The translations under genes and the position numbers were made by a program. From the NCBI GenBank assembly GCA_024692715.1, contig JAILMH010000045.1, forward strand, positions 1-49,702: 49,702 bases of DNA. Direction: 5' to 3'. Under the pieces are notes generated by a model. The model was given only the letters and a program-made list of their open reading frames with translations. It was not told the origin of the DNA and searched no databases. Origin of the DNA: Lachnospiraceae bacterium (GTDB taxonomy: Bacteria; Bacillota; Clostridia; Lachnospirales; Lachnospiraceae). How positions within the stretch are numbered: the stretch's first letter is position 1; each line of letters opens with the position of its first letter. Shown one piece after another: positions 1-49,702 of this stretch.

Positions 1-968
1 CTCATGAAGAGCATGAGATAATAGCCGCTTTCTGCTAAAAATATCGGCAGGATGTAGTTCAGCAAAATACGCCTGTTGGAATAATTCATTGCCGATGCTG
101 TAAAAATAATGAGCAGTGCAACAATTCCGCCCTCCATCCTGAGCATCGCAAATACAGCAAATAAGACAAATTCGACCATAGCCCACTTTGCCGAAAATTC
201 CTCTTCTGAATTTTTTAGCAAAATGTAGAAAAGTATAAATGCAAATATCATAAAATAAACATTTGAAAGCACCCACTTTGAAACCACCAGATACGGTGTG
301 GAAGCCGCAAGAAACAGTGTTCCCGCAGCTGCTGCAGCGATCGCCTTCTTCACAGTTAAATGTTTTGCGCCTCTTTCATAGAGTGCTGCCAAAAATACTG
401 CAAGGAAATTGAAATTTATAAAATGCTGAATTCCAAACGTCGCATCAAATCCAAAAAGGAAAGGAAGGCAGTTGAGTACCGCTGTGGTCTGCCCGACATC
501 AGTCAGAAAAGTATCAAAGGACTTCGCATATCTTCCCTGCGCCACAAGCATCCTTGGATAAGCGGAGTAGTAATAAACCGAGTCATTTGAAACTGCCAGC
601 GAAAGCCCTCCAAAGCAGGCAAAAGCTGCCAAGGCAGCTGTCGCAATAAACCACAGAGCAAGGAGCTTTCCATCGGGTCTTCCAAAATTTTTACCCTTGA
701 GCCCGATCATTAAAGCAGCGATCAAAAGAACCGCCATAAATACTATAACAGAGGCTCTCCCGAAATTGATCCCAGTCAATAAAATAATATATCCGCAGAG
801 CATATACACAGAAATGCCGAAGGGAAAACTCAAAAGCGCTTTCCAGCTTTTCTGCATCCTACCGGGCACCGCTGACACGAGGACCATGCCATACACACTC
901 AGCAGAACAATTGTGAGAACCTGCGCGATCCCATCATATGCAGTTAATTGATTAAGTATTTCTCTCAT
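1..968 (-). CDS. Polytopic membrane protein, possibly GT-C-type glycosyltransferase (3' end outside window)
   Basis: An uninterrupted reading frame starts with ATG at 968-966 and is still open at base 1, giving about 322 codons of an incomplete protein. It is very hydrophobic with many predicted membrane helices. About 120 residues in, after the fourth or so hydrophobic stretch, is a polar loop with Asn-Asp followed by several tyrosines. In GT-C glycosyltransferases the first outer loop carries an acidic catalytic residue near this place, so a polyprenyl-phosphate-sugar-dependent transferase is possible; a Wzy-like polymerase is the alternative. The start overlaps the stop of the upstream gene as ATGA, so the two are probably translationally coupled. 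It belongs to the long polysaccharide operon. The family is not firmly recognised. Confidence 0.7.
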   Translation of the reverse strand, partial: MREILNQLTAYDGIAQVLTIVLLSVYGMVLVSAVPGRMQKSWKALLSFPFGISVYMLCGYIILLTGINFGRASVIVFMAVLLIAALMIGLKGKNFGRPDGKLLALWFIATAALAAFACFGGLSLAVSNDSVYYYSAYPRMLVAQGRYAKSFDTFLTDVGQTTAVLNCLPFLFGFDATFGIQHFINFNFLAVFLAALYERGAKHLTVKKAIAAAAAGTLFLAASTPYLVVSKWVLSNVYFMIFAFILFYILLKNSEEEFSAKWAMVEFVLFAVFAMLRMEGGIVALLIIFTASAMNYSNRRILLNYILPIFLAESGYYLMLFM

Positions 969-1663
969 TTCATGTACTCCTGATATGTTTCTTCCGGCAT
1001 CAGATAAAGATCTTCATTCTTCGCAATGAGTGCTACCAGATTTTCAGCCTCCATGATCCCGTCCATGTGAACATAGACATTTGGATAAGGATCGTAACGC
1101 TTATGCTTGATCTTACGGGTCAGAGCCTTTGCCGCGTAGGTATTGTAATACCAGGAATACCAGAATCTCGTCGCCTCCTGATAATGCTCGTGATTCATAG
1201 GAAATGAGTACCTGAGCATATCATTTGCTTCTCCGTAATCAGTAAAATCCTCCTGATGAGGCACCATGTTTTCAGATACTGCATCTCCTGTCAGGAGACT
1301 TCCATCATAGGAATAGCTTCCCGCAAAAGCCGTGAACCAGTATGTGAAATTATTCTCTCTGAAATAATCCTGAGAAAAGGGATTTTCATCTTCGTCATCA
1401 TGACCTGCACTCGGATAATCCGCATAGGATTTCGGCGCATGAGCCAGTATCACATGCTTATTTCTCACAAGCACCCTTAGAAACAGATCCGGATACTGAC
1501 CGTTTTCAAAATAATCCTCACTGTACATAGCTTGTGTGTCATATGATTTTTGTTCAAAGGATTCGTCACTGTAACCATGATCATAGACCAGATTAGCGAT
1601 GGAGATCGCCACTACGATCACTATCACAAGCGCAAATCCGTATTTCTGAATAAATTTTTTCAT
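965..1663 (-). CDS. Membrane-anchored protein of unknown function in the polysaccharide operon
   Basis: The 232-residue protein has one N-terminal hydrophobic segment (about residues 8-26) after a lysine-rich start, which looks like a signal anchor placing the rest outside the cell. The exported part is rich in Tyr, Asp, Glu and His and has no motif I recognise. It overlaps both neighbours by four bases (ATGA), so it is probably made together with the flippase upstream and the polytopic membrane protein downstream. That placement suggests a partner of the downstream membrane enzyme or of polymer assembly; this is inference from context only. Confidence 0.7.
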   Translation of the reverse strand: MKKFIQKYGFALVIVIVVAISIANLVYDHGYSDESFEQKSYDTQAMYSEDYFENGQYPDLFLRVLVRNKHVILAHAPKSYADYPSAGHDDEDENPFSQDYFRENNFTYWFTAFAGSYSYDGSLLTGDAVSENMVPHQEDFTDYGEANDMLRYSFPMNHEHYQEATRFWYSWYYNTYAAKALTRKIKHKRYDPYPNVYVHMDGIMEAENLVALIAKNEDLYLMPEETYQEYMK

Positions 1664-3117
1664 TTATTTCCTCTGATTTTTTTAAGCAATGTCTTTGCAT
1701 ATGCAAAGCAAAAACCTATCGAATCTCTTTCTGCTGCGCATGTTATAGCTATCACTGCGATACCGCATACTGTAACTGACATTGTTCTTCCATCAAATGC
1801 AGCCACTGCTGCAAGGATTATAAGCATCACTGCCGCAAGTGCTGTACGCTTAAAATCATAGCCGACCTTCCACTGCTTTTCTGAAAAGTAAGAACCAAAT
1901 GCAAAGTAAACAATATACGAAAGGCCTGTTGTAAGCGCGGCACCTATTCCTGAGAGTCGCGGAACAAGCAGTGTATTTCCAACAATATTGCAGATTATCG
2001 CTGCGGCAGAAGCAAAATTAAGAAGCATATTCTTTTTAACAAACTTAATTCCCTGAACTGTAATTTCAAACATCATTGCGAATATCGGCATTAACGTAAG
2101 AAATGGAATTATCCTGTCAGCGCCTCTGTAATCTGCTCCGAGCAAAAATACTATCACCTGCCTGAAAAGTATCAGTCCTGCAGCCGCAAGCACGCAGAAA
2201 AACCTTGTCACATTAAAAGCCTGCCTGAAAAATGCCTTACAGGTTTCAGATTCTTCTCTTTCATACTTTTCCATTGCTACCGGAGACCAGAATGCAACGA
2301 AAGTATTTTTGAATGTGAGAAGAAGTACCATGATCTTCATAGCAGCAGCATAAATACCAAGCTCTGAATAATTTGACCATTGCCTGAGCGCTATCCTGTC
2401 ACAGGAGGAAAGCAGCCACTCCATAAGAAGCACCATGATAAACGGTGTTCCATAACGTACCAGATCCTTCTGCGGATATACAGCGGTGCCGTCTTCTTTT
2501 CCAGTTCCTCTCTTTCCTGTATTCAGCCACAAATACCTGCACGCAAGAAAAAGTGTCGTAGCTCCCCACGATAATGTCATACCATAGAGTACGACTCTAA
2601 AGTCATTTCCAAGAAAATGCCATGTGCCAAGAATTATCAGGATATTAAGTATCTTCTGCGCAATATTGATGTTGGAGTAGAGCACGCCATTTTGCTGCAT
2701 CCTCACATCCAAAAACAAAAAGCGCTCAAAAACCGATATCAATGTATAGGCCGCAACCAGCACCGTGATGTCAAGCCCGCTTTTCTCAAAAAGATAATTA
2801 TTCGCCATTCCGCTGAATACAAAGTAGAGCACGACAAGCACGCTCACTATGGCGACCGACGGATAAAGGCACTGCTTCATAAGCTTTTTCCGGTTTATAT
2901 TTTCCATGTAATAATAGCGGATATAAGCCTGATCCATTCCAAGAATGGCAAAAATGTATATCACAGATACCGCAGTTTCAAACATACCTGTTCTGCCATA
3001 TTCATCCGTCGACATGATACGTGTGACCAGCGGTGTCTGGATAAAGCCCAGCAAAAGTACAATGAAATTTCCGTAAAAATAACTTAAAAAGCTTGAAAAA
3101 ACCGACTTTTTCTTCAT
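1660..3117 (-). CDS. Wzx-type polysaccharide flippase
   Basis: The 485-residue protein has about 12-14 membrane helices and the N-terminal pattern of the MATE/PST exporter superfamily (an early Gly-Phe-x-x-Thr-Pro-Leu-Val-Thr-Arg stretch followed by a tyrosine/glycine pair). Members flip undecaprenyl-linked oligosaccharide units across the cytoplasmic membrane in Wzx/Wzy-type synthesis. The length is usual for the family. Its start overlaps the upstream glycosyltransferase stop (3114-3117) and its stop overlaps the next gene. It is the second flippase in this operon; the other lies at 10389-11819 and the two are not near-identical copies. The substrate cannot be read from the sequence. Confidence 0.88.
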   Translation of the reverse strand: MKKKSVFSSFLSYFYGNFIVLLLGFIQTPLVTRIMSTDEYGRTGMFETAVSVIYIFAILGMDQAYIRYYYMENINRKKLMKQCLYPSVAIVSVLVVLYFVFSGMANNYLFEKSGLDITVLVAAYTLISVFERFLFLDVRMQQNGVLYSNINIAQKILNILIILGTWHFLGNDFRVVLYGMTLSWGATTLFLACRYLWLNTGKRGTGKEDGTAVYPQKDLVRYGTPFIMVLLMEWLLSSCDRIALRQWSNYSELGIYAAAMKIMVLLLTFKNTFVAFWSPVAMEKYEREESETCKAFFRQAFNVTRFFCVLAAAGLILFRQVIVFLLGADYRGADRIIPFLTLMPIFAMMFEITVQGIKFVKKNMLLNFASAAAIICNIVGNTLLVPRLSGIGAALTTGLSYIVYFAFGSYFSEKQWKVGYDFKRTALAAVMLIILAAVAAFDGRTMSVTVCGIAVIAITCAAERDSIGFCFAYAKTLLKKIRGNK

Positions 3118-4226
3118 TCTGCAAGCACCTCTCCGTAAAGCTTCACATGCCTTTCAAGATAAGCCGCTGAAGTATAGTTTTCTCTGTAGCGCTGCAGAAA
3201 ATATTTCTGATCTGCTTCAAGCTTTGAAGTATCTTCAGAAACTGATTTTATATAATCAACGCACTTCTGAACTGTATCTTTCGTATATAAATTCTCTTCT
3301 TTTCCTATGACCTCTGCAAGCCCGCCGACATCGGTAGCCACCACTGCACATCCACGGCTCATCGCCTCAACTGCAGCCTTTCCAAAGGATTCAAACTGAC
3401 TTGTCATAGCAAAAACATCACAACCATAGTAAAAGTCGCTCATCTCAGCCTGTGAAAGGTCCTGATGAAAATGCAGATGATCACTGCCTATTATCGCCGA
3501 TATCTTATTTCTTAAATCTTCAACCTGAAGATCATCGCCCTTTTCAAAGATAGAGAGTACCAGCTCAACATCAAACTCAATCCCCGCCTTGTGAAGCACA
3601 TCCACAAGCACCGGAACAAAAGGCCAGTCCTTTTCAATACAGATCCTTCCGGCGAATCCTATCGTAAATCGCCCGCCTCTCTTCCTTTTACTCTCATCAT
3701 AATCCGCAAATGCATCGCTTATGGTATTCGGGATAGTTGAAACAGGTCCAAAATCCGTGTTGCTTTTCCAGAGTTCTGCATTTTTCTGAGTTGTTGTAAC
3801 AAGGGCCGAAGCACCTTTAAGAACCGGAAACATAAAGAGCTGTGAGCGCTTTCTATAGCCATAAAACATTCCTCTGTCAGTATAGATATAAGGAATTTCA
3901 TGAAAGCTCTTTCTGATAAATCCATAGGTTATCAGCGATTCTGACATTTCAATATGGATAAGCTCCGGCTTCTCCTCTGCAATGATTTTCTTAAATGCCT
4001 TTATCCTAAAAAAGAGGTTTATGACTCTATTGTCCCCCATTTTATAGGTTCTTATCTTAAAGCCATAGTCCTCTTTTTTTGTTGTAAGGAGCTCCGGGCA
4101 AATTACTACAGGCTCATAGCCGTGTTCCGGATGAGCCACCAGCTCATCGCAAATACTCTTTGTTGAAAGCTGTGCTCCTCCTAGAAGGTCTATAGGATAC
4201 TCCATTAAATATATGATTTTCTTCAT
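3114..4226 (-). CDS. GT4 family glycosyltransferase
   Basis: This is a retaining, GT-B-fold glycosyltransferase of about 370 residues. The C-terminal half has the typical EX7E nucleotide-sugar element (ESFGKAAVEAM) followed by a Gly-Cys-Ala-Val-Val-Ala-Thr-Asp-Val-Gly-Gly run. The N-terminus has the usual beta strand and a Gly-Gly loop. It should add a sugar to the lipid-linked repeat unit at the cytoplasmic membrane face. I chose ATG at 4226, which overlaps the upstream stop as ATGA. A TTG four codons earlier (4238) is in frame but not better placed. Donor and acceptor are unknown. Confidence 0.88.
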   Translation of the reverse strand: MKKIIYLMEYPIDLLGGAQLSTKSICDELVAHPEHGYEPVVICPELLTTKKEDYGFKIRTYKMGDNRVINLFFRIKAFKKIIAEEKPELIHIEMSESLITYGFIRKSFHEIPYIYTDRGMFYGYRKRSQLFMFPVLKGASALVTTTQKNAELWKSNTDFGPVSTIPNTISDAFADYDESKRKRGGRFTIGFAGRICIEKDWPFVPVLVDVLHKAGIEFDVELVLSIFEKGDDLQVEDLRNKISAIIGSDHLHFHQDLSQAEMSDFYYGCDVFAMTSQFESFGKAAVEAMSRGCAVVATDVGGLAEVIGKEENLYTKDTVQKCVDYIKSVSEDTSKLEADQKYFLQRYRENYTSAAYLERHVKLYGEVLAE

Positions 4227-5389
4227 TCTTTGTACCAATTGTTATAAATATATTCACATGGAGAAAGAGGCCCATACTCATAGGTAATACTCTCTCCATT
4301 TAAGAATTTTTCTGACATCTCGACGATTCGACCTGCAGCAACCTTTGGATTCCAGTATTTCTGCATGTTTTCGTAGGCACCATGTCCCAGTTCACGGGCA
4401 AGTTCTTTATTTTTAAGAACTATCGAAAGCTTCTCTGCGAGGCTTTCATCACTTCCGCTCTTAAATACATAACCTGTCGTACCCTGCTTAACAAGGAACG
4501 GTGTGGCCCCTGCTGCATGACTTGCTATAACTGCACATCCGGCAGAAAGTCCCTCATAGATAACAGAACCCCATCCCTCGAGGAAGTTGCTCGTCATAAC
4601 AAATACATCAGCCTTCTCCATCTCGGCCCTTGTTTCCTCAGGCGAAAGAAATCCCTTAAATTCTGTACGATCACGAAGTCCAAGATGATCTACAAGTTTT
4701 TCAAGATGCTTTTCTTCGACTCCATCACCCACGAATTCAAGCTGAAATTTAAGTCCCTGATCCATGCACTTTTTAGCCGCATAAAGAAGGAGATCCGCTC
4801 TCTTAAGCTTCAAAAATCTTCCGGCCCAGAGTATCTTCATAGGCTGATTCTGATCTTTAAGCTTGCAAAGATCATGAAAAGATTTACGCTCTTCCTTCGG
4901 GAAATAGCCGAATTTCAGGCACTTTCCAATATATGAGCCCATGAATTTATAATCTGATGAGCAATAAGCACTTGCAGCAAGAAGGAAAAGATTTTTATTA
5001 CGATTTCTGTAATGATTATGATAGAATTTCTTCGCAAGTCTCGGTATCAGAACCTTGATACGGCCTTCCTTAAGCGGTCTTTCCGAATACCTGAAAGTAA
5101 GCTTATTCTCTTCAAGTCTTTTCTCTATCATTGACTCAGGTGCAGTCCCCATGATCACCACATCCGATTTTTCTCCAAGCTCATAGGCTTTTTTAAGATT
5201 TTCCTCAGAAAGATGACTTTTCAGGACATAAGCCGGTACAGCCTCCTGACCCCATCCCATTTTTGAACGAAATTCTTCGATCTGCTCAGTTTCAACAAAA
5301 GTGAATCCATCGCCTAAAAGCTCATAAAACGCGTTACAAAGCGCTTCCTGATGATGATTAAAATAATTGGAAAAAAATGTAAGTGTCAT
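4223..5389 (-). CDS. GT4 family glycosyltransferase
   Basis: The 388-residue protein has the GT-B/GT4 layout: a C-terminal domain with ILWAGRFLKLKRADLL (donor-site strand and loop) and the EX7E element beginning Glu-Gly-Trp-Gly-Ser, followed by a Gly-Cys-Ala-Val-Ile-Ala stretch. It is predicted to be cytoplasmic or peripheral and to extend the lipid-linked oligosaccharide. The ATG at 5389 is preceded by TGAGGAACT, a good ribosome binding site. It is 17 bases downstream of the GT2 gene and overlaps the next gene by four bases. Sugar specificity is not visible. Confidence 0.88.
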   Translation of the reverse strand: MTLTFFSNYFNHHQEALCNAFYELLGDGFTFVETEQIEEFRSKMGWGQEAVPAYVLKSHLSEENLKKAYELGEKSDVVIMGTAPESMIEKRLEENKLTFRYSERPLKEGRIKVLIPRLAKKFYHNHYRNRNKNLFLLAASAYCSSDYKFMGSYIGKCLKFGYFPKEERKSFHDLCKLKDQNQPMKILWAGRFLKLKRADLLLYAAKKCMDQGLKFQLEFVGDGVEEKHLEKLVDHLGLRDRTEFKGFLSPEETRAEMEKADVFVMTSNFLEGWGSVIYEGLSAGCAVIASHAAGATPFLVKQGTTGYVFKSGSDESLAEKLSIVLKNKELARELGHGAYENMQKYWNPKVAAGRIVEMSEKFLNGESITYEYGPLSPCEYIYNNWYKE

Positions 5390-5406
5390 AGTTCCTCATT
5401 CCTGGC

Positions 5407-6147
5407 TCAAAACTTGCTGGCTAAATACTTTATTATTTCAAACGCTGCGCATTCAAAAAAATAAAACCGGCTGCAGCCGTTCTCCCTGTATATCTGATAA
5501 CGTCTTCCGATACGCTCCGGTATCTCTGTGACCGGTATCCTGCTCGAGACTCCTCCCATCTGGAAATTGGCAAGGGTCTTATGAATGACATGTATCCTGT
5601 AACCTGCCATCCTTACCCGAAAATAAAGCTCCATATCATCACTGATATTACGGCAGCGATAGCGGTATTTCTCATATATCTCTCTTCGCACGAACTGTGT
5701 CGGATGATTCCAGTCACGGCTTGTAAGATACTTTCTGTATCTGGCTTTTTTTATAAAGGTCTTTCCACCGTTCATATGCATTCTGATATCCGCAAAGCTA
5801 AGGTCAAACGGTGACTTCTCATACTCGGACGCCACCACTTCCACACAGTCCTTTTCATACCAGTCATCAGCATTTATTATCCCGACAAGCTCCCCTGTCG
5901 CCTTGCTGATTCCCTTATTCATCGCGTCATAAATGCCTCTGTCGGGTTCCGAAAAGATCTTATAATCAATTCCTTTTTCGGCAAATCTGTCGCTCCAGCT
6001 CTCAGCTATCTGAACTGTTTTATCCCTGCTCGCTCCATCAATGATTATGTACTCTATATCATTATATGTCTGATCTAACACAGATTTCAGCGTTCGCTCT
6101 ATGGTAGCTTCTGCATTGAAACATACCGTGATAAGGCTTATTTTCAT
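5407..6147 (-). CDS. GT2 family glycosyltransferase
   Basis: This 246-residue GT-A-fold enzyme begins with the classic GT2 strand (ISLITVCFNAEATIERTLKS), then IIIDGASRDKT and a DxD-like metal/nucleotide site in GIINADDWY. These mark an inverting glycosyltransferase of the WcaA type. Its start overlaps the stop of the priming transferase (6144-6147), so it may well add the second sugar right after priming; that order is inferred from gene order only. No membrane helix is evident. Confidence 0.88.
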   Translation of the reverse strand: MKISLITVCFNAEATIERTLKSVLDQTYNDIEYIIIDGASRDKTVQIAESWSDRFAEKGIDYKIFSEPDRGIYDAMNKGISKATGELVGIINADDWYEKDCVEVVASEYEKSPFDLSFADIRMHMNGGKTFIKKARYRKYLTSRDWNHPTQFVRREIYEKYRYRCRNISDDMELYFRVRMAGYRIHVIHKTLANFQMGGVSSRIPVTEIPERIGRRYQIYRENGCSRFYFFECAAFEIIKYLASKF

Positions 6148-7496
6148 TTTGTATCATCCTCCTCGAAGCCCTCGGTGGAATCCTCTGCCTTAAAGAGCAC
6201 AAGAAGTGTCTGAAGTATAAGCTTTATATCAAGCAGAATACTGAAATTTTCTATATACATGAGGTCCAGTACAAGTTTGTCTCTAGAAGAGGTATTGTAT
6301 CTTCCTACAACCTGCGCAAGGCCTGTAAGTCCGGCCTTCATACGAAGCCTGTATCTGAACTCCGGAAGCTCTCTTTCGTACTCATTGACATTTTCAAGCA
6401 TCTCCGGTCTCGGACCGACAAGTGACATATCGCCTTTCATAATATTTATAAGCTGCGGAAGCTCATCTATTCTATACTTTCTTAAAAATTTCCCGGCCTT
6501 TGTGATCCTGTCATCGTTCTTTGATACTGAAATATTTGGAGCATTTACTTTCATCGTCCTGAACTTATATATCTCAAAAACACGGCCTCTTATAGTGGCT
6601 CTCTTCTGCCTGAAAAACACCGGACCACCGTCATCCATCTTGATCACAACGGCTGCTATCAAAAGAAACGGACTCGAGATGATAAGGCCCAAAACTGAAA
6701 CAAAAATATCCATCAATCGCTTGATGATCCGCTGCTCCATAGTAAGACCGCCAAATTCCTTTGCAAGAAAAGGCAGATCTCCAAACATCATCTCTTCCGA
6801 AGTCATTGTTAAGATATCCGAAAGATCCGGATTACAGTAAACACTTGTAAGATGCTTATAACAGTATTCCTTTAACATCTGTTTCTCACCTGCCGGCACA
6901 TCATAGAAAAATACTGCGTCCGAATGTCTCATTTTAGACTTTATATCCGGATCCTGATAACTAACTACCTCTGATATGACAAATCTGGCTCCGCAGGAAT
7001 TTATCACTCTTACCACATTTCCTTTTTCTTCAAGGTCCTGAAGTACGATAAGTGTCTTCTGCGGCGGAACTACCCAGCGGTAGAATCTGTCACCGACAGC
7101 CACTAATACGAATGTGATCACTGCCTGCAGGATAAATGCGGCAAGCAGCCAATGCACTGATATCAGCTCAAATTCACGGTTATTTGCATCATTGGTATTC
7201 ATTATGATGAACACTGCATAAGTGCAGATATCCGTAAAGAAAAATGCCAACGCAAGAGAAAGTCTCACCTGGTGCGGCTGGCTTCTTCCAACTCTGAATC
7301 GTCCATACACCTTTGTAAAAAGCGTCATAAACATCACATACGCCAGTCCCATGATGACAGATGTTCTCGAAAGCACCCGGACCTGTCTTGATTCTATTCC
7401 CAAAAGTCCGAATAGTGCCAGAAATCCGCCAACATATACACAGGCAGCAATTATCAACAATATGCTGTTTTGAAATCTGCTGCAGAATTTTTTCAT
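6144..7496 (-). CDS. Polyprenyl-phosphate sugar-phosphate transferase (priming enzyme)
   Basis: This 450-residue protein has the WbaP/WcaJ layout: several N-terminal membrane helices (about residues 10-130), a nucleotide-binding-like middle domain, a further membrane segment near 270-290 and a C-terminal bacterial sugar transferase domain. The last contains YKFRTM, DELPQLINIMKGDMSLVGPRPE-type sequence (DELPQ and GPRPE seen) and a conserved Gly-Leu-Thr-Gly. Enzymes of this family start a repeat unit by moving a sugar-1-phosphate from a nucleotide sugar to undecaprenyl phosphate. It marks the operon as Wzx/Wzy-type polysaccharide synthesis. The first sugar cannot be told from sequence alone. 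Confidence 0.93.
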   Translation of the reverse strand: MKKFCSRFQNSILLIIAACVYVGGFLALFGLLGIESRQVRVLSRTSVIMGLAYVMFMTLFTKVYGRFRVGRSQPHQVRLSLALAFFFTDICTYAVFIIMNTNDANNREFELISVHWLLAAFILQAVITFVLVAVGDRFYRWVVPPQKTLIVLQDLEEKGNVVRVINSCGARFVISEVVSYQDPDIKSKMRHSDAVFFYDVPAGEKQMLKEYCYKHLTSVYCNPDLSDILTMTSEEMMFGDLPFLAKEFGGLTMEQRIIKRLMDIFVSVLGLIISSPFLLIAAVVIKMDDGGPVFFRQKRATIRGRVFEIYKFRTMKVNAPNISVSKNDDRITKAGKFLRKYRIDELPQLINIMKGDMSLVGPRPEMLENVNEYERELPEFRYRLRMKAGLTGLAQVVGRYNTSSRDKLVLDLMYIENFSILLDIKLILQTLLVLFKAEDSTEGFEEDDTK

Positions 7497-7527
7497 ATAA
7501 AAGTCTTTCTATATCAATCTGGTCTGC

Positions 7528-8739
7528 TTAGCAAAGACCATATACCTTTGTCATATATTCTTCAAATCTTTTATGTGTCGAGTATTCCTGTGCCTGAGCA
7601 GTGCAGAAGCGCTCTGTAAGCTCTTTATTCTTTCCTTCCACACGACGGATCGCCTCTCGGACACCCTTGATATCTCCGGGCTCGACAACGATTCCTGTCC
7701 TTGAAGTAAGGGACTCAGGGCTTCCTCCGACATTATAGGTTATCACAGGTGTACCACAGGCCATAGCTTCAAGATTCGTTGTCGGAAACGTATCTTCAAA
7801 AGTCATATTGAGATACACATCCGCAGTGCTGTACCATTGAGCCATTTCCTCGATACTATCAGTCTTTTCGATACCGATGATATTCCAGCCAAGTCCCTCG
7901 AGCTGCTTTTTCTTAAGTCCGATCATTACTATTCTGTAATTATCATCAAGCTCTTCTGCAAGCTTCATGAACTCATTAAGACCTTTTCGCTCTCTCCAGG
8001 GATTTGCAACTCCAAGTATAAGAGTCCTGTCACCTATATCATAGCGCTCTCTGAGATCCGAGCTCCTGGGGCTGAACCTGGAAAGATTGATCCCCGTCGG
8101 AACTACCTCCACCGGATATTCCCTCAAAAACGACTTTTTTACCATTCCCGCAAGCCAGCTTGAAGGAGTAACCAACGTCATATTCTCAAGCCCTGTGAAA
8201 TACTCTTTTTTTATTTCATAATTTTTAGCTGAACTGTCAAATAAAAAGGATTTTGGATACTGATCCAACTGCGGACATTTGCTGCAGCCTGTTTTCCACT
8301 TCTCACACTCAACGTATGCAAAATGCGAACAATGACCGGTGAAAGACCAGCAGTCATGAAGTGTCCATATAAGCCTTTTATTACATGTCTTCAAATACTT
8401 AAAAAGTATTTTATAGTTCAGATAATACCCATGAACATTATGAATATGAATAACATCCGGATCGTATTTTTTAATCTCTTTTATAAGCCTTTTGGTTGCG
8501 AACGTCGAATACAACCCGTGTTTATCTGTGATCCTGCTCACAACTCCATGAACCAGAACATCCAGATTATTGCCTATCCTATAGGTCTTATATTTCTTAG
8601 GTGCATCCCAGCGCCCGTATGCGCACATCGTATCGATACCACGTTCATTGAGCGCATCCATAAGGCCTGTTACAAGTCTTCCTGTCGATCCGGTCCCACA
8701 TATCGTATTTATAAAAAGAACCTTCCCGATTTCTCCCAT
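7528..8739 (-). CDS. GT4 family glycosyltransferase
   Basis: The 403-residue protein has an N-terminal Gly-Thr-Gly-Ser-Thr-Gly-Arg loop, DVIHIHNVHG in the acceptor domain, and the C-terminal EX7E element EDTFPTTNLEAM followed by ACGTPVITYNVGG. This is the pattern of WcaC/WbdC-like retaining transferases found in exopolysaccharide loci. A Cys-rich patch near residues 145-160 is common in this subfamily. ATG at 8739 has GGAGAATTGAGAGT before it, and the upstream gene ends only four bases away. It probably adds an internal sugar of the repeat unit. Confidence 0.88.
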   Translation of the reverse strand: MGEIGKVLFINTICGTGSTGRLVTGLMDALNERGIDTMCAYGRWDAPKKYKTYRIGNNLDVLVHGVVSRITDKHGLYSTFATKRLIKEIKKYDPDVIHIHNVHGYYLNYKILFKYLKTCNKRLIWTLHDCWSFTGHCSHFAYVECEKWKTGCSKCPQLDQYPKSFLFDSSAKNYEIKKEYFTGLENMTLVTPSSWLAGMVKKSFLREYPVEVVPTGINLSRFSPRSSDLRERYDIGDRTLILGVANPWRERKGLNEFMKLAEELDDNYRIVMIGLKKKQLEGLGWNIIGIEKTDSIEEMAQWYSTADVYLNMTFEDTFPTTNLEAMACGTPVITYNVGGSPESLTSRTGIVVEPGDIKGVREAIRRVEGKNKELTERFCTAQAQEYSTHKRFEEYMTKVYGLC

Positions 8740-8743
8740 ACTC

Positions 8744-10378
8744 TCAATTCTCCAATATCAAGTCAATTACTCTCTGCTGTCCCTTTGCAAGACTGTGCTT
8801 AAGCTCAGCCGCCCTCATCTCACGACGAACATTAGGCGTTTCGGCCAGCCATTTCATAGTCTTTCCGATCGATTCTTCATCGATATTCTCGCCAAGTCCC
8901 AGATTTATAAATCCATTATGGATACCTGCAAATACATGCTCTGTCTCTCTCTCGTTCTGTGCGAGTACGACCGCCGGAACTCCCATACTTGCGAGCTCGT
9001 AAATAGTACGTCCCTGAGATGTCACAGCGAGATCAGCCTTTTTCATAAAGGTTGAAACCCTCTTAACATCATTATGTATAAAGATATTTTTTTCAGGAAT
9101 ATCGTGCAGATCATCCTTCTTCAGATATCCAAAACCTGTTATGAAATGGAACTCACACTCAGGCATGGCTCCGTGAAGCTCTGAGCATACTCTTACAAGC
9201 TTTCCTGTAAGATCAACCGGATCAGAACCGCCAAACATGATCACTACATTTCTGCACTCCTCGCTGAATTCCTTAGGCTTCTGCTCCAGAAATTCATCGC
9301 GGATAAAGTAGTAATCAGAACCCTCTCTGACGTTTCCTGTCTTACCCGGATGATTCTCATAAAGTGCATTGATGACCACATCTGCAAGGGCTGCACCCTT
9401 CCCGATATCTTCAAAATTAACTATGCGCTTAGTGTACTTTCTCTCCAGAGAAATAAATTCCTCTGTCGTATTGAGCACATCATTTACAATGATATCCGGG
9501 CAGTACTCCCTCAAGACCTCTTCGTACTCCGCATCATCAGAGACCACCTTCATTGGGAAAAATGACTCTCTGAGGCGCTCAATTCCCATCTCGCTCTTAG
9601 TATCTGTGACAAAAAGAAGTTCGTGTCCGACAAGCTTATATGCTATAGAAAGGCATCTGTAAATATGCCCCATTCCGAGCTTTCTCTCACCTACACATCT
9701 GAAAAGGATCTTCTTTCTTCCAAGGATCGCCTCTGCATTGATCCAGTCCTCGTCAGTATCGATATCCACTGCCTCCTGTGGTGATGTCTCAAACACAGAA
9801 ACGTTTTCTCCGATACGTGTATCCTTTGTAACAACACTTCTCTTCGCTATCACAAAACCGCCAGTCTCAAGGTAGTTGGCCGGAAGTTCCTGGGAATTAA
9901 GTCTCTTTTCGTAGTTTTTAACTATCTTTCCGTCCTTTTTTGTCCATGAAAGATGAGGCTTATTAACAACACTTATAACTGTATCATAGCCGCCATCCAC
10001 AAAATATTTTATGGCATTTTTAAGGGTTTCCGGCTTAAGCGTAGGTGATGTGGCCTGCATCGTGATAACAACGTCATAAGTTTTATCCTTACGCTTTTCC
10101 ATCTTGCATAAAGCATCATAAATAACCGGATCGAGCGTTATATTGTCTGCCGAAAGCTCTTCTCCGCGCTCAACGATATCCACACCGCGGTCTCCTGCAA
10201 TGAGCGCAAGCTCTTCATCATCTGTCGAAACTGCGATATCAACATCATAGTCTGATTTAAGCTCAGCCGCATTCTCTATGGAGTAGAGTATCAAAGGCTT
10301 TCCGCACATGATACGCACATTTTTCCTGGGGATTCTCTTTGAACCGCCCCGGGCCGGTATAACAGCCAGAATATTCAT
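8744..10378 (-). CDS. Fused CMP-nonulosonate cytidylyltransferase and PseG-like UDP-sugar hydrolase
   Basis: Two enzymes are joined in 544 residues. Residues 1-220 match NeuA/PseF/LegF cytidylyltransferases, with the nucleotide loop ARGGSKRIPRKN at 9-20 and the metal-site element DIDTDEDW near 206-212. Residues 224-544 match PseG/FlmD-type hydrolases of the GT-B (MurG-like) fold: GMGHIYR at 235-241 with His238 in the place of the family's catalytic base, and a C-terminal SQGRTIYELASMGVP donor-site element. PseG releases UDP from a 2,4-diacetamido sugar before NeuB-type condensation, and PseF activates the product with CTP, so one polypeptide covers steps either side of the NeuB at 11819-12889. 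The earlier pathway enzymes are not in this window. Confidence 0.9.
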   Translation of the reverse strand: MNILAVIPARGGSKRIPRKNVRIMCGKPLILYSIENAAELKSDYDVDIAVSTDDEELALIAGDRGVDIVERGEELSADNITLDPVIYDALCKMEKRKDKTYDVVITMQATSPTLKPETLKNAIKYFVDGGYDTVISVVNKPHLSWTKKDGKIVKNYEKRLNSQELPANYLETGGFVIAKRSVVTKDTRIGENVSVFETSPQEAVDIDTDEDWINAEAILGRKKILFRCVGERKLGMGHIYRCLSIAYKLVGHELLFVTDTKSEMGIERLRESFFPMKVVSDDAEYEEVLREYCPDIIVNDVLNTTEEFISLERKYTKRIVNFEDIGKGAALADVVINALYENHPGKTGNVREGSDYYFIRDEFLEQKPKEFSEECRNVVIMFGGSDPVDLTGKLVRVCSELHGAMPECEFHFITGFGYLKKDDLHDIPEKNIFIHNDVKRVSTFMKKADLAVTSQGRTIYELASMGVPAVVLAQNERETEHVFAGIHNGFINLGLGENIDEESIGKTMKWLAETPNVRREMRAAELKHSLAKGQQRVIDLILEN

Positions 10379-10388
10379 TTTATTTATA

Positions 10389-11819
10389 TCAACCTCGTCT
10401 ATTTTTCAGCATTTTGACTGCATTGATTATATCACGCTTTCTGGCATATGCCAAAGCGCCAAACCACAGTATCGAAATGCAGTATCTGATGATCCATTTT
10501 TCATAGACCATGATATACGCAATACCTATCACACAGGTGATCGCCAGCATTACAAAATAAAGTGCATCGTCATAGATCGCATGCTTAAGTATAAAGCGTG
10601 TACATATAAAGTGCAGTACCATAAGGATAAAATAGCCTGCAAGGGTTGTATATGCAGCTGCGATGAATCCGTACTTTGGGATAAAGTATGCATTCAGCCC
10701 AAAATTTATAACAGCGGCTATCACTGAGTTAACAGCGATCAGCGATGTCTTTTTGTAAAAGAGCTCGACATTTACATAGTTAGTGTAAAAATACTGGCAA
10801 AGTGTTCCAAGTGCCACCGGAGGAACAACGTACATAGAAGTCCAGTATCCAGGCGCATAGAGGATCTTTACCGCTTCCGGTGCGCAGGCGATGAACCCAA
10901 GCGTAACTACACACCCAAGAAGCATCATAAGTCGGTTCTTTTCCCTTACAGCCTTATAATCCTTTGTGTAGAGTCTTTCATTAAACCACGGAAGCCATGC
11001 CTGACCTATCGCATTTGTCAAAAACATCAAGAGCGAACCTATAGTATAACCTGATGTGTAAAGTCCTACATCCGAGTAATCGCATATCTCAGCGATCATC
11101 GTTGTATCGATACGGGCCAAAAGCAGCATGGCAAGGCCGTGCGGTATCATCGGAAGCCCGATCCTCAACGCATAAGACCAGTATTTTTTATTGATAAAGG
11201 TCTTTCCCTTACGCAAAAGATTAATGTAGCACCAAAGTGCAACCGCTGCGCTTGGAATAACAGTTCCGAGGATCTTAGCAAAGCCTCTCTCTGCCGGCAT
11301 GGCAAGCATTAAGGCTATTGAAAGCACCACAGTAGCTACTGTTATGATCACAGATATCGCAATATTTTCACGATATTTATACTCAAATCTGTATTTATAC
11401 TGCATGTAATCTATCGAAGGATATAGCGCGAGATACGCAAAAAGTATCAGCACTACTCGCCTCTCAAACTGCAGCATCCCGCTCTCCGGGCACACAAAAA
11501 ACATCACCGCCATAACGATGATGCCAAAAAGACTCGAAAGAGTCTGGATCGATGACATGAATTCATCAAATTCATCGGCAAAGTCAAGCTTTGCCCGGCC
11601 TACAGAGTATATAAGACACAGTCCCATGACTGCGCTCAGAATACTTACATAGTTATTGAAATTGTTTGCATAACCCGTCTCAGCAGTTGTAAGAAGACGG
11701 GTATATATAGGAGCTGTAATAATTCCGACCGCTCTTATTAGTACATTTGATATAACATACCAGAAGCCGGACTTTACAGCCTTTTTCCCATTATTATCCT
11801 TTACGTTTTCAGCGCCCAT
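10389..11819 (-). CDS. Wzx-type oligosaccharide flippase
   Basis: The 476-residue protein has about 14 membrane helices. Its N-terminus has the family pattern: a Gly-Phe-Trp-Tyr stretch, then a Thr-Ala-Pro-Ile-Tyr-Thr-Arg loop. This is the MATE/PST oligosaccharide flippase type. It is placed between the nonulosonate synthase and the CMP-nonulosonate synthetase, so it may translocate the unit that carries that sugar. The start ATG shares one base with the stop of the upstream gene (TAATG). Two flippases in one operon is unusual for a single repeat unit. Confidence 0.9.
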   Translation of the reverse strand: MGAENVKDNNGKKAVKSGFWYVISNVLIRAVGIITAPIYTRLLTTAETGYANNFNNYVSILSAVMGLCLIYSVGRAKLDFADEFDEFMSSIQTLSSLFGIIVMAVMFFVCPESGMLQFERRVVLILFAYLALYPSIDYMQYKYRFEYKYRENIAISVIITVATVVLSIALMLAMPAERGFAKILGTVIPSAAVALWCYINLLRKGKTFINKKYWSYALRIGLPMIPHGLAMLLLARIDTTMIAEICDYSDVGLYTSGYTIGSLLMFLTNAIGQAWLPWFNERLYTKDYKAVREKNRLMMLLGCVVTLGFIACAPEAVKILYAPGYWTSMYVVPPVALGTLCQYFYTNYVNVELFYKKTSLIAVNSVIAAVINFGLNAYFIPKYGFIAAAYTTLAGYFILMVLHFICTRFILKHAIYDDALYFVMLAITCVIGIAYIMVYEKWIIRYCISILWFGALAYARKRDIINAVKMLKNRRG

Positions 11820-12889
11820 TACTTAAGCATATCCTGTGTAAGAATTGTATCATCGGCAATATCTACTGCTGCTGTCTTGCCGATGACCGTGTCGATCTTT
11901 GAAGGTGATATACCTGTTCCCGGTCTCTTGTAGGTAAGCATGCTCTTTTCAATGACAGTACCGGCCTTGATATCGCCCAGTGAAACTATTGAACGTCTCG
12001 CATTGCTCCTTGCCTTACCTTCTGTATCAAGGCAGACAAGATCACCCTTTCCGCGAAGCATATCCATTCTCTTGATTCCTGCAAGGATATCTCTCGCATC
12101 GGCAGGGTCCATTGCATGATAATGGTCATTTCCCTTTAAGGTCTTATTGAGCGTGAAGTGCTTCTCAACAAGCTGTGCACCAAGATTATACGCTGTCTTG
12201 ATAACATCACACTCCGGTGTAGGCTTAGTATGATCAGAATATCCTATATAAACATCCGGAAATTCTTTTTTCAGCGATGCGATCTTTAAGAGGTTGGCAT
12301 CCTCAAGCGGTGTCGGATACTCAAGCACACAGTGAAGAAGTGTGATCTTCTTATCATTCACCTTACGTATCGTCTCCACTGCAGCTCTTATCTCATCTGC
12401 GTTAGAAGCGCCTACAGAAAGAAGTATAGGCTTATTTTTCTTTGCCTGATATTCAATGAATGGAAGATTAGAAAGATCTGATGAAGAGATCTTATACACA
12501 TTCATCATAGGATCAAGATAATCTGCTGATTCAAAGTCAAAGGCTGTTGAAAGGAATTCGATTCCGAGAGTCTCTGAATACTCTGCAAGTTCTTTATATT
12601 CCTTTTCACCAAAGGCATCGAATTTCTGGAAAAGCTCATACTGAGAGCGTGTCGGTTCCTCAGTTATATCCCAGTAATACGGCGATGCCTTAGCTGCAAG
12701 AGTTCCTGCCTTATAGGTCTGGAACTTTGCCGCATGGATTCCTGCTTCAGCAGCTTCTTTGACCATGAGCTTTGCCGCATCCATATTTGAAATTCCACGC
12801 TCTGCCGCAATGTCATAGTAGTTTACACCGATCTCTGCGATCAGTACGAATTTACCCTCTGCAAGTCTTTTTTCTATTACATTTATCAT
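11819..12889 (-). CDS. neuB: NeuB-family nonulosonate (sialic-acid-like) synthase
   Basis: The 356-residue protein has the NeuB TIM barrel: AEIGVNY near the N-terminus, KFQTYKA, GYSDHT and EKHFTLNK with a following Asp-His-Tyr-His. A C-terminal SAF (antifreeze-like) domain, ARRSIVSLGDIKAGTVI onward, follows. The family condenses phosphoenolpyruvate with a hexosamine derivative to make N-acetylneuraminic, legionaminic or pseudaminic acid. I cannot assign one, but the PseG-like domain encoded two genes downstream argues for a 2,4-diacetamido precursor. ATG at 12889 overlaps the upstream stop as ATGA; an earlier in-frame start at 12910 lies inside the neighbouring gene and is less likely. Confidence 0.92.
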   Translation of the reverse strand: MINVIEKRLAEGKFVLIAEIGVNYYDIAAERGISNMDAAKLMVKEAAEAGIHAAKFQTYKAGTLAAKASPYYWDITEEPTRSQYELFQKFDAFGEKEYKELAEYSETLGIEFLSTAFDFESADYLDPMMNVYKISSSDLSNLPFIEYQAKKNKPILLSVGASNADEIRAAVETIRKVNDKKITLLHCVLEYPTPLEDANLLKIASLKKEFPDVYIGYSDHTKPTPECDVIKTAYNLGAQLVEKHFTLNKTLKGNDHYHAMDPADARDILAGIKRMDMLRGKGDLVCLDTEGKARSNARRSIVSLGDIKAGTVIEKSMLTYKRPGTGISPSKIDTVIGKTAAVDIADDTILTQDMLK

Positions 12890-14493
12890 CTTACGCCACC
12901 ATCCAGCCAACGCTGGTAGCCTTTCTCATAAAATTTAAGAAGCTCTTCAAGCATTCCATCAAACTCAGCATCTTCCTTGGCCCGCCCTGCAAATATCTCT
13001 TCCGCGCCATTCATAAGCTCATTTATCTTGACCTCAGAGCCCGCTTCTTTAACAGCTTCAAGATAGGCTGCACATGAATGAGTATTTTCAATAGGCTTTC
13101 CAAACTCTCTTATGACCTCCGGAAGATCTTCATAAGAGCGTATCCTTGTTACTCCATCCATAAGAGAAAATGGAACATCTCCAAATACTATTGAACGTTT
13201 TCCTAAAAGTGCTGCTTCATACGCACCTGTTCCTGTGATAGTCGCAACACCTTTACAATTAGTGATCCAAGGCTTCGGATCTTTATAATAATTCACCTGA
13301 ACAACACGCACATTTGCGATCTCTGCGGCTTTTTTATAAAACTCAGGGTCACGTTCTCCAAGCATCGACTGATGCTCTTTCACATAGAGTTTCCAGCCGA
13401 CAGGAAGTGCCTTTGACACCTGCTCTATGAGATTAAGCTCATCCACATAGAAAGGTCCCTTTACGAAAACAGTTGACTCCGGTATCAGATGAAGCGGCAT
13501 ATAAACATAGTCTTCACCCTCTACAGGCGGCTCAAATACATTATTCGGCACAAGGAATTTACGCTTACGCATGTAAACATTCCAGTAATACTTAAGATAT
13601 GGCCATGTCTTTGCATAGAGCATATGGCTCTTCTTTTTAAGCTTAAGATTACCCGCTGTAAAATCCTGATTCCAGAAATAGTTCCACTTGCCATGCATAA
13701 GCCTAAAGATCCAGCTCCATGAATCTCTTTCATACTGCAGAGTCGCCGTACCCTTATACATAGGATTCATGATGCTTGATTTCTCTCTGAAGTCCTTAAT
13801 ATAGTCGATCGAAGCCTGCATAGACTCATCGCTCTCATTAAGCTTTTCTTCGTATATTTTCTTAAAATATGGATCGATACCATATGCATTCTGAAAACTT
13901 GGAAACTTATAATATCCGAATTTTCCATACTCAACCGTGATATAAGGAATATTTCTCTTATAAGCCACTTCTACGAGGATAGTTCTCTGAAGCTCAGCAT
14001 TATCAAGATCAAGGATCACATCCGGCTTAAAATCATCTAAGATATGGAAGATATTTTTATAATTAAGCTCAAGCCAGTACTGATTCTCCTCATCACTTGT
14101 AACTGACCAGTACTCACGATAATGATAATGCTTTGTATTTTCCTGAGAGCTCATGAGCTGAAGCCCAAGAGTCTTGTAATGACTGTAATCTCTCTCTATT
14201 TCTTTAAGAAATTCTATATCAGCCGGTGCCTTGGAACGCTTGAAGCCTTCCACGAATTCGTCGCAGATATCACCGACATCATAGAGCTTCACATCAGGAA
14301 GCTTCTCTCTGAATTCATAGATAGTATGCTCATTGTAATAGCATTTTTTGAACTTACTCTCTGAAGACATGATAAAAAAGGCTGCGACTTCATTATCTTT
14401 TTTAAGTTCTCTCGCAAGGAACCATAATGGTTTGGAATATGTCTCACGACACACAAACAATATTTTCTTATTCTTAAAAAGTTCTGATCTCAT
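12886..14493 (-). CDS. Capsule-synthesis protein resembling KpsC/KpsS-type transferases
   Basis: This 535-residue soluble protein resembles the capsule_synth family that includes the KpsC/KpsS beta-Kdo transferases. The C-terminal GT-B-like half has VKEHQ at 371-375, in the place of the family's Lys-Pro-His-Pro, and TGTGAYEAALLGK at 420-432, in the place of the Ser-x-x-Gly-x-Glu-Ala-x-x-x-Gly-Lys donor loop. The N-terminal half looks Rossmann-like. Kdo is a ulosonic acid, and this gene overlaps neuB by four bases, so a role as a nonulosonic acid transferase is an attractive inference. The family match is from motifs only and the overall similarity is modest. Confidence 0.62.
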   Translation of the reverse strand: MRSELFKNKKILFVCRETYSKPLWFLARELKKDNEVAAFFIMSSESKFKKCYYNEHTIYEFREKLPDVKLYDVGDICDEFVEGFKRSKAPADIEFLKEIERDYSHYKTLGLQLMSSQENTKHYHYREYWSVTSDEENQYWLELNYKNIFHILDDFKPDVILDLDNAELQRTILVEVAYKRNIPYITVEYGKFGYYKFPSFQNAYGIDPYFKKIYEEKLNESDESMQASIDYIKDFREKSSIMNPMYKGTATLQYERDSWSWIFRLMHGKWNYFWNQDFTAGNLKLKKKSHMLYAKTWPYLKYYWNVYMRKRKFLVPNNVFEPPVEGEDYVYMPLHLIPESTVFVKGPFYVDELNLIEQVSKALPVGWKLYVKEHQSMLGERDPEFYKKAAEIANVRVVQVNYYKDPKPWITNCKGVATITGTGAYEAALLGKRSIVFGDVPFSLMDGVTRIRSYEDLPEVIREFGKPIENTHSCAAYLEAVKEAGSEVKINELMNGAEEIFAGRAKEDAEFDGMLEELLKFYEKGYQRWLDGGVR

Positions 14494-14498
14494 CTCAA

Positions 14499-15458
14499 TT
14501 ACTGCTTTCTCGTAATCAATTTAAGTGCAGCAGGATATGCCTGCACGATTCGTATTTTAATCTTTGTATTGCGATTTGCAATATCCCCTTCAAGGACACT
14601 TCTCGCATGCTTTCTTACATATTTAATATGTTTCTCAGCATTCTTTTTACTGTAAGTATCATTCAAAAGCTGTACCTGAATACAGGTTATATGATCATAT
14701 GTAAGAAATACTTCACAGTAAGGCTTCAGCTCCGGATAACGTTCTGAAACTATCTCACAAAATGCTTCATCCGCTTTGGTATTCTCCTCCGCACTTACTG
14801 CTGTATGGGAAATACTGTCATTTCTTCTTCTGAAATGATACAGAGGAGTAGTCGTATAGACAACACTGTCCACATTTGTAAGGATCCTGCCTATCACATA
14901 GCGGTCCTCAAGCTGTCCCTTTGTCGGAAAAGGATTTCCTTCAAAAAGAGAAGCCTTAAAAAGCTTATCCCAACAATGGAAGAAAAAGCCCGAGCCATCA
15001 AGGATCATTTTACAGGCATCACGGCCTGTGAGATTTCTCATTGAACGCTGCTCATCCGGAACGCTTCTGTCCGGATATTCCGCAATCTTTCCACAGACTG
15101 CGATATCTGCTCCGCTGTAATTTATAGCATCATAGAGCTTCTCAAACATATCCGGCTCCGCCCAGTCATCACCGTCTACCCAGCCGATATATTCTCCTTC
15201 AGCCGCTGCAAGTCCAAGGTTTCTCGCATCTCCTGTGCCCGCTGCCAGAATCTGCACGACCTTTATCCTCTCGTCATTTTCAGCATATCGCTCTGCTATT
15301 GCAAGGCATCCGTCATCCTTTCCGTCTGCGTCTGTCCCTACTACGAGAACTATCTCAAGATTCTCATAAGTCTGTGCACAAAGGCTCTGAATGCATTTCT
15401 CCACATAAGGAGCTACCTGATATATGATTGAAATCACCGAAATTTTAGGCAAACTCAT
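14499..15458 (-). CDS. GT2 family glycosyltransferase, first gene of the polysaccharide operon
   Basis: The 319-residue protein starts with the GT2 strand ISVISIIYQVAPYVEKCI and has the metal/nucleotide site WVDGDDW near residue 95, with an ARNLGLAAAEGEYIGW acceptor-side element just before it. This subtype (EpsJ/CpsI-like) has a C-terminal helical tail with a YHFRRR patch near residue 205. ATG at 15458 is preceded by a GGAGAGG ribosome binding site. It is the first gene after the promoter at 15494-15522, and the next gene starts five bases after its stop. Confidence 0.88.
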   Translation of the reverse strand: MSLPKISVISIIYQVAPYVEKCIQSLCAQTYENLEIVLVVGTDADGKDDGCLAIAERYAENDERIKVVQILAAGTGDARNLGLAAAEGEYIGWVDGDDWAEPDMFEKLYDAINYSGADIAVCGKIAEYPDRSVPDEQRSMRNLTGRDACKMILDGSGFFFHCWDKLFKASLFEGNPFPTKGQLEDRYVIGRILTNVDSVVYTTTPLYHFRRRNDSISHTAVSAEENTKADEAFCEIVSERYPELKPYCEVFLTYDHITCIQVQLLNDTYSKKNAEKHIKYVRKHARSVLEGDIANRNTKIKIRIVQAYPAALKLITRKQ

Positions 15459-15493
15459 ATTTTAATTTTCCTCTCCGCAATAACTCACGGTAT

Positions 15494-15522
15494 ATTCTAT
15501 CAGCATTGAGTGCTACTGGCAA
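15494..15522 (-). promoter_or_regulatory. Sigma-A promoter of the polysaccharide operon
   Basis: Read leftward there is TTGCCA (15522-15517), a 17-base spacer, and TAGAAT (15499-15494), close to TTGACA-17-TATAAT. Transcription should start near 15487, about 30 bases before the first start codon. It is the only convincing promoter I see for the tightly packed genes down to base 1. The rest of the 225-base gap to 15683 is AT-rich and shows only a weak -10-like TATGAT (15614-15619) toward the rightward gene. Confidence 0.78.
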
Positions 15523-15683
15523 ATAAAGAAAATGAGAAAATTGATCGGATAATATGCATTTCATCCCATTTAAGCATACCATTCGTCAGGATACTCCCTA
15601 TTTTTTCTGCATTTATGATAGGATAGCCACGAAGTCAAATGCTTCTTCCTTGACTTACAAATAAAAACGAGGACGGAGGATAA

Positions 15684-16667
15684 ATGTCTAAATACTCTAT
15701 AGTAGCTTCAAATGCCAGAATGTCAGCTCTTACAGAAAACAATTTAGGTAAAGAGCTTTTACAGATTTCCGGCACCATAAACACTATAAGCAAAGCGCTC
15801 GCCATACATGACTGCTCGCAAGCTATGCTTCAGGCAGCTTTATCAGGCGTTATAAAAGAACTCGAAAGCAACAGTGACACCATGAAACAGCTTGGCAAAG
15901 CTCTTACTGATATTGCAAATATCTACGAACGTACCGACAAACATATCAGTAATTCTATGACAACTGCTAACAGCGGTGGTATACTTGACTGGTTGAGTAA
16001 AAGCCACAAATCTGAATATACAAAATATTCAGGCTCTTTCCTTGGTGGATTTGGCGGATACGATCTCCTTGGATATAGCGCAGAATTCAAGCCTTGGTCA
16101 AAAGCTTCATTCGATGGTTATCTTGCAAAAGCTTCTCTAGGACGCGAAGGCAAGTACGCAGGAGGAAATTTGGAAGCAACTCTTGGTAAAGTTTCTGCAA
16201 GCGGAGAACTCAACGCTTCAATATTTGAAGACGGAAAATTACGTCCGGGTCTTCTTGCCGAAGCAAAAGTTGGCGGAAGTGTCCTGAGCGGAGAAGCAAG
16301 TGGACGTCTTGGTACCGAAGAATACAATGCACATGCTAAAGCTGACGGAGATCTACTCACCGCAGAAGCATCTGTATCAGCCGGTGCAGGTGTTATCGAG
16401 AAAGAAAAGGACGGAAAGAAAACCACCGAAATAGGTGTAAAGGCTGAAGCAGGTGCAGAAGCTTATGTTGCTAAAGGTGAGGTTTCCGGTGGATTTACCA
16501 TTGGCGGACTCAAAATTGATGCCACAGTCGAAGGCGATGCATTCGGTGCCGGCGCAAAAGCAGGCGGTTCTGTTACAACCGACGGTCTTAATCTTGACTT
16601 AGGTCTCGGTCTTGTAGTCGGTGGCGAAGTCGATATTTCCGTTGACTGGTCTGATCTTTTTGATTAA
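15684..16667 (+). CDS. Predicted type VII secretion substrate with WXG-like N-terminus and Gly/Ala-rich repeat region
   Basis: In this 327-residue protein, residues 1-90 form two predicted amphipathic helices like a WXG100/LXG hairpin. No W-x-G is present, but Tyr81-x-x-x-Asp85 stands at the end of the second helix, where type VII substrates carry YxxxD/E. From about 115 to the end it is built of Gly, Ala, Glu, Ser and Val alternation (for example SASGELNASIFEDGK and GEASGRLG). That region is like the beta-rich linker seen in many Firmicutes polymorphic toxins. Here it ends with VDISVDWSDLFD and no toxin domain follows. A GGACGGAGGATAA ribosome binding site precedes the ATG. The DUF4176 gene 24 bases downstream supports the type VII reading. 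The function is unknown: effector, carrier or pore-like protein. Confidence 0.72.
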   Translation: MSKYSIVASNARMSALTENNLGKELLQISGTINTISKALAIHDCSQAMLQAALSGVIKELESNSDTMKQLGKALTDIANIYERTDKHISNSMTTANSGGILDWLSKSHKSEYTKYSGSFLGGFGGYDLLGYSAEFKPWSKASFDGYLAKASLGREGKYAGGNLEATLGKVSASGELNASIFEDGKLRPGLLAEAKVGGSVLSGEASGRLGTEEYNAHAKADGDLLTAEASVSAGAGVIEKEKDGKKTTEIGVKAEAGAEAYVAKGEVSGGFTIGGLKIDATVEGDAFGAGAKAGGSVTTDGLNLDLGLGLVVGGEVDISVDWSDLFD

Positions 16668-16691
16668 TAATTTATTGTAAAGGAGTTTTAT

Positions 16692-16997
16692 ATGTATAAG
16701 GATTTATTACCAATCGGTTCAATAGTTAGATTAAAAGAAGGCACAAAGAAACTCATGATCACAGGACGCATCATTTGCAGAGCCGGCTCTGACGAAATCT
16801 TTGACTATGTAGGATGTACATACCCTGAGGGCTTGACTGATGCCAAAAACATGCTTTTCTTTAATAGAGATGCTATCGAGGAAAAGTTCTTCATCGGTTT
16901 TCAGGACAAGGAAGAGATTGATTTCAGAGAACAGATTCTCGCTAACTTAGGTGAGCTTGAAGTTGTAGACGGTAAAATAGTTCAGAAGGAAAATTAA
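16692..16997 (+). CDS. DUF4176 protein, type VII secretion accessory
   Basis: This is a 101-residue acidic cytosolic protein. The stretch LPIGSIVRLKEGTKKLMITG, then a DYVGCTYPEG element, LFFNRDAIEE and FIGFQDKEE match the DUF4176 family, found in Firmicutes type VII secretion and LXG-toxin loci. A targeting or chaperone-like role has been suggested from such neighbourhoods. The ribosome binding site is AAAGGAG seven bases or so upstream of the ATG. It lies between the putative substrate gene and the DUF3592-like gene (two-base gap), so the three are probably one operon. Confidence 0.85.
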   Translation: MYKDLLPIGSIVRLKEGTKKLMITGRIICRAGSDEIFDYVGCTYPEGLTDAKNMLFFNRDAIEEKFFIGFQDKEEIDFREQILANLGELEVVDGKIVQKEN

Positions 16998-16999
16998 TT

Positions 17000-17440
17000 A
17001 TGTACTCAGATTCACCAGAATTTATATTGATATTCATGCCACTCATATATCTGCTGCTCGGGATAATTCTTACAATAGTCTCCAATGTTTCCAAAAATAA
17101 TATTTTGAAAAAAATGGAGATATATACATCTACCACCAACGGAACTCTGACCAAGTGGAATCATCATGTTTCCACCCACAGTTCCGGTGCCACAGGCTGG
17201 TATCCTGTTTTTGAATATGACGTAAACGGTCAGCACTATGTGCGAGAAGAAAATATCAGCCGCACCAAACGCGGAGAGTCTCCGGTTGCTGTGGTAATAC
17301 ACTACAATCCTTCTAAGCCGCATGAATTCTATTCAAATTCTGAATTATACTTCAAGCGCTCAAAGATATTCATGATCGCAGGTATAGGTTTCATAGCATT
17401 TTCTATTTTGACTTTTGTTATAATAGCAAAGTTCATATAA
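17000..17440 (+). CDS. DUF3592-like membrane protein
   Basis: The 146-residue protein has a membrane helix at each end (about 7-28 and 120-143). The middle region reads GWYPVFEYDVNGQHYVREE, and then a VIHYNPSKPHEFY element. This is the DUF3592 pattern: a small two-helix protein with a beta-rich loop between, usually predicted to lie outside the membrane. It follows the DUF4176 gene with a two-base gap and ends just before a strong terminator, so it closes the three-gene operon. In this setting it could be an immunity or membrane adaptor protein; that is inference. Confidence 0.75.
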   Translation: MYSDSPEFILIFMPLIYLLLGIILTIVSNVSKNNILKKMEIYTSTTNGTLTKWNHHVSTHSSGATGWYPVFEYDVNGQHYVREENISRTKRGESPVAVVIHYNPSKPHEFYSNSELYFKRSKIFMIAGIGFIAFSILTFVIIAKFI

Positions 17441-17445
17441 TTTAA

Positions 17446-17474
17446 AAGAGGCTGCCAATATAACGCAGCCTCTT
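17446..17474. terminator. Bidirectional hairpin terminator
   Basis: AAGAGGCTGC (17446-17455) pairs perfectly with GCAGCCTCTT (17465-17474) around a nine-base loop. It is followed rightward by a T-rich run, and leftward the A-run before the stem also gives some U. It sits between two converging genes, the DUF3592-like gene and the lipoprotein gene, so it probably serves both. Confidence 0.88.
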
Positions 17475-17479
17475 CTGTT

Positions 17480-18022
17480 TTATTTATTCAAATTTTCCAA
17501 AATTTCCAATCCTCTATCATATACATCCTCAAGCTCATCACCTGAAATATAGTATTTCGTAAGTATATAATATTCTCTCTCAAAATCTGCAACAGCTGTA
17601 GTCTGCAGATCATCCTCACCGAAGCCACCTTTTAGTGGAATATGATATTCATTTTCTTCATAATCATCATCCTTACCGCCGAAATATTCATTAAAAGTCA
17701 GATAAATGTCTACGGAACCATCTCCATCATTACACATGATGAATTTTGCAGGCTTATTATCAGTATCTTCCCTTACAGACTTCTCTTCTATTTCACCTTC
17801 CACATGATCAAATATATAGCCTTTATTTATAAAAAGGAACTTCTTTTTCTCATAGTAGTAAGAATATGTCCCATCACTGGCTCTTATATCCCCATCTTTA
17901 TAAACTGTTGCATCATATCCCTTATCTTTTATTTTCTTTTCCACGTTACTTTCATTTGTTCCACATGCTGTCAATAACACACAGATCATTGCTCCACTTA
18001 ATACTGTTATTAATTTTCCCAT
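17480..18022 (-). CDS. Small lipoprotein of unknown function
   Basis: ATG at 18022 gives a 180-residue protein with a clear lipoprotein signal: basic start, hydrophobic core and lipobox LTAC with Cys20. An in-frame start further upstream (18085) would add 21 residues before the signal and is unlikely. The mature part is acidic, rich in Asp, Glu, Lys and Tyr, with no motif I know; it includes a run of aspartates near the middle. It should be tethered to the outer face of the membrane. It converges on the type VII-like operon across a shared terminator, with no sign of a functional link. Confidence 0.75.
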   Translation of the reverse strand: MGKLITVLSGAMICVLLTACGTNESNVEKKIKDKGYDATVYKDGDIRASDGTYSYYYEKKKFLFINKGYIFDHVEGEIEEKSVREDTDNKPAKFIMCNDGDGSVDIYLTFNEYFGGKDDDYEENEYHIPLKGGFGEDDLQTTAVADFEREYYILTKYYISGDELEDVYDRGLEILENLNK

Positions 18023-18194
18023 ATCATCACTTTCTCTATCAATTCCTATACAAACTGCCAATTCTCTCGGAATAAAATAACACATTTAAGACTTTTAATG
18101 TGCAGTTCCTGACGAACTGTAGTTTCAAATAGTACGAAATGCATTTTTCACATATAAGTTCTCGGCATATATATTTTTTCTTTTAAGATGCAAT

Positions 18195-18234
18195 ACAAAA
18201 AAACACCGCAAACGGTCCAAACCATTTGCGGTGT
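18195..18234 (-). terminator. Rho-independent terminator of enolase
   Basis: Read leftward, ACACCGCAAATGG (18234-18222) pairs with the stem at 18215-18203 through 13 positions with one mismatch or wobble around a six-base loop. It is followed by seven U residues (the A run at 18197-18203 on the + strand). It starts 28 bases after the enolase stop codon. Confidence 0.92.
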
Positions 18235-18261
18235 CTGTAAATTTGTATTCTTGTTTTTATA

Positions 18262-19563
<1,302 letters not shown>

Positions 19564-19620
19564 TTACCATCCTTTCTCATTCAGGATCTCTGAACGATAA
19601 ACCTGCTTCAGTACCGGTTT

Positions 19621-19662
19621 ATTATAGTATTGAGTCAAAAGATTTTCGTTGCCTCTGCAACG
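19621..19662 (-). promoter_or_regulatory. Probable enolase promoter with upstream palindrome
   Basis: A perfect TATAAT lies at 19626-19621, 60 bases before the enolase start, but no good -35 is seen 17 bases upstream. A TTGACT lies only six bases from it, so either an atypical promoter or a second start is used. Next upstream is the palindrome CGTTGC-N4-GCAACG (19647-19662), placed where a repressor or activator could act. Confidence 0.5.
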
Positions 19663-19677
19663 TTCTTTATAGGTATC

Positions 19678-19754
19678 GTTAGCTTATTCTAACTTTCCTG
19701 ACAGTTAGCATGATACAACATTTTTAGTTAGCGTGCAACAACTTTTTCGTTAGC
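19678..19754. repeat. Four spaced GTTAGC repeats upstream of enolase
   Basis: GTTAGC occurs at 19678, 19704, 19727 and 19749, so the spacing is 26, 23 and 22 bases. The middle copies are longer matches of the form GTTAGC-N-TG-N-N-ACAAC followed by a T-run. The first copy is also half of an inverted repeat, GTTAG-N6-CTAAC (19678-19693). Spacing near two helical turns is what one expects of a row of sites for a DNA-binding protein. It lies between the MocR gene's 3' end and the enolase promoter. Confidence 0.6.
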
Positions 19755-19770
19755 CTTGTATAACGTACTT

Positions 19771-21078
19771 TTAATAATACAATATCAGTGTATGCAATTC
19801 TCCTGGGTTCTTGAAATAATAATCACTGATTTTTTTCGATTCTATCCCTATTTTTTTCACTTCTTCTAAAAGGTCATTATCCGAAAGCTTTGTATCAAAT
19901 TTCACCACACAATGTAAGCCTGAGTTCTCACCACTGATCTCGCAGCCATCAAATATCCTATGCTGACGTATCTTTTCCATCAGCTCCTCTTTCTTTTTCT
20001 TATAGCTTCTGCGCATCCGGTTTATGTACTTTTCAAAATGCCCTTCACTTATAAATCTCGCGAGAGTATACTGCTCAAAGGTGGAGACCGGGCAGGTAAA
20101 GAGCTGCATCTTATCCCTGGTCTTCCTTAACAACTCCTCAGGAAGAACCATATAGCTTATACGGATAGTCGACGCAAGGCTCTTACTAAAGGTATTCATA
20201 TAGATAACCTTCCCGGAATTGTCAATGCTGTAAAGTGACGGCACCGGCTTACCTGCAAGGCGAAACTCGCTGTCGTAATCATCTTCTATGATAAATCTGT
20301 CTTTCTCCTCCGCTGCCCACTTCAAAAGCTCATATCTTTTTCCGATGGAAGTAACTACTCCTGTCGGGAAGTGATGCGAGGGCGAAATATGCACCACATC
20401 TATTTTATGCGAGCCTAAATACTCAAGATCGATTCCGTCTTCTAATACCGGAATATGCTCACATTTTATATGATACTGGGAATAAATATCCGCGATCCTT
20501 GAATATCCCGGATTTTCAAGTCCAAACACAAGATCTTTATCAAAAAGTATCCTTATCAGCATATATAAATACTCTGTTCCGGCTCCTATGATTATCTGCT
20601 CCGGATATGCTGTTATATTTCTGTACTCTCTTAGATAGTTCGAAATCGCAAGACGAAGTTTATAAACCCCTTCAAATGGAGGTCTGGTCAAAAGCCTGTC
20701 CTGATCATTTGAAAGCTCATCTCTTAGTATCCGCGCCCAGGTTGCGAAGGGAAAGTTTGTATTAGAAGGTTTAGGCTGAGCCTCTTCAAGCGGATGCTCT
20801 ACCTTGAGTCTGTCTCTCTCCGAAAAACTTCTCTTCTCTACCTTTTCTACAAAATATCCCTTCTTTACAACCGAGCGTATATACCCTTCTGCCAACAGCT
20901 GACCATAGGCATTTTCTACTGTTATGACACTTACACCATTTTGCTCTGCAAAGCTCCTCTTGGACGGAAGCTTCACATCTGTGCTGAGTTCTCCTGACTC
21001 TATCGCATCTTTTAACTGCTCATAAATCTGAATATAAACAGGTCTGTTATTTTTACGGTCTATTACACATGTGATCAT
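19771..21078 (-). CDS. MocR-family regulator (GntR helix-turn-helix fused to aminotransferase fold)
   Basis: Of 435 residues, 1-78 form a GntR-type winged helix (LPSKRSFAEQNGVSVITVEN, then an AEGYI wing). Residues 105-435 form a class I aminotransferase fold with the PLP lysine Lys299 in NTFSKSLAST, an Asp-Asp-Tyr-Asp-Ser element at 266-270 and an Asn-Pro-Gly-Tyr at 189-192. MocR proteins such as PdxR and GabR sense PLP or amino compounds and switch nearby genes. The expected divergent target gene is missing: the neighbours on both sides run the same way. I chose ATG at 21078, with AGAGG eight bases before it; an upstream TTG would place the ribosome site inside the gene. Confidence 0.93.
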   Translation of the reverse strand: MITCVIDRKNNRPVYIQIYEQLKDAIESGELSTDVKLPSKRSFAEQNGVSVITVENAYGQLLAEGYIRSVVKKGYFVEKVEKRSFSERDRLKVEHPLEEAQPKPSNTNFPFATWARILRDELSNDQDRLLTRPPFEGVYKLRLAISNYLREYRNITAYPEQIIIGAGTEYLYMLIRILFDKDLVFGLENPGYSRIADIYSQYHIKCEHIPVLEDGIDLEYLGSHKIDVVHISPSHHFPTGVVTSIGKRYELLKWAAEEKDRFIIEDDYDSEFRLAGKPVPSLYSIDNSGKVIYMNTFSKSLASTIRISYMVLPEELLRKTRDKMQLFTCPVSTFEQYTLARFISEGHFEKYINRMRRSYKKKKEELMEKIRQHRIFDGCEISGENSGLHCVVKFDTKLSDNDLLEEVKKIGIESKKISDYYFKNPGELHTLILYY

Positions 21079-21120
21079 ATATTTTCCTCTTGTCAAATAT
21101 TTTATAACATGCCGTGATCA

Positions 21121-21134
21121 CTGTGAAGTCACAG
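21121..21134. promoter_or_regulatory. Palindrome upstream of the MocR gene
   Basis: CTGTGA-AG-TCACAG is a 14-base near-perfect palindrome ending 43 bases before the MocR start codon, with a TATAAA-like -10 between. Its place overlaps the expected -35 region. It may be the operator for autoregulation; there is no T-run to make it a terminator. Confidence 0.45.
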
Positions 21135-21152
21135 AATTTGCATAATTCAGCC

Positions 21153-23279
21153 CTATTTTGAGCTGTTAAAAGAAACCGTTCCAAGGTAATCTTTCTTAAA
21201 AACTATCTCTTTCTTTTCCTTATCTACGCTGTAATTTCTTCTGCCTATCTTTACACATTCATCGTCATCATATATACTCGTGACCTTTGTCTCGGCAAAA
21301 TTAAGCTCAATATCCGTATTTTTCTCTGTCATCAACTTAGGCTCTATCGCAAAAGTTATCTCAAGCTTTTTTATCCCCATACGATATGCAGGTGTTTCTT
21401 TCTTAAACTTAACTATCACAACTGCCTCACCGGCATGCCTGGTCTTCTTGTAGGAAAGCTTATAATCCTCCTTATCAAAATAATAATAATCTCTGTAATA
21501 AACTGAAGCCTCTTTTCCGGGAGTCGGTTTTTCTCCGCAATAGACAAATGAGAAATTTCCCGACAGAGTTGCTTTTCCCTTTTTATTCGGCACTATCTCG
21601 TCATATATCAAAATACTGTTATCATCGTCTAATACGACTCCCGTCCCCTTAAGCTCTGTATTATTTGTAAAGAGCTTAACTGTAAACGCCGGATTTTCAC
21701 TTGCATCAGAAACTGCATCGCAATAAGCCATCCACTGCCCGTCCTTAAGCACCATAGACTCATACGCAGCAACGGAATTATTCACATCAAAGCAGCCAAG
21801 ATCATATATGTCTGTGCCGTCTTCTGTATCGCAGTAAATATATCCGGCCCCGGCTTCATCTTCCTTATACGAACGTCTGAAAGGAACCACACCGCCGTAA
21901 TATTCCACAACGACCGTCACCGTATCAAATTCTTCTGCCACATATACCCCGTCAAGCGGAACCGTATAATATCCCGCAAGGGAACTTCTGAATGACTTTT
22001 CCGTGATAAGCTCGCCGCTGGTCGGCTCATAATCATTTGAATTCAGATAAAGTGATATCCTTACCTCCGTGTCTTCATCCATGATAAGCACGCCTACAGC
22101 TTTCAACTCTTCATAGCCTGTTTTCGTATCCAATATAGTAAAAGTATTCTCCGCTCCCTGCAATTCATCTGAAGTCACCAGCTTATCCGAAAAATCATAC
22201 TGATAATTATGGTCATAAAATTTCGAATCACCACTTTTCAACATATCATAAAATACTGCGATAGAATCTCCCTCTTCGCCTATAGAAGCGTCTTCATATG
22301 AAAGATAATAAATACCATTGTCTCCATTATCTGTGCCAAAGCTTCCCTTCAGCATCCATGCACCGTTATTCTGCGGCGTGATGTCTTCTCCATCCTCGTT
22401 ATAGGTGAAGCTTTCTTTCGGGAAATCATCATCCCATCCTATGATCTCCATTTCAACATTAGAAGCTATATCCTCCGCTTCATAGATACAGGCGGTATTT
22501 TTCCTCATATAAAACGCGATCGTCCCACCACCGTACTCCATCAACAGGCTCTTAAGCATAGTCTTATTACTTCCGGGATTTTCAAGATATTCGATTTTAT
22601 TGACATGATATTCATCCGCGCCGTCATCTGAAATATTAGGTGTCTTTTCCAGACCGCTATACATCTCGGTGATCGCCTCAGACCTCTCCTGCTCTGAATC
22701 AAGATAATAAAAATCATTTCCGCAGCAGGGACCCATCCACGCAGCAGCAATTCCCGATGCAGTATAGTTGTTTCCTGCAATATTTAAGTATCCATATTCA
22801 CTGCCATCAATTACATCTCCGTCTGCAAACACATCAGCATATATTTCGTTTGCTCTGTCCTCTCCAAAAAGATGCTCCTTCGGATCATAATCCTGACTAT
22901 ATCTCCCGTATGCCATGAGTTTTTCAGAAAGCTCTGCATCTTCTCCATACTTTTTATTTATATTGGTTTCCATCGCCGCAACCGCTGCAAAATCCCATGC
23001 TAAAAAGGACCATCCCTGATCCTTTATCTCCGTCATATATTCCTTTGAATTCCACGAAGCAGGCAGTTCTTCCACAGTTTCTATATTCTGATCCCCTTTA
23101 GAATTAAGTACCGCATCACTTGCGGAATAATGCCCATATTGGGTATATTCACTGATAAAGTCCTCTGAATAAAAGTCATCATCTTCGACAGGATCCACCT
23201 CATCTGCAAATACCTGCATCTGTGTCATCGTCAATACGAAAGTCATTAAAAGCGCTGCTGTTCTGTACTTTTTTCTCAT
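21153..23279 (-). CDS. Secreted C1 (papain-fold) protein with substituted catalytic triad
   Basis: The 708-residue protein has a signal peptide (residues 1-25, ending near VFA-DE). Residues 70-335 align with bacterial C1A peptidases and their attached lectin-like domain (about 360-500), followed by beta-rich C-terminal regions. The usual motif QG-x-C-G-x-C-W-A-F reads QGWSFLAWDFA, so the nucleophile Cys is Ala94. The usual Asn-His-Ala-Val of the histidine motif is Asn-Val-Glu-Met before IIGWDD, so His is Val275. The Lys-Asn-Ser-Trp-Gly motif is Lys-Gly-Ser-Phe-Gly, so Asn is Gly312. The fold landmarks around them are intact, so this looks like a maintained pseudoprotease, perhaps an exported binding protein. 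ATG at 23279 has AGGGGG before it. No LPXTG-type anchor is seen. Confidence 0.82.
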   Translation of the reverse strand: MRKKYRTAALLMTFVLTMTQMQVFADEVDPVEDDDFYSEDFISEYTQYGHYSASDAVLNSKGDQNIETVEELPASWNSKEYMTEIKDQGWSFLAWDFAAVAAMETNINKKYGEDAELSEKLMAYGRYSQDYDPKEHLFGEDRANEIYADVFADGDVIDGSEYGYLNIAGNNYTASGIAAAWMGPCCGNDFYYLDSEQERSEAITEMYSGLEKTPNISDDGADEYHVNKIEYLENPGSNKTMLKSLLMEYGGGTIAFYMRKNTACIYEAEDIASNVEMEIIGWDDDFPKESFTYNEDGEDITPQNNGAWMLKGSFGTDNGDNGIYYLSYEDASIGEEGDSIAVFYDMLKSGDSKFYDHNYQYDFSDKLVTSDELQGAENTFTILDTKTGYEELKAVGVLIMDEDTEVRISLYLNSNDYEPTSGELITEKSFRSSLAGYYTVPLDGVYVAEEFDTVTVVVEYYGGVVPFRRSYKEDEAGAGYIYCDTEDGTDIYDLGCFDVNNSVAAYESMVLKDGQWMAYCDAVSDASENPAFTVKLFTNNTELKGTGVVLDDDNSILIYDEIVPNKKGKATLSGNFSFVYCGEKPTPGKEASVYYRDYYYFDKEDYKLSYKKTRHAGEAVVIVKFKKETPAYRMGIKKLEITFAIEPKLMTEKNTDIELNFAETKVTSIYDDDECVKIGRRNYSVDKEKKEIVFKKDYLGTVSFNSSK

Positions 23280-23363
23280 ATGCTCTTCCCCCTCAGAAAG
23301 TTCATACCTTTTTATATTTATCGGCCAGAACAAGAGCACCTGCAATAAACATTGTCAATGCAT

Positions 23364-23397
23364 TAAAAAAAGGCCACACCCTTGCGGATACGGCCTT
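23364..23397 (-). terminator. Rho-independent terminator
   Basis: Read leftward, the 12-base stem at 23397-23386 and 23381-23370 pairs throughout, with three G-U pairs, closed by the tetraloop GCAA and followed by a run of seven U. It starts seven bases after the stop of the membrane protein gene at 23404, so that gene is cut off from the pseudoprotease gene downstream. Confidence 0.93.
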
Positions 23398-23403
23398 AAA
23401 AGC

Positions 23404-24414
23404 TTATGCGTAATTATTCACAGTGAAGAGCGGTTTTACAACAACTACTTCATCATATTCCTTCTGCGTCACGGTGACGTTCGGGTTAAGCGCTTTAAGA
23501 TCAGCCTTTACAAGCTCCATAGCACCTCCGATACTTTTTGTCCTGCCTTCCCGGATAACTCGTATCATCCGGTCTATGACGATCGGGTGCGCATATACCG
23601 CAGGAAGCGGGTAATCAGTATTTTCTGAAAGAACTTTCTCCATCTCTTCAAGAGATCTCCTATAACATTCATCCCCATATTTTTTATTACTTCGTCCACT
23701 CGGAAGTACCCTTGATGAAATAATAAAAAATATAAATGCAAAACCCAGGAGCACATATACTCCGCCTGTCCTGAGGCCCTGCTCCGCAACTGTTTTAAGC
23801 CCCCAGAGAGCACACACAACAGCAGCTGTAAATACTATCACAGCCAGGTAACGATAGGTCGGATTTATACTATCCAAAGTCCTCTTTTGCTTTGCATCAA
23901 ATGCGAGCTGATTGCTTAAAGCTCTGTTATTTTCCAGCGTTTTTTTAGCTTCTCTTAAAGCCGCAACAGACTTTTCTGCTTCCGGTGAGAGCTCCTTAAG
24001 ATACCTTGCCTCCTCAGCCGCTGCCGCAGCTGCGAGCCTTCTTTCCGCATCCCTTGAATGTATCGGTATATTCGGGAAAGCCTCATGTACCTGTTCCAGG
24101 ATCTGGTCCACCTGAAATTCATACTTAAAGTTACAGATCTTTTCTGTTCCATCCTTAAAAAGCACCACCAGATAAGGAATTGAACCAAATATGCCCTTTC
24201 CTGTAAATCCGCCTTTACTCATTGCGACACGCTTAAATATCCTGTCTATCTTTGAATACTCGGCATAGTATATGCGGTCAAGATAAAAGCTGTTAAGGTA
24301 TATGGCTTTTTCACCAAGTCCACAGGGTCCGATCTTTATGCAGTTTCTTTTATCTTCTGAAAGTTCGTTGTTTTCCAGTCTTGAAGAGCCCAACGGGCGA
24401 GGTTTTATTATCAT
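23404..24414 (-). CDS. Two-helix membrane protein of unknown function
   Basis: In the 336-residue protein, residues 20-115 look like a beta-rich domain (IKIGPCGLGEKAIYL onward), perhaps a PH-like fold. Residues 125-180 are an Ala/Glu/Arg-rich helix likely to form a coiled coil. Two membrane helices follow at about 187-207 and 217-237, then a soluble tail. I do not recognise a family with certainty. A perfect TATAAT (24443-24438) lies 24 bases before the ATG within the tail of the cstA terminator and might be its -10, without a good -35. AAGAGGA is the ribosome binding site. Nothing in the context assigns a job. Confidence 0.75.
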   Translation of the reverse strand: MIIKPRPLGSSRLENNELSEDKRNCIKIGPCGLGEKAIYLNSFYLDRIYYAEYSKIDRIFKRVAMSKGGFTGKGIFGSIPYLVVLFKDGTEKICNFKYEFQVDQILEQVHEAFPNIPIHSRDAERRLAAAAAAEEARYLKELSPEAEKSVAALREAKKTLENNRALSNQLAFDAKQKRTLDSINPTYRYLAVIVFTAAVVCALWGLKTVAEQGLRTGGVYVLLGFAFIFFIISSRVLPSGRSNKKYGDECYRRSLEEMEKVLSENTDYPLPAVYAHPIVIDRMIRVIREGRTKSIGGAMELVKADLKALNPNVTVTQKEYDEVVVVKPLFTVNNYA

Positions 24415-24437
24415 GTCAGTATCCTCTTTTCAGGTAA

Positions 24438-24475
24438 ATTATAAAACTCAGCCGAAGCATGAACTCCGGCTGAGT
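24438..24475 (-). terminator. Rho-independent terminator of cstA
   Basis: Read leftward, ACTCAGCCGGAG (24475-24464) pairs with CTTCGGCTGAGT (24457-24446) through 12 positions with one G-U pair and a six-base loop. It is followed by UUUAUAAUUU. It starts 11 bases after the cstA stop. The same ACTCAGCCG core recurs in the hairpins at 32623-32717. Confidence 0.9.
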
Positions 24476-24485
24476 CATATTTCTT

Positions 24486-25955
24486 TTAGCTATGTGCTTT
24501 AGGTGTTTCCTTATGCTGTCTGGTAGCTTTCATGAACAATCCGAGGAAAAGGATCGCTGCAAGGATACCAAGCGGATAGGCAACTGATGTATTGTTCTTA
24601 AAGAACGGAATAAGTCCGAGGCACTCAGGAGCCATTGAGAAGTATGTAATTGATACTGCACTCATGAATGTTGCCGGAACAACTGTGATCCAGTAATTTC
24701 TCTTCTCAACAAAGAGATACATTGAAGCTGACCAGAGAACTATCATTGCAAGTGTCTGATTCGTCCAGCTGAAATATCTCCAGATGATAGAGTAATCAAT
24801 GAACCCTAAAGTATTACCGAAACCGAGGACTGCACCAACTCCGAGAAGCGGAACGCAGAGCTTCAGTCTGTTTGAAGCCTTATCCTGGTCGATCTTGAAC
24901 CAGTCAGCAATTGTAAGTCTTGCTGAACGGAACGCTGTATCACCTGATGTGATAGGGCAGGCAACAACACCGAGCATTGCAAGGAATACACCGATCGATC
25001 CCATCGTCTTTGTACAGATATCATAAACTGTTGTAGAATTTCCGCCGCCGGCTTCAACAAGAGCCTGTCCGCCGTAAATCGCACAGCCTGCTGCTGCCCA
25101 TACAAGAGCGATGACACCTTCAGCAACCATTGCTCCGTAGAATACGAAGTGTCCCTGTTTCTCACTCTTCATGCAGCGTGCCATCAAAGGTGACTGGGTT
25201 GAATGGAAACCTGAGATCGCACCACAGGCTACTGTGATAAACATAAATGACCAGATAGGTGTTCCGTTTGGATGCATGTTTCTGAAATTGCTCCAAAGCT
25301 CCGGAACATGGTATCCACCTGTTATAGTACCAAAGGCAACACCGATCGCCATTATGATGAGACAGATTCCAAATACCGGATAAACACGACCGATGATCTT
25401 ATCGATCGAAATAAATGTTGCGATGAAATAATATGCAATGATTATTGCAAGCCAGAATGGTGCGCTTATCAGAAGACCTGATGCACCGCTGTTCTTAAGA
25501 AGGACAACAAGAAGACCTGCAGGTCCTACTGCGAATACTGTACCAACCATTACCAAGAGAACAACTGAGAATACACGCATTATATTCTTCATTGTACTTC
25601 CAAGATACTTACCTGTTACTTCTGCAATAGATGCACCATTATTTCTCTCTGAAAGCATTCCTGAGAAATAGTCGTGTACTGCTCCTGCAAAAATAGTACC
25701 AAAGGTTATCCAAAGAAATACTACAGGTCCCCACTCAGCACCTGTAAGAGCACCAAAGATAGGTCCAAGACCTGCGATGTTCAAAAGCTGTACAAGGAAC
25801 AGCTTCCACTGCGGCATTACCACATAGTCAACACCATCGTTGATAGCAACTGCCGGAGTCTCTCTGTCATCAGGACCAAACGTACTCTCAACAAATTTGC
25901 CATAGGTAAAATAGCCGCCGATCAGAATAAGTAAACAAATGAAAAAGCTAAGCAT
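24486..25955 (-). CDS. cstA: CstA-family (carbon starvation) transporter
   Basis: This 489-residue polytopic protein has about 13 membrane helices. The family's N-terminal conserved stretches are plain: FGALTGAEWGPVVFLWITFG and GAVHDYFSGMLSERNNG, then the Phe-His-Ser-Thr-Gln-Ser-Pro motif (ISGFHSTQSPLMAR) and DTAFRSARLTIADWF. CstA/BtsT members carry pyruvate or peptides into the cell when carbon is scarce. It is shorter than the about 700-residue Escherichia coli protein but typical of the compact Firmicutes type. It stands alone, with a strong promoter, a leader of about 180 bases and a terminator. Substrate is not shown by the sequence. Confidence 0.93.
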   Translation of the reverse strand: MLSFFICLLILIGGYFTYGKFVESTFGPDDRETPAVAINDGVDYVVMPQWKLFLVQLLNIAGLGPIFGALTGAEWGPVVFLWITFGTIFAGAVHDYFSGMLSERNNGASIAEVTGKYLGSTMKNIMRVFSVVLLVMVGTVFAVGPAGLLVVLLKNSGASGLLISAPFWLAIIIAYYFIATFISIDKIIGRVYPVFGICLIIMAIGVAFGTITGGYHVPELWSNFRNMHPNGTPIWSFMFITVACGAISGFHSTQSPLMARCMKSEKQGHFVFYGAMVAEGVIALVWAAAGCAIYGGQALVEAGGGNSTTVYDICTKTMGSIGVFLAMLGVVACPITSGDTAFRSARLTIADWFKIDQDKASNRLKLCVPLLGVGAVLGFGNTLGFIDYSIIWRYFSWTNQTLAMIVLWSASMYLFVEKRNYWITVVPATFMSAVSITYFSMAPECLGLIPFFKNNTSVAYPLGILAAILFLGLFMKATRQHKETPKAHS

Positions 25956-26138
25956 ATCTTACTTCCCCCTTTCACTAACCAGCCGAAGCCTCTTTGCTTC
26001 GATCAACTGCTGCAACTTATAGATACTCCTACCGTAGTTATGACGTAAAATGTCGAATCGCACGCGTGATCACAATTCCTACCCTCCAGTTTCGGATTTG
26101 TGAACAATTCAGCATTATTACCTTCACTCTACTTTTAT
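25956..26138 (-). other. Long cstA 5' leader
   Basis: From the predicted start near 26138 the mRNA runs about 180 bases before the cstA ATG, with AAAGGGGGAAG as ribosome binding site. It holds two GGTAGGA repeats and a hairpin, GAAGC-N5-GCTTC (about 26001-25987). I do not recognise a known riboswitch. No reading frame with a good ribosome site is seen in it. Confidence 0.5.
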
Positions 26139-26144
26139 ACATTC

Positions 26145-26173
26145 ATTATAGTTTTCCTCTTAGTGATTTTCAA
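26145..26173 (-). promoter_or_regulatory. Sigma-A promoter of cstA
   Basis: Read leftward there is TTGAAA (26173-26168), a 17-base spacer, and a perfect TATAAT (26150-26145). This matches the consensus in 11 of 12 positions. It gives a transcription start near 26138. Confidence 0.82.
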
Positions 26174-26204
26174 CTATTCAGTCATAAAATCAGTATATTT
26201 TTAT

Positions 26205-26240
26205 ATTGATTTTGTATATCAAAACATGATTTTAATCAAT
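26205..26240. promoter_or_regulatory. AT-rich dyad upstream of the cstA promoter
   Basis: The arms ATTGATT (26205-26211) and AATCAAT (26234-26240) enclose a further TTTTG-N-ATATCAAAA dyad. It ends about 30 bases upstream of the cstA -35, a fitting place for an activator such as a Crp-like protein, but it also lies between two divergent genes and could serve ftsH. Confidence 0.4.
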
Positions 26241-26343
26241 TTTATCGTTAGTTTTCACTAATTGTTTTAGTCTCAAAACACCCGAAAGCCTTGTACTTGC
26301 TAGAGATACACTTTAATTTTCTTTTTACTTTAATTTAGATTTG

Positions 26344-26377
26344 TATAATTTCAATCATCATCCTGCGGCTGTATACT
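26344..26377 (+). promoter_or_regulatory. Possible ftsH -10 elements
   Basis: TATAAT (26344-26349) and TATACT (26372-26377, with TTTCAA 17 bases upstream) are the best -10 candidates for the rightward ftsH gene. Neither has a good -35. The rest of 26241-26449 is AT-rich and I see nothing else in it. Confidence 0.3.
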
Positions 26378-26449
26378 GTATTCCGAAGAACGTTGTAAAT
26401 TACAGTTTTGACTTCATTTTGAAGATATCATCACTTATAGGAGGAATAC

Positions 26450-28228
26450 GTGAACGATAAACCGATCAACAAGAATCTTATTTCCGTTATTGTACTTGCT
26501 GTTGTTTTTGTAATAATCGCTCTGGTTGGTGCATCAAGTACAAGTACGGCTCAGGCTGCTTCCTCTGTAAACAGTGTGTCTTATACAGAATTTCAGTCAA
26601 TGGTCGATAAAGGCGAAGTCGCAAATATCATCTATACCGAAGGTGAAAACACAATGACTTTCACCACCGGCAAGGATTCTAATGTTTACTATAGTACTAC
26701 TTATCCGGATTATGATGATTTTAAGAAGGATATGCTTGAAAAGGGGATCAACGTAAAAGTTAATTCCAGCATCAATCACATGGCCTTCGCAAATATACTC
26801 GTTGTAGTTTTCATTCTAGGCGGAATGGCGATCATCGCACGTCTTTTCATGAAAAACAACGGCGGAGTTGCTGCTTCTTCATCTTCTAACGCAGCAGTTG
26901 CCAACAAGGAAAATACTAATCACGAAAGCACAAGTAATGTTAAATTCAACGACATCATCGGTCAGGATGAGGTCATTGAGGATATCCGTTTTATCACTGA
27001 GCTTATCAAAAATCCTGAAAAGGGACGTCGTATGGGTGCAAAGGCGCCGAAGGGAATACTGCTTCAGGGCCCTCCCGGAACAGGTAAGACCCTGATCGCA
27101 AAGGCAATAGCAGGCGAAGCTTCTGTTCCTTTCCTTTATGCAAGTGCAAGCTCATTTGCTGAAATGTATGTAGGTGTAGGTGCAAAACGAATCAGACAGC
27201 TTTTCGCAGAGGCCAAGAAAAAAGCCCCATGCGTAGTCTTTATAGATGAAATTGACGCTATCGGCGGAAACAGAAATGCCCAGGGACGTAACTCAGAAGA
27301 TGACAAGACTATCAATGAGTTTCTTACCTGCATGGATGGTTTCGACGGACGCGAAGGTGTCTTCGTGATCGCAGCAACAAACAATGCCGAAAAGCTCGAC
27401 CGGGCTTTCATCCGTCCCGGACGTTTTGACCGTCAGGTGACTGTAGCTCCGCCTCGCGACTGGACAGTACGTGAAAAGATGTTCCGCATGTACCTTAAGG
27501 ATGCTCCTTTAGGCGAGGATGTTTCTTATGAAAACATCAGTAAGGAGACAGCAGGCTTTACAGGTGCAGATATAGCGGCAGCCTGCAACGAAGCAAAAAT
27601 CATCGCGATCATGTCCAACAAGGACTTTATTGATATGGACTGCCTTGAAGAGGCAATTGATAAAAAAGTTTTCAAGGGAAACCGCTCAAAGGAAAAGTCA
27701 AAGAGGACACACGACAGAGAAGTGGTTGCATATCATGAGGCCGGTCACGCAGTAATGACTTACCTCACCGGCAATCCTATCGCCCGTGCAAGCATTGTCG
27801 GAACAACTTCCGGCGTTGGCGGTGCTGTTTTCCAGGAAGAGCGAAATACAGTATTTGAAACCGAGCTTTCTCTTAAGCAGCAGGTAATGATCGCATACGC
27901 AGGCCGCGCCAGCGAGGAGATAAAGTTTACCGAAGTTACTACCGGCGCCAGCAATGACATCACCCAGGCAACAAATATAATTTCTCAATATATTGAACGC
28001 TATGGATTTGATAAGGAATTTGGTCTTGTCGACCTTTCGCTCCTTCAGAATAATCGTATGATAGACGGTGCTTCAACAGTTAAAAAGATTTCTGAAATGT
28101 CTACAGAGCTTTATAACGATACTGTAAAACTCCTTCGAGAGGAATACAGCAAGGTAGAAGCTCTCGCAGAAGCACTGCTCGAGCGAGAGACTATGAGCGG
28201 CGAAGAGATAGAAGCTCTTATCGCCTGA
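26450..28228 (+). CDS. ftsH: FtsH-type membrane AAA+ metalloprotease (divergent)
   Basis: The 592-residue protein has membrane helices at about 8-28 and 111-134 with a small outer domain between. The AAA+ module has Walker A GPPGTGKT (about 206-213), pore loop MYVGVG, Walker B CVVFIDEIDAIGG and second-region arginines in RPGRFDRQ. The zinc site HEAGH is at 429-433, with the distal Asp in TGASNDIT. It degrades or extracts membrane and cytosolic proteins using ATP. It is less canonical than usual: NEFLTCMDGF replaces the common NQLLVEMDGF, and DRAFIRPGRF replaces DPALLRPGRF. It may therefore be an extra copy, not the main FtsH. The start is GTG, with a perfect AGGAGG five bases before it. Confidence 0.93.
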   Translation: MNDKPINKNLISVIVLAVVFVIIALVGASSTSTAQAASSVNSVSYTEFQSMVDKGEVANIIYTEGENTMTFTTGKDSNVYYSTTYPDYDDFKKDMLEKGINVKVNSSINHMAFANILVVVFILGGMAIIARLFMKNNGGVAASSSSNAAVANKENTNHESTSNVKFNDIIGQDEVIEDIRFITELIKNPEKGRRMGAKAPKGILLQGPPGTGKTLIAKAIAGEASVPFLYASASSFAEMYVGVGAKRIRQLFAEAKKKAPCVVFIDEIDAIGGNRNAQGRNSEDDKTINEFLTCMDGFDGREGVFVIAATNNAEKLDRAFIRPGRFDRQVTVAPPRDWTVREKMFRMYLKDAPLGEDVSYENISKETAGFTGADIAAACNEAKIIAIMSNKDFIDMDCLEEAIDKKVFKGNRSKEKSKRTHDREVVAYHEAGHAVMTYLTGNPIARASIVGTTSGVGGAVFQEERNTVFETELSLKQQVMIAYAGRASEEIKFTEVTTGASNDITQATNIISQYIERYGFDKEFGLVDLSLLQNNRMIDGASTVKKISEMSTELYNDTVKLLREEYSKVEALAEALLERETMSGEEIEALIA

Positions 28229-28266
28229 TAATATTTGAAAGATTTTACTCCATATATAAATCTTAG

Positions 28267-28310
28267 AAAGCCCCGACGGCCTTACCAACCGTCAGGGCTT
28301 TCTGCTTTTT
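28267..28310 (+). terminator. Terminator of ftsH, possibly bidirectional
   Basis: AAAGCCC and GACGG (28267-28279) pair with CCGTC and GGGCTTT (28289-28301), with one internal mismatch and a nine-base loop. CTGCTTTTT follows. It lies between the converging ftsH and 6-phospho-beta-glucosidase genes; the leftward side lacks a clean U-run. Confidence 0.85.
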
Positions 28311-28330
28311 ATGATCATCGGATCAGAAAC

Positions 28331-30758
<2,428 letters not shown>

Positions 30759-30762
<4 letters not shown>

Positions 30763-31604
30763 TCCTTTACACCACCAAGGGTAACTCCTTCAATAATAAA
30801 TCTTGAAAGCAGCAGATATACTATAACTATTGGCACTATTGCAATTGCTATCAGCATATATACCTTACCCATATCAAAATTCATATAATCTGCACCGCGA
30901 AGCGTTGCTATCAGGATCGGTAATGTCATTCTCTTTTTAGTCTGTAAAATAAGAGCCGGAACAAAGTAGTTATTCCATGAACCCACAAAGGTAAAGATTG
31001 CCTGAACGGCAATCGCCGGCTTCATTATGGGAAACACGATACGGTTAAATATCCTGAATTCTCCGCAGCCATCTATTCTGGCAGCTTCGACAAGGGATAT
31101 GGGGAGTGCTGATCTTAAATAACTATGCATGAAATAAAATACCGCCGGGGAAGCGATAGAGGGGATCACGAGGGGCCAGATCGTATCATACAATCCCATT
31201 CCGGTTATTAAGCGTAAAAATCCCATTGCCGTTACCTGTGTAGGCATTACAAGAATTGCCATTATAAATGTAAACGCTGCCTTCTTAAGCTTAAAGTCAT
31301 AGGCATATATTCCATAAGCGGTCATTGAGGAAAAATAGGTACATATAACAGCACAAAGTGTTGAGACCACAAGGCTGTTTACAATACCATTAATGACCGG
31401 CAGCGTACCATCACTAAGTACAGAATTCAGATTATCAAATAATGCATTGCCCGGCAAAACAGAAAAACCTTTCTGAAGATCTACATGTGAGCGGGTAGCA
31501 TTTACGATCAATATATAGAAAAAGAACAGGCAGAAAAACGATAAAATAAGCAATACCGCATGAGCCACTATCTGTCTTACCGGACTTTTTTTTGCTTCTC
31601 TCAT
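30759..31604 (-). CDS. Sugar ABC transporter permease, MalG type
   Basis: The 281-residue protein has six predicted membrane helices. The family's EAA loop reads EAARIDGCGEFRIFNRIVFP, the contact for the ATPase subunit in carbohydrate-uptake transporter family 1. It pairs with the MalF-type permease whose stop overlaps its start. No ATPase gene lies in the module, so a shared MsmK-like ATPase elsewhere in the genome is likely, as is common in Firmicutes. Confidence 0.93.
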
Positions 31605-32602
31605 GATCTTTCTCCTTTCTTCTTCGATTTCTTTTCTCCATAATCAGATTCATTATTCATCATTCTATAAACAATAGCGCAAAGTATTCCTGATACTATA
31701 AACAGATAAACAGACAAAGCACCTGCCATACCATAGTTTCTTGCCTTAAGATGCTGATTTAGGAACATGATAAGAGTCATCGTTGTACGATCCGGAGTTC
31801 CCTTACCGCCAGTCAAGATCTGCGGTACATCAAACATCTGCAAACCTCCGATAAGTGATGTTATCAATGAATAAGCAAGAATTGGCTTTATCAAAGGTAA
31901 TGTGATCTTAAAAAATCTCTGCGTATTATTACAGCCATCTATCTCGGCAGCTTCAAAAATATCAGGGCTTATTCCCATGATCGCCGCCATAAGCATAATG
32001 GTCGTATTTCCAAACCACATCAAAAAATTCATAATAGCTACAAGAGATCTCGAGCCGCCAACACTTGCCAGAAACTTAAAAGGCTTCTCAAAAAATCCAA
32101 GCTGCATCATCATCGAATTGATAGGACCAACCTCAGAAAAGAGGGTAAAGAATAACATAGAAAATGCAGATGCCATTATAAGGTTAGGAAGATAAATGAC
32201 TACCTTGAAAAATCCCTTTCCATGAATCTTCAAACGGCAATCCGTAAACCATGCTGCAAGTATCAGCGCGATAATGATCTGCGGTACAAAGCCTATGATC
32301 CACATAATAAATGTATTCCAGGTATATTTACCAAGATCCGAAGCAAACAGTTCAACATAGTTTGAAATACCTGTAAAGTTCGGTCCTACTTCCTTTAATC
32401 CTGTGGTGTAATATTGAAAAAAACTGTAGCGGATCGTATCCACCAATGGTATCAGTGAGAAGATAAAAAAACAGATAAAAAATGGAGCAATGAAGATATA
32501 TCCCCATTTAGAATAGTCAATCTTCTTTCTAGTATTCATTACGCTTACCTCTTTCCGTGTTTCGGTAGGCATTTCTTCAGTTCTTAAAGGCGCATTTTCC
32601 AT
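31601..32602 (-). CDS. Sugar ABC transporter permease, MalF type
   Basis: This 333-residue protein has about six membrane helices and an EAA loop, EAAEIDGCNNTQRFFKITLP. A basic cytosolic N-terminus of about 30 residues precedes the first helix. It forms the channel with the MalG-type permease. ATG at 32602 follows AAGGGAG. A set of hairpins (32623-32717) separates it from the binding-protein gene, which probably lowers its expression relative to that gene. Confidence 0.93.
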   Translation of the reverse strand: MENAPLRTEEMPTETRKEVSVMNTRKKIDYSKWGYIFIAPFFICFFIFSLIPLVDTIRYSFFQYYTTGLKEVGPNFTGISNYVELFASDLGKYTWNTFIMWIIGFVPQIIIALILAAWFTDCRLKIHGKGFFKVVIYLPNLIMASAFSMLFFTLFSEVGPINSMMMQLGFFEKPFKFLASVGGSRSLVAIMNFLMWFGNTTIMLMAAIMGISPDIFEAAEIDGCNNTQRFFKITLPLIKPILAYSLITSLIGGLQMFDVPQILTGGKGTPDRTTMTLIMFLNQHLKARNYGMAGALSVYLFIVSGILCAIVYRMMNNESDYGEKKSKKKGERS

Positions 32603-32622
32603 ACTTTTCTCCCTTAAAGATC

Positions 32623-32717
32623 TAACTCAGCCGGAGCTTGTACCCCGACTGAGTATTATTTGTCATAACCACCACCTAATTAACGCTCAAAGGTGGAAAA
32701 TTTCTTCGGCTGAGTTA
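32623..32717 (-). repeat. Set of overlapping hairpins between SBP and permease genes
   Basis: Three ACTCAGCCG-like arms lie here: 32623-32634, 32645-32654 and 32707-32717. The first two make a ten-base stem, and the first and third can pair perfectly over 11 bases as an alternative. Within the big loop CCACCT (32672-32677) pairs with AGGTGG (32691-32696). Such hairpins between a binding protein and its permeases often protect the upstream mRNA and reduce readthrough. Confidence 0.7.
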
Positions 32718-32725
32718 AATTCATT

Positions 32726-34123
32726 TTATTCAGGCCATACTACTTCTGTGATATCCGGATAACGTTCTTTGATAGTTGTTTCAAAATTCTCCTTGGCTTT
32801 CTCGAAATCAACCTTATCGTTGAAATAATCTCCAAAGCTATTACCAAGTGCTTCAACACATCCCTGATCGTAAGGAGAAAGCTTGTCCATTACGATATTC
32901 TCTGCTGCAGGCGCATAGATCTTATATGGGTTCTGACCGCAAAGAAATTCTGATTTAAAGCTGTCATCCTCTGAAAGTTCTTTCATTCCGCTCTGTGTAT
33001 TAGTGAAATCGCCTGTTCCCTTAGCAATATCGAGCAGAACATCCTTATTTCCGGTAAGAGAAAGCATGATGTCCTTTATATGCTCCTTATTGTCAGTTCC
33101 GCTGCAGCCGACGATAAATGAACCGCCCCAGTTATAAGCCTGTGGAGATTCGCAGATTCCCCAATTAGGCTCTGCGCTTTCACCATAGTTAGGTGTAAGT
33201 GTAAAATCAACAAACCATGCCGGGCCAAAAAATCCGAATACCTTGGAATCAGCGCCCTGGTCTTTATTCCATGTATCTGCCCACTGGCCATCAGTTGTAT
33301 GGATATAACCTTTATCAAGGTTTTCCTTTGTATCCTTGATCCACTTTACAACGTTTTCATCAACTTTTACTGTTGTAGAGCCCTTTTCTACCCATGGTGC
33401 TTTTGTATTATTTGTATAAACTCTCTGAGTATCGATCGTGGAACTATTCATATAATATCCGGCTTCTTTAAGCTTTTCTGCTGCCTCATTATATTTATCC
33501 CAATCAGCTATAAGTGCATGTACTTCATCCGGATCATCTGTTCCAAAAACTTCTCTTGCAATATCACGGCGATAGATAAATACGCCCGGGCATCCCTGCC
33601 AGCTTGTAGCTCTCTGTACACCGTCAGCATCGCAAGCTGCATCCTTTGTGTACTTATACTGATCATAAAGGTCACTTTCCGGGTCAATACCAAGCTCTTT
33701 CAGAGGTATTGCCACGTCGATATCCTTATCGATATACTTGACCAGATAGTCAGTCTCAGCAAGGAAAATATCGATCTTATCGTCCTGATCTGCTGAAGCC
33801 TGCTGCTTCAATGCCTCATCCAATTTATCCTGATAAACACCATCCTGATTAGGATTGATTGTCCAATGAATCTCTGTACCATCTTTTAATGTAGTTACAG
33901 TACCATCGCTTGAAGTTTCCTTAACTTCCGGATAGTAGTCTGTCACACGATTTCTGAATTCTTCATTCCATGTCCAAATATTTATAACTTTACCTTCTTC
34001 ATCTGAAGAAAAATAAGAACCACCGGCACCTGTAGAAGCCATAGATGCACTTCCGCATCCTGTCAAAACACCTGCTCCCATAAGCACTGACATCAGCAAT
34101 GCAATCACCTGTTTATTTTTCAT
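32726..34123 (-). CDS. Sugar ABC transporter substrate-binding lipoprotein
   Basis: The 465-residue protein has a lipoprotein signal with lipobox LTGC (Cys23). The mature part resembles extracellular solute-binding family 1 proteins, with VINIWTWNEEF at the start of the first lobe. It is longer than most, as in cellobiose- or oligosaccharide-binding members. It would be held on the outer membrane face and feed the two permeases downstream. ATG at 34123 follows GGGAGG, preferred over an in-frame start seven codons earlier. The ligand is presumably a beta-glucoside, judging by the enzymes at the end of the operon. Confidence 0.92.
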   Translation of the reverse strand: MKNKQVIALLMSVLMGAGVLTGCGSASMASTGAGGSYFSSDEEGKVINIWTWNEEFRNRVTDYYPEVKETSSDGTVTTLKDGTEIHWTINPNQDGVYQDKLDEALKQQASADQDDKIDIFLAETDYLVKYIDKDIDVAIPLKELGIDPESDLYDQYKYTKDAACDADGVQRATSWQGCPGVFIYRRDIAREVFGTDDPDEVHALIADWDKYNEAAEKLKEAGYYMNSSTIDTQRVYTNNTKAPWVEKGSTTVKVDENVVKWIKDTKENLDKGYIHTTDGQWADTWNKDQGADSKVFGFFGPAWFVDFTLTPNYGESAEPNWGICESPQAYNWGGSFIVGCSGTDNKEHIKDIMLSLTGNKDVLLDIAKGTGDFTNTQSGMKELSEDDSFKSEFLCGQNPYKIYAPAAENIVMDKLSPYDQGCVEALGNSFGDYFNDKVDFEKAKENFETTIKERYPDITEVVWPE

Positions 34124-34203
34124 CTTTAATCCTCCCATAATCAAAGCTTACTCAGAAGCACCTTTCTCATTGCATTGATATAATACTCCCATATACGCTT
34201 TCC

Positions 34204-34263
34204 TTTCTAACAGATTGATTGCATTTTTGTCAGATTCATGATATGTTTTTCAAAGTTTGAAAA
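34204..34263 (-). promoter_or_regulatory. Promoter and 17-base palindrome of the beta-glucoside operon
   Basis: Read leftward there is CTGACA (34233-34228), an 18-base spacer, and a TG-extended TAGAAA (34209-34204). Just upstream, 34247-34263 is a perfect palindrome, TTTTCAAA-G-TTTGAAAA, centred about 58 bases before the likely start. That is an activator position, and the divergent AraC gene is the natural candidate, although AraC sites are more often direct repeats. Partial copies of the TTTTTGAA arm lie beside it. The rest of 34124-34411 shows nothing further. Confidence 0.58.
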
Positions 34264-34411
34264 CATTCAAAAACATTTAATTATATAGGACTGTTTAAGG
34301 TTTTTTATCCAAAAATCAATACTACTGCCACCGGTCATTGGCTGACTTTTAACAGAATTATGTCTTTGTAGTGTAATTACATTCAAAGCAACAAAATATG
34401 GAGATATCACC

Positions 34412-35206
34412 ATGCTGAATTCATATAGCAGAATACCTTTCAGTGCTGCATCGCTTACCCAAAACTGGCAGCTTAAAGAAACAGATATAAATGATGAACA
34501 GATCATTCACAGAGAACCAAATGAAGAAATACTTTTTTGTCAGAATGTTGCAAACGGTGAGTTGGAGCTTATAGAGCAAAACTGCAAGGAAGGGCATTTC
34601 TATCAGATGGAGGAAGGCGTCGGAATCCTTTCTAAAGACCCTGTTTTGAATCTAAAATATCATTTCGTGATAACTATAGCCCTGGTCACTCGTTTCTGCT
34701 GCGAGGCAGGTATGGAAAAAGAGCTCGGTTACAGGCTTTCAGACTTCTACATATTGAAGCTCGACGATCTCACCACTTTAGAAGAGGTTATACAGCTGCA
34801 CGATTGTGCGGTCATGGATTTCACTAAAAAGATGCACCTTCTGCGTCAGGATTTCACTGTAACCAAGCCGATCAGCGAAGCCTTGGACTACATATACTTC
34901 AATATTAAAAACAGGCTCTCGATCAACGAAGTAGCTTCTGCCTTAAAGCTTTCAGAAAGCTATCTTTCGCGTCTTTTCAAGAAAGAAGTAGGGATTTCCT
35001 TTTCCGACTACGTGCGCGAGGAAAAGATCAAACGAGCCATTAATCTTCTGCGCTACAGCGACTTTTCACTTGTCGAGATTGCAGAATATTTAGGTTTTTC
35101 TTCGCAGAGCCATTTCACACAGATTTTTAAGATAACTGTAGGCATGACGCCCAAAGCCTACCGTAATCAGTTTTATTCAAAGGCCTGGAAAAATCCAGCT
35201 CTATGA
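34412..35206 (+). CDS. AraC-family transcriptional regulator
   Basis: The 264-residue protein has an N-terminal part of about 155 residues with no clear cupin motif and a C-terminal pair of helix-turn-helix units (about 160-258). These contain LSINEVASALKLSESYLSRL and the second-helix signature EIAEYLGFSSQSHFTQIFK, then GMTPKAYR. It is divergent from the beta-glucoside ABC operon and probably activates it. GGAG lies about nine bases before the ATG. It ends before a strong terminator shared with the hydrolase gene that comes the other way. Confidence 0.92.
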   Translation: MLNSYSRIPFSAASLTQNWQLKETDINDEQIIHREPNEEILFCQNVANGELELIEQNCKEGHFYQMEEGVGILSKDPVLNLKYHFVITIALVTRFCCEAGMEKELGYRLSDFYILKLDDLTTLEEVIQLHDCAVMDFTKKMHLLRQDFTVTKPISEALDYIYFNIKNRLSINEVASALKLSESYLSRLFKKEVGISFSDYVREEKIKRAINLLRYSDFSLVEIAEYLGFSSQSHFTQIFKITVGMTPKAYRNQFYSKAWKNPAL

Positions 35207-35216
35207 TTCTGGACGT

Positions 35217-35260
35217 AAAAAGAGGTTGTGAAAAATAATACGATTTCACAACCTCTTTTT
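35217..35260. terminator. Bidirectional terminator
   Basis: A 17-base perfect inverted repeat (35217-35233 with 35244-35260) has A-runs on the left and T-runs on the right and a ten-base loop, so it reads as a terminator both ways. It separates the converging AraC and GH140-like genes. Confidence 0.93.
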
Positions 35261-35268
35261 CTCTATCT

Positions 35269-36543
35269 TTACTTAATCACATACAGCATATCTTTTGTGA
35301 ACACAGGCATTTCTATTGTTGTCTCATTTCCAGAAACTTCAAAGCTTAAATGCGCCGTACGTCTTTCGGCAAGGTCATATGCCTTCACCCTTGAAGTGTC
35401 CGGAAGTGCAGTCCTGAGCTTGAGTTTTGTGGTATTGGGAACATATATCAATATGTCACCCTTCTGTGTTTTACCTGCCCTGATCCTGTCCGTATCCTTA
35501 TCGATCAGCTCCTGTGCCGGTGTTATCTCTCCTGCGTCAAGCTTTTCAAGTTCCTCCTTGAGCATTCCAAAGTCCCATGCTCCCGGGAAGTTAAGTGCTT
35601 CATATATCGGAAGCGCACTGTCAAAACCTTCTCCAAGGACCGGATTTTTGGGCATATCCGGCTTCATCCAGTTCCATATTCCATGAGCACCATAGGTTAT
35701 TCCTGCAGAAGCTCCGGCAAGAATGCTTGTCCATGCTGCATTTCTGCAGTCTCTTTCGTCGAATCTTCCGTAAATATTTCTGCTGAATCCCATCTGTTCA
35801 TAGCAGGGTTCACCGTTTATAACAGGCTTCTTCGGATACTTCGTCCTAAAGGTTTCTGCCAGTTTCCAGGCCATATCCTGTCCGTTAACATTATGACCTG
35901 ACTGATAAAGATAAAAGTCGATCCGATCAACAAATCTATCAGGTATAACGTCATAGCCCCTCTTAATGTGCATCCCTTTAAGCTTGTCGGGAGCCATCTC
36001 TTCTACTACTTTTAAGGCCTCGTCATAATATTCAATGGTCTCTTCCGTATCGAAATCTGTGTCACCACTGATTATAAAGATTGGCTCAACACCTTCAAGT
36101 GCCTTGCAGAGCCTTTCAACATAAGGCCTTATAAATTCCTTCGGCATGATCCCTGCCGGGTAGATCTTACTTGCCCATGTGCCCGGTACAAAATTTGACC
36201 AAAGCACTACTACTGCCGGATGAAATCCGTTTTCTGCTGCGATCCTGCAGTATTTAGCGGCATGTTCAAAGTATTCCTCATTTATCTTTGAAAAATCAAA
36301 ATTCACTCCATCCTTTGTTTCAAAAGGATATATTCCGATATCTGATCTGCAGCGGTCCCACTGAGGGAGCGCGTCTATCTGAAGTACATTGAAGCCCTGC
36401 TGACGGCGCTTTTTCAGGTAAAAGCTCCATTCATCCTCACGGACATTTGTGAATGCGCTCCAGATAGTGTCGGCCAGCCAGAAGAACGTTTTCCCATCCT
36501 CCAGAAAGCCTGATTTATTACTGTTTATAGAAAGCTTACGCAA
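35269..36543 (-). CDS. DUF4038/GH140-like (apiosidase-type) glycoside hydrolase, cytoplasmic
   Basis: This 424-residue TIM-barrel protein of the DUF4038 family contains GH140 apiosidase. The N-terminal DGKTFFWLADTIWSAF and RRQQGFNVLQ are family landmarks. ISGDTDF (Asp161/Asp163) and VINGEPCYE (Glu245) fit the expected acid and nucleophile. There is no signal peptide, so it acts in the cytosol, unlike exported pectin-degrading members. That agrees with its partner, the PTS gene it overlaps by eight bases: an imported glycoside would be split inside. The start is TTG at 36543 with AGAGG nine bases before it; no in-frame ATG fits the family's beginning. The true substrate may be other than apiose. 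Confidence 0.85.
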   Translation of the reverse strand: MRKLSINSNKSGFLEDGKTFFWLADTIWSAFTNVREDEWSFYLKKRRQQGFNVLQIDALPQWDRCRSDIGIYPFETKDGVNFDFSKINEEYFEHAAKYCRIAAENGFHPAVVVLWSNFVPGTWASKIYPAGIMPKEFIRPYVERLCKALEGVEPIFIISGDTDFDTEETIEYYDEALKVVEEMAPDKLKGMHIKRGYDVIPDRFVDRIDFYLYQSGHNVNGQDMAWKLAETFRTKYPKKPVINGEPCYEQMGFSRNIYGRFDERDCRNAAWTSILAGASAGITYGAHGIWNWMKPDMPKNPVLGEGFDSALPIYEALNFPGAWDFGMLKEELEKLDAGEITPAQELIDKDTDRIRAGKTQKGDILIYVPNTTKLKLRTALPDTSRVKAYDLAERRTAHLSFEVSGNETTIEMPVFTKDMLYVIK

Positions 36544-37948
36544 CTGAATTTACCTCTTTTTTCGAATCTTCACTATTTCCTGCAATCATCTTATCACTAA
36601 ATCCGAAAAGATAAGTGCATATTGCTGCACCAAAGTATGCTATCACACATGCTGCAAGGAATCCTACGAAACCAACACCTATATAACCCGGAAGTGTAAG
36701 AAGTGATGTTCCAAGGAGTGCCGGAACTGATGTACCTGCTACTGCAACTATGGCACCTGCGATTCCTGAGAATACTGCACCAATAAAGAACGGTCTCTTA
36801 TACGGAAGTGTGACGCCATAGATAGCAGGCTCTGTAATTCCTGCAAGTACTGCTGAAAGTGCTGCCGGTCCTGCGACCTCTTTAAGCTTTTTATCCTTTG
36901 TCTTAAGGAATACACCGAGGCATGCACCTGCCTGAGCCATATTGTTAGGTCCTGTGATAACGAAAAGTGTATCTCTGCCATAGGTTGCAATGTTATTCAT
37001 AACGATCGGTACGAATCCCCAGTGGAGACCAAAGATTACTGCTGCCGGCCAGATAAGACCGAGAAGTCCGCCTGCGATCGCCGGATTGATGGCAACAAGT
37101 CCTGTATAGCCTGAAGCAAGGAACTTACCTACACCATCCATTACAGGACCGATCACAAGATAAGTTGCAGGAACTATTATCATAAGCTCAAGCATCGGAA
37201 CAAGGAATTTACGGCATACATCCGGAATCACCTTTTTAAGGAGCTTTTCGAGCTTCGACATCACATATACTGAAATGATTATCGGCATTACAGATGATGT
37301 ATAGGTAACGAGTGTTACCGGGATCTGCATAAATGTAAGTGCCTCGCCTGCCGACTTTAATGCAGTTATATCAGGGTAGACAAGTGCTGCTGCCACTGCC
37401 ATTGCTGCAAACGGGCTGCAGCCGAATTTCTTTCCTGAAGTATATGCAAGGAAGAACGGGATAAATGTGAAAACTCCGTCTGCTGCAGCGTAGAGGATCT
37501 TGTAGGTTCCCATATCTGCTGTGAGCACCTTACAGGTCGTAAGGAGGATCAAAAGAGCTTTGAGCATACCTGCTCCGCTCATTACTCCAAGTACAGGAGC
37601 AAAGATTCCTGAAACTGTTTCCATCAGCAGATTTACAGGGTTCTTCTTTTCCTCTGAAGCCGCAGCTGCCTCAACATTGACATCTCCGTCCGGCTTTAAG
37701 CCTGTATTTTCAATGACCGCATCATAAACTCTGTCAACGTGATTACCGATGACCACCTGTATCTGACCTCCGGCATTTATAACGGTAATGACACCTGAAA
37801 GCTGCTTTAATACATCGATCTTTACCTTCTCTGTATCATTGACCTTAAATCTAAGTCTCGTAGCACAATGAAAAAATGATTTTACGTTTGTTTCTCCGCC
37901 AACATTTTTTACTATATCCTTAGCAAGCTGACTGTAATCTTTAGCCAT
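36536..37948 (-). CDS. PTS EIIBC permease, beta-glucoside/sucrose superfamily
   Basis: In the 470-residue protein, residues 1-90 are the EIIB domain with phospho-cysteine Cys28 in FFHCATRLRF. Residues 105-460 are the EIIC membrane domain, about ten helices, with the GITEPAIYGV signature and LHWGFVPI. No EIIA domain is attached, so phosphate must come from a separate or shared EIIA. It imports and phosphorylates a sugar or glycoside, which the overlapping GH140-like hydrolase then presumably cleaves. ATG at 37948 follows GGAGGGACAT; a start 16 codons earlier lacks a ribosome site. Confidence 0.93.
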   Translation of the reverse strand: MAKDYSQLAKDIVKNVGGETNVKSFFHCATRLRFKVNDTEKVKIDVLKQLSGVITVINAGGQIQVVIGNHVDRVYDAVIENTGLKPDGDVNVEAAAASEEKKNPVNLLMETVSGIFAPVLGVMSGAGMLKALLILLTTCKVLTADMGTYKILYAAADGVFTFIPFFLAYTSGKKFGCSPFAAMAVAAALVYPDITALKSAGEALTFMQIPVTLVTYTSSVMPIIISVYVMSKLEKLLKKVIPDVCRKFLVPMLELMIIVPATYLVIGPVMDGVGKFLASGYTGLVAINPAIAGGLLGLIWPAAVIFGLHWGFVPIVMNNIATYGRDTLFVITGPNNMAQAGACLGVFLKTKDKKLKEVAGPAALSAVLAGITEPAIYGVTLPYKRPFFIGAVFSGIAGAIVAVAGTSVPALLGTSLLTLPGYIGVGFVGFLAACVIAYFGAAICTYLFGFSDKMIAGNSEDSKKEVNSVA

Positions 37949-38090
37949 ATGTCCCTCCAAAAGTAACAACTTTATTTGATATTTTGAGTTTAACATCGCA
38001 GATTCAGGCTCTCAATCCCCTCAGGATTTTTCTACAAATCCGGCTTATTCAGCGGTTTTACAGCCAACCTGTATTATAAATCATACAAAA
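37949..38090 (-). promoter_or_regulatory. Upstream region of the PTS gene
   Basis: A perfect TATAAT (38078-38073) is the best -10; its -35 would fall in the LacI terminator and is poor. The leader of about 120 bases holds a small hairpin, GGATTT-N6-AAATCC, but no BglG/LicT-type antiterminator site that I can recognise. The nearby LacI protein is the likely regulator. Confidence 0.4.
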
Positions 38091-38131
38091 AAATGACTAC
38101 CATTTAAATTTTCTTTAAATGATAGTCATTT
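38091..38131 (-). terminator. Terminator of the lacI-type gene
   Basis: An 18-base stem (38131-38114 with 38108-38091), one G-U pair, and a five-base loop is followed leftward by a U-run. It begins five bases after the regulator's stop codon. Confidence 0.92.
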
Positions 38132-38135
38132 CTCA

Positions 38136-39212
38136 TTAAACGTAAATATATTTTGTTTTATCAAATACACTGTTTCCCTCGATCAGCCTGGTCTTATAAT
38201 AAACCTTCATGATCTCATCCGAACGGTGCTCTATTCTGTTTATTAGATGCTGAACCCCGGAATAATGCCTCTTAGTGTGGGTTCCCTTTATAAGCGTGAG
38301 CTCGATTCCCGGAATATCCTCACCCGGAAGAGCATCAAAACCAATAAGCGATATCTGCCTTGGGATCTTTATATTATGGGCAAGAAGCGACTTGATCACC
38401 CCCACCGAAACATAAGAACTCTCAAGCACAAAAGCCGTTACATGTTTAAGCCCCTTTTCCAAAAGAGCATCCATGTTCTGACTTATCTCCTGCACCTCAG
38501 AACCCAGGTGGATTATACGTTTTCTGGGGTCCGGACAATTTCTCAGAACCATCTCGGCCTCAAAGGCCGCACGTCTTTCCCTGAAATTAAAAATATCGCT
38601 GTTTTCCGCCATGTAGAGGATGTCTGAATGTCCGCAGTCCACAAGAGTGTCTACCGCACGCCTTATTCCTTCTTCGTTATCTACAAGATACGCATCAGCG
38701 CCCTCCTTGTAAAAAAGATTATCCCCGACGACCAGCGGTATATTAAGTTCTGTAAAGGGAAGGATATCCTGTCTGCTCATTTCTGCAGCATATATGTATA
38801 TTCCTTTTACATTTTTATCTTTGATCTCTTTTATAAGATTTTCAAACGTCTCAGTATTTTCAAGGAACTCTCGAAATATGCACTTATATCCATTACTCCT
38901 GCAGAGCTCTTTTAATCTTGCAGAAAATGAACCATATTCTCTGCCGCCTCTCCTCTTCACTCCCACATGAAGCTCATCAGCTCTTTCCATGATACTTCCA
39001 TTTTTCTTATAGGTAAGCACCATGACGCTGCCTTTAATACTCTCAGGCTTTGCATATTTTTCATTGAATTCACTGAGTTCCCGCTTTGTTATATAATCAA
39101 GTACTTTCTGCTTTGTTTCCGGATTTACTCCCGGCCTGTCATTGACAGCCAGTGAAACAGTAGCCTCAGAGATCCCAAGTGCCAAAGCTATATCTTTATT
39201 TTTTATTTTCAA
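38136..39212 (-). CDS. LacI-family transcriptional regulator
   Basis: The 358-residue protein has an N-terminal helix-turn-helix (KDIALALGISEATVSLAVND) followed by a periplasmic-binding-protein-like sugar-sensing domain with the family element DNEEGIRRAVDTLVDCGH. It starts with TTG at 39212, overlapping the stop of the BspA-like gene as TTGA. No other start keeps the helix-turn-helix whole, so its translation probably depends on reading the upstream gene. It likely controls the PTS/GH140-like pair downstream, its own operon, or both. A candidate operator lies at 40810-40826. Confidence 0.92.
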   Translation of the reverse strand: MKIKNKDIALALGISEATVSLAVNDRPGVNPETKQKVLDYITKRELSEFNEKYAKPESIKGSVMVLTYKKNGSIMERADELHVGVKRRGGREYGSFSARLKELCRSNGYKCIFREFLENTETFENLIKEIKDKNVKGIYIYAAEMSRQDILPFTELNIPLVVGDNLFYKEGADAYLVDNEEGIRRAVDTLVDCGHSDILYMAENSDIFNFRERRAAFEAEMVLRNCPDPRKRIIHLGSEVQEISQNMDALLEKGLKHVTAFVLESSYVSVGVIKSLLAHNIKIPRQISLIGFDALPGEDIPGIELTLIKGTHTKRHYSGVQHLINRIEHRSDEIMKVYYKTRLIEGNSVFDKTKYIYV

Positions 39213-40765
39213 ACCAAAAGTCCAAATAAAACCTTTCCACTGTTCCTGACGATATTCGGAGAAATTATTGTCTCCGGCTTTTCCGCTGTGAGCTGTGTTT
39301 TGGCCGGTACTTCTTTCCCCAGATTCACATATATTTTTCCGGATCTGTCATAAAATTTCCCCGGAAGCTCAATGATCAGATCCTTGCCTGCCTTCTTCGG
39401 TGCCTTTATCATCTTTAAGGATTTACAGGTCCAGAGACTGAAAGGCTTCTCTACTCCCGAAAGATCAAAGCCGCTAAGATCCAGCTTTTCAAGGGCCAGG
39501 CAATTACTGAAAACATTATTCATATTCTTAATGAGCGATGTATCAAAACTTTCAAGATTCAGCTCTTCAAGCTCTTCGCATCCACTGAACATGCTCTCCA
39601 TTGCCACAAGATTACCTGTTTCAAAGCTGCTCAGATCAAGCTCTTTAAGCGAATCACATTCATAGAACATCCAGTCCATATTTTCAACACGGGCAGTATC
39701 AAAGCCGCTAAGATCAAGGTCTGTAAGCTCCTTGCACTCAGCAAACATTCCCTGTACTCCACTGTCAACGATATAGTCGGTTTCAAGCCCGAGCCTCGGA
39801 GTCTTAAAGCTTCCTGTATCAAGCACTTCAAGAGTCGAGCATCCATTGAACATATTTTTCATATCATAGACATTGGTAGTGTCAAATTTCCTCAAGTCGA
39901 GTCCTGTGATCTTTGCACAATCACTGAACATTCCGGACATATCCATTACAGAGGCCGTATCAAAGCCGCTGACATCAAGTCCCGTAAGTGAGCTGCAGTT
40001 TGCAAACATGGATTTCATGCTTACAGTCTTCGAGGTCTTAAACCTGCTCACATCCAGCTTTTTAAGCATCCTGCAGTTATCGAACATGCACTGCATATCA
40101 CAGACGTTTGAAGTATCAAATCTGCTGACATCAAGTGTTTCAAGACTTTCACAACCGTCAAACATCCATGCCATATCAGTGACCTTTGAAGTGTTAAAGC
40201 TCTTCAGATCAAGCTTTTTAAGCTTTGAACATCCCTCAAACATACTGTACATGTATTCCGTATTTTCTGTATTAAATCTGCTGACATCAAGCTCTGTCAG
40301 CGAGCCGCAGCCTGAGAACATCTCTCTCATGCTCCTGGCATATCTTGTAAAGGTGTCTGCATCTTCAAAAGTTACAGAGGTCATATTGGCAAAGCCCGAA
40401 AACAGCCTAGAAAGATCTGAAGTCACGATATTTTTCCCGATCTTCACCGATCTGATATCGGTTTCATCCGGCTTTTCCATACCGTTTTCTGCAAAGCGTG
40501 CGAGAAGATTTTCAGAAACAGAGCTCATAAGCCCGTTTCCTTCCTGAGCTTCCAATTCTATACGCCCGCTGTCCTTATAATAATACGCAAAAACTAAATT
40601 CGCACTGACCTCTGATACATTCCATACTGCATCCGCCTGCCCCGAATCTACCCGGGCCACGTCCGCAGAAGGAAAACTTACCGTCGGCTCTGCCCATGCT
40701 TTAACCGGGATTCCGGAGAAAGTCATTATCATAAGCAGTATTACAAGTAGTTTTTTGTATTCCAT
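39209..40765 (-). CDS. BspA-like (DUF285) leucine-rich repeat surface protein
   Basis: The 518-residue protein has a signal peptide ending near AWA-EP, a non-repeated domain to about residue 140, then 11-12 repeats of about 22-24 residues. Each has the form MF-x-x-C-x-x-L-x-x-L-D-L-S-x-F-D-T-S-x-V-x-x-M, the DUF285/BspA type. Such proteins are usually surface adhesins or binding proteins. No LPXTG, SLH or choline-binding region follows; the C-terminus ends in a short hydrophobic GKVLFGLLV that may be a shortened anchor. ATG at 40765 has AAGGGG before it. Its tight coupling to a LacI gene is unusual. Confidence 0.88.
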   Translation of the reverse strand: MEYKKLLVILLMIMTFSGIPVKAWAEPTVSFPSADVARVDSGQADAVWNVSEVSANLVFAYYYKDSGRIELEAQEGNGLMSSVSENLLARFAENGMEKPDETDIRSVKIGKNIVTSDLSRLFSGFANMTSVTFEDADTFTRYARSMREMFSGCGSLTELDVSRFNTENTEYMYSMFEGCSKLKKLDLKSFNTSKVTDMAWMFDGCESLETLDVSRFDTSNVCDMQCMFDNCRMLKKLDVSRFKTSKTVSMKSMFANCSSLTGLDVSGFDTASVMDMSGMFSDCAKITGLDLRKFDTTNVYDMKNMFNGCSTLEVLDTGSFKTPRLGLETDYIVDSGVQGMFAECKELTDLDLSGFDTARVENMDWMFYECDSLKELDLSSFETGNLVAMESMFSGCEELEELNLESFDTSLIKNMNNVFSNCLALEKLDLSGFDLSGVEKPFSLWTCKSLKMIKAPKKAGKDLIIELPGKFYDRSGKIYVNLGKEVPAKTQLTAEKPETIISPNIVRNSGKVLFGLLV

Positions 40766-40809
40766 AAGCCCCACCCCTTTTAATTAGATTTTATCAATTT
40801 AGAGATGGT

Positions 40810-40826
40810 TTATAAACGATTTATAA
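40810..40826. promoter_or_regulatory. Candidate LacI-type operator
   Basis: TTATAAA-CGA-TTTATAA is a perfect 7-3-7 palindrome with a CG at its centre, as in LacI-family operators. It overlaps two leftward TATAAA elements, 45 bases upstream of the BspA-like start. Occupancy would block transcription of the bspA-like/lacI pair. Confidence 0.5.
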
Positions 40827-40897
40827 GAATTTTAGAAAGTACAATCCGCCCTTTGTCTCCCAAATCCCTTGAGCTTGCCCCCGGCAAATTTTGTATT

Positions 40898-40926
40898 CTT
40901 TGCTATAAATTATTCTTATAACAAAG
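40898..40926. repeat. Inverted repeat downstream of ribokinase
   Basis: CTTTGCTATAA (40898-40908) and TTATAACAAAG (40916-40926) pair at 10 of 11 positions around a seven-base loop. It lies 31 bases after the ribokinase stop. There is no U-run, so it is either a weak terminator or a binding site for the genes on either side. Confidence 0.45.
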
Positions 40927-40956
40927 TCACTTGAAATTTAAAAACTTAGGCAAATA

Positions 40957-41841
40957 TCATAATCCCTTTATCGAAACTTCATCTCTTGTCGGGATGGATG
41001 GAGCAGCGCCCGCTCTTGAACATGCGATAGATGCAGCCTTTGCCGCAAGCTTCATTCTCTCCTCCACCGGAAGTCCCTCAATGAGTCCCGCAAGGAAGTA
41101 CCCTGTGAAAGTATCGCCCGCTGCTGTTGTGTCTACTTTTCCGTCATTATAGCAGCACTGATCATAAACCTTTCCATCTGTCATGTACTTTGAACCATGA
41201 GAGCCCAACGTAAGCACTATATCTGCCTCAGGGAATTTTTCTCCTGAAGCTTCAAGTATTTCTTCCGGAGCCTCTTTTCCAGTGAGCTGATAACCTTCAA
41301 CCTCATTCATAAGAAATACTGAGATCTTGCTCATATCGCAGTTGTCAAGTCTTTTATTAAAAGGAGAAGGGTTGAGAACTATCTTTAATCCCTTCGCATA
41401 GGCCTGATCGATTATGTAATCAAGCTCATTGATCTCGTTCTGTAAAAGTATGATATCTCCCTTTTCAAAGTGACTTAAAACCTCATCCACATATTCTCTT
41501 GTTTGGGACATATTCGCACCGCCAAAAAGAAGGATACAGTTTTCAGCATTTTTATCCACCTGAATGATAGTGTGTCCGCTTCTTCCCTCAACAGTCTTTA
41601 CAAGCTCTGTCTTGACTCCGGAGTCAGCCATGAGCTTAATGAGATCTGCTCCATCTTCGCCCACCTGACCTGCGTGATAGACCTCTGCGCCGGCACGGGC
41701 TATTGCTATGGACTGATTAAGTCCCTTTCCTCCACAGTAAGTATTCATCTCATGTGTAGACTGAGTCTCCCCCGGCGCTACTATATGATCTACAGAGTAA
41801 GTGTAATCATAGTTAAGTGAACCAAAGTTTAAAATCTTCAT
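40957..41841 (-). CDS. rbsK: Ribokinase-like PfkB kinase
   Basis: This 294-residue PfkB-family kinase has GGKGLNQSIAIARAG near residue 37, the substrate-side GQVGEDG and the catalytic/anion-hole element DTTAAGDTF close to the C-terminus. Ribokinase turns D-ribose into ribose-5-phosphate for the pentose phosphate pathway. RbsD next door makes this assignment likely, but a relative acting on another pentose cannot be excluded. ATAAGGAG precedes the ATG. It is the last enzyme gene of the long operon that begins beyond the right edge. Confidence 0.88.
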   Translation of the reverse strand: MKILNFGSLNYDYTYSVDHIVAPGETQSTHEMNTYCGGKGLNQSIAIARAGAEVYHAGQVGEDGADLIKLMADSGVKTELVKTVEGRSGHTIIQVDKNAENCILLFGGANMSQTREYVDEVLSHFEKGDIILLQNEINELDYIIDQAYAKGLKIVLNPSPFNKRLDNCDMSKISVFLMNEVEGYQLTGKEAPEEILEASGEKFPEADIVLTLGSHGSKYMTDGKVYDQCCYNDGKVDTTAAGDTFTGYFLAGLIEGLPVEERMKLAAKAASIACSRAGAAPSIPTRDEVSIKGL

Positions 41842-41865
41842 AAAAATCTCCTTATAATAACAATA

Positions 41866-41885
41866 CCCCCGACAGCCGCCGGGGG
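41866..41885 (-). terminator. GC-rich hairpin between rbsD and rbsK
   Basis: CCCCCGAC (41866-41873) pairs with GCCGGGGG (41878-41885) around a four-base loop, with one wobble. Only a weak U-rich stretch follows leftward, so it may be a partial terminator or an mRNA stabiliser ahead of rbsK. Confidence 0.55.
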
Positions 41886-41892
41886 ATTTTTC

Positions 41893-42288
41893 TCAGAATG
41901 CACAGTCAGCACTGCATATGATATTTGGATAAGGACTGAATTCTCCTGTCCTCACCGCAAATTTAATATCCGCAGACATTGCTTTTAATTCTGTGTGTGG
42001 CACATATGTGCAGTTTATATCCTTGAGTTTCCCCTGAATATATGAAAGAAGCTCAGGATTTTTTTCTTTGATCTCAGCTGCGAGCCAGTATTCTTCAACG
42101 CCCTCTTCCTCAAATATCGCATCACAGACCTGACGGAACGAAGGAACCCCTCCGACTACGGCAAGATCAATGATCTCGACACCCTTAGGTATCGGCATGC
42201 CTGCATCAGCTATCATAAACCTGTCTTTATGTCCAAGTGCGGCAAGCTCGGCCGCAAGCTTCCTGTTTATTATACCCTTTTTCTTCAT
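41893..42288 (-). CDS. rbsD: D-ribose pyranase
   Basis: The 131-residue protein matches RbsD from MKKKGIINRKLAAELAALGH, where the last His is the family's catalytic residue, to the C-terminal EFSPYPNIIC. RbsD interconverts the pyranose and furanose forms of ribose so that ribokinase can use the sugar. I chose ATG at 42288: it gives the family's usual length and start, with AAGGTG before it, while a longer frame to 42435 runs back through the permease gene and is not real. It lies 22 bases after the permease stop. Confidence 0.95.
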   Translation of the reverse strand: MKKKGIINRKLAAELAALGHKDRFMIADAGMPIPKGVEIIDLAVVGGVPSFRQVCDAIFEEEGVEEYWLAAEIKEKNPELLSYIQGKLKDINCTYVPHTELKAMSADIKFAVRTGEFSPYPNIICSADCAF

Positions 42289-42310
42289 AGATTTACAGAC
42301 ACCTTTCGTA

Positions 42311-43348
42311 TTACTTATTCTCGTTTCTTGACTGAAGAGCCATCTTAGCCTCCATGTTTCTCTGCATCTGATCGATAACGACTGCTGCAATGATAACGAA
42401 ACCACGGATGACCTTCTGCCAGAACTCAGAAACACCGCACATTGTCATACCATCATTGATAACACCTATTACAAAGGCACCTACTATAGTTCCGACTATG
42501 GTTCCTGAACCGCCTGCCATGGATGTACCGCCAAGTACTGCTGCTGCGATGGCATTCATTTCCCACGAATCACCTGATGCCGGATGAGCTGCTGCAAGCT
42601 GTGCGGTATTGATAAGACCGACAATTGCTGCCATTACACCAGAAATGATGTAAACGATTATCTTTACCTTATCGGCTTTTATACCTGAAAGTCTTGCAGA
42701 TCTTTCATTACCGCCGACAGCAAGCACATGCCAGCCAAAGGCTGTCTTTTTAAGAAGCACTGCACCGATAACTGCAAGTATCAAAAAGATCACCGCACCT
42801 ACAGGGATTATTCCGATAGAACCTCCGATACTCTTAAACCCTGTATTTCCAAGTCCTTCTTCACCTGCAATAGAAGAAAATGTAGCTCCACCTGAACGCA
42901 GATTTGCAAAACCTCTGCAGATATACATTGTTCCAAGTGTTGTTATAAACGGCGCAACTCCAAGCTTTGTTATTATAAAGCCATTTACCAGACCTACAAG
43001 ACCACCGAGTATAATACTGAAGATAACGATCATCGGAACACTGAAATAAAGTGTCACTCCGGCAAACTGAAGCGTTACACCTTCCTGTATCATTCCTCCG
43101 GCGATCATGCCCGCAAGTCCAACCACAGAACCTACAGAAAGATCGATTCCTCCGGTAATTATTACAAAAGTCATACCTATTGCCAGGATACCGTAAAGGG
43201 CAACGTGCTTGGCAAGCATTGTGAGGGTTGTGACCTGTAAAAATTTATTATTTGCAATACTGAAAAAGATCAGCAAAACAACCAGTACGATAAATGTACG
43301 GCCCTTCATAAGGGTCATCATTAATTTTGAGTTATCCTTACTTTTCAT
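42311..43348 (-). CDS. Sugar ABC transporter permease, RbsC type
   Basis: The 345-residue protein has about eight to ten membrane helices and the RbsC-family landmarks IAIGMTFVIITGGIDLSVGS, GLVNGFIITKLGVAPFI and AVLGGTSMAGGSGTI. It forms the channel with the RbsA-type ATPase, whose stop overlaps its start by four bases (43345-43348). Specificity, ribose or another pentose, cannot be told from the permease. Confidence 0.95.
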   Translation of the reverse strand: MKSKDNSKLMMTLMKGRTFIVLVVLLIFFSIANNKFLQVTTLTMLAKHVALYGILAIGMTFVIITGGIDLSVGSVVGLAGMIAGGMIQEGVTLQFAGVTLYFSVPMIVIFSIILGGLVGLVNGFIITKLGVAPFITTLGTMYICRGFANLRSGGATFSSIAGEEGLGNTGFKSIGGSIGIIPVGAVIFLILAVIGAVLLKKTAFGWHVLAVGGNERSARLSGIKADKVKIIVYIISGVMAAIVGLINTAQLAAAHPASGDSWEMNAIAAAVLGGTSMAGGSGTIVGTIVGAFVIGVINDGMTMCGVSEFWQKVIRGFVIIAAVVIDQMQRNMEAKMALQSRNENK

Positions 43349-44901
43349 TTCTGACTCTCCTTTTTCCCGTTATCTGTATGATGTCCCGCATATGAAGCAA
43401 GTACAAGGTTGTCCTCTGTGATCTCTTCACCGAGTAGTTCCCCTGTCTTTAATCCATTTGACAGAACCATTATGCGATCGGCAATAGCCATGATTTCTTT
43501 AAGCTCTGAGGAAACGACTATTATCGAAAGTCCTTCCTCTGCATATTTGTGAATGATATCAAAAACTTCCGTTTTCGCACCTATGTCGATACCTCTGGAT
43601 GGCTCATCCAAAAGAAGAATCTTAGGGCCGGTCAAAATACATTTACCTATGACTACCTTTTGCTGGTTTCCGCCTGAAAGAGAAAGGATCGGAAGGCTCT
43701 TATCCGCAACCTTGATATGGATGTCCTTTATCTCTTCTTCTACTTTTTCAGCCTGCTTCTTTTCATCTACAAAGAAGCCGCCGCGTCTGTAATCCTTGAT
43801 TGCAGAAAGAGAAAGATTGTGCTCGATATCAAGCGACTGCACAAGTCCCATCGCCTGCCTGTCTTCTGGAACTATTGCAAAGCCTCTTTCTATCTGCTCC
43901 GCAATACTTCCGGCTTTGATCTCTTTTCCTTCAAGGAATATCTTTCCTGTACTTTCAGGATGCATACCCATGAGACATTCAAAGACCTCTGAACGTCCTG
44001 CTCCCAAAAGCCCATAAATACCAAGGATCTCACCCTTCTTAAGATCAAACGAAACATCGTTTACCAAAAATCCTCCGCCACGCTTCGGAAGAGAAAGATG
44101 CTCGACCCTTAAAATTTCAGGCTGTTTTTTCAGATCTATCGTACGAGGTATCCTTCTGTAGGACTTATCAGTACCTACCATGTTCTTTACTATCCATGAA
44201 AGCTGAATATCCTTGACATCAGCATCTGCAACGTACTTACCGTCTCTGAGTATCGTTACATGATCTCCGATCTCCATTATCTCCTCAAGTCTGTGTGAGA
44301 TATACACGATCGAGATCCCCGCTGCTGTAAGCTCTCTCATGATCTTAAAGAGTACCTGTACCTCTGCCGTGGAAAGTGATGAGGTAGGCTCATCCATAAT
44401 GAGTATCCGGAGGTTATTCTGCAAAAGATTTCTCCCGATCTCGATCATCTGCTGCTGGCCTACTCTCAGATCTCCGACCATGGTATTCGGGTCCATCTCA
44501 TGCTCCAGACGCTGAAGTACCTTCTTTGCACCTTCGCTGTGAGCCGAATCATTTAAGAAAAAGCCCTTTTTCTGCTCATGGCCCATATAGATATTTTGAT
44601 AAATATTTAAATTCGGAAATAAACTGAGTTCCTGATGAATGATGCCAATACCGTGTTCCCTTGCCGCATTGGTATCCTTAAGGACTATCTCCTTTCCGTC
44701 CATGTACATAGTACCTGCGGACGGATGCTCAATTCCCGCTATCATTTTCATTAGTGTTGATTTGCCGGCACCGTTCTCACCTATAAGTACATTTACTTTT
44801 CCTTTAAGTACGTCAAATGAAACTCCATCAAGAGCCTTGGTACCGGGGTAAATTTTATCGATCTTCTCGCAATGGAGTACTACATTCGGATCGTCAAACA
44901 T
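43345..44901 (-). CDS. Sugar ABC transporter double ATPase, RbsA type
   Basis: The 518-residue protein has two tandem ABC domains. The first has Walker A GENGAGKST, the signature region VGQQQMIEIGR and Walker B ILIMDEPTSSL. The second has a degenerate Walker A (GLLGAGRSE), signature LSGGNQQKVVIGK and Walker B ILLLDEPSRGID. This asymmetry is typical for RbsA/MglA/XylG ATPases of uptake family 2. AAAGGAGG stands before the ATG. It powers the RbsC-type permease that overlaps its end. Confidence 0.96.
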   Translation of the reverse strand: MFDDPNVVLHCEKIDKIYPGTKALDGVSFDVLKGKVNVLIGENGAGKSTLMKMIAGIEHPSAGTMYMDGKEIVLKDTNAAREHGIGIIHQELSLFPNLNIYQNIYMGHEQKKGFFLNDSAHSEGAKKVLQRLEHEMDPNTMVGDLRVGQQQMIEIGRNLLQNNLRILIMDEPTSSLSTAEVQVLFKIMRELTAAGISIVYISHRLEEIMEIGDHVTILRDGKYVADADVKDIQLSWIVKNMVGTDKSYRRIPRTIDLKKQPEILRVEHLSLPKRGGGFLVNDVSFDLKKGEILGIYGLLGAGRSEVFECLMGMHPESTGKIFLEGKEIKAGSIAEQIERGFAIVPEDRQAMGLVQSLDIEHNLSLSAIKDYRRGGFFVDEKKQAEKVEEEIKDIHIKVADKSLPILSLSGGNQQKVVIGKCILTGPKILLLDEPSRGIDIGAKTEVFDIIHKYAEEGLSIIVVSSELKEIMAIADRIMVLSNGLKTGELLGEEITEDNLVLASYAGHHTDNGKKESQK

Positions 44902-44919
44902 AAATGGTTCCTCCTTTGA

Positions 44920-45510
44920 TCATTTAACTGTCACAGATACCGGTGTAACAACGATATTTCCGCTTGAATCTGTCTTAAAGCATCCAACGACTTCGACATC
45001 CTTATTTACCGTACCTTCTCCTATACCGCCTGCTTCAATAACATCCGAAAGAACATTTTTATTTAAGGTTCTTCCGTATTCTGACCATTCTGTCTGATTG
45101 GTAAAATCCTGAAAAGCCTTTACTGTCTGGCAGTCACGTACTGTAGTTCCAGGTATTACTGAACCGACAAGTACACGTACCTCTGCATCTACTCCATCAA
45201 CATCAACTTTCAAATATCCCTTAGGTGTATCTGTATTTAATTCAGATACCTTTCCTGAGAATTTAACTGCATATGTTTTTCCTGTTTCAAGGTTTCCTGC
45301 AACGCTTGAAAGTTCCTCTGCCTTGCCAACGATCTCTTCTGCTACAGATGCCCATGTATCTGATGCCTGCTGTCCGACATCCGCTGTCTGCGCTCCTGTG
45401 AACTGTGCTTCCTGACCGATAGGTACAACTGTAACAATACCGCAGCCTGATGCCAATGACGCAGTAAGCATTAATGCAATTGCTATTCCGGCTGAATTTC
45501 TCTTTTTCAT
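44920..45510 (-). CDS. DUF2291 lipoprotein of sugar ABC operon
   Basis: The 196-residue protein has lipobox ASGC with Cys23. The mature protein begins GIVTVVPI and holds an FTNQTEW element near the middle and VEVVGCF near the end, fitting DUF2291. That family is encoded beside RbsABC-like transporters in several phyla, often with split transketolase and sugar kinase genes as here. The role is unknown, perhaps helping ligand capture at the membrane. ATG at 45510 follows AGGAAGGA; the upstream in-frame start at 45543 would put 11 residues before the signal. Confidence 0.88.
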   Translation of the reverse strand: MKKRNSAGIAIALMLTASLASGCGIVTVVPIGQEAQFTGAQTADVGQQASDTWASVAEEIVGKAEELSSVAGNLETGKTYAVKFSGKVSELNTDTPKGYLKVDVDGVDAEVRVLVGSVIPGTTVRDCQTVKAFQDFTNQTEWSEYGRTLNKNVLSDVIEAGGIGEGTVNKDVEVVGCFKTDSSGNIVVTPVSVTVK

Positions 45511-45569
45511 TAGAATCCTTCCTGCGCAATGGACATGCGCCAAATAATGACTTTGATCAAAAATACATA

Positions 45570-45602
45570 ACCTGCAGCTGCAGGGAAAATGCAGCTGCAG
45601 GT
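45570..45602 (-). terminator. Perfect 13-base hairpin after the SBP gene
   Basis: ACCTGCAGCTGCA (45570-45582) pairs perfectly with TGCAGCTGCAGGT (45590-45602) around a seven-base loop. Leftward it is followed by UAUGUAUUUUU, a loose U-run. As genes downstream belong to the same transporter, it is best read as an attenuating or mRNA-protecting hairpin that keeps the binding protein in excess. Confidence 0.78.
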
Positions 45603-45616
45603 CGCCTAAGTGTCAA

Positions 45617-46708
45617 TTATTCTGAATAAACAAATCCTGAAAGCTTATCTACATTGTCAGCAGTGATGACTACGCAAGGGATAAGCTGCTTCTCTGATTC
45701 CGGAGCTGTGCCGTTAAGATAAGCATCGCCTTCCTCTACTGCTGTCTGAGTGATCATTGCGATCTGCTGAAGAGCTGTGCCGACCATCTGTCCGCTCTTG
45801 ATAAGTGCACCGGCATCATCAGAGCCATCAACACCAATGATCTTGATGTCATCTCTGCCTGCATCCTTAACAGCAGCTGCCGCACCACATGCCATTGTAT
45901 CGTTTCCGCAAATGATACCTGTGATCTCAGGGTTTGACTGAAGGATAGTCTCTGTCTTCTCATAAGCCTCTGTCTGATCCCAGTTTGCTGACTGCTGTGC
46001 GACCATTTCCATATCTGTGTACTGGTCGATAACTGAATGGAAATTGTCTGAACGAACCTGGCAGTTTGTATCTGACTCAAGGCCAAGGAGCTCAGCATAC
46101 TTTCCTGTATACTCCATTGACTCGCAGAAAGCTTCTGCAACATCAGCTGCGCCCTGTGCATTATCTGCAACGAGCTGTGCTGCTGCAACGCCGTCCTTAT
46201 TGATCTCACGGTCTACAAGGAATGTAGGGATACCTGCATCTCTTGCCCTCTGAACAGCTTCTACAGAAGCATCAGCGCCTGCATTATCACATACGATAAA
46301 TGCTGCCTTATCTGCAATTGCCTGATCAAAAAGATCTGACTGCTTTGCTGCGTCATCATCATGTGAGAAGCACTTTACCTCATAGCCAAGTTCTTCACCC
46401 TTTGAAGTTGAAATATCCTGTACTGTTTTGAAATATACATTAGATGTGGATGGTGTAATGCAATAGATTATCTTAGAACCGCCGCCCGGAAGAAGCTCTG
46501 CTGAAGCTGCTGCAGTCGATGCTGTCTCCTCAGTCTCTGCTGTGGTCTCAGCTGCTGCCTCTGTAGAAGCTGCCTCTTCTGAAGCAGCTTCAGGAGCTTC
46601 GCTCGGAGCTGCACTTGAAGCATTCGGAGCTGTTGAGCTGCTTCCGCATGCTGCAAGTGTGAATGTCATTGTCATTGCTGCTACGATCGCTACAATTTTC
46701 TTTTTCAT
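45617..46708 (-). CDS. Sugar ABC transporter substrate-binding lipoprotein, RbsB type
   Basis: The 363-residue protein has lipobox LAAC (Cys21), then a linker of about 50 residues made nearly only of Ala, Ser, Glu and Thr, then a Peripla_BP_4 domain beginning IIYCITPSTSNVYFKTV. It has the family elements VDREINKDG and IGVDGSDDAG near the end. It would capture the sugar outside and hand it to the RbsC/RbsA-type transporter. The long low-complexity linker lifts the binding domain from the membrane. ATG at 46708 follows AAAGGAG. The 116 bases to the kinase gene show no clear promoter. Confidence 0.95.
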   Translation of the reverse strand: MKKKIVAIVAAMTMTFTLAACGSSSTAPNASSAAPSEAPEAASEEAASTEAAAETTAETEETASTAAASAELLPGGGSKIIYCITPSTSNVYFKTVQDISTSKGEELGYEVKCFSHDDDAAKQSDLFDQAIADKAAFIVCDNAGADASVEAVQRARDAGIPTFLVDREINKDGVAAAQLVADNAQGAADVAEAFCESMEYTGKYAELLGLESDTNCQVRSDNFHSVIDQYTDMEMVAQQSANWDQTEAYEKTETILQSNPEITGIICGNDTMACGAAAAVKDAGRDDIKIIGVDGSDDAGALIKSGQMVGTALQQIAMITQTAVEEGDAYLNGTAPESEKQLIPCVVITADNVDKLSGFVYSE

Positions 46709-46824
46709 AAACCCTTCTCCTTTTCTAGGAAACATAAATTAATAAATATTTATATCCATATGCAGCTTTTGCATACGATACCTACCCGTTATTCATCGAT
46801 CGATCAAAAGTCCCCACTCTTTTC

Positions 46825-48300
46825 TCAATGATGAAGAGCCTGTCCGACCGCTGCCCTCCAGCCGTCGTAAAGCTTTTTCTGTCTTTCAGCATCCATTTTA
46901 GGTGAATACTGCGTATAATTTATGTGCTTGAAGATCTCATCCGGTGAATAAAGACCAACTGCGATACCTGCCGCATAAGCTGCTCCCATACCCGAAAGCT
47001 CCTGCAGCTCAGGGATCTGAACTACTGCCTTTGACATATCGCTCTGAAACTGCATCATATAACCATTAGCCGTAGGTCCGCCGTCCGCTCTGATAACATC
47101 GATCGTCCTTCCGGACTCTTCTCTCATAAGGTCTATCAGGTCAGTTATCTGGTAAGGGATACACTCGATGCAGGCCTTTGCCATCTCAGCTCTGCCGGTT
47201 GTTCTCGTGATACCGGTAAACATTCCCGTAGCCTTCGAATCCCAATACGGTGCCCCGAGACCTGTAAACGCCGGTACAAAATAGGTCTTATCCTCTTTAT
47301 TTGCTGTCTCTGCCAGCTCATCAGCCTCATGAGCCCTCTCTATAAGATGGATATCCTTTTCAAGCCATCTTAAAACAGCTCCCGTATAATTCAGATTTCC
47401 TTCAAAGCAATACTCAACTTTGCCGTTCATACCCCATGCAAGGCTGGTGACTATTCCTTTATCTGAGATTATCGGGCGTGTACCAATATTCATCATTACA
47501 GATGAACCTGTTCCATATGTCGCCTTAAGCTGACCCGGAAGTCTGCAGTCCTGACCGAAAAGTGCTCCGTGGCTGTCTCCGAGAACTCCGTGAATAGAAA
47601 CGGGAACATCTAAAAGGCCCCCAAGTGTAGTATGTCCAAAGTCCGAATCACTCATGCATACCTCAGGCATTGCACTCATTGGAAGCTTAAAGCTCTTTAC
47701 CAGCTCTGCATCCCACTCAAGCTTATTTATATCAAAAAGCTGAGTTCTTGAAGCATTTGAATAATCTGTCTTATGGTTATGCTCTTCTGTCAGATTAAAT
47801 ATCAGCCAGCTGTCAATGGTTCCCACAGCAAGCATATTATTCTCTGCAAGTTCCTCTGCATCAGGAATAATTTCGATTATCCACTGAAGCTTTGAGGCCG
47901 GAAAATACGGAGAGAGCTTCATTCCGGTCGCTTTGCGTATCCGCTCAGCCTCTGAGCTGTGTCGCTCGCATATCTCCTCAGCTCTTGAACACTGCCAGAC
48001 AATAGCGTTATACACAGGACGACCTGTCTGTTTATTCCATGCAACAGAAGTCTCACGCTGATTGGAAATTCCGAAGGAAACTATATCGCTCTTTCGTATC
48101 CCGCTCTTCTCAGTAACATCACGGCATACGGCAATCGTATTATTAAGGATCTCGATCGGATCATGCTCGACCCAGCCCTTTTCGTTGACTATCTGCTCAT
48201 GAGGTCTGTCCGCTCTGCAGACTAGCTTTCCTTCTTCGTCAAAAATAAGTCCCTTCGTACCCTGTGTGCTCTGGTCTACAGCAAGAATATATTTACTCAT
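46825..48300 (-). CDS. FGGY-family carbohydrate kinase, glycerol-kinase-like
   Basis: This 491-residue kinase follows glycerol kinase closely at the start (YILAVDQSTQGTKGLIFDEE), in ISNQRETSVAWNKQTGRPVY and in the PYFPASKLQWI region. Glycerol-contact residues Arg-Glu and Tyr are therefore kept. At the catalytic Asp the sequence is GDSHGALFGQ, where GlpK has GDQQAALFGQ, so the pocket differs and the substrate is probably a keto-pentose or tetrose. The operon (split transketolase upstream, pentose ABC parts downstream) fits apulose, xylulose or a similar sugar. Start ATG overlaps the transketolase stop as ATGA. Confidence 0.88.
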   Translation of the reverse strand: MSKYILAVDQSTQGTKGLIFDEEGKLVCRADRPHEQIVNEKGWVEHDPIEILNNTIAVCRDVTEKSGIRKSDIVSFGISNQRETSVAWNKQTGRPVYNAIVWQCSRAEEICERHSSEAERIRKATGMKLSPYFPASKLQWIIEIIPDAEELAENNMLAVGTIDSWLIFNLTEEHNHKTDYSNASRTQLFDINKLEWDAELVKSFKLPMSAMPEVCMSDSDFGHTTLGGLLDVPVSIHGVLGDSHGALFGQDCRLPGQLKATYGTGSSVMMNIGTRPIISDKGIVTSLAWGMNGKVEYCFEGNLNYTGAVLRWLEKDIHLIERAHEADELAETANKEDKTYFVPAFTGLGAPYWDSKATGMFTGITRTTGRAEMAKACIECIPYQITDLIDLMREESGRTIDVIRADGGPTANGYMMQFQSDMSKAVVQIPELQELSGMGAAYAAGIAVGLYSPDEIFKHINYTQYSPKMDAERQKKLYDGWRAAVGQALHH

Positions 48301-49229
48301 TTAAGCCCTTCCTTTATCTTTGCTGCAATACCTTTGCCATCCATTCCATAATATTCATAAACTTCTTTTGAAGTACCAGTGATCACCGGTGCATCAGGAA
48401 GCGCGATATTTACTACCTTTCTCGGGCACTCTGCCGAAACCACCTGAGCGACCATTGAACCAAGTCCGCCAAAAGGTGAATGCTCCTCTGCTGTGAAAAC
48501 GACCTTGGCATTTTTAGCAGCTTTAACGATAGCTTCCTTGTCGAGCGGCTTTACGCAGTACATATCAAGTACGCCTACGCTTATGCCCTCTTTTTTAAGA
48601 AGCTCTGCAGCTTCCTTTGCATAAAGTACCATTTCTCCGCATGCAACAACTACAGCATCTGTTCCTTCGGCAACTACCGTTGCCTTATTCATTTCAAACG
48701 GACAATCATCCTCTGTGTAGACATCCTCTACCGGATTTCTTCCAACTCGGATATATGCACACTTTTCATCTTTAAGAAGTGCCTCAATAAGATGCTTTGT
48801 CTGATGGCGGTCACTTGGAAGATATACTCTCATATTAGGGATTGCTGACATAGCAGCTATATCCTGTGCTGAGTGATGGCTCATTCCAAGTGCTCCATAG
48901 GAAATTCCTCCGGAGATTCCGATAAGCTTAACGTTTGTGTCAGAGTATGCACAGTCTACTTTACACTGCTCATAGCTTCTTGTTGAAAGGAAGCTTGCCG
49001 GTGATGCTGCATAAGGCTTCTTTCCGGCCTTTGCAAGACCTGCTGAGATTCCCACAAGATCCTGTTCTGCAATTCCTACCTCAACCGACTGTTCCGGATA
49101 CTCTTCAAAAAATGATGTAAGTGAAGCTGAACCTCTTGAATCACTGCAAAGGACCATAATGTCCTTGTCTTCTTTGGCATGCTCCATCAAAACATCACAG
49201 ATAACTTTCCTGTTCGCTATTTTATTCAT
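48297..49229 (-). CDS. Transketolase C-terminal subunit (split transketolase)
   Basis: The 310-residue protein holds the pyrimidine-binding domain of ThDP enzymes, with the activating glutamate Glu55 in VGIAEQD, and the C-terminal transketolase domain (VLDMYCVKPLDKEAI, then EEHSPFGGLGS). With the N subunit it forms an active site for moving two-carbon units between sugar phosphates. Split transketolases are common in Firmicutes and archaea and often have special roles in sugar loci. Its start and stop both overlap neighbours by four bases, so the three enzymes are coupled. Confidence 0.95.
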   Translation of the reverse strand: MNKIANRKVICDVLMEHAKEDKDIMVLCSDSRGSASLTSFFEEYPEQSVEVGIAEQDLVGISAGLAKAGKKPYAASPASFLSTRSYEQCKVDCAYSDTNVKLIGISGGISYGALGMSHHSAQDIAAMSAIPNMRVYLPSDRHQTKHLIEALLKDEKCAYIRVGRNPVEDVYTEDDCPFEMNKATVVAEGTDAVVVACGEMVLYAKEAAELLKKEGISVGVLDMYCVKPLDKEAIVKAAKNAKVVFTAEEHSPFGGLGSMVAQVVSAECPRKVVNIALPDAPVITGTSKEVYEYYGMDGKGIAAKIKEGLK

Positions 49230-49702
49230 GCCATTTTCTCCTTTGCTGCTTCAAGATCTTTTATTATCTGCTCATACTCTTCCTGGTTCGGAAGGTGATG
49301 ATGCCATCCTGCTTTATTCTCTGAGACCGGTGAGCCTTTACCCTTTATAGTATTTGCGATTATACAGGTAGGTTTACCCTTTACTGTTTTTGCTTTTTCA
49401 AAGGCTTCGTGAAGCTCATCGAGATCATTTCCGTCCTTTGTAACGATCACATTCCAGTTAAATGCCTCAAGTTTTCCTCTGAGATCATCAAGTGCCATAA
49501 CATCTTCTGTATTTCCAGAGATCTGCAGACGATTTCTGTCAATGATACAGCAGAGATTGTCAAGCTTATACATCGCACCTGACATGAAGCCTTCCCAGTT
49601 AGAACCTTCTGCCAACTCTCCATCGCCACAGGCAACATATACTCTTGAAGGTCTCTTATCCTTCTTTGCTGCAAGAGCGAGTCCTACAGCCACCGGAAGT
49701 CC
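49226..49702 (-). CDS. Transketolase N-terminal subunit (5' part outside window)
   Basis: The frame is open to the right edge, giving the last 158 residues, beginning GLPVAVGLALAAKK. It holds the ThDP diphosphate-binding motif GDGELAEGSNWEG ending in IIDRN, then FNWNVIVTKDGND and KGKGSPVSENKAGWHHH. This is the C-terminal part of the first transketolase domain; the usual N subunit is about 270 residues, so roughly 110 are missing. A GTG at 49693 is not the start, since conserved sequence continues before it. It is probably the first or an early gene of this operon. Confidence 0.94.
   Translation of the reverse strand, partial: GLPVAVGLALAAKKDKRPSRVYVACGDGELAEGSNWEGFMSGAMYKLDNLCCIIDRNRLQISGNTEDVMALDDLRGKLEAFNWNVIVTKDGNDLDELHEAFEKAKTVKGKPTCIIANTIKGKGSPVSENKAGWHHHLPNQEEYEQIIKDLEAAKEKMA

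Follow-up and report, generated by a model that had tools for sequence, protein, structure and literature searches.

A compact three-gene operon in a Lachnospiraceae genome encodes what we predict to be an effector module of a type VII secretion system (T7SS), comprising an effector with a WXG100-like helical hairpin (P1), a chaperone (P2) and a membrane partner (P3), a reading to which we assign a probability of roughly 0.7. The window analyzed is a stretch of 49,702 nt, the entire contig C5 of a 2.09 Mb genome in 79 contigs (90% complete). The novelty lies in the C-terminal domain of P1, for which the searched libraries contain no family, and in the make-up of the module, not in a new principle of secretion. 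The features of the locus are as follows.

15684..16667, + strand: P1, candidate T7SS-exported protein, 327 aa, ATG start (open reading frame; homologues in the same trio)
15684..15968, + strand: WXG100-like helical hairpin, predicted, P1 residues 1-95, lacking WxG (hhalign, periodicity, AlphaFold2)
15924..15938, + strand: Y-x3-D motif YERTD, Tyr81-Asp85, candidate export motif (Y-x3-[D/E] in 18 of 19 hairpin-class proteins)
16101..16664, + strand: Gly/Ala-rich C-terminal beta domain, P1 residues 140-327 (beta periodicity, 23-domain alignment)
16692..16997, + strand: P2, DUF4176, 101 aa, predicted Ltc-type T7SS chaperone (PF13780, 9DCS)
17000..17440, + strand: P3, DUF3592 membrane protein, 146 aa, two helices by eye (PF12158)
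17446..17474, + strand: intrinsic terminator stem (10-bp stem, T-rich tail)
17480..18085, - strand: lipoprotein-like gene (by eye), convergent, of doubtful membership in the module (identity and dS profile)

The P1, DUF4176 and DUF3592 genes form one tight plus-strand operon with a terminator at its end and minus-strand neighbors on both sides; by eye, the minus-strand genes at 8744-15458 resemble those for a sugar-acid synthase, a cytidylyltransferase, a flippase and a glycosyltransferase. The spacing of 24 bases between P1 (ending at 16667) and P2 (16692-16997) is as the first-pass annotation had given it, and P2 and P3 are 2 bases apart. That annotation had also ended the operon with a membrane protein at a strong terminator, in agreement with the match of P3 to DUF3592 (Pfam PF12158, E 1.9e-6, 28.9 bits, cut-off 25.3) and with a 10-bp stem of -16.7 kcal/mol (z -5.5), whose loop of 9 exceeds the limit of 8 in the consensus terminator scan that missed it. 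P2 is a member of DUF4176 (Pfam PF13780, E 1.6e-28, 99 bits, cut-off 25) and matches the solved relative 9DCS at E 2.1e-9. It also matches phrog_14657, whose function is not annotated, at E 6.6e-22, so that relatives of DUF4176 occur in phage-assigned sequences.

In P1 residues 1-95 the helical periodicity exceeds that of shuffled sequences (z 3.7), and a low-confidence AlphaFold model of the protein places helices at residues 3-38 and 44-94 (block pLDDT 46-73). Alignment of 17 hairpins with 16 WXG100-type proteins in hhalign gave a probability of 96 and E 4.8e-9 over 91 columns, against a probability of 28 and E 6e-4 for the reversed control. Profile comparison, periodicity and the low-confidence model together weakly back a helical hairpin. 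Up to E 1 in Pfam, neither WXG100 nor LXG (PF04740) was listed for P1, the single family listed being eukaryotic and below its cut-off, and WxG is found within the first 70 residues in 0 of the 19 hairpin proteins described below. Y-x3-[D/E] at the end of helix 2, in contrast, is present in 18 of these 19, including P1 (YERTD), the exception being L127. The first-pass description of a hairpin carrying Tyr81-Asp85 and lacking both WXG and an LXG domain is upheld by these data. Judged from its sequence, P1 has the examined features of a WXG100-superfamily substrate except WxG, and its export is predicted; with a hairpin of only about 95 aa and no LXG domain listed, it is by the tests run not an LXG toxin.

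The genome encodes secretion machinery that such a substrate would use. The module had been called an orphan with no EssC or EsxA nearby, which is correct for the contig, where whole-genome searches found neither EssC over the cut-off nor WXG100, and incorrect for the genome, where both lie on other contigs. EssC (TIGR03928) exceeds its curated cut-off (1083.8 bits) on the 5.9-kb contig C76, which also carries a LytTR gene, and has an FHA-like N-terminus by eye; contig C53 carries YukD (E 9.3e-8) and four WXG100 matches over the cut-off, along with an S8 protease (subtilase), a VWA-FHA protein, a PP2C phosphatase and a protein kinase. Because EssC, LytTR, YukD and WXG100 genes lie together in Lachnospiraceae bacterium KH1T2 and likewise in a genome of another genus, G137 (LytTR and YukD there by eye), C76 and C53 are probably parts of one T7SS locus. 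No member of the EspC family (PF10824) was found in the genome, none of EssA, EssB and EsaA was noticed among the genes read by eye, and the system may fall among the published T7SSc-j subtypes. With EssC, YukD and WXG100s encoded in the same genome, the trio as an orphan remnant without machinery was rejected, and the search for EssC and YukD leaves the T7SS reading unrefuted.

Proteins with the same hairpin were collected across related genomes, many of them incomplete metagenome-assembled genomes, with hairpin and beta-domain profiles that were seeded with their own matches and iterated once; the iterated hairpin profile also captures WXG100 proteins. The loci read comprised 33 regions around DUF4176 matches, one place being taken twice, contig C53 and the loci of P1 matches, and together they take in 47 of 48 DUF4176 match rows (all but G056:C30). 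Overlapping genes caused the ORF caller to drop DUF4176 at L021, L087, L091, L096, L099 and L107, all six of which were recovered by a six-frame check; the same check found none at L018, L057 and L090. This yielded 19 hairpin-fused proteins in 14 genomes, of which 16 (324-467 aa, five of them profile seeds) came from loci of P1 or DUF4176 matches, one lies beside EssC in KH1T2 and two come from other families of the class. EssC is over the cut-off in 13 of the 14 genomes, and the remaining one (G006, 67% complete) has an EssC fragment of 276 bits at a contig end, so that T7SS machinery accompanies the hairpin in relatives as well. All hairpin proteins but one (18 of 19) have a DUF4176 gene at their locus, the exception being the one beside EssC in KH1T2; this link is partly by construction, since the hairpin search concentrated on loci with DUF4176. 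Seeding and locus sampling inflate both the EssC and the DUF4176 link of the hairpin; several of the 19 are near-copies, and relatives are not independent.

Behind this hairpin, the C-terminus varies: it is the beta domain in 11 of the 19 proteins, another kind of region in seven and a C39-like peptidase in one. The seven other regions have no beta-profile match at E < 1e-20, and several are Gly/Ala-rich and helix-like by eye, while the peptidase fusion (L057:12442-13482 in KH1T2, divergently oriented beside EssC) matches at E 2.2e-4 and 22.3 bits, just under the cut-off of 24. In P1 and its relatives, roughly 220-370 residues follow the hairpin, varying by domain type. The first-pass annotation had envisaged a class of substrates in which the repeat region itself is the active or structural part, and had suggested surveying neighborhoods for replacement of the last residues by toxin domains; other domains do occupy that place, and in this class the repeat region is not always the last part. 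From the varying C-terminus, the hairpin looks like a delivery module. The genome itself has a second trio on contig C19 (L015:8548-10579), in which the hairpin protein (383 aa) carries YQTTE and is accompanied by a DUF4176 protein (92.3 bits) and a membrane protein of 184 aa without a DUF3592 match. By eye, the C-terminus of this second hairpin protein is Gly/Ala-rich and helix-like.

Matches to P1 at E <= 1e-5 were found in seven of 150 Lachnospiraceae genomes, and of the six beyond its own, two reach the hairpin (G137, G029) and four span the C-terminal domain only (G101, G006, G002, G075), although in G006 a hairpin is nonetheless present on reading. The homologue in G137 sits in the same trio at a different genomic place and is 36% identical; DUF3592 is over the cut-off at the equivalent place in both G137 and KH1T2. 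Within the genus, P1 is matched at E <= 0.001 in 13 of 48 genomes, in full length only in its own and in G178, which is counted with KH1T2 (G150, L053) as one genome on account of an identical EssC place (C20:7775-11539, 1094 bits). A profile of the C-terminal domain has three matches at E <= 1e-8 in 341 genomes of the class, its own included. No relative was found on searching P1 against plasmids and phages or a pair alignment against viral contigs. A four-sequence alignment was too diverse for the contig scan.

Residues 140-321 of P1 show beta periodicity (z 6.0 against shuffles), as do all 23 aligned C-terminal domains, that of P1 included (z 3.0-7.8), and the alignment contains three invariant glycines. 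Gly makes up 19% and Ala 13% of residues 110-327, which contain no Cys and carry a net charge of -13. Of the earlier description of this part as a "repeat" beta-type region, the beta character is borne out and the repeat is not, the DNA tandem repeat amounting to one 32-base stretch and nothing beyond. Neither Pfam nor NCBIfam assigns this part of P1 to a family over the cut-off, PHROGs and PADLOC list none for it, and no toxin domain was recognized. AlphaFold gives two helices and a beta region for P1, with pLDDT 46 for the whole protein and 49 for the domain alone (three sequences each), values too low for naming a fold; Foldseek of the weak domain model against the PDB yielded nothing at E <= 0.001, the best hit standing at E 0.22, and the profile of the 23 domains against PDB sequences gave a best E of 0.13, which is chance level.

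Proteins of the DUF4176 family are now named Ltc chaperones and, in the accessible text of PMC13355648, are T7SS-linked, bind a disordered region in a subset of LXG toxins, stabilize them and remain cytoplasmic; in the portions seen of PMC10765036 and PMC11322744, secretion of TelA depends on a DUF4176 protein, and export of TelC (S. intermedius) is independent of the DUF4176 protein of the telA locus. Among the 150 Lachnospiraceae genomes, 36 have EssC over the cut-off, 28 have DUF4176 and 22 have both (Fisher p 5.5e-12), and four of the 28 (G036, G054, G069, G075) lack even an EssC fragment.

The beta domain is also paired with DUF4176 in genomes that show no T7SS. The hairpin is absent from 14 beta-domain proteins (521-1479 aa, from 12 genomes), 13 of which have an adjoining DUF4176 gene (the exception is L090). 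Of the 12 genomes, only G156 and G002 have EssC over the cut-off; among the remaining ten, the EssC model gives weaker matches in nine, as it does in most genomes, and none in G161. WXG100 exceeds its cut-off in the same two, G168 having been examined along with the 12. The contrast in EssC between hairpin-class and hairpin-less genomes has a Fisher p of 1.2e-5 (1.7e-4 without the G006 fragment), uncorrected for kinship, and with completeness of 65-95% in the ten genomes lacking EssC, incompleteness is unlikely to explain all ten. DUF4176 alone is therefore no proof of T7SS export, and the large proteins suggest another export route or a cell-surface system, mostly in genomes without EssC over the cut-off. 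Among these large proteins (L020, L021, L080-L090), several have basic tails and several an acetyltransferase-like neighbor, by eye. G101, which has EssC, encodes one more beta-domain protein; its LXG match is weak (E 0.013, below the cut-off), and the 18 kb around it contain no DUF4176.

These proteins lend some weight to an alternative in which beta domain and DUF4176 together make up the conserved unit, the former belonging to a structural protein that is secreted or sits on the cell surface and the latter helping it to fold; T7SS would then be one export route among others. The adjoining DUF4176 genes of the hairpin-less proteins, the ten genomes without EssC over the cut-off and the presence of DUF4176 in all seven family genomes with a P1 match are consistent with it; against it, DUF4176 also adjoins hairpin proteins without a beta-profile match (L015, L094, L097, L098, L099, L100), and the literature, in the accessible text, places DUF4176 beside LXG toxins. 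We regard this alternative as plausible, at about one chance in three in the balance of evidence. With similarly tentative standing, well short of even odds, we propose that the beta domain, as a new all-beta effector fold, and the DUF4176 chaperone form a portable unit that is served by T7SS through a hairpin or an LXG-like domain and by another route through a large N-terminus in genomes without EssC, its alleles being exchanged or diversified between flanks homogenized by recombination.

The allelic part of this proposal comes from comparison with KH1T2, in which the trio lies at the same place beside enolase and P1 is 76% identical. Synonymous divergence is low in P1 codons 1-105 (dS 0.078), DUF4176 (0.070) and DUF3592 (0.054), whereas codons 106-327 have a dS of 0.782 and a dN of 0.263, with breakpoints near positions 16000 and 16670. 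The C-terminal dS falls within the range of the neighboring genes, seven of which, the lipoprotein-like gene apart, span 0.33 (enolase) to 2.0. Selection alone as the source of the C-terminal divergence was rejected because, within one gene, synonymous divergence of this part exceeds that of the hairpin tenfold; this contrast points to histories of the two parts that differ by recombination, the likely cause of the mosaic. The C-terminal domain may have been swapped in, or it may be an old domain between recently homogenized flanks. Low divergence extends over about 15690 to 17700 and ends inside the lipoprotein-like gene, which has no Pfam family and whose dS of 0.52 overall is made up half and half, its DNA being 99% identical in the 3' part and about 68% in the 5' part; this split probably marks the edge of the recombination tract. 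As an immunity gene it was rejected, since in G137 it is not beside the module and its split divergence fits a tract edge.

The mosaic also bears on whether P1 is the degenerate form of a polymorphic toxin whose toxin domain was lost, with the beta domain as only a carrier, linker or extracellular scaffold. The first-pass annotation held that such regions usually precede toxins, a view of one kind with this explanation, and noted that here no toxin follows; indeed the P1 sequence ends at the beta domain, and no toxin family was found. In six of 24 beta-domain proteins, 80-808 residues do come after the domain (about 800 in L088, of 1479 aa), but at most 60 do so in the other 18, and at most 53 in all nine hairpin-bearing ones. 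Moreover, the toxin-less pair is kept across genera and in two other families, in each of which a profile confirmed it, and a dN of 0.26 well under the dS of 0.78 is not expected in a decaying gene. We consider this explanation less likely than not. Least probable by far is that P1 is a cytoplasmic, Lap-like targeting partner for another T7SS substrate and not itself cargo: Lap1 proteins are indeed WXG100-like hairpins with an F-x3-D motif (accessible text of PMC9600955), but Laps are small, unlike P1 and its relatives with their long, type-varying extensions, and no substrate gene was recognized on the contig (Pfam scan covering P1-P3 and the lipoprotein-like gene).

We return to the T7SS effector module. 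The hairpin of P1 would fold into a T7SS targeting domain, and Tyr81-x3-Asp85, perhaps with a WXG100 partner from the T7SS locus, would guide the protein to EssC encoded on the other contig. P2, as an Ltc-type protein, would keep P1 stable and export-competent in the cytoplasm without being exported itself. The exported cargo would be the C-terminal beta domain, all-beta, Gly/Ala-rich and acidic, which is the changing part and might act outside the cell or on the envelope of a neighbor. P3 would be the membrane-side partner of the producer, perhaps conferring immunity; its role as immunity protein or membrane partner is a guess. In the one pair of genomes compared, the window and KH1T2, P3 is 95% identical and the C-terminal domain 66%, with no co-variation between them; that DUF3592 did not follow the divergence of the domain speaks against an allele-specific immunity role of P3. 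No paper in the literature searched combined DUF3592 with "type VII secretion", or "type VIIb secretion" with Lachnospiraceae and substrate.

Our results point to a class of T7SS effectors that combine a short hairpin with a DUF4176 chaperone in Lachnospiraceae and related bacteria, outside the streptococcal and staphylococcal models of the literature seen, and offer a small system whose targeting domain, chaperone and cargo form distinct blocks. They also suggest that the partners of DUF4176 proteins include some outside T7SS; annotation of the family would then need a different reading.

The closest known systems are the LXG, Lap and Ltc systems of T7SSb, which, in the accessible text of PMC9600955, PMC13355648, PMC10765036 and PMC11217815, share with the module a WXG100-related helical N-terminus, a variable C-terminus, a DUF4176 gene in some effector clusters and a Y/F-x3-D/E motif. 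P1 differs in its hairpin of about 95 aa as against an LXG domain of ~190 aa, in carrying the motif within the effector and not in a Lap, the trio having no Lap gene, and in a C-terminal domain that belongs to no family of the searched libraries. WXG-fused polymorphic toxins have already been described in general terms, and those of Zhang et al. 2012 (PMC3482391) likewise join a WXG-type trafficking domain to a variable C-terminal domain; P1, unlike these, has no recognized toxin domain, and DUF4176 is not mentioned in the accessible text of that paper. The EssC, YukD, WXG100s, kinase, PP2C phosphatase and FHA protein of the genome resemble the T7SSc-T7SSj systems of PMC11217815, whose main text contains neither DUF4176 nor a word starting with Lachnospir. 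Finally, membrane-active LXG toxins share a membrane-protein gene in the effector cluster (TspA/TsaI; TelD with DUF443 genes), and TelE has a glycine-zipper C-terminus, according to the literature in the portions seen; by eye, the C19 trio looks closer to the TspA/TelE kind. The trio described here differs from TspA and TelE in that the C-terminal domain of P1 is beta-type by periodicity, not a glycine-zipper helix, and P3 is a DUF3592 protein, not a DUF443 protein.
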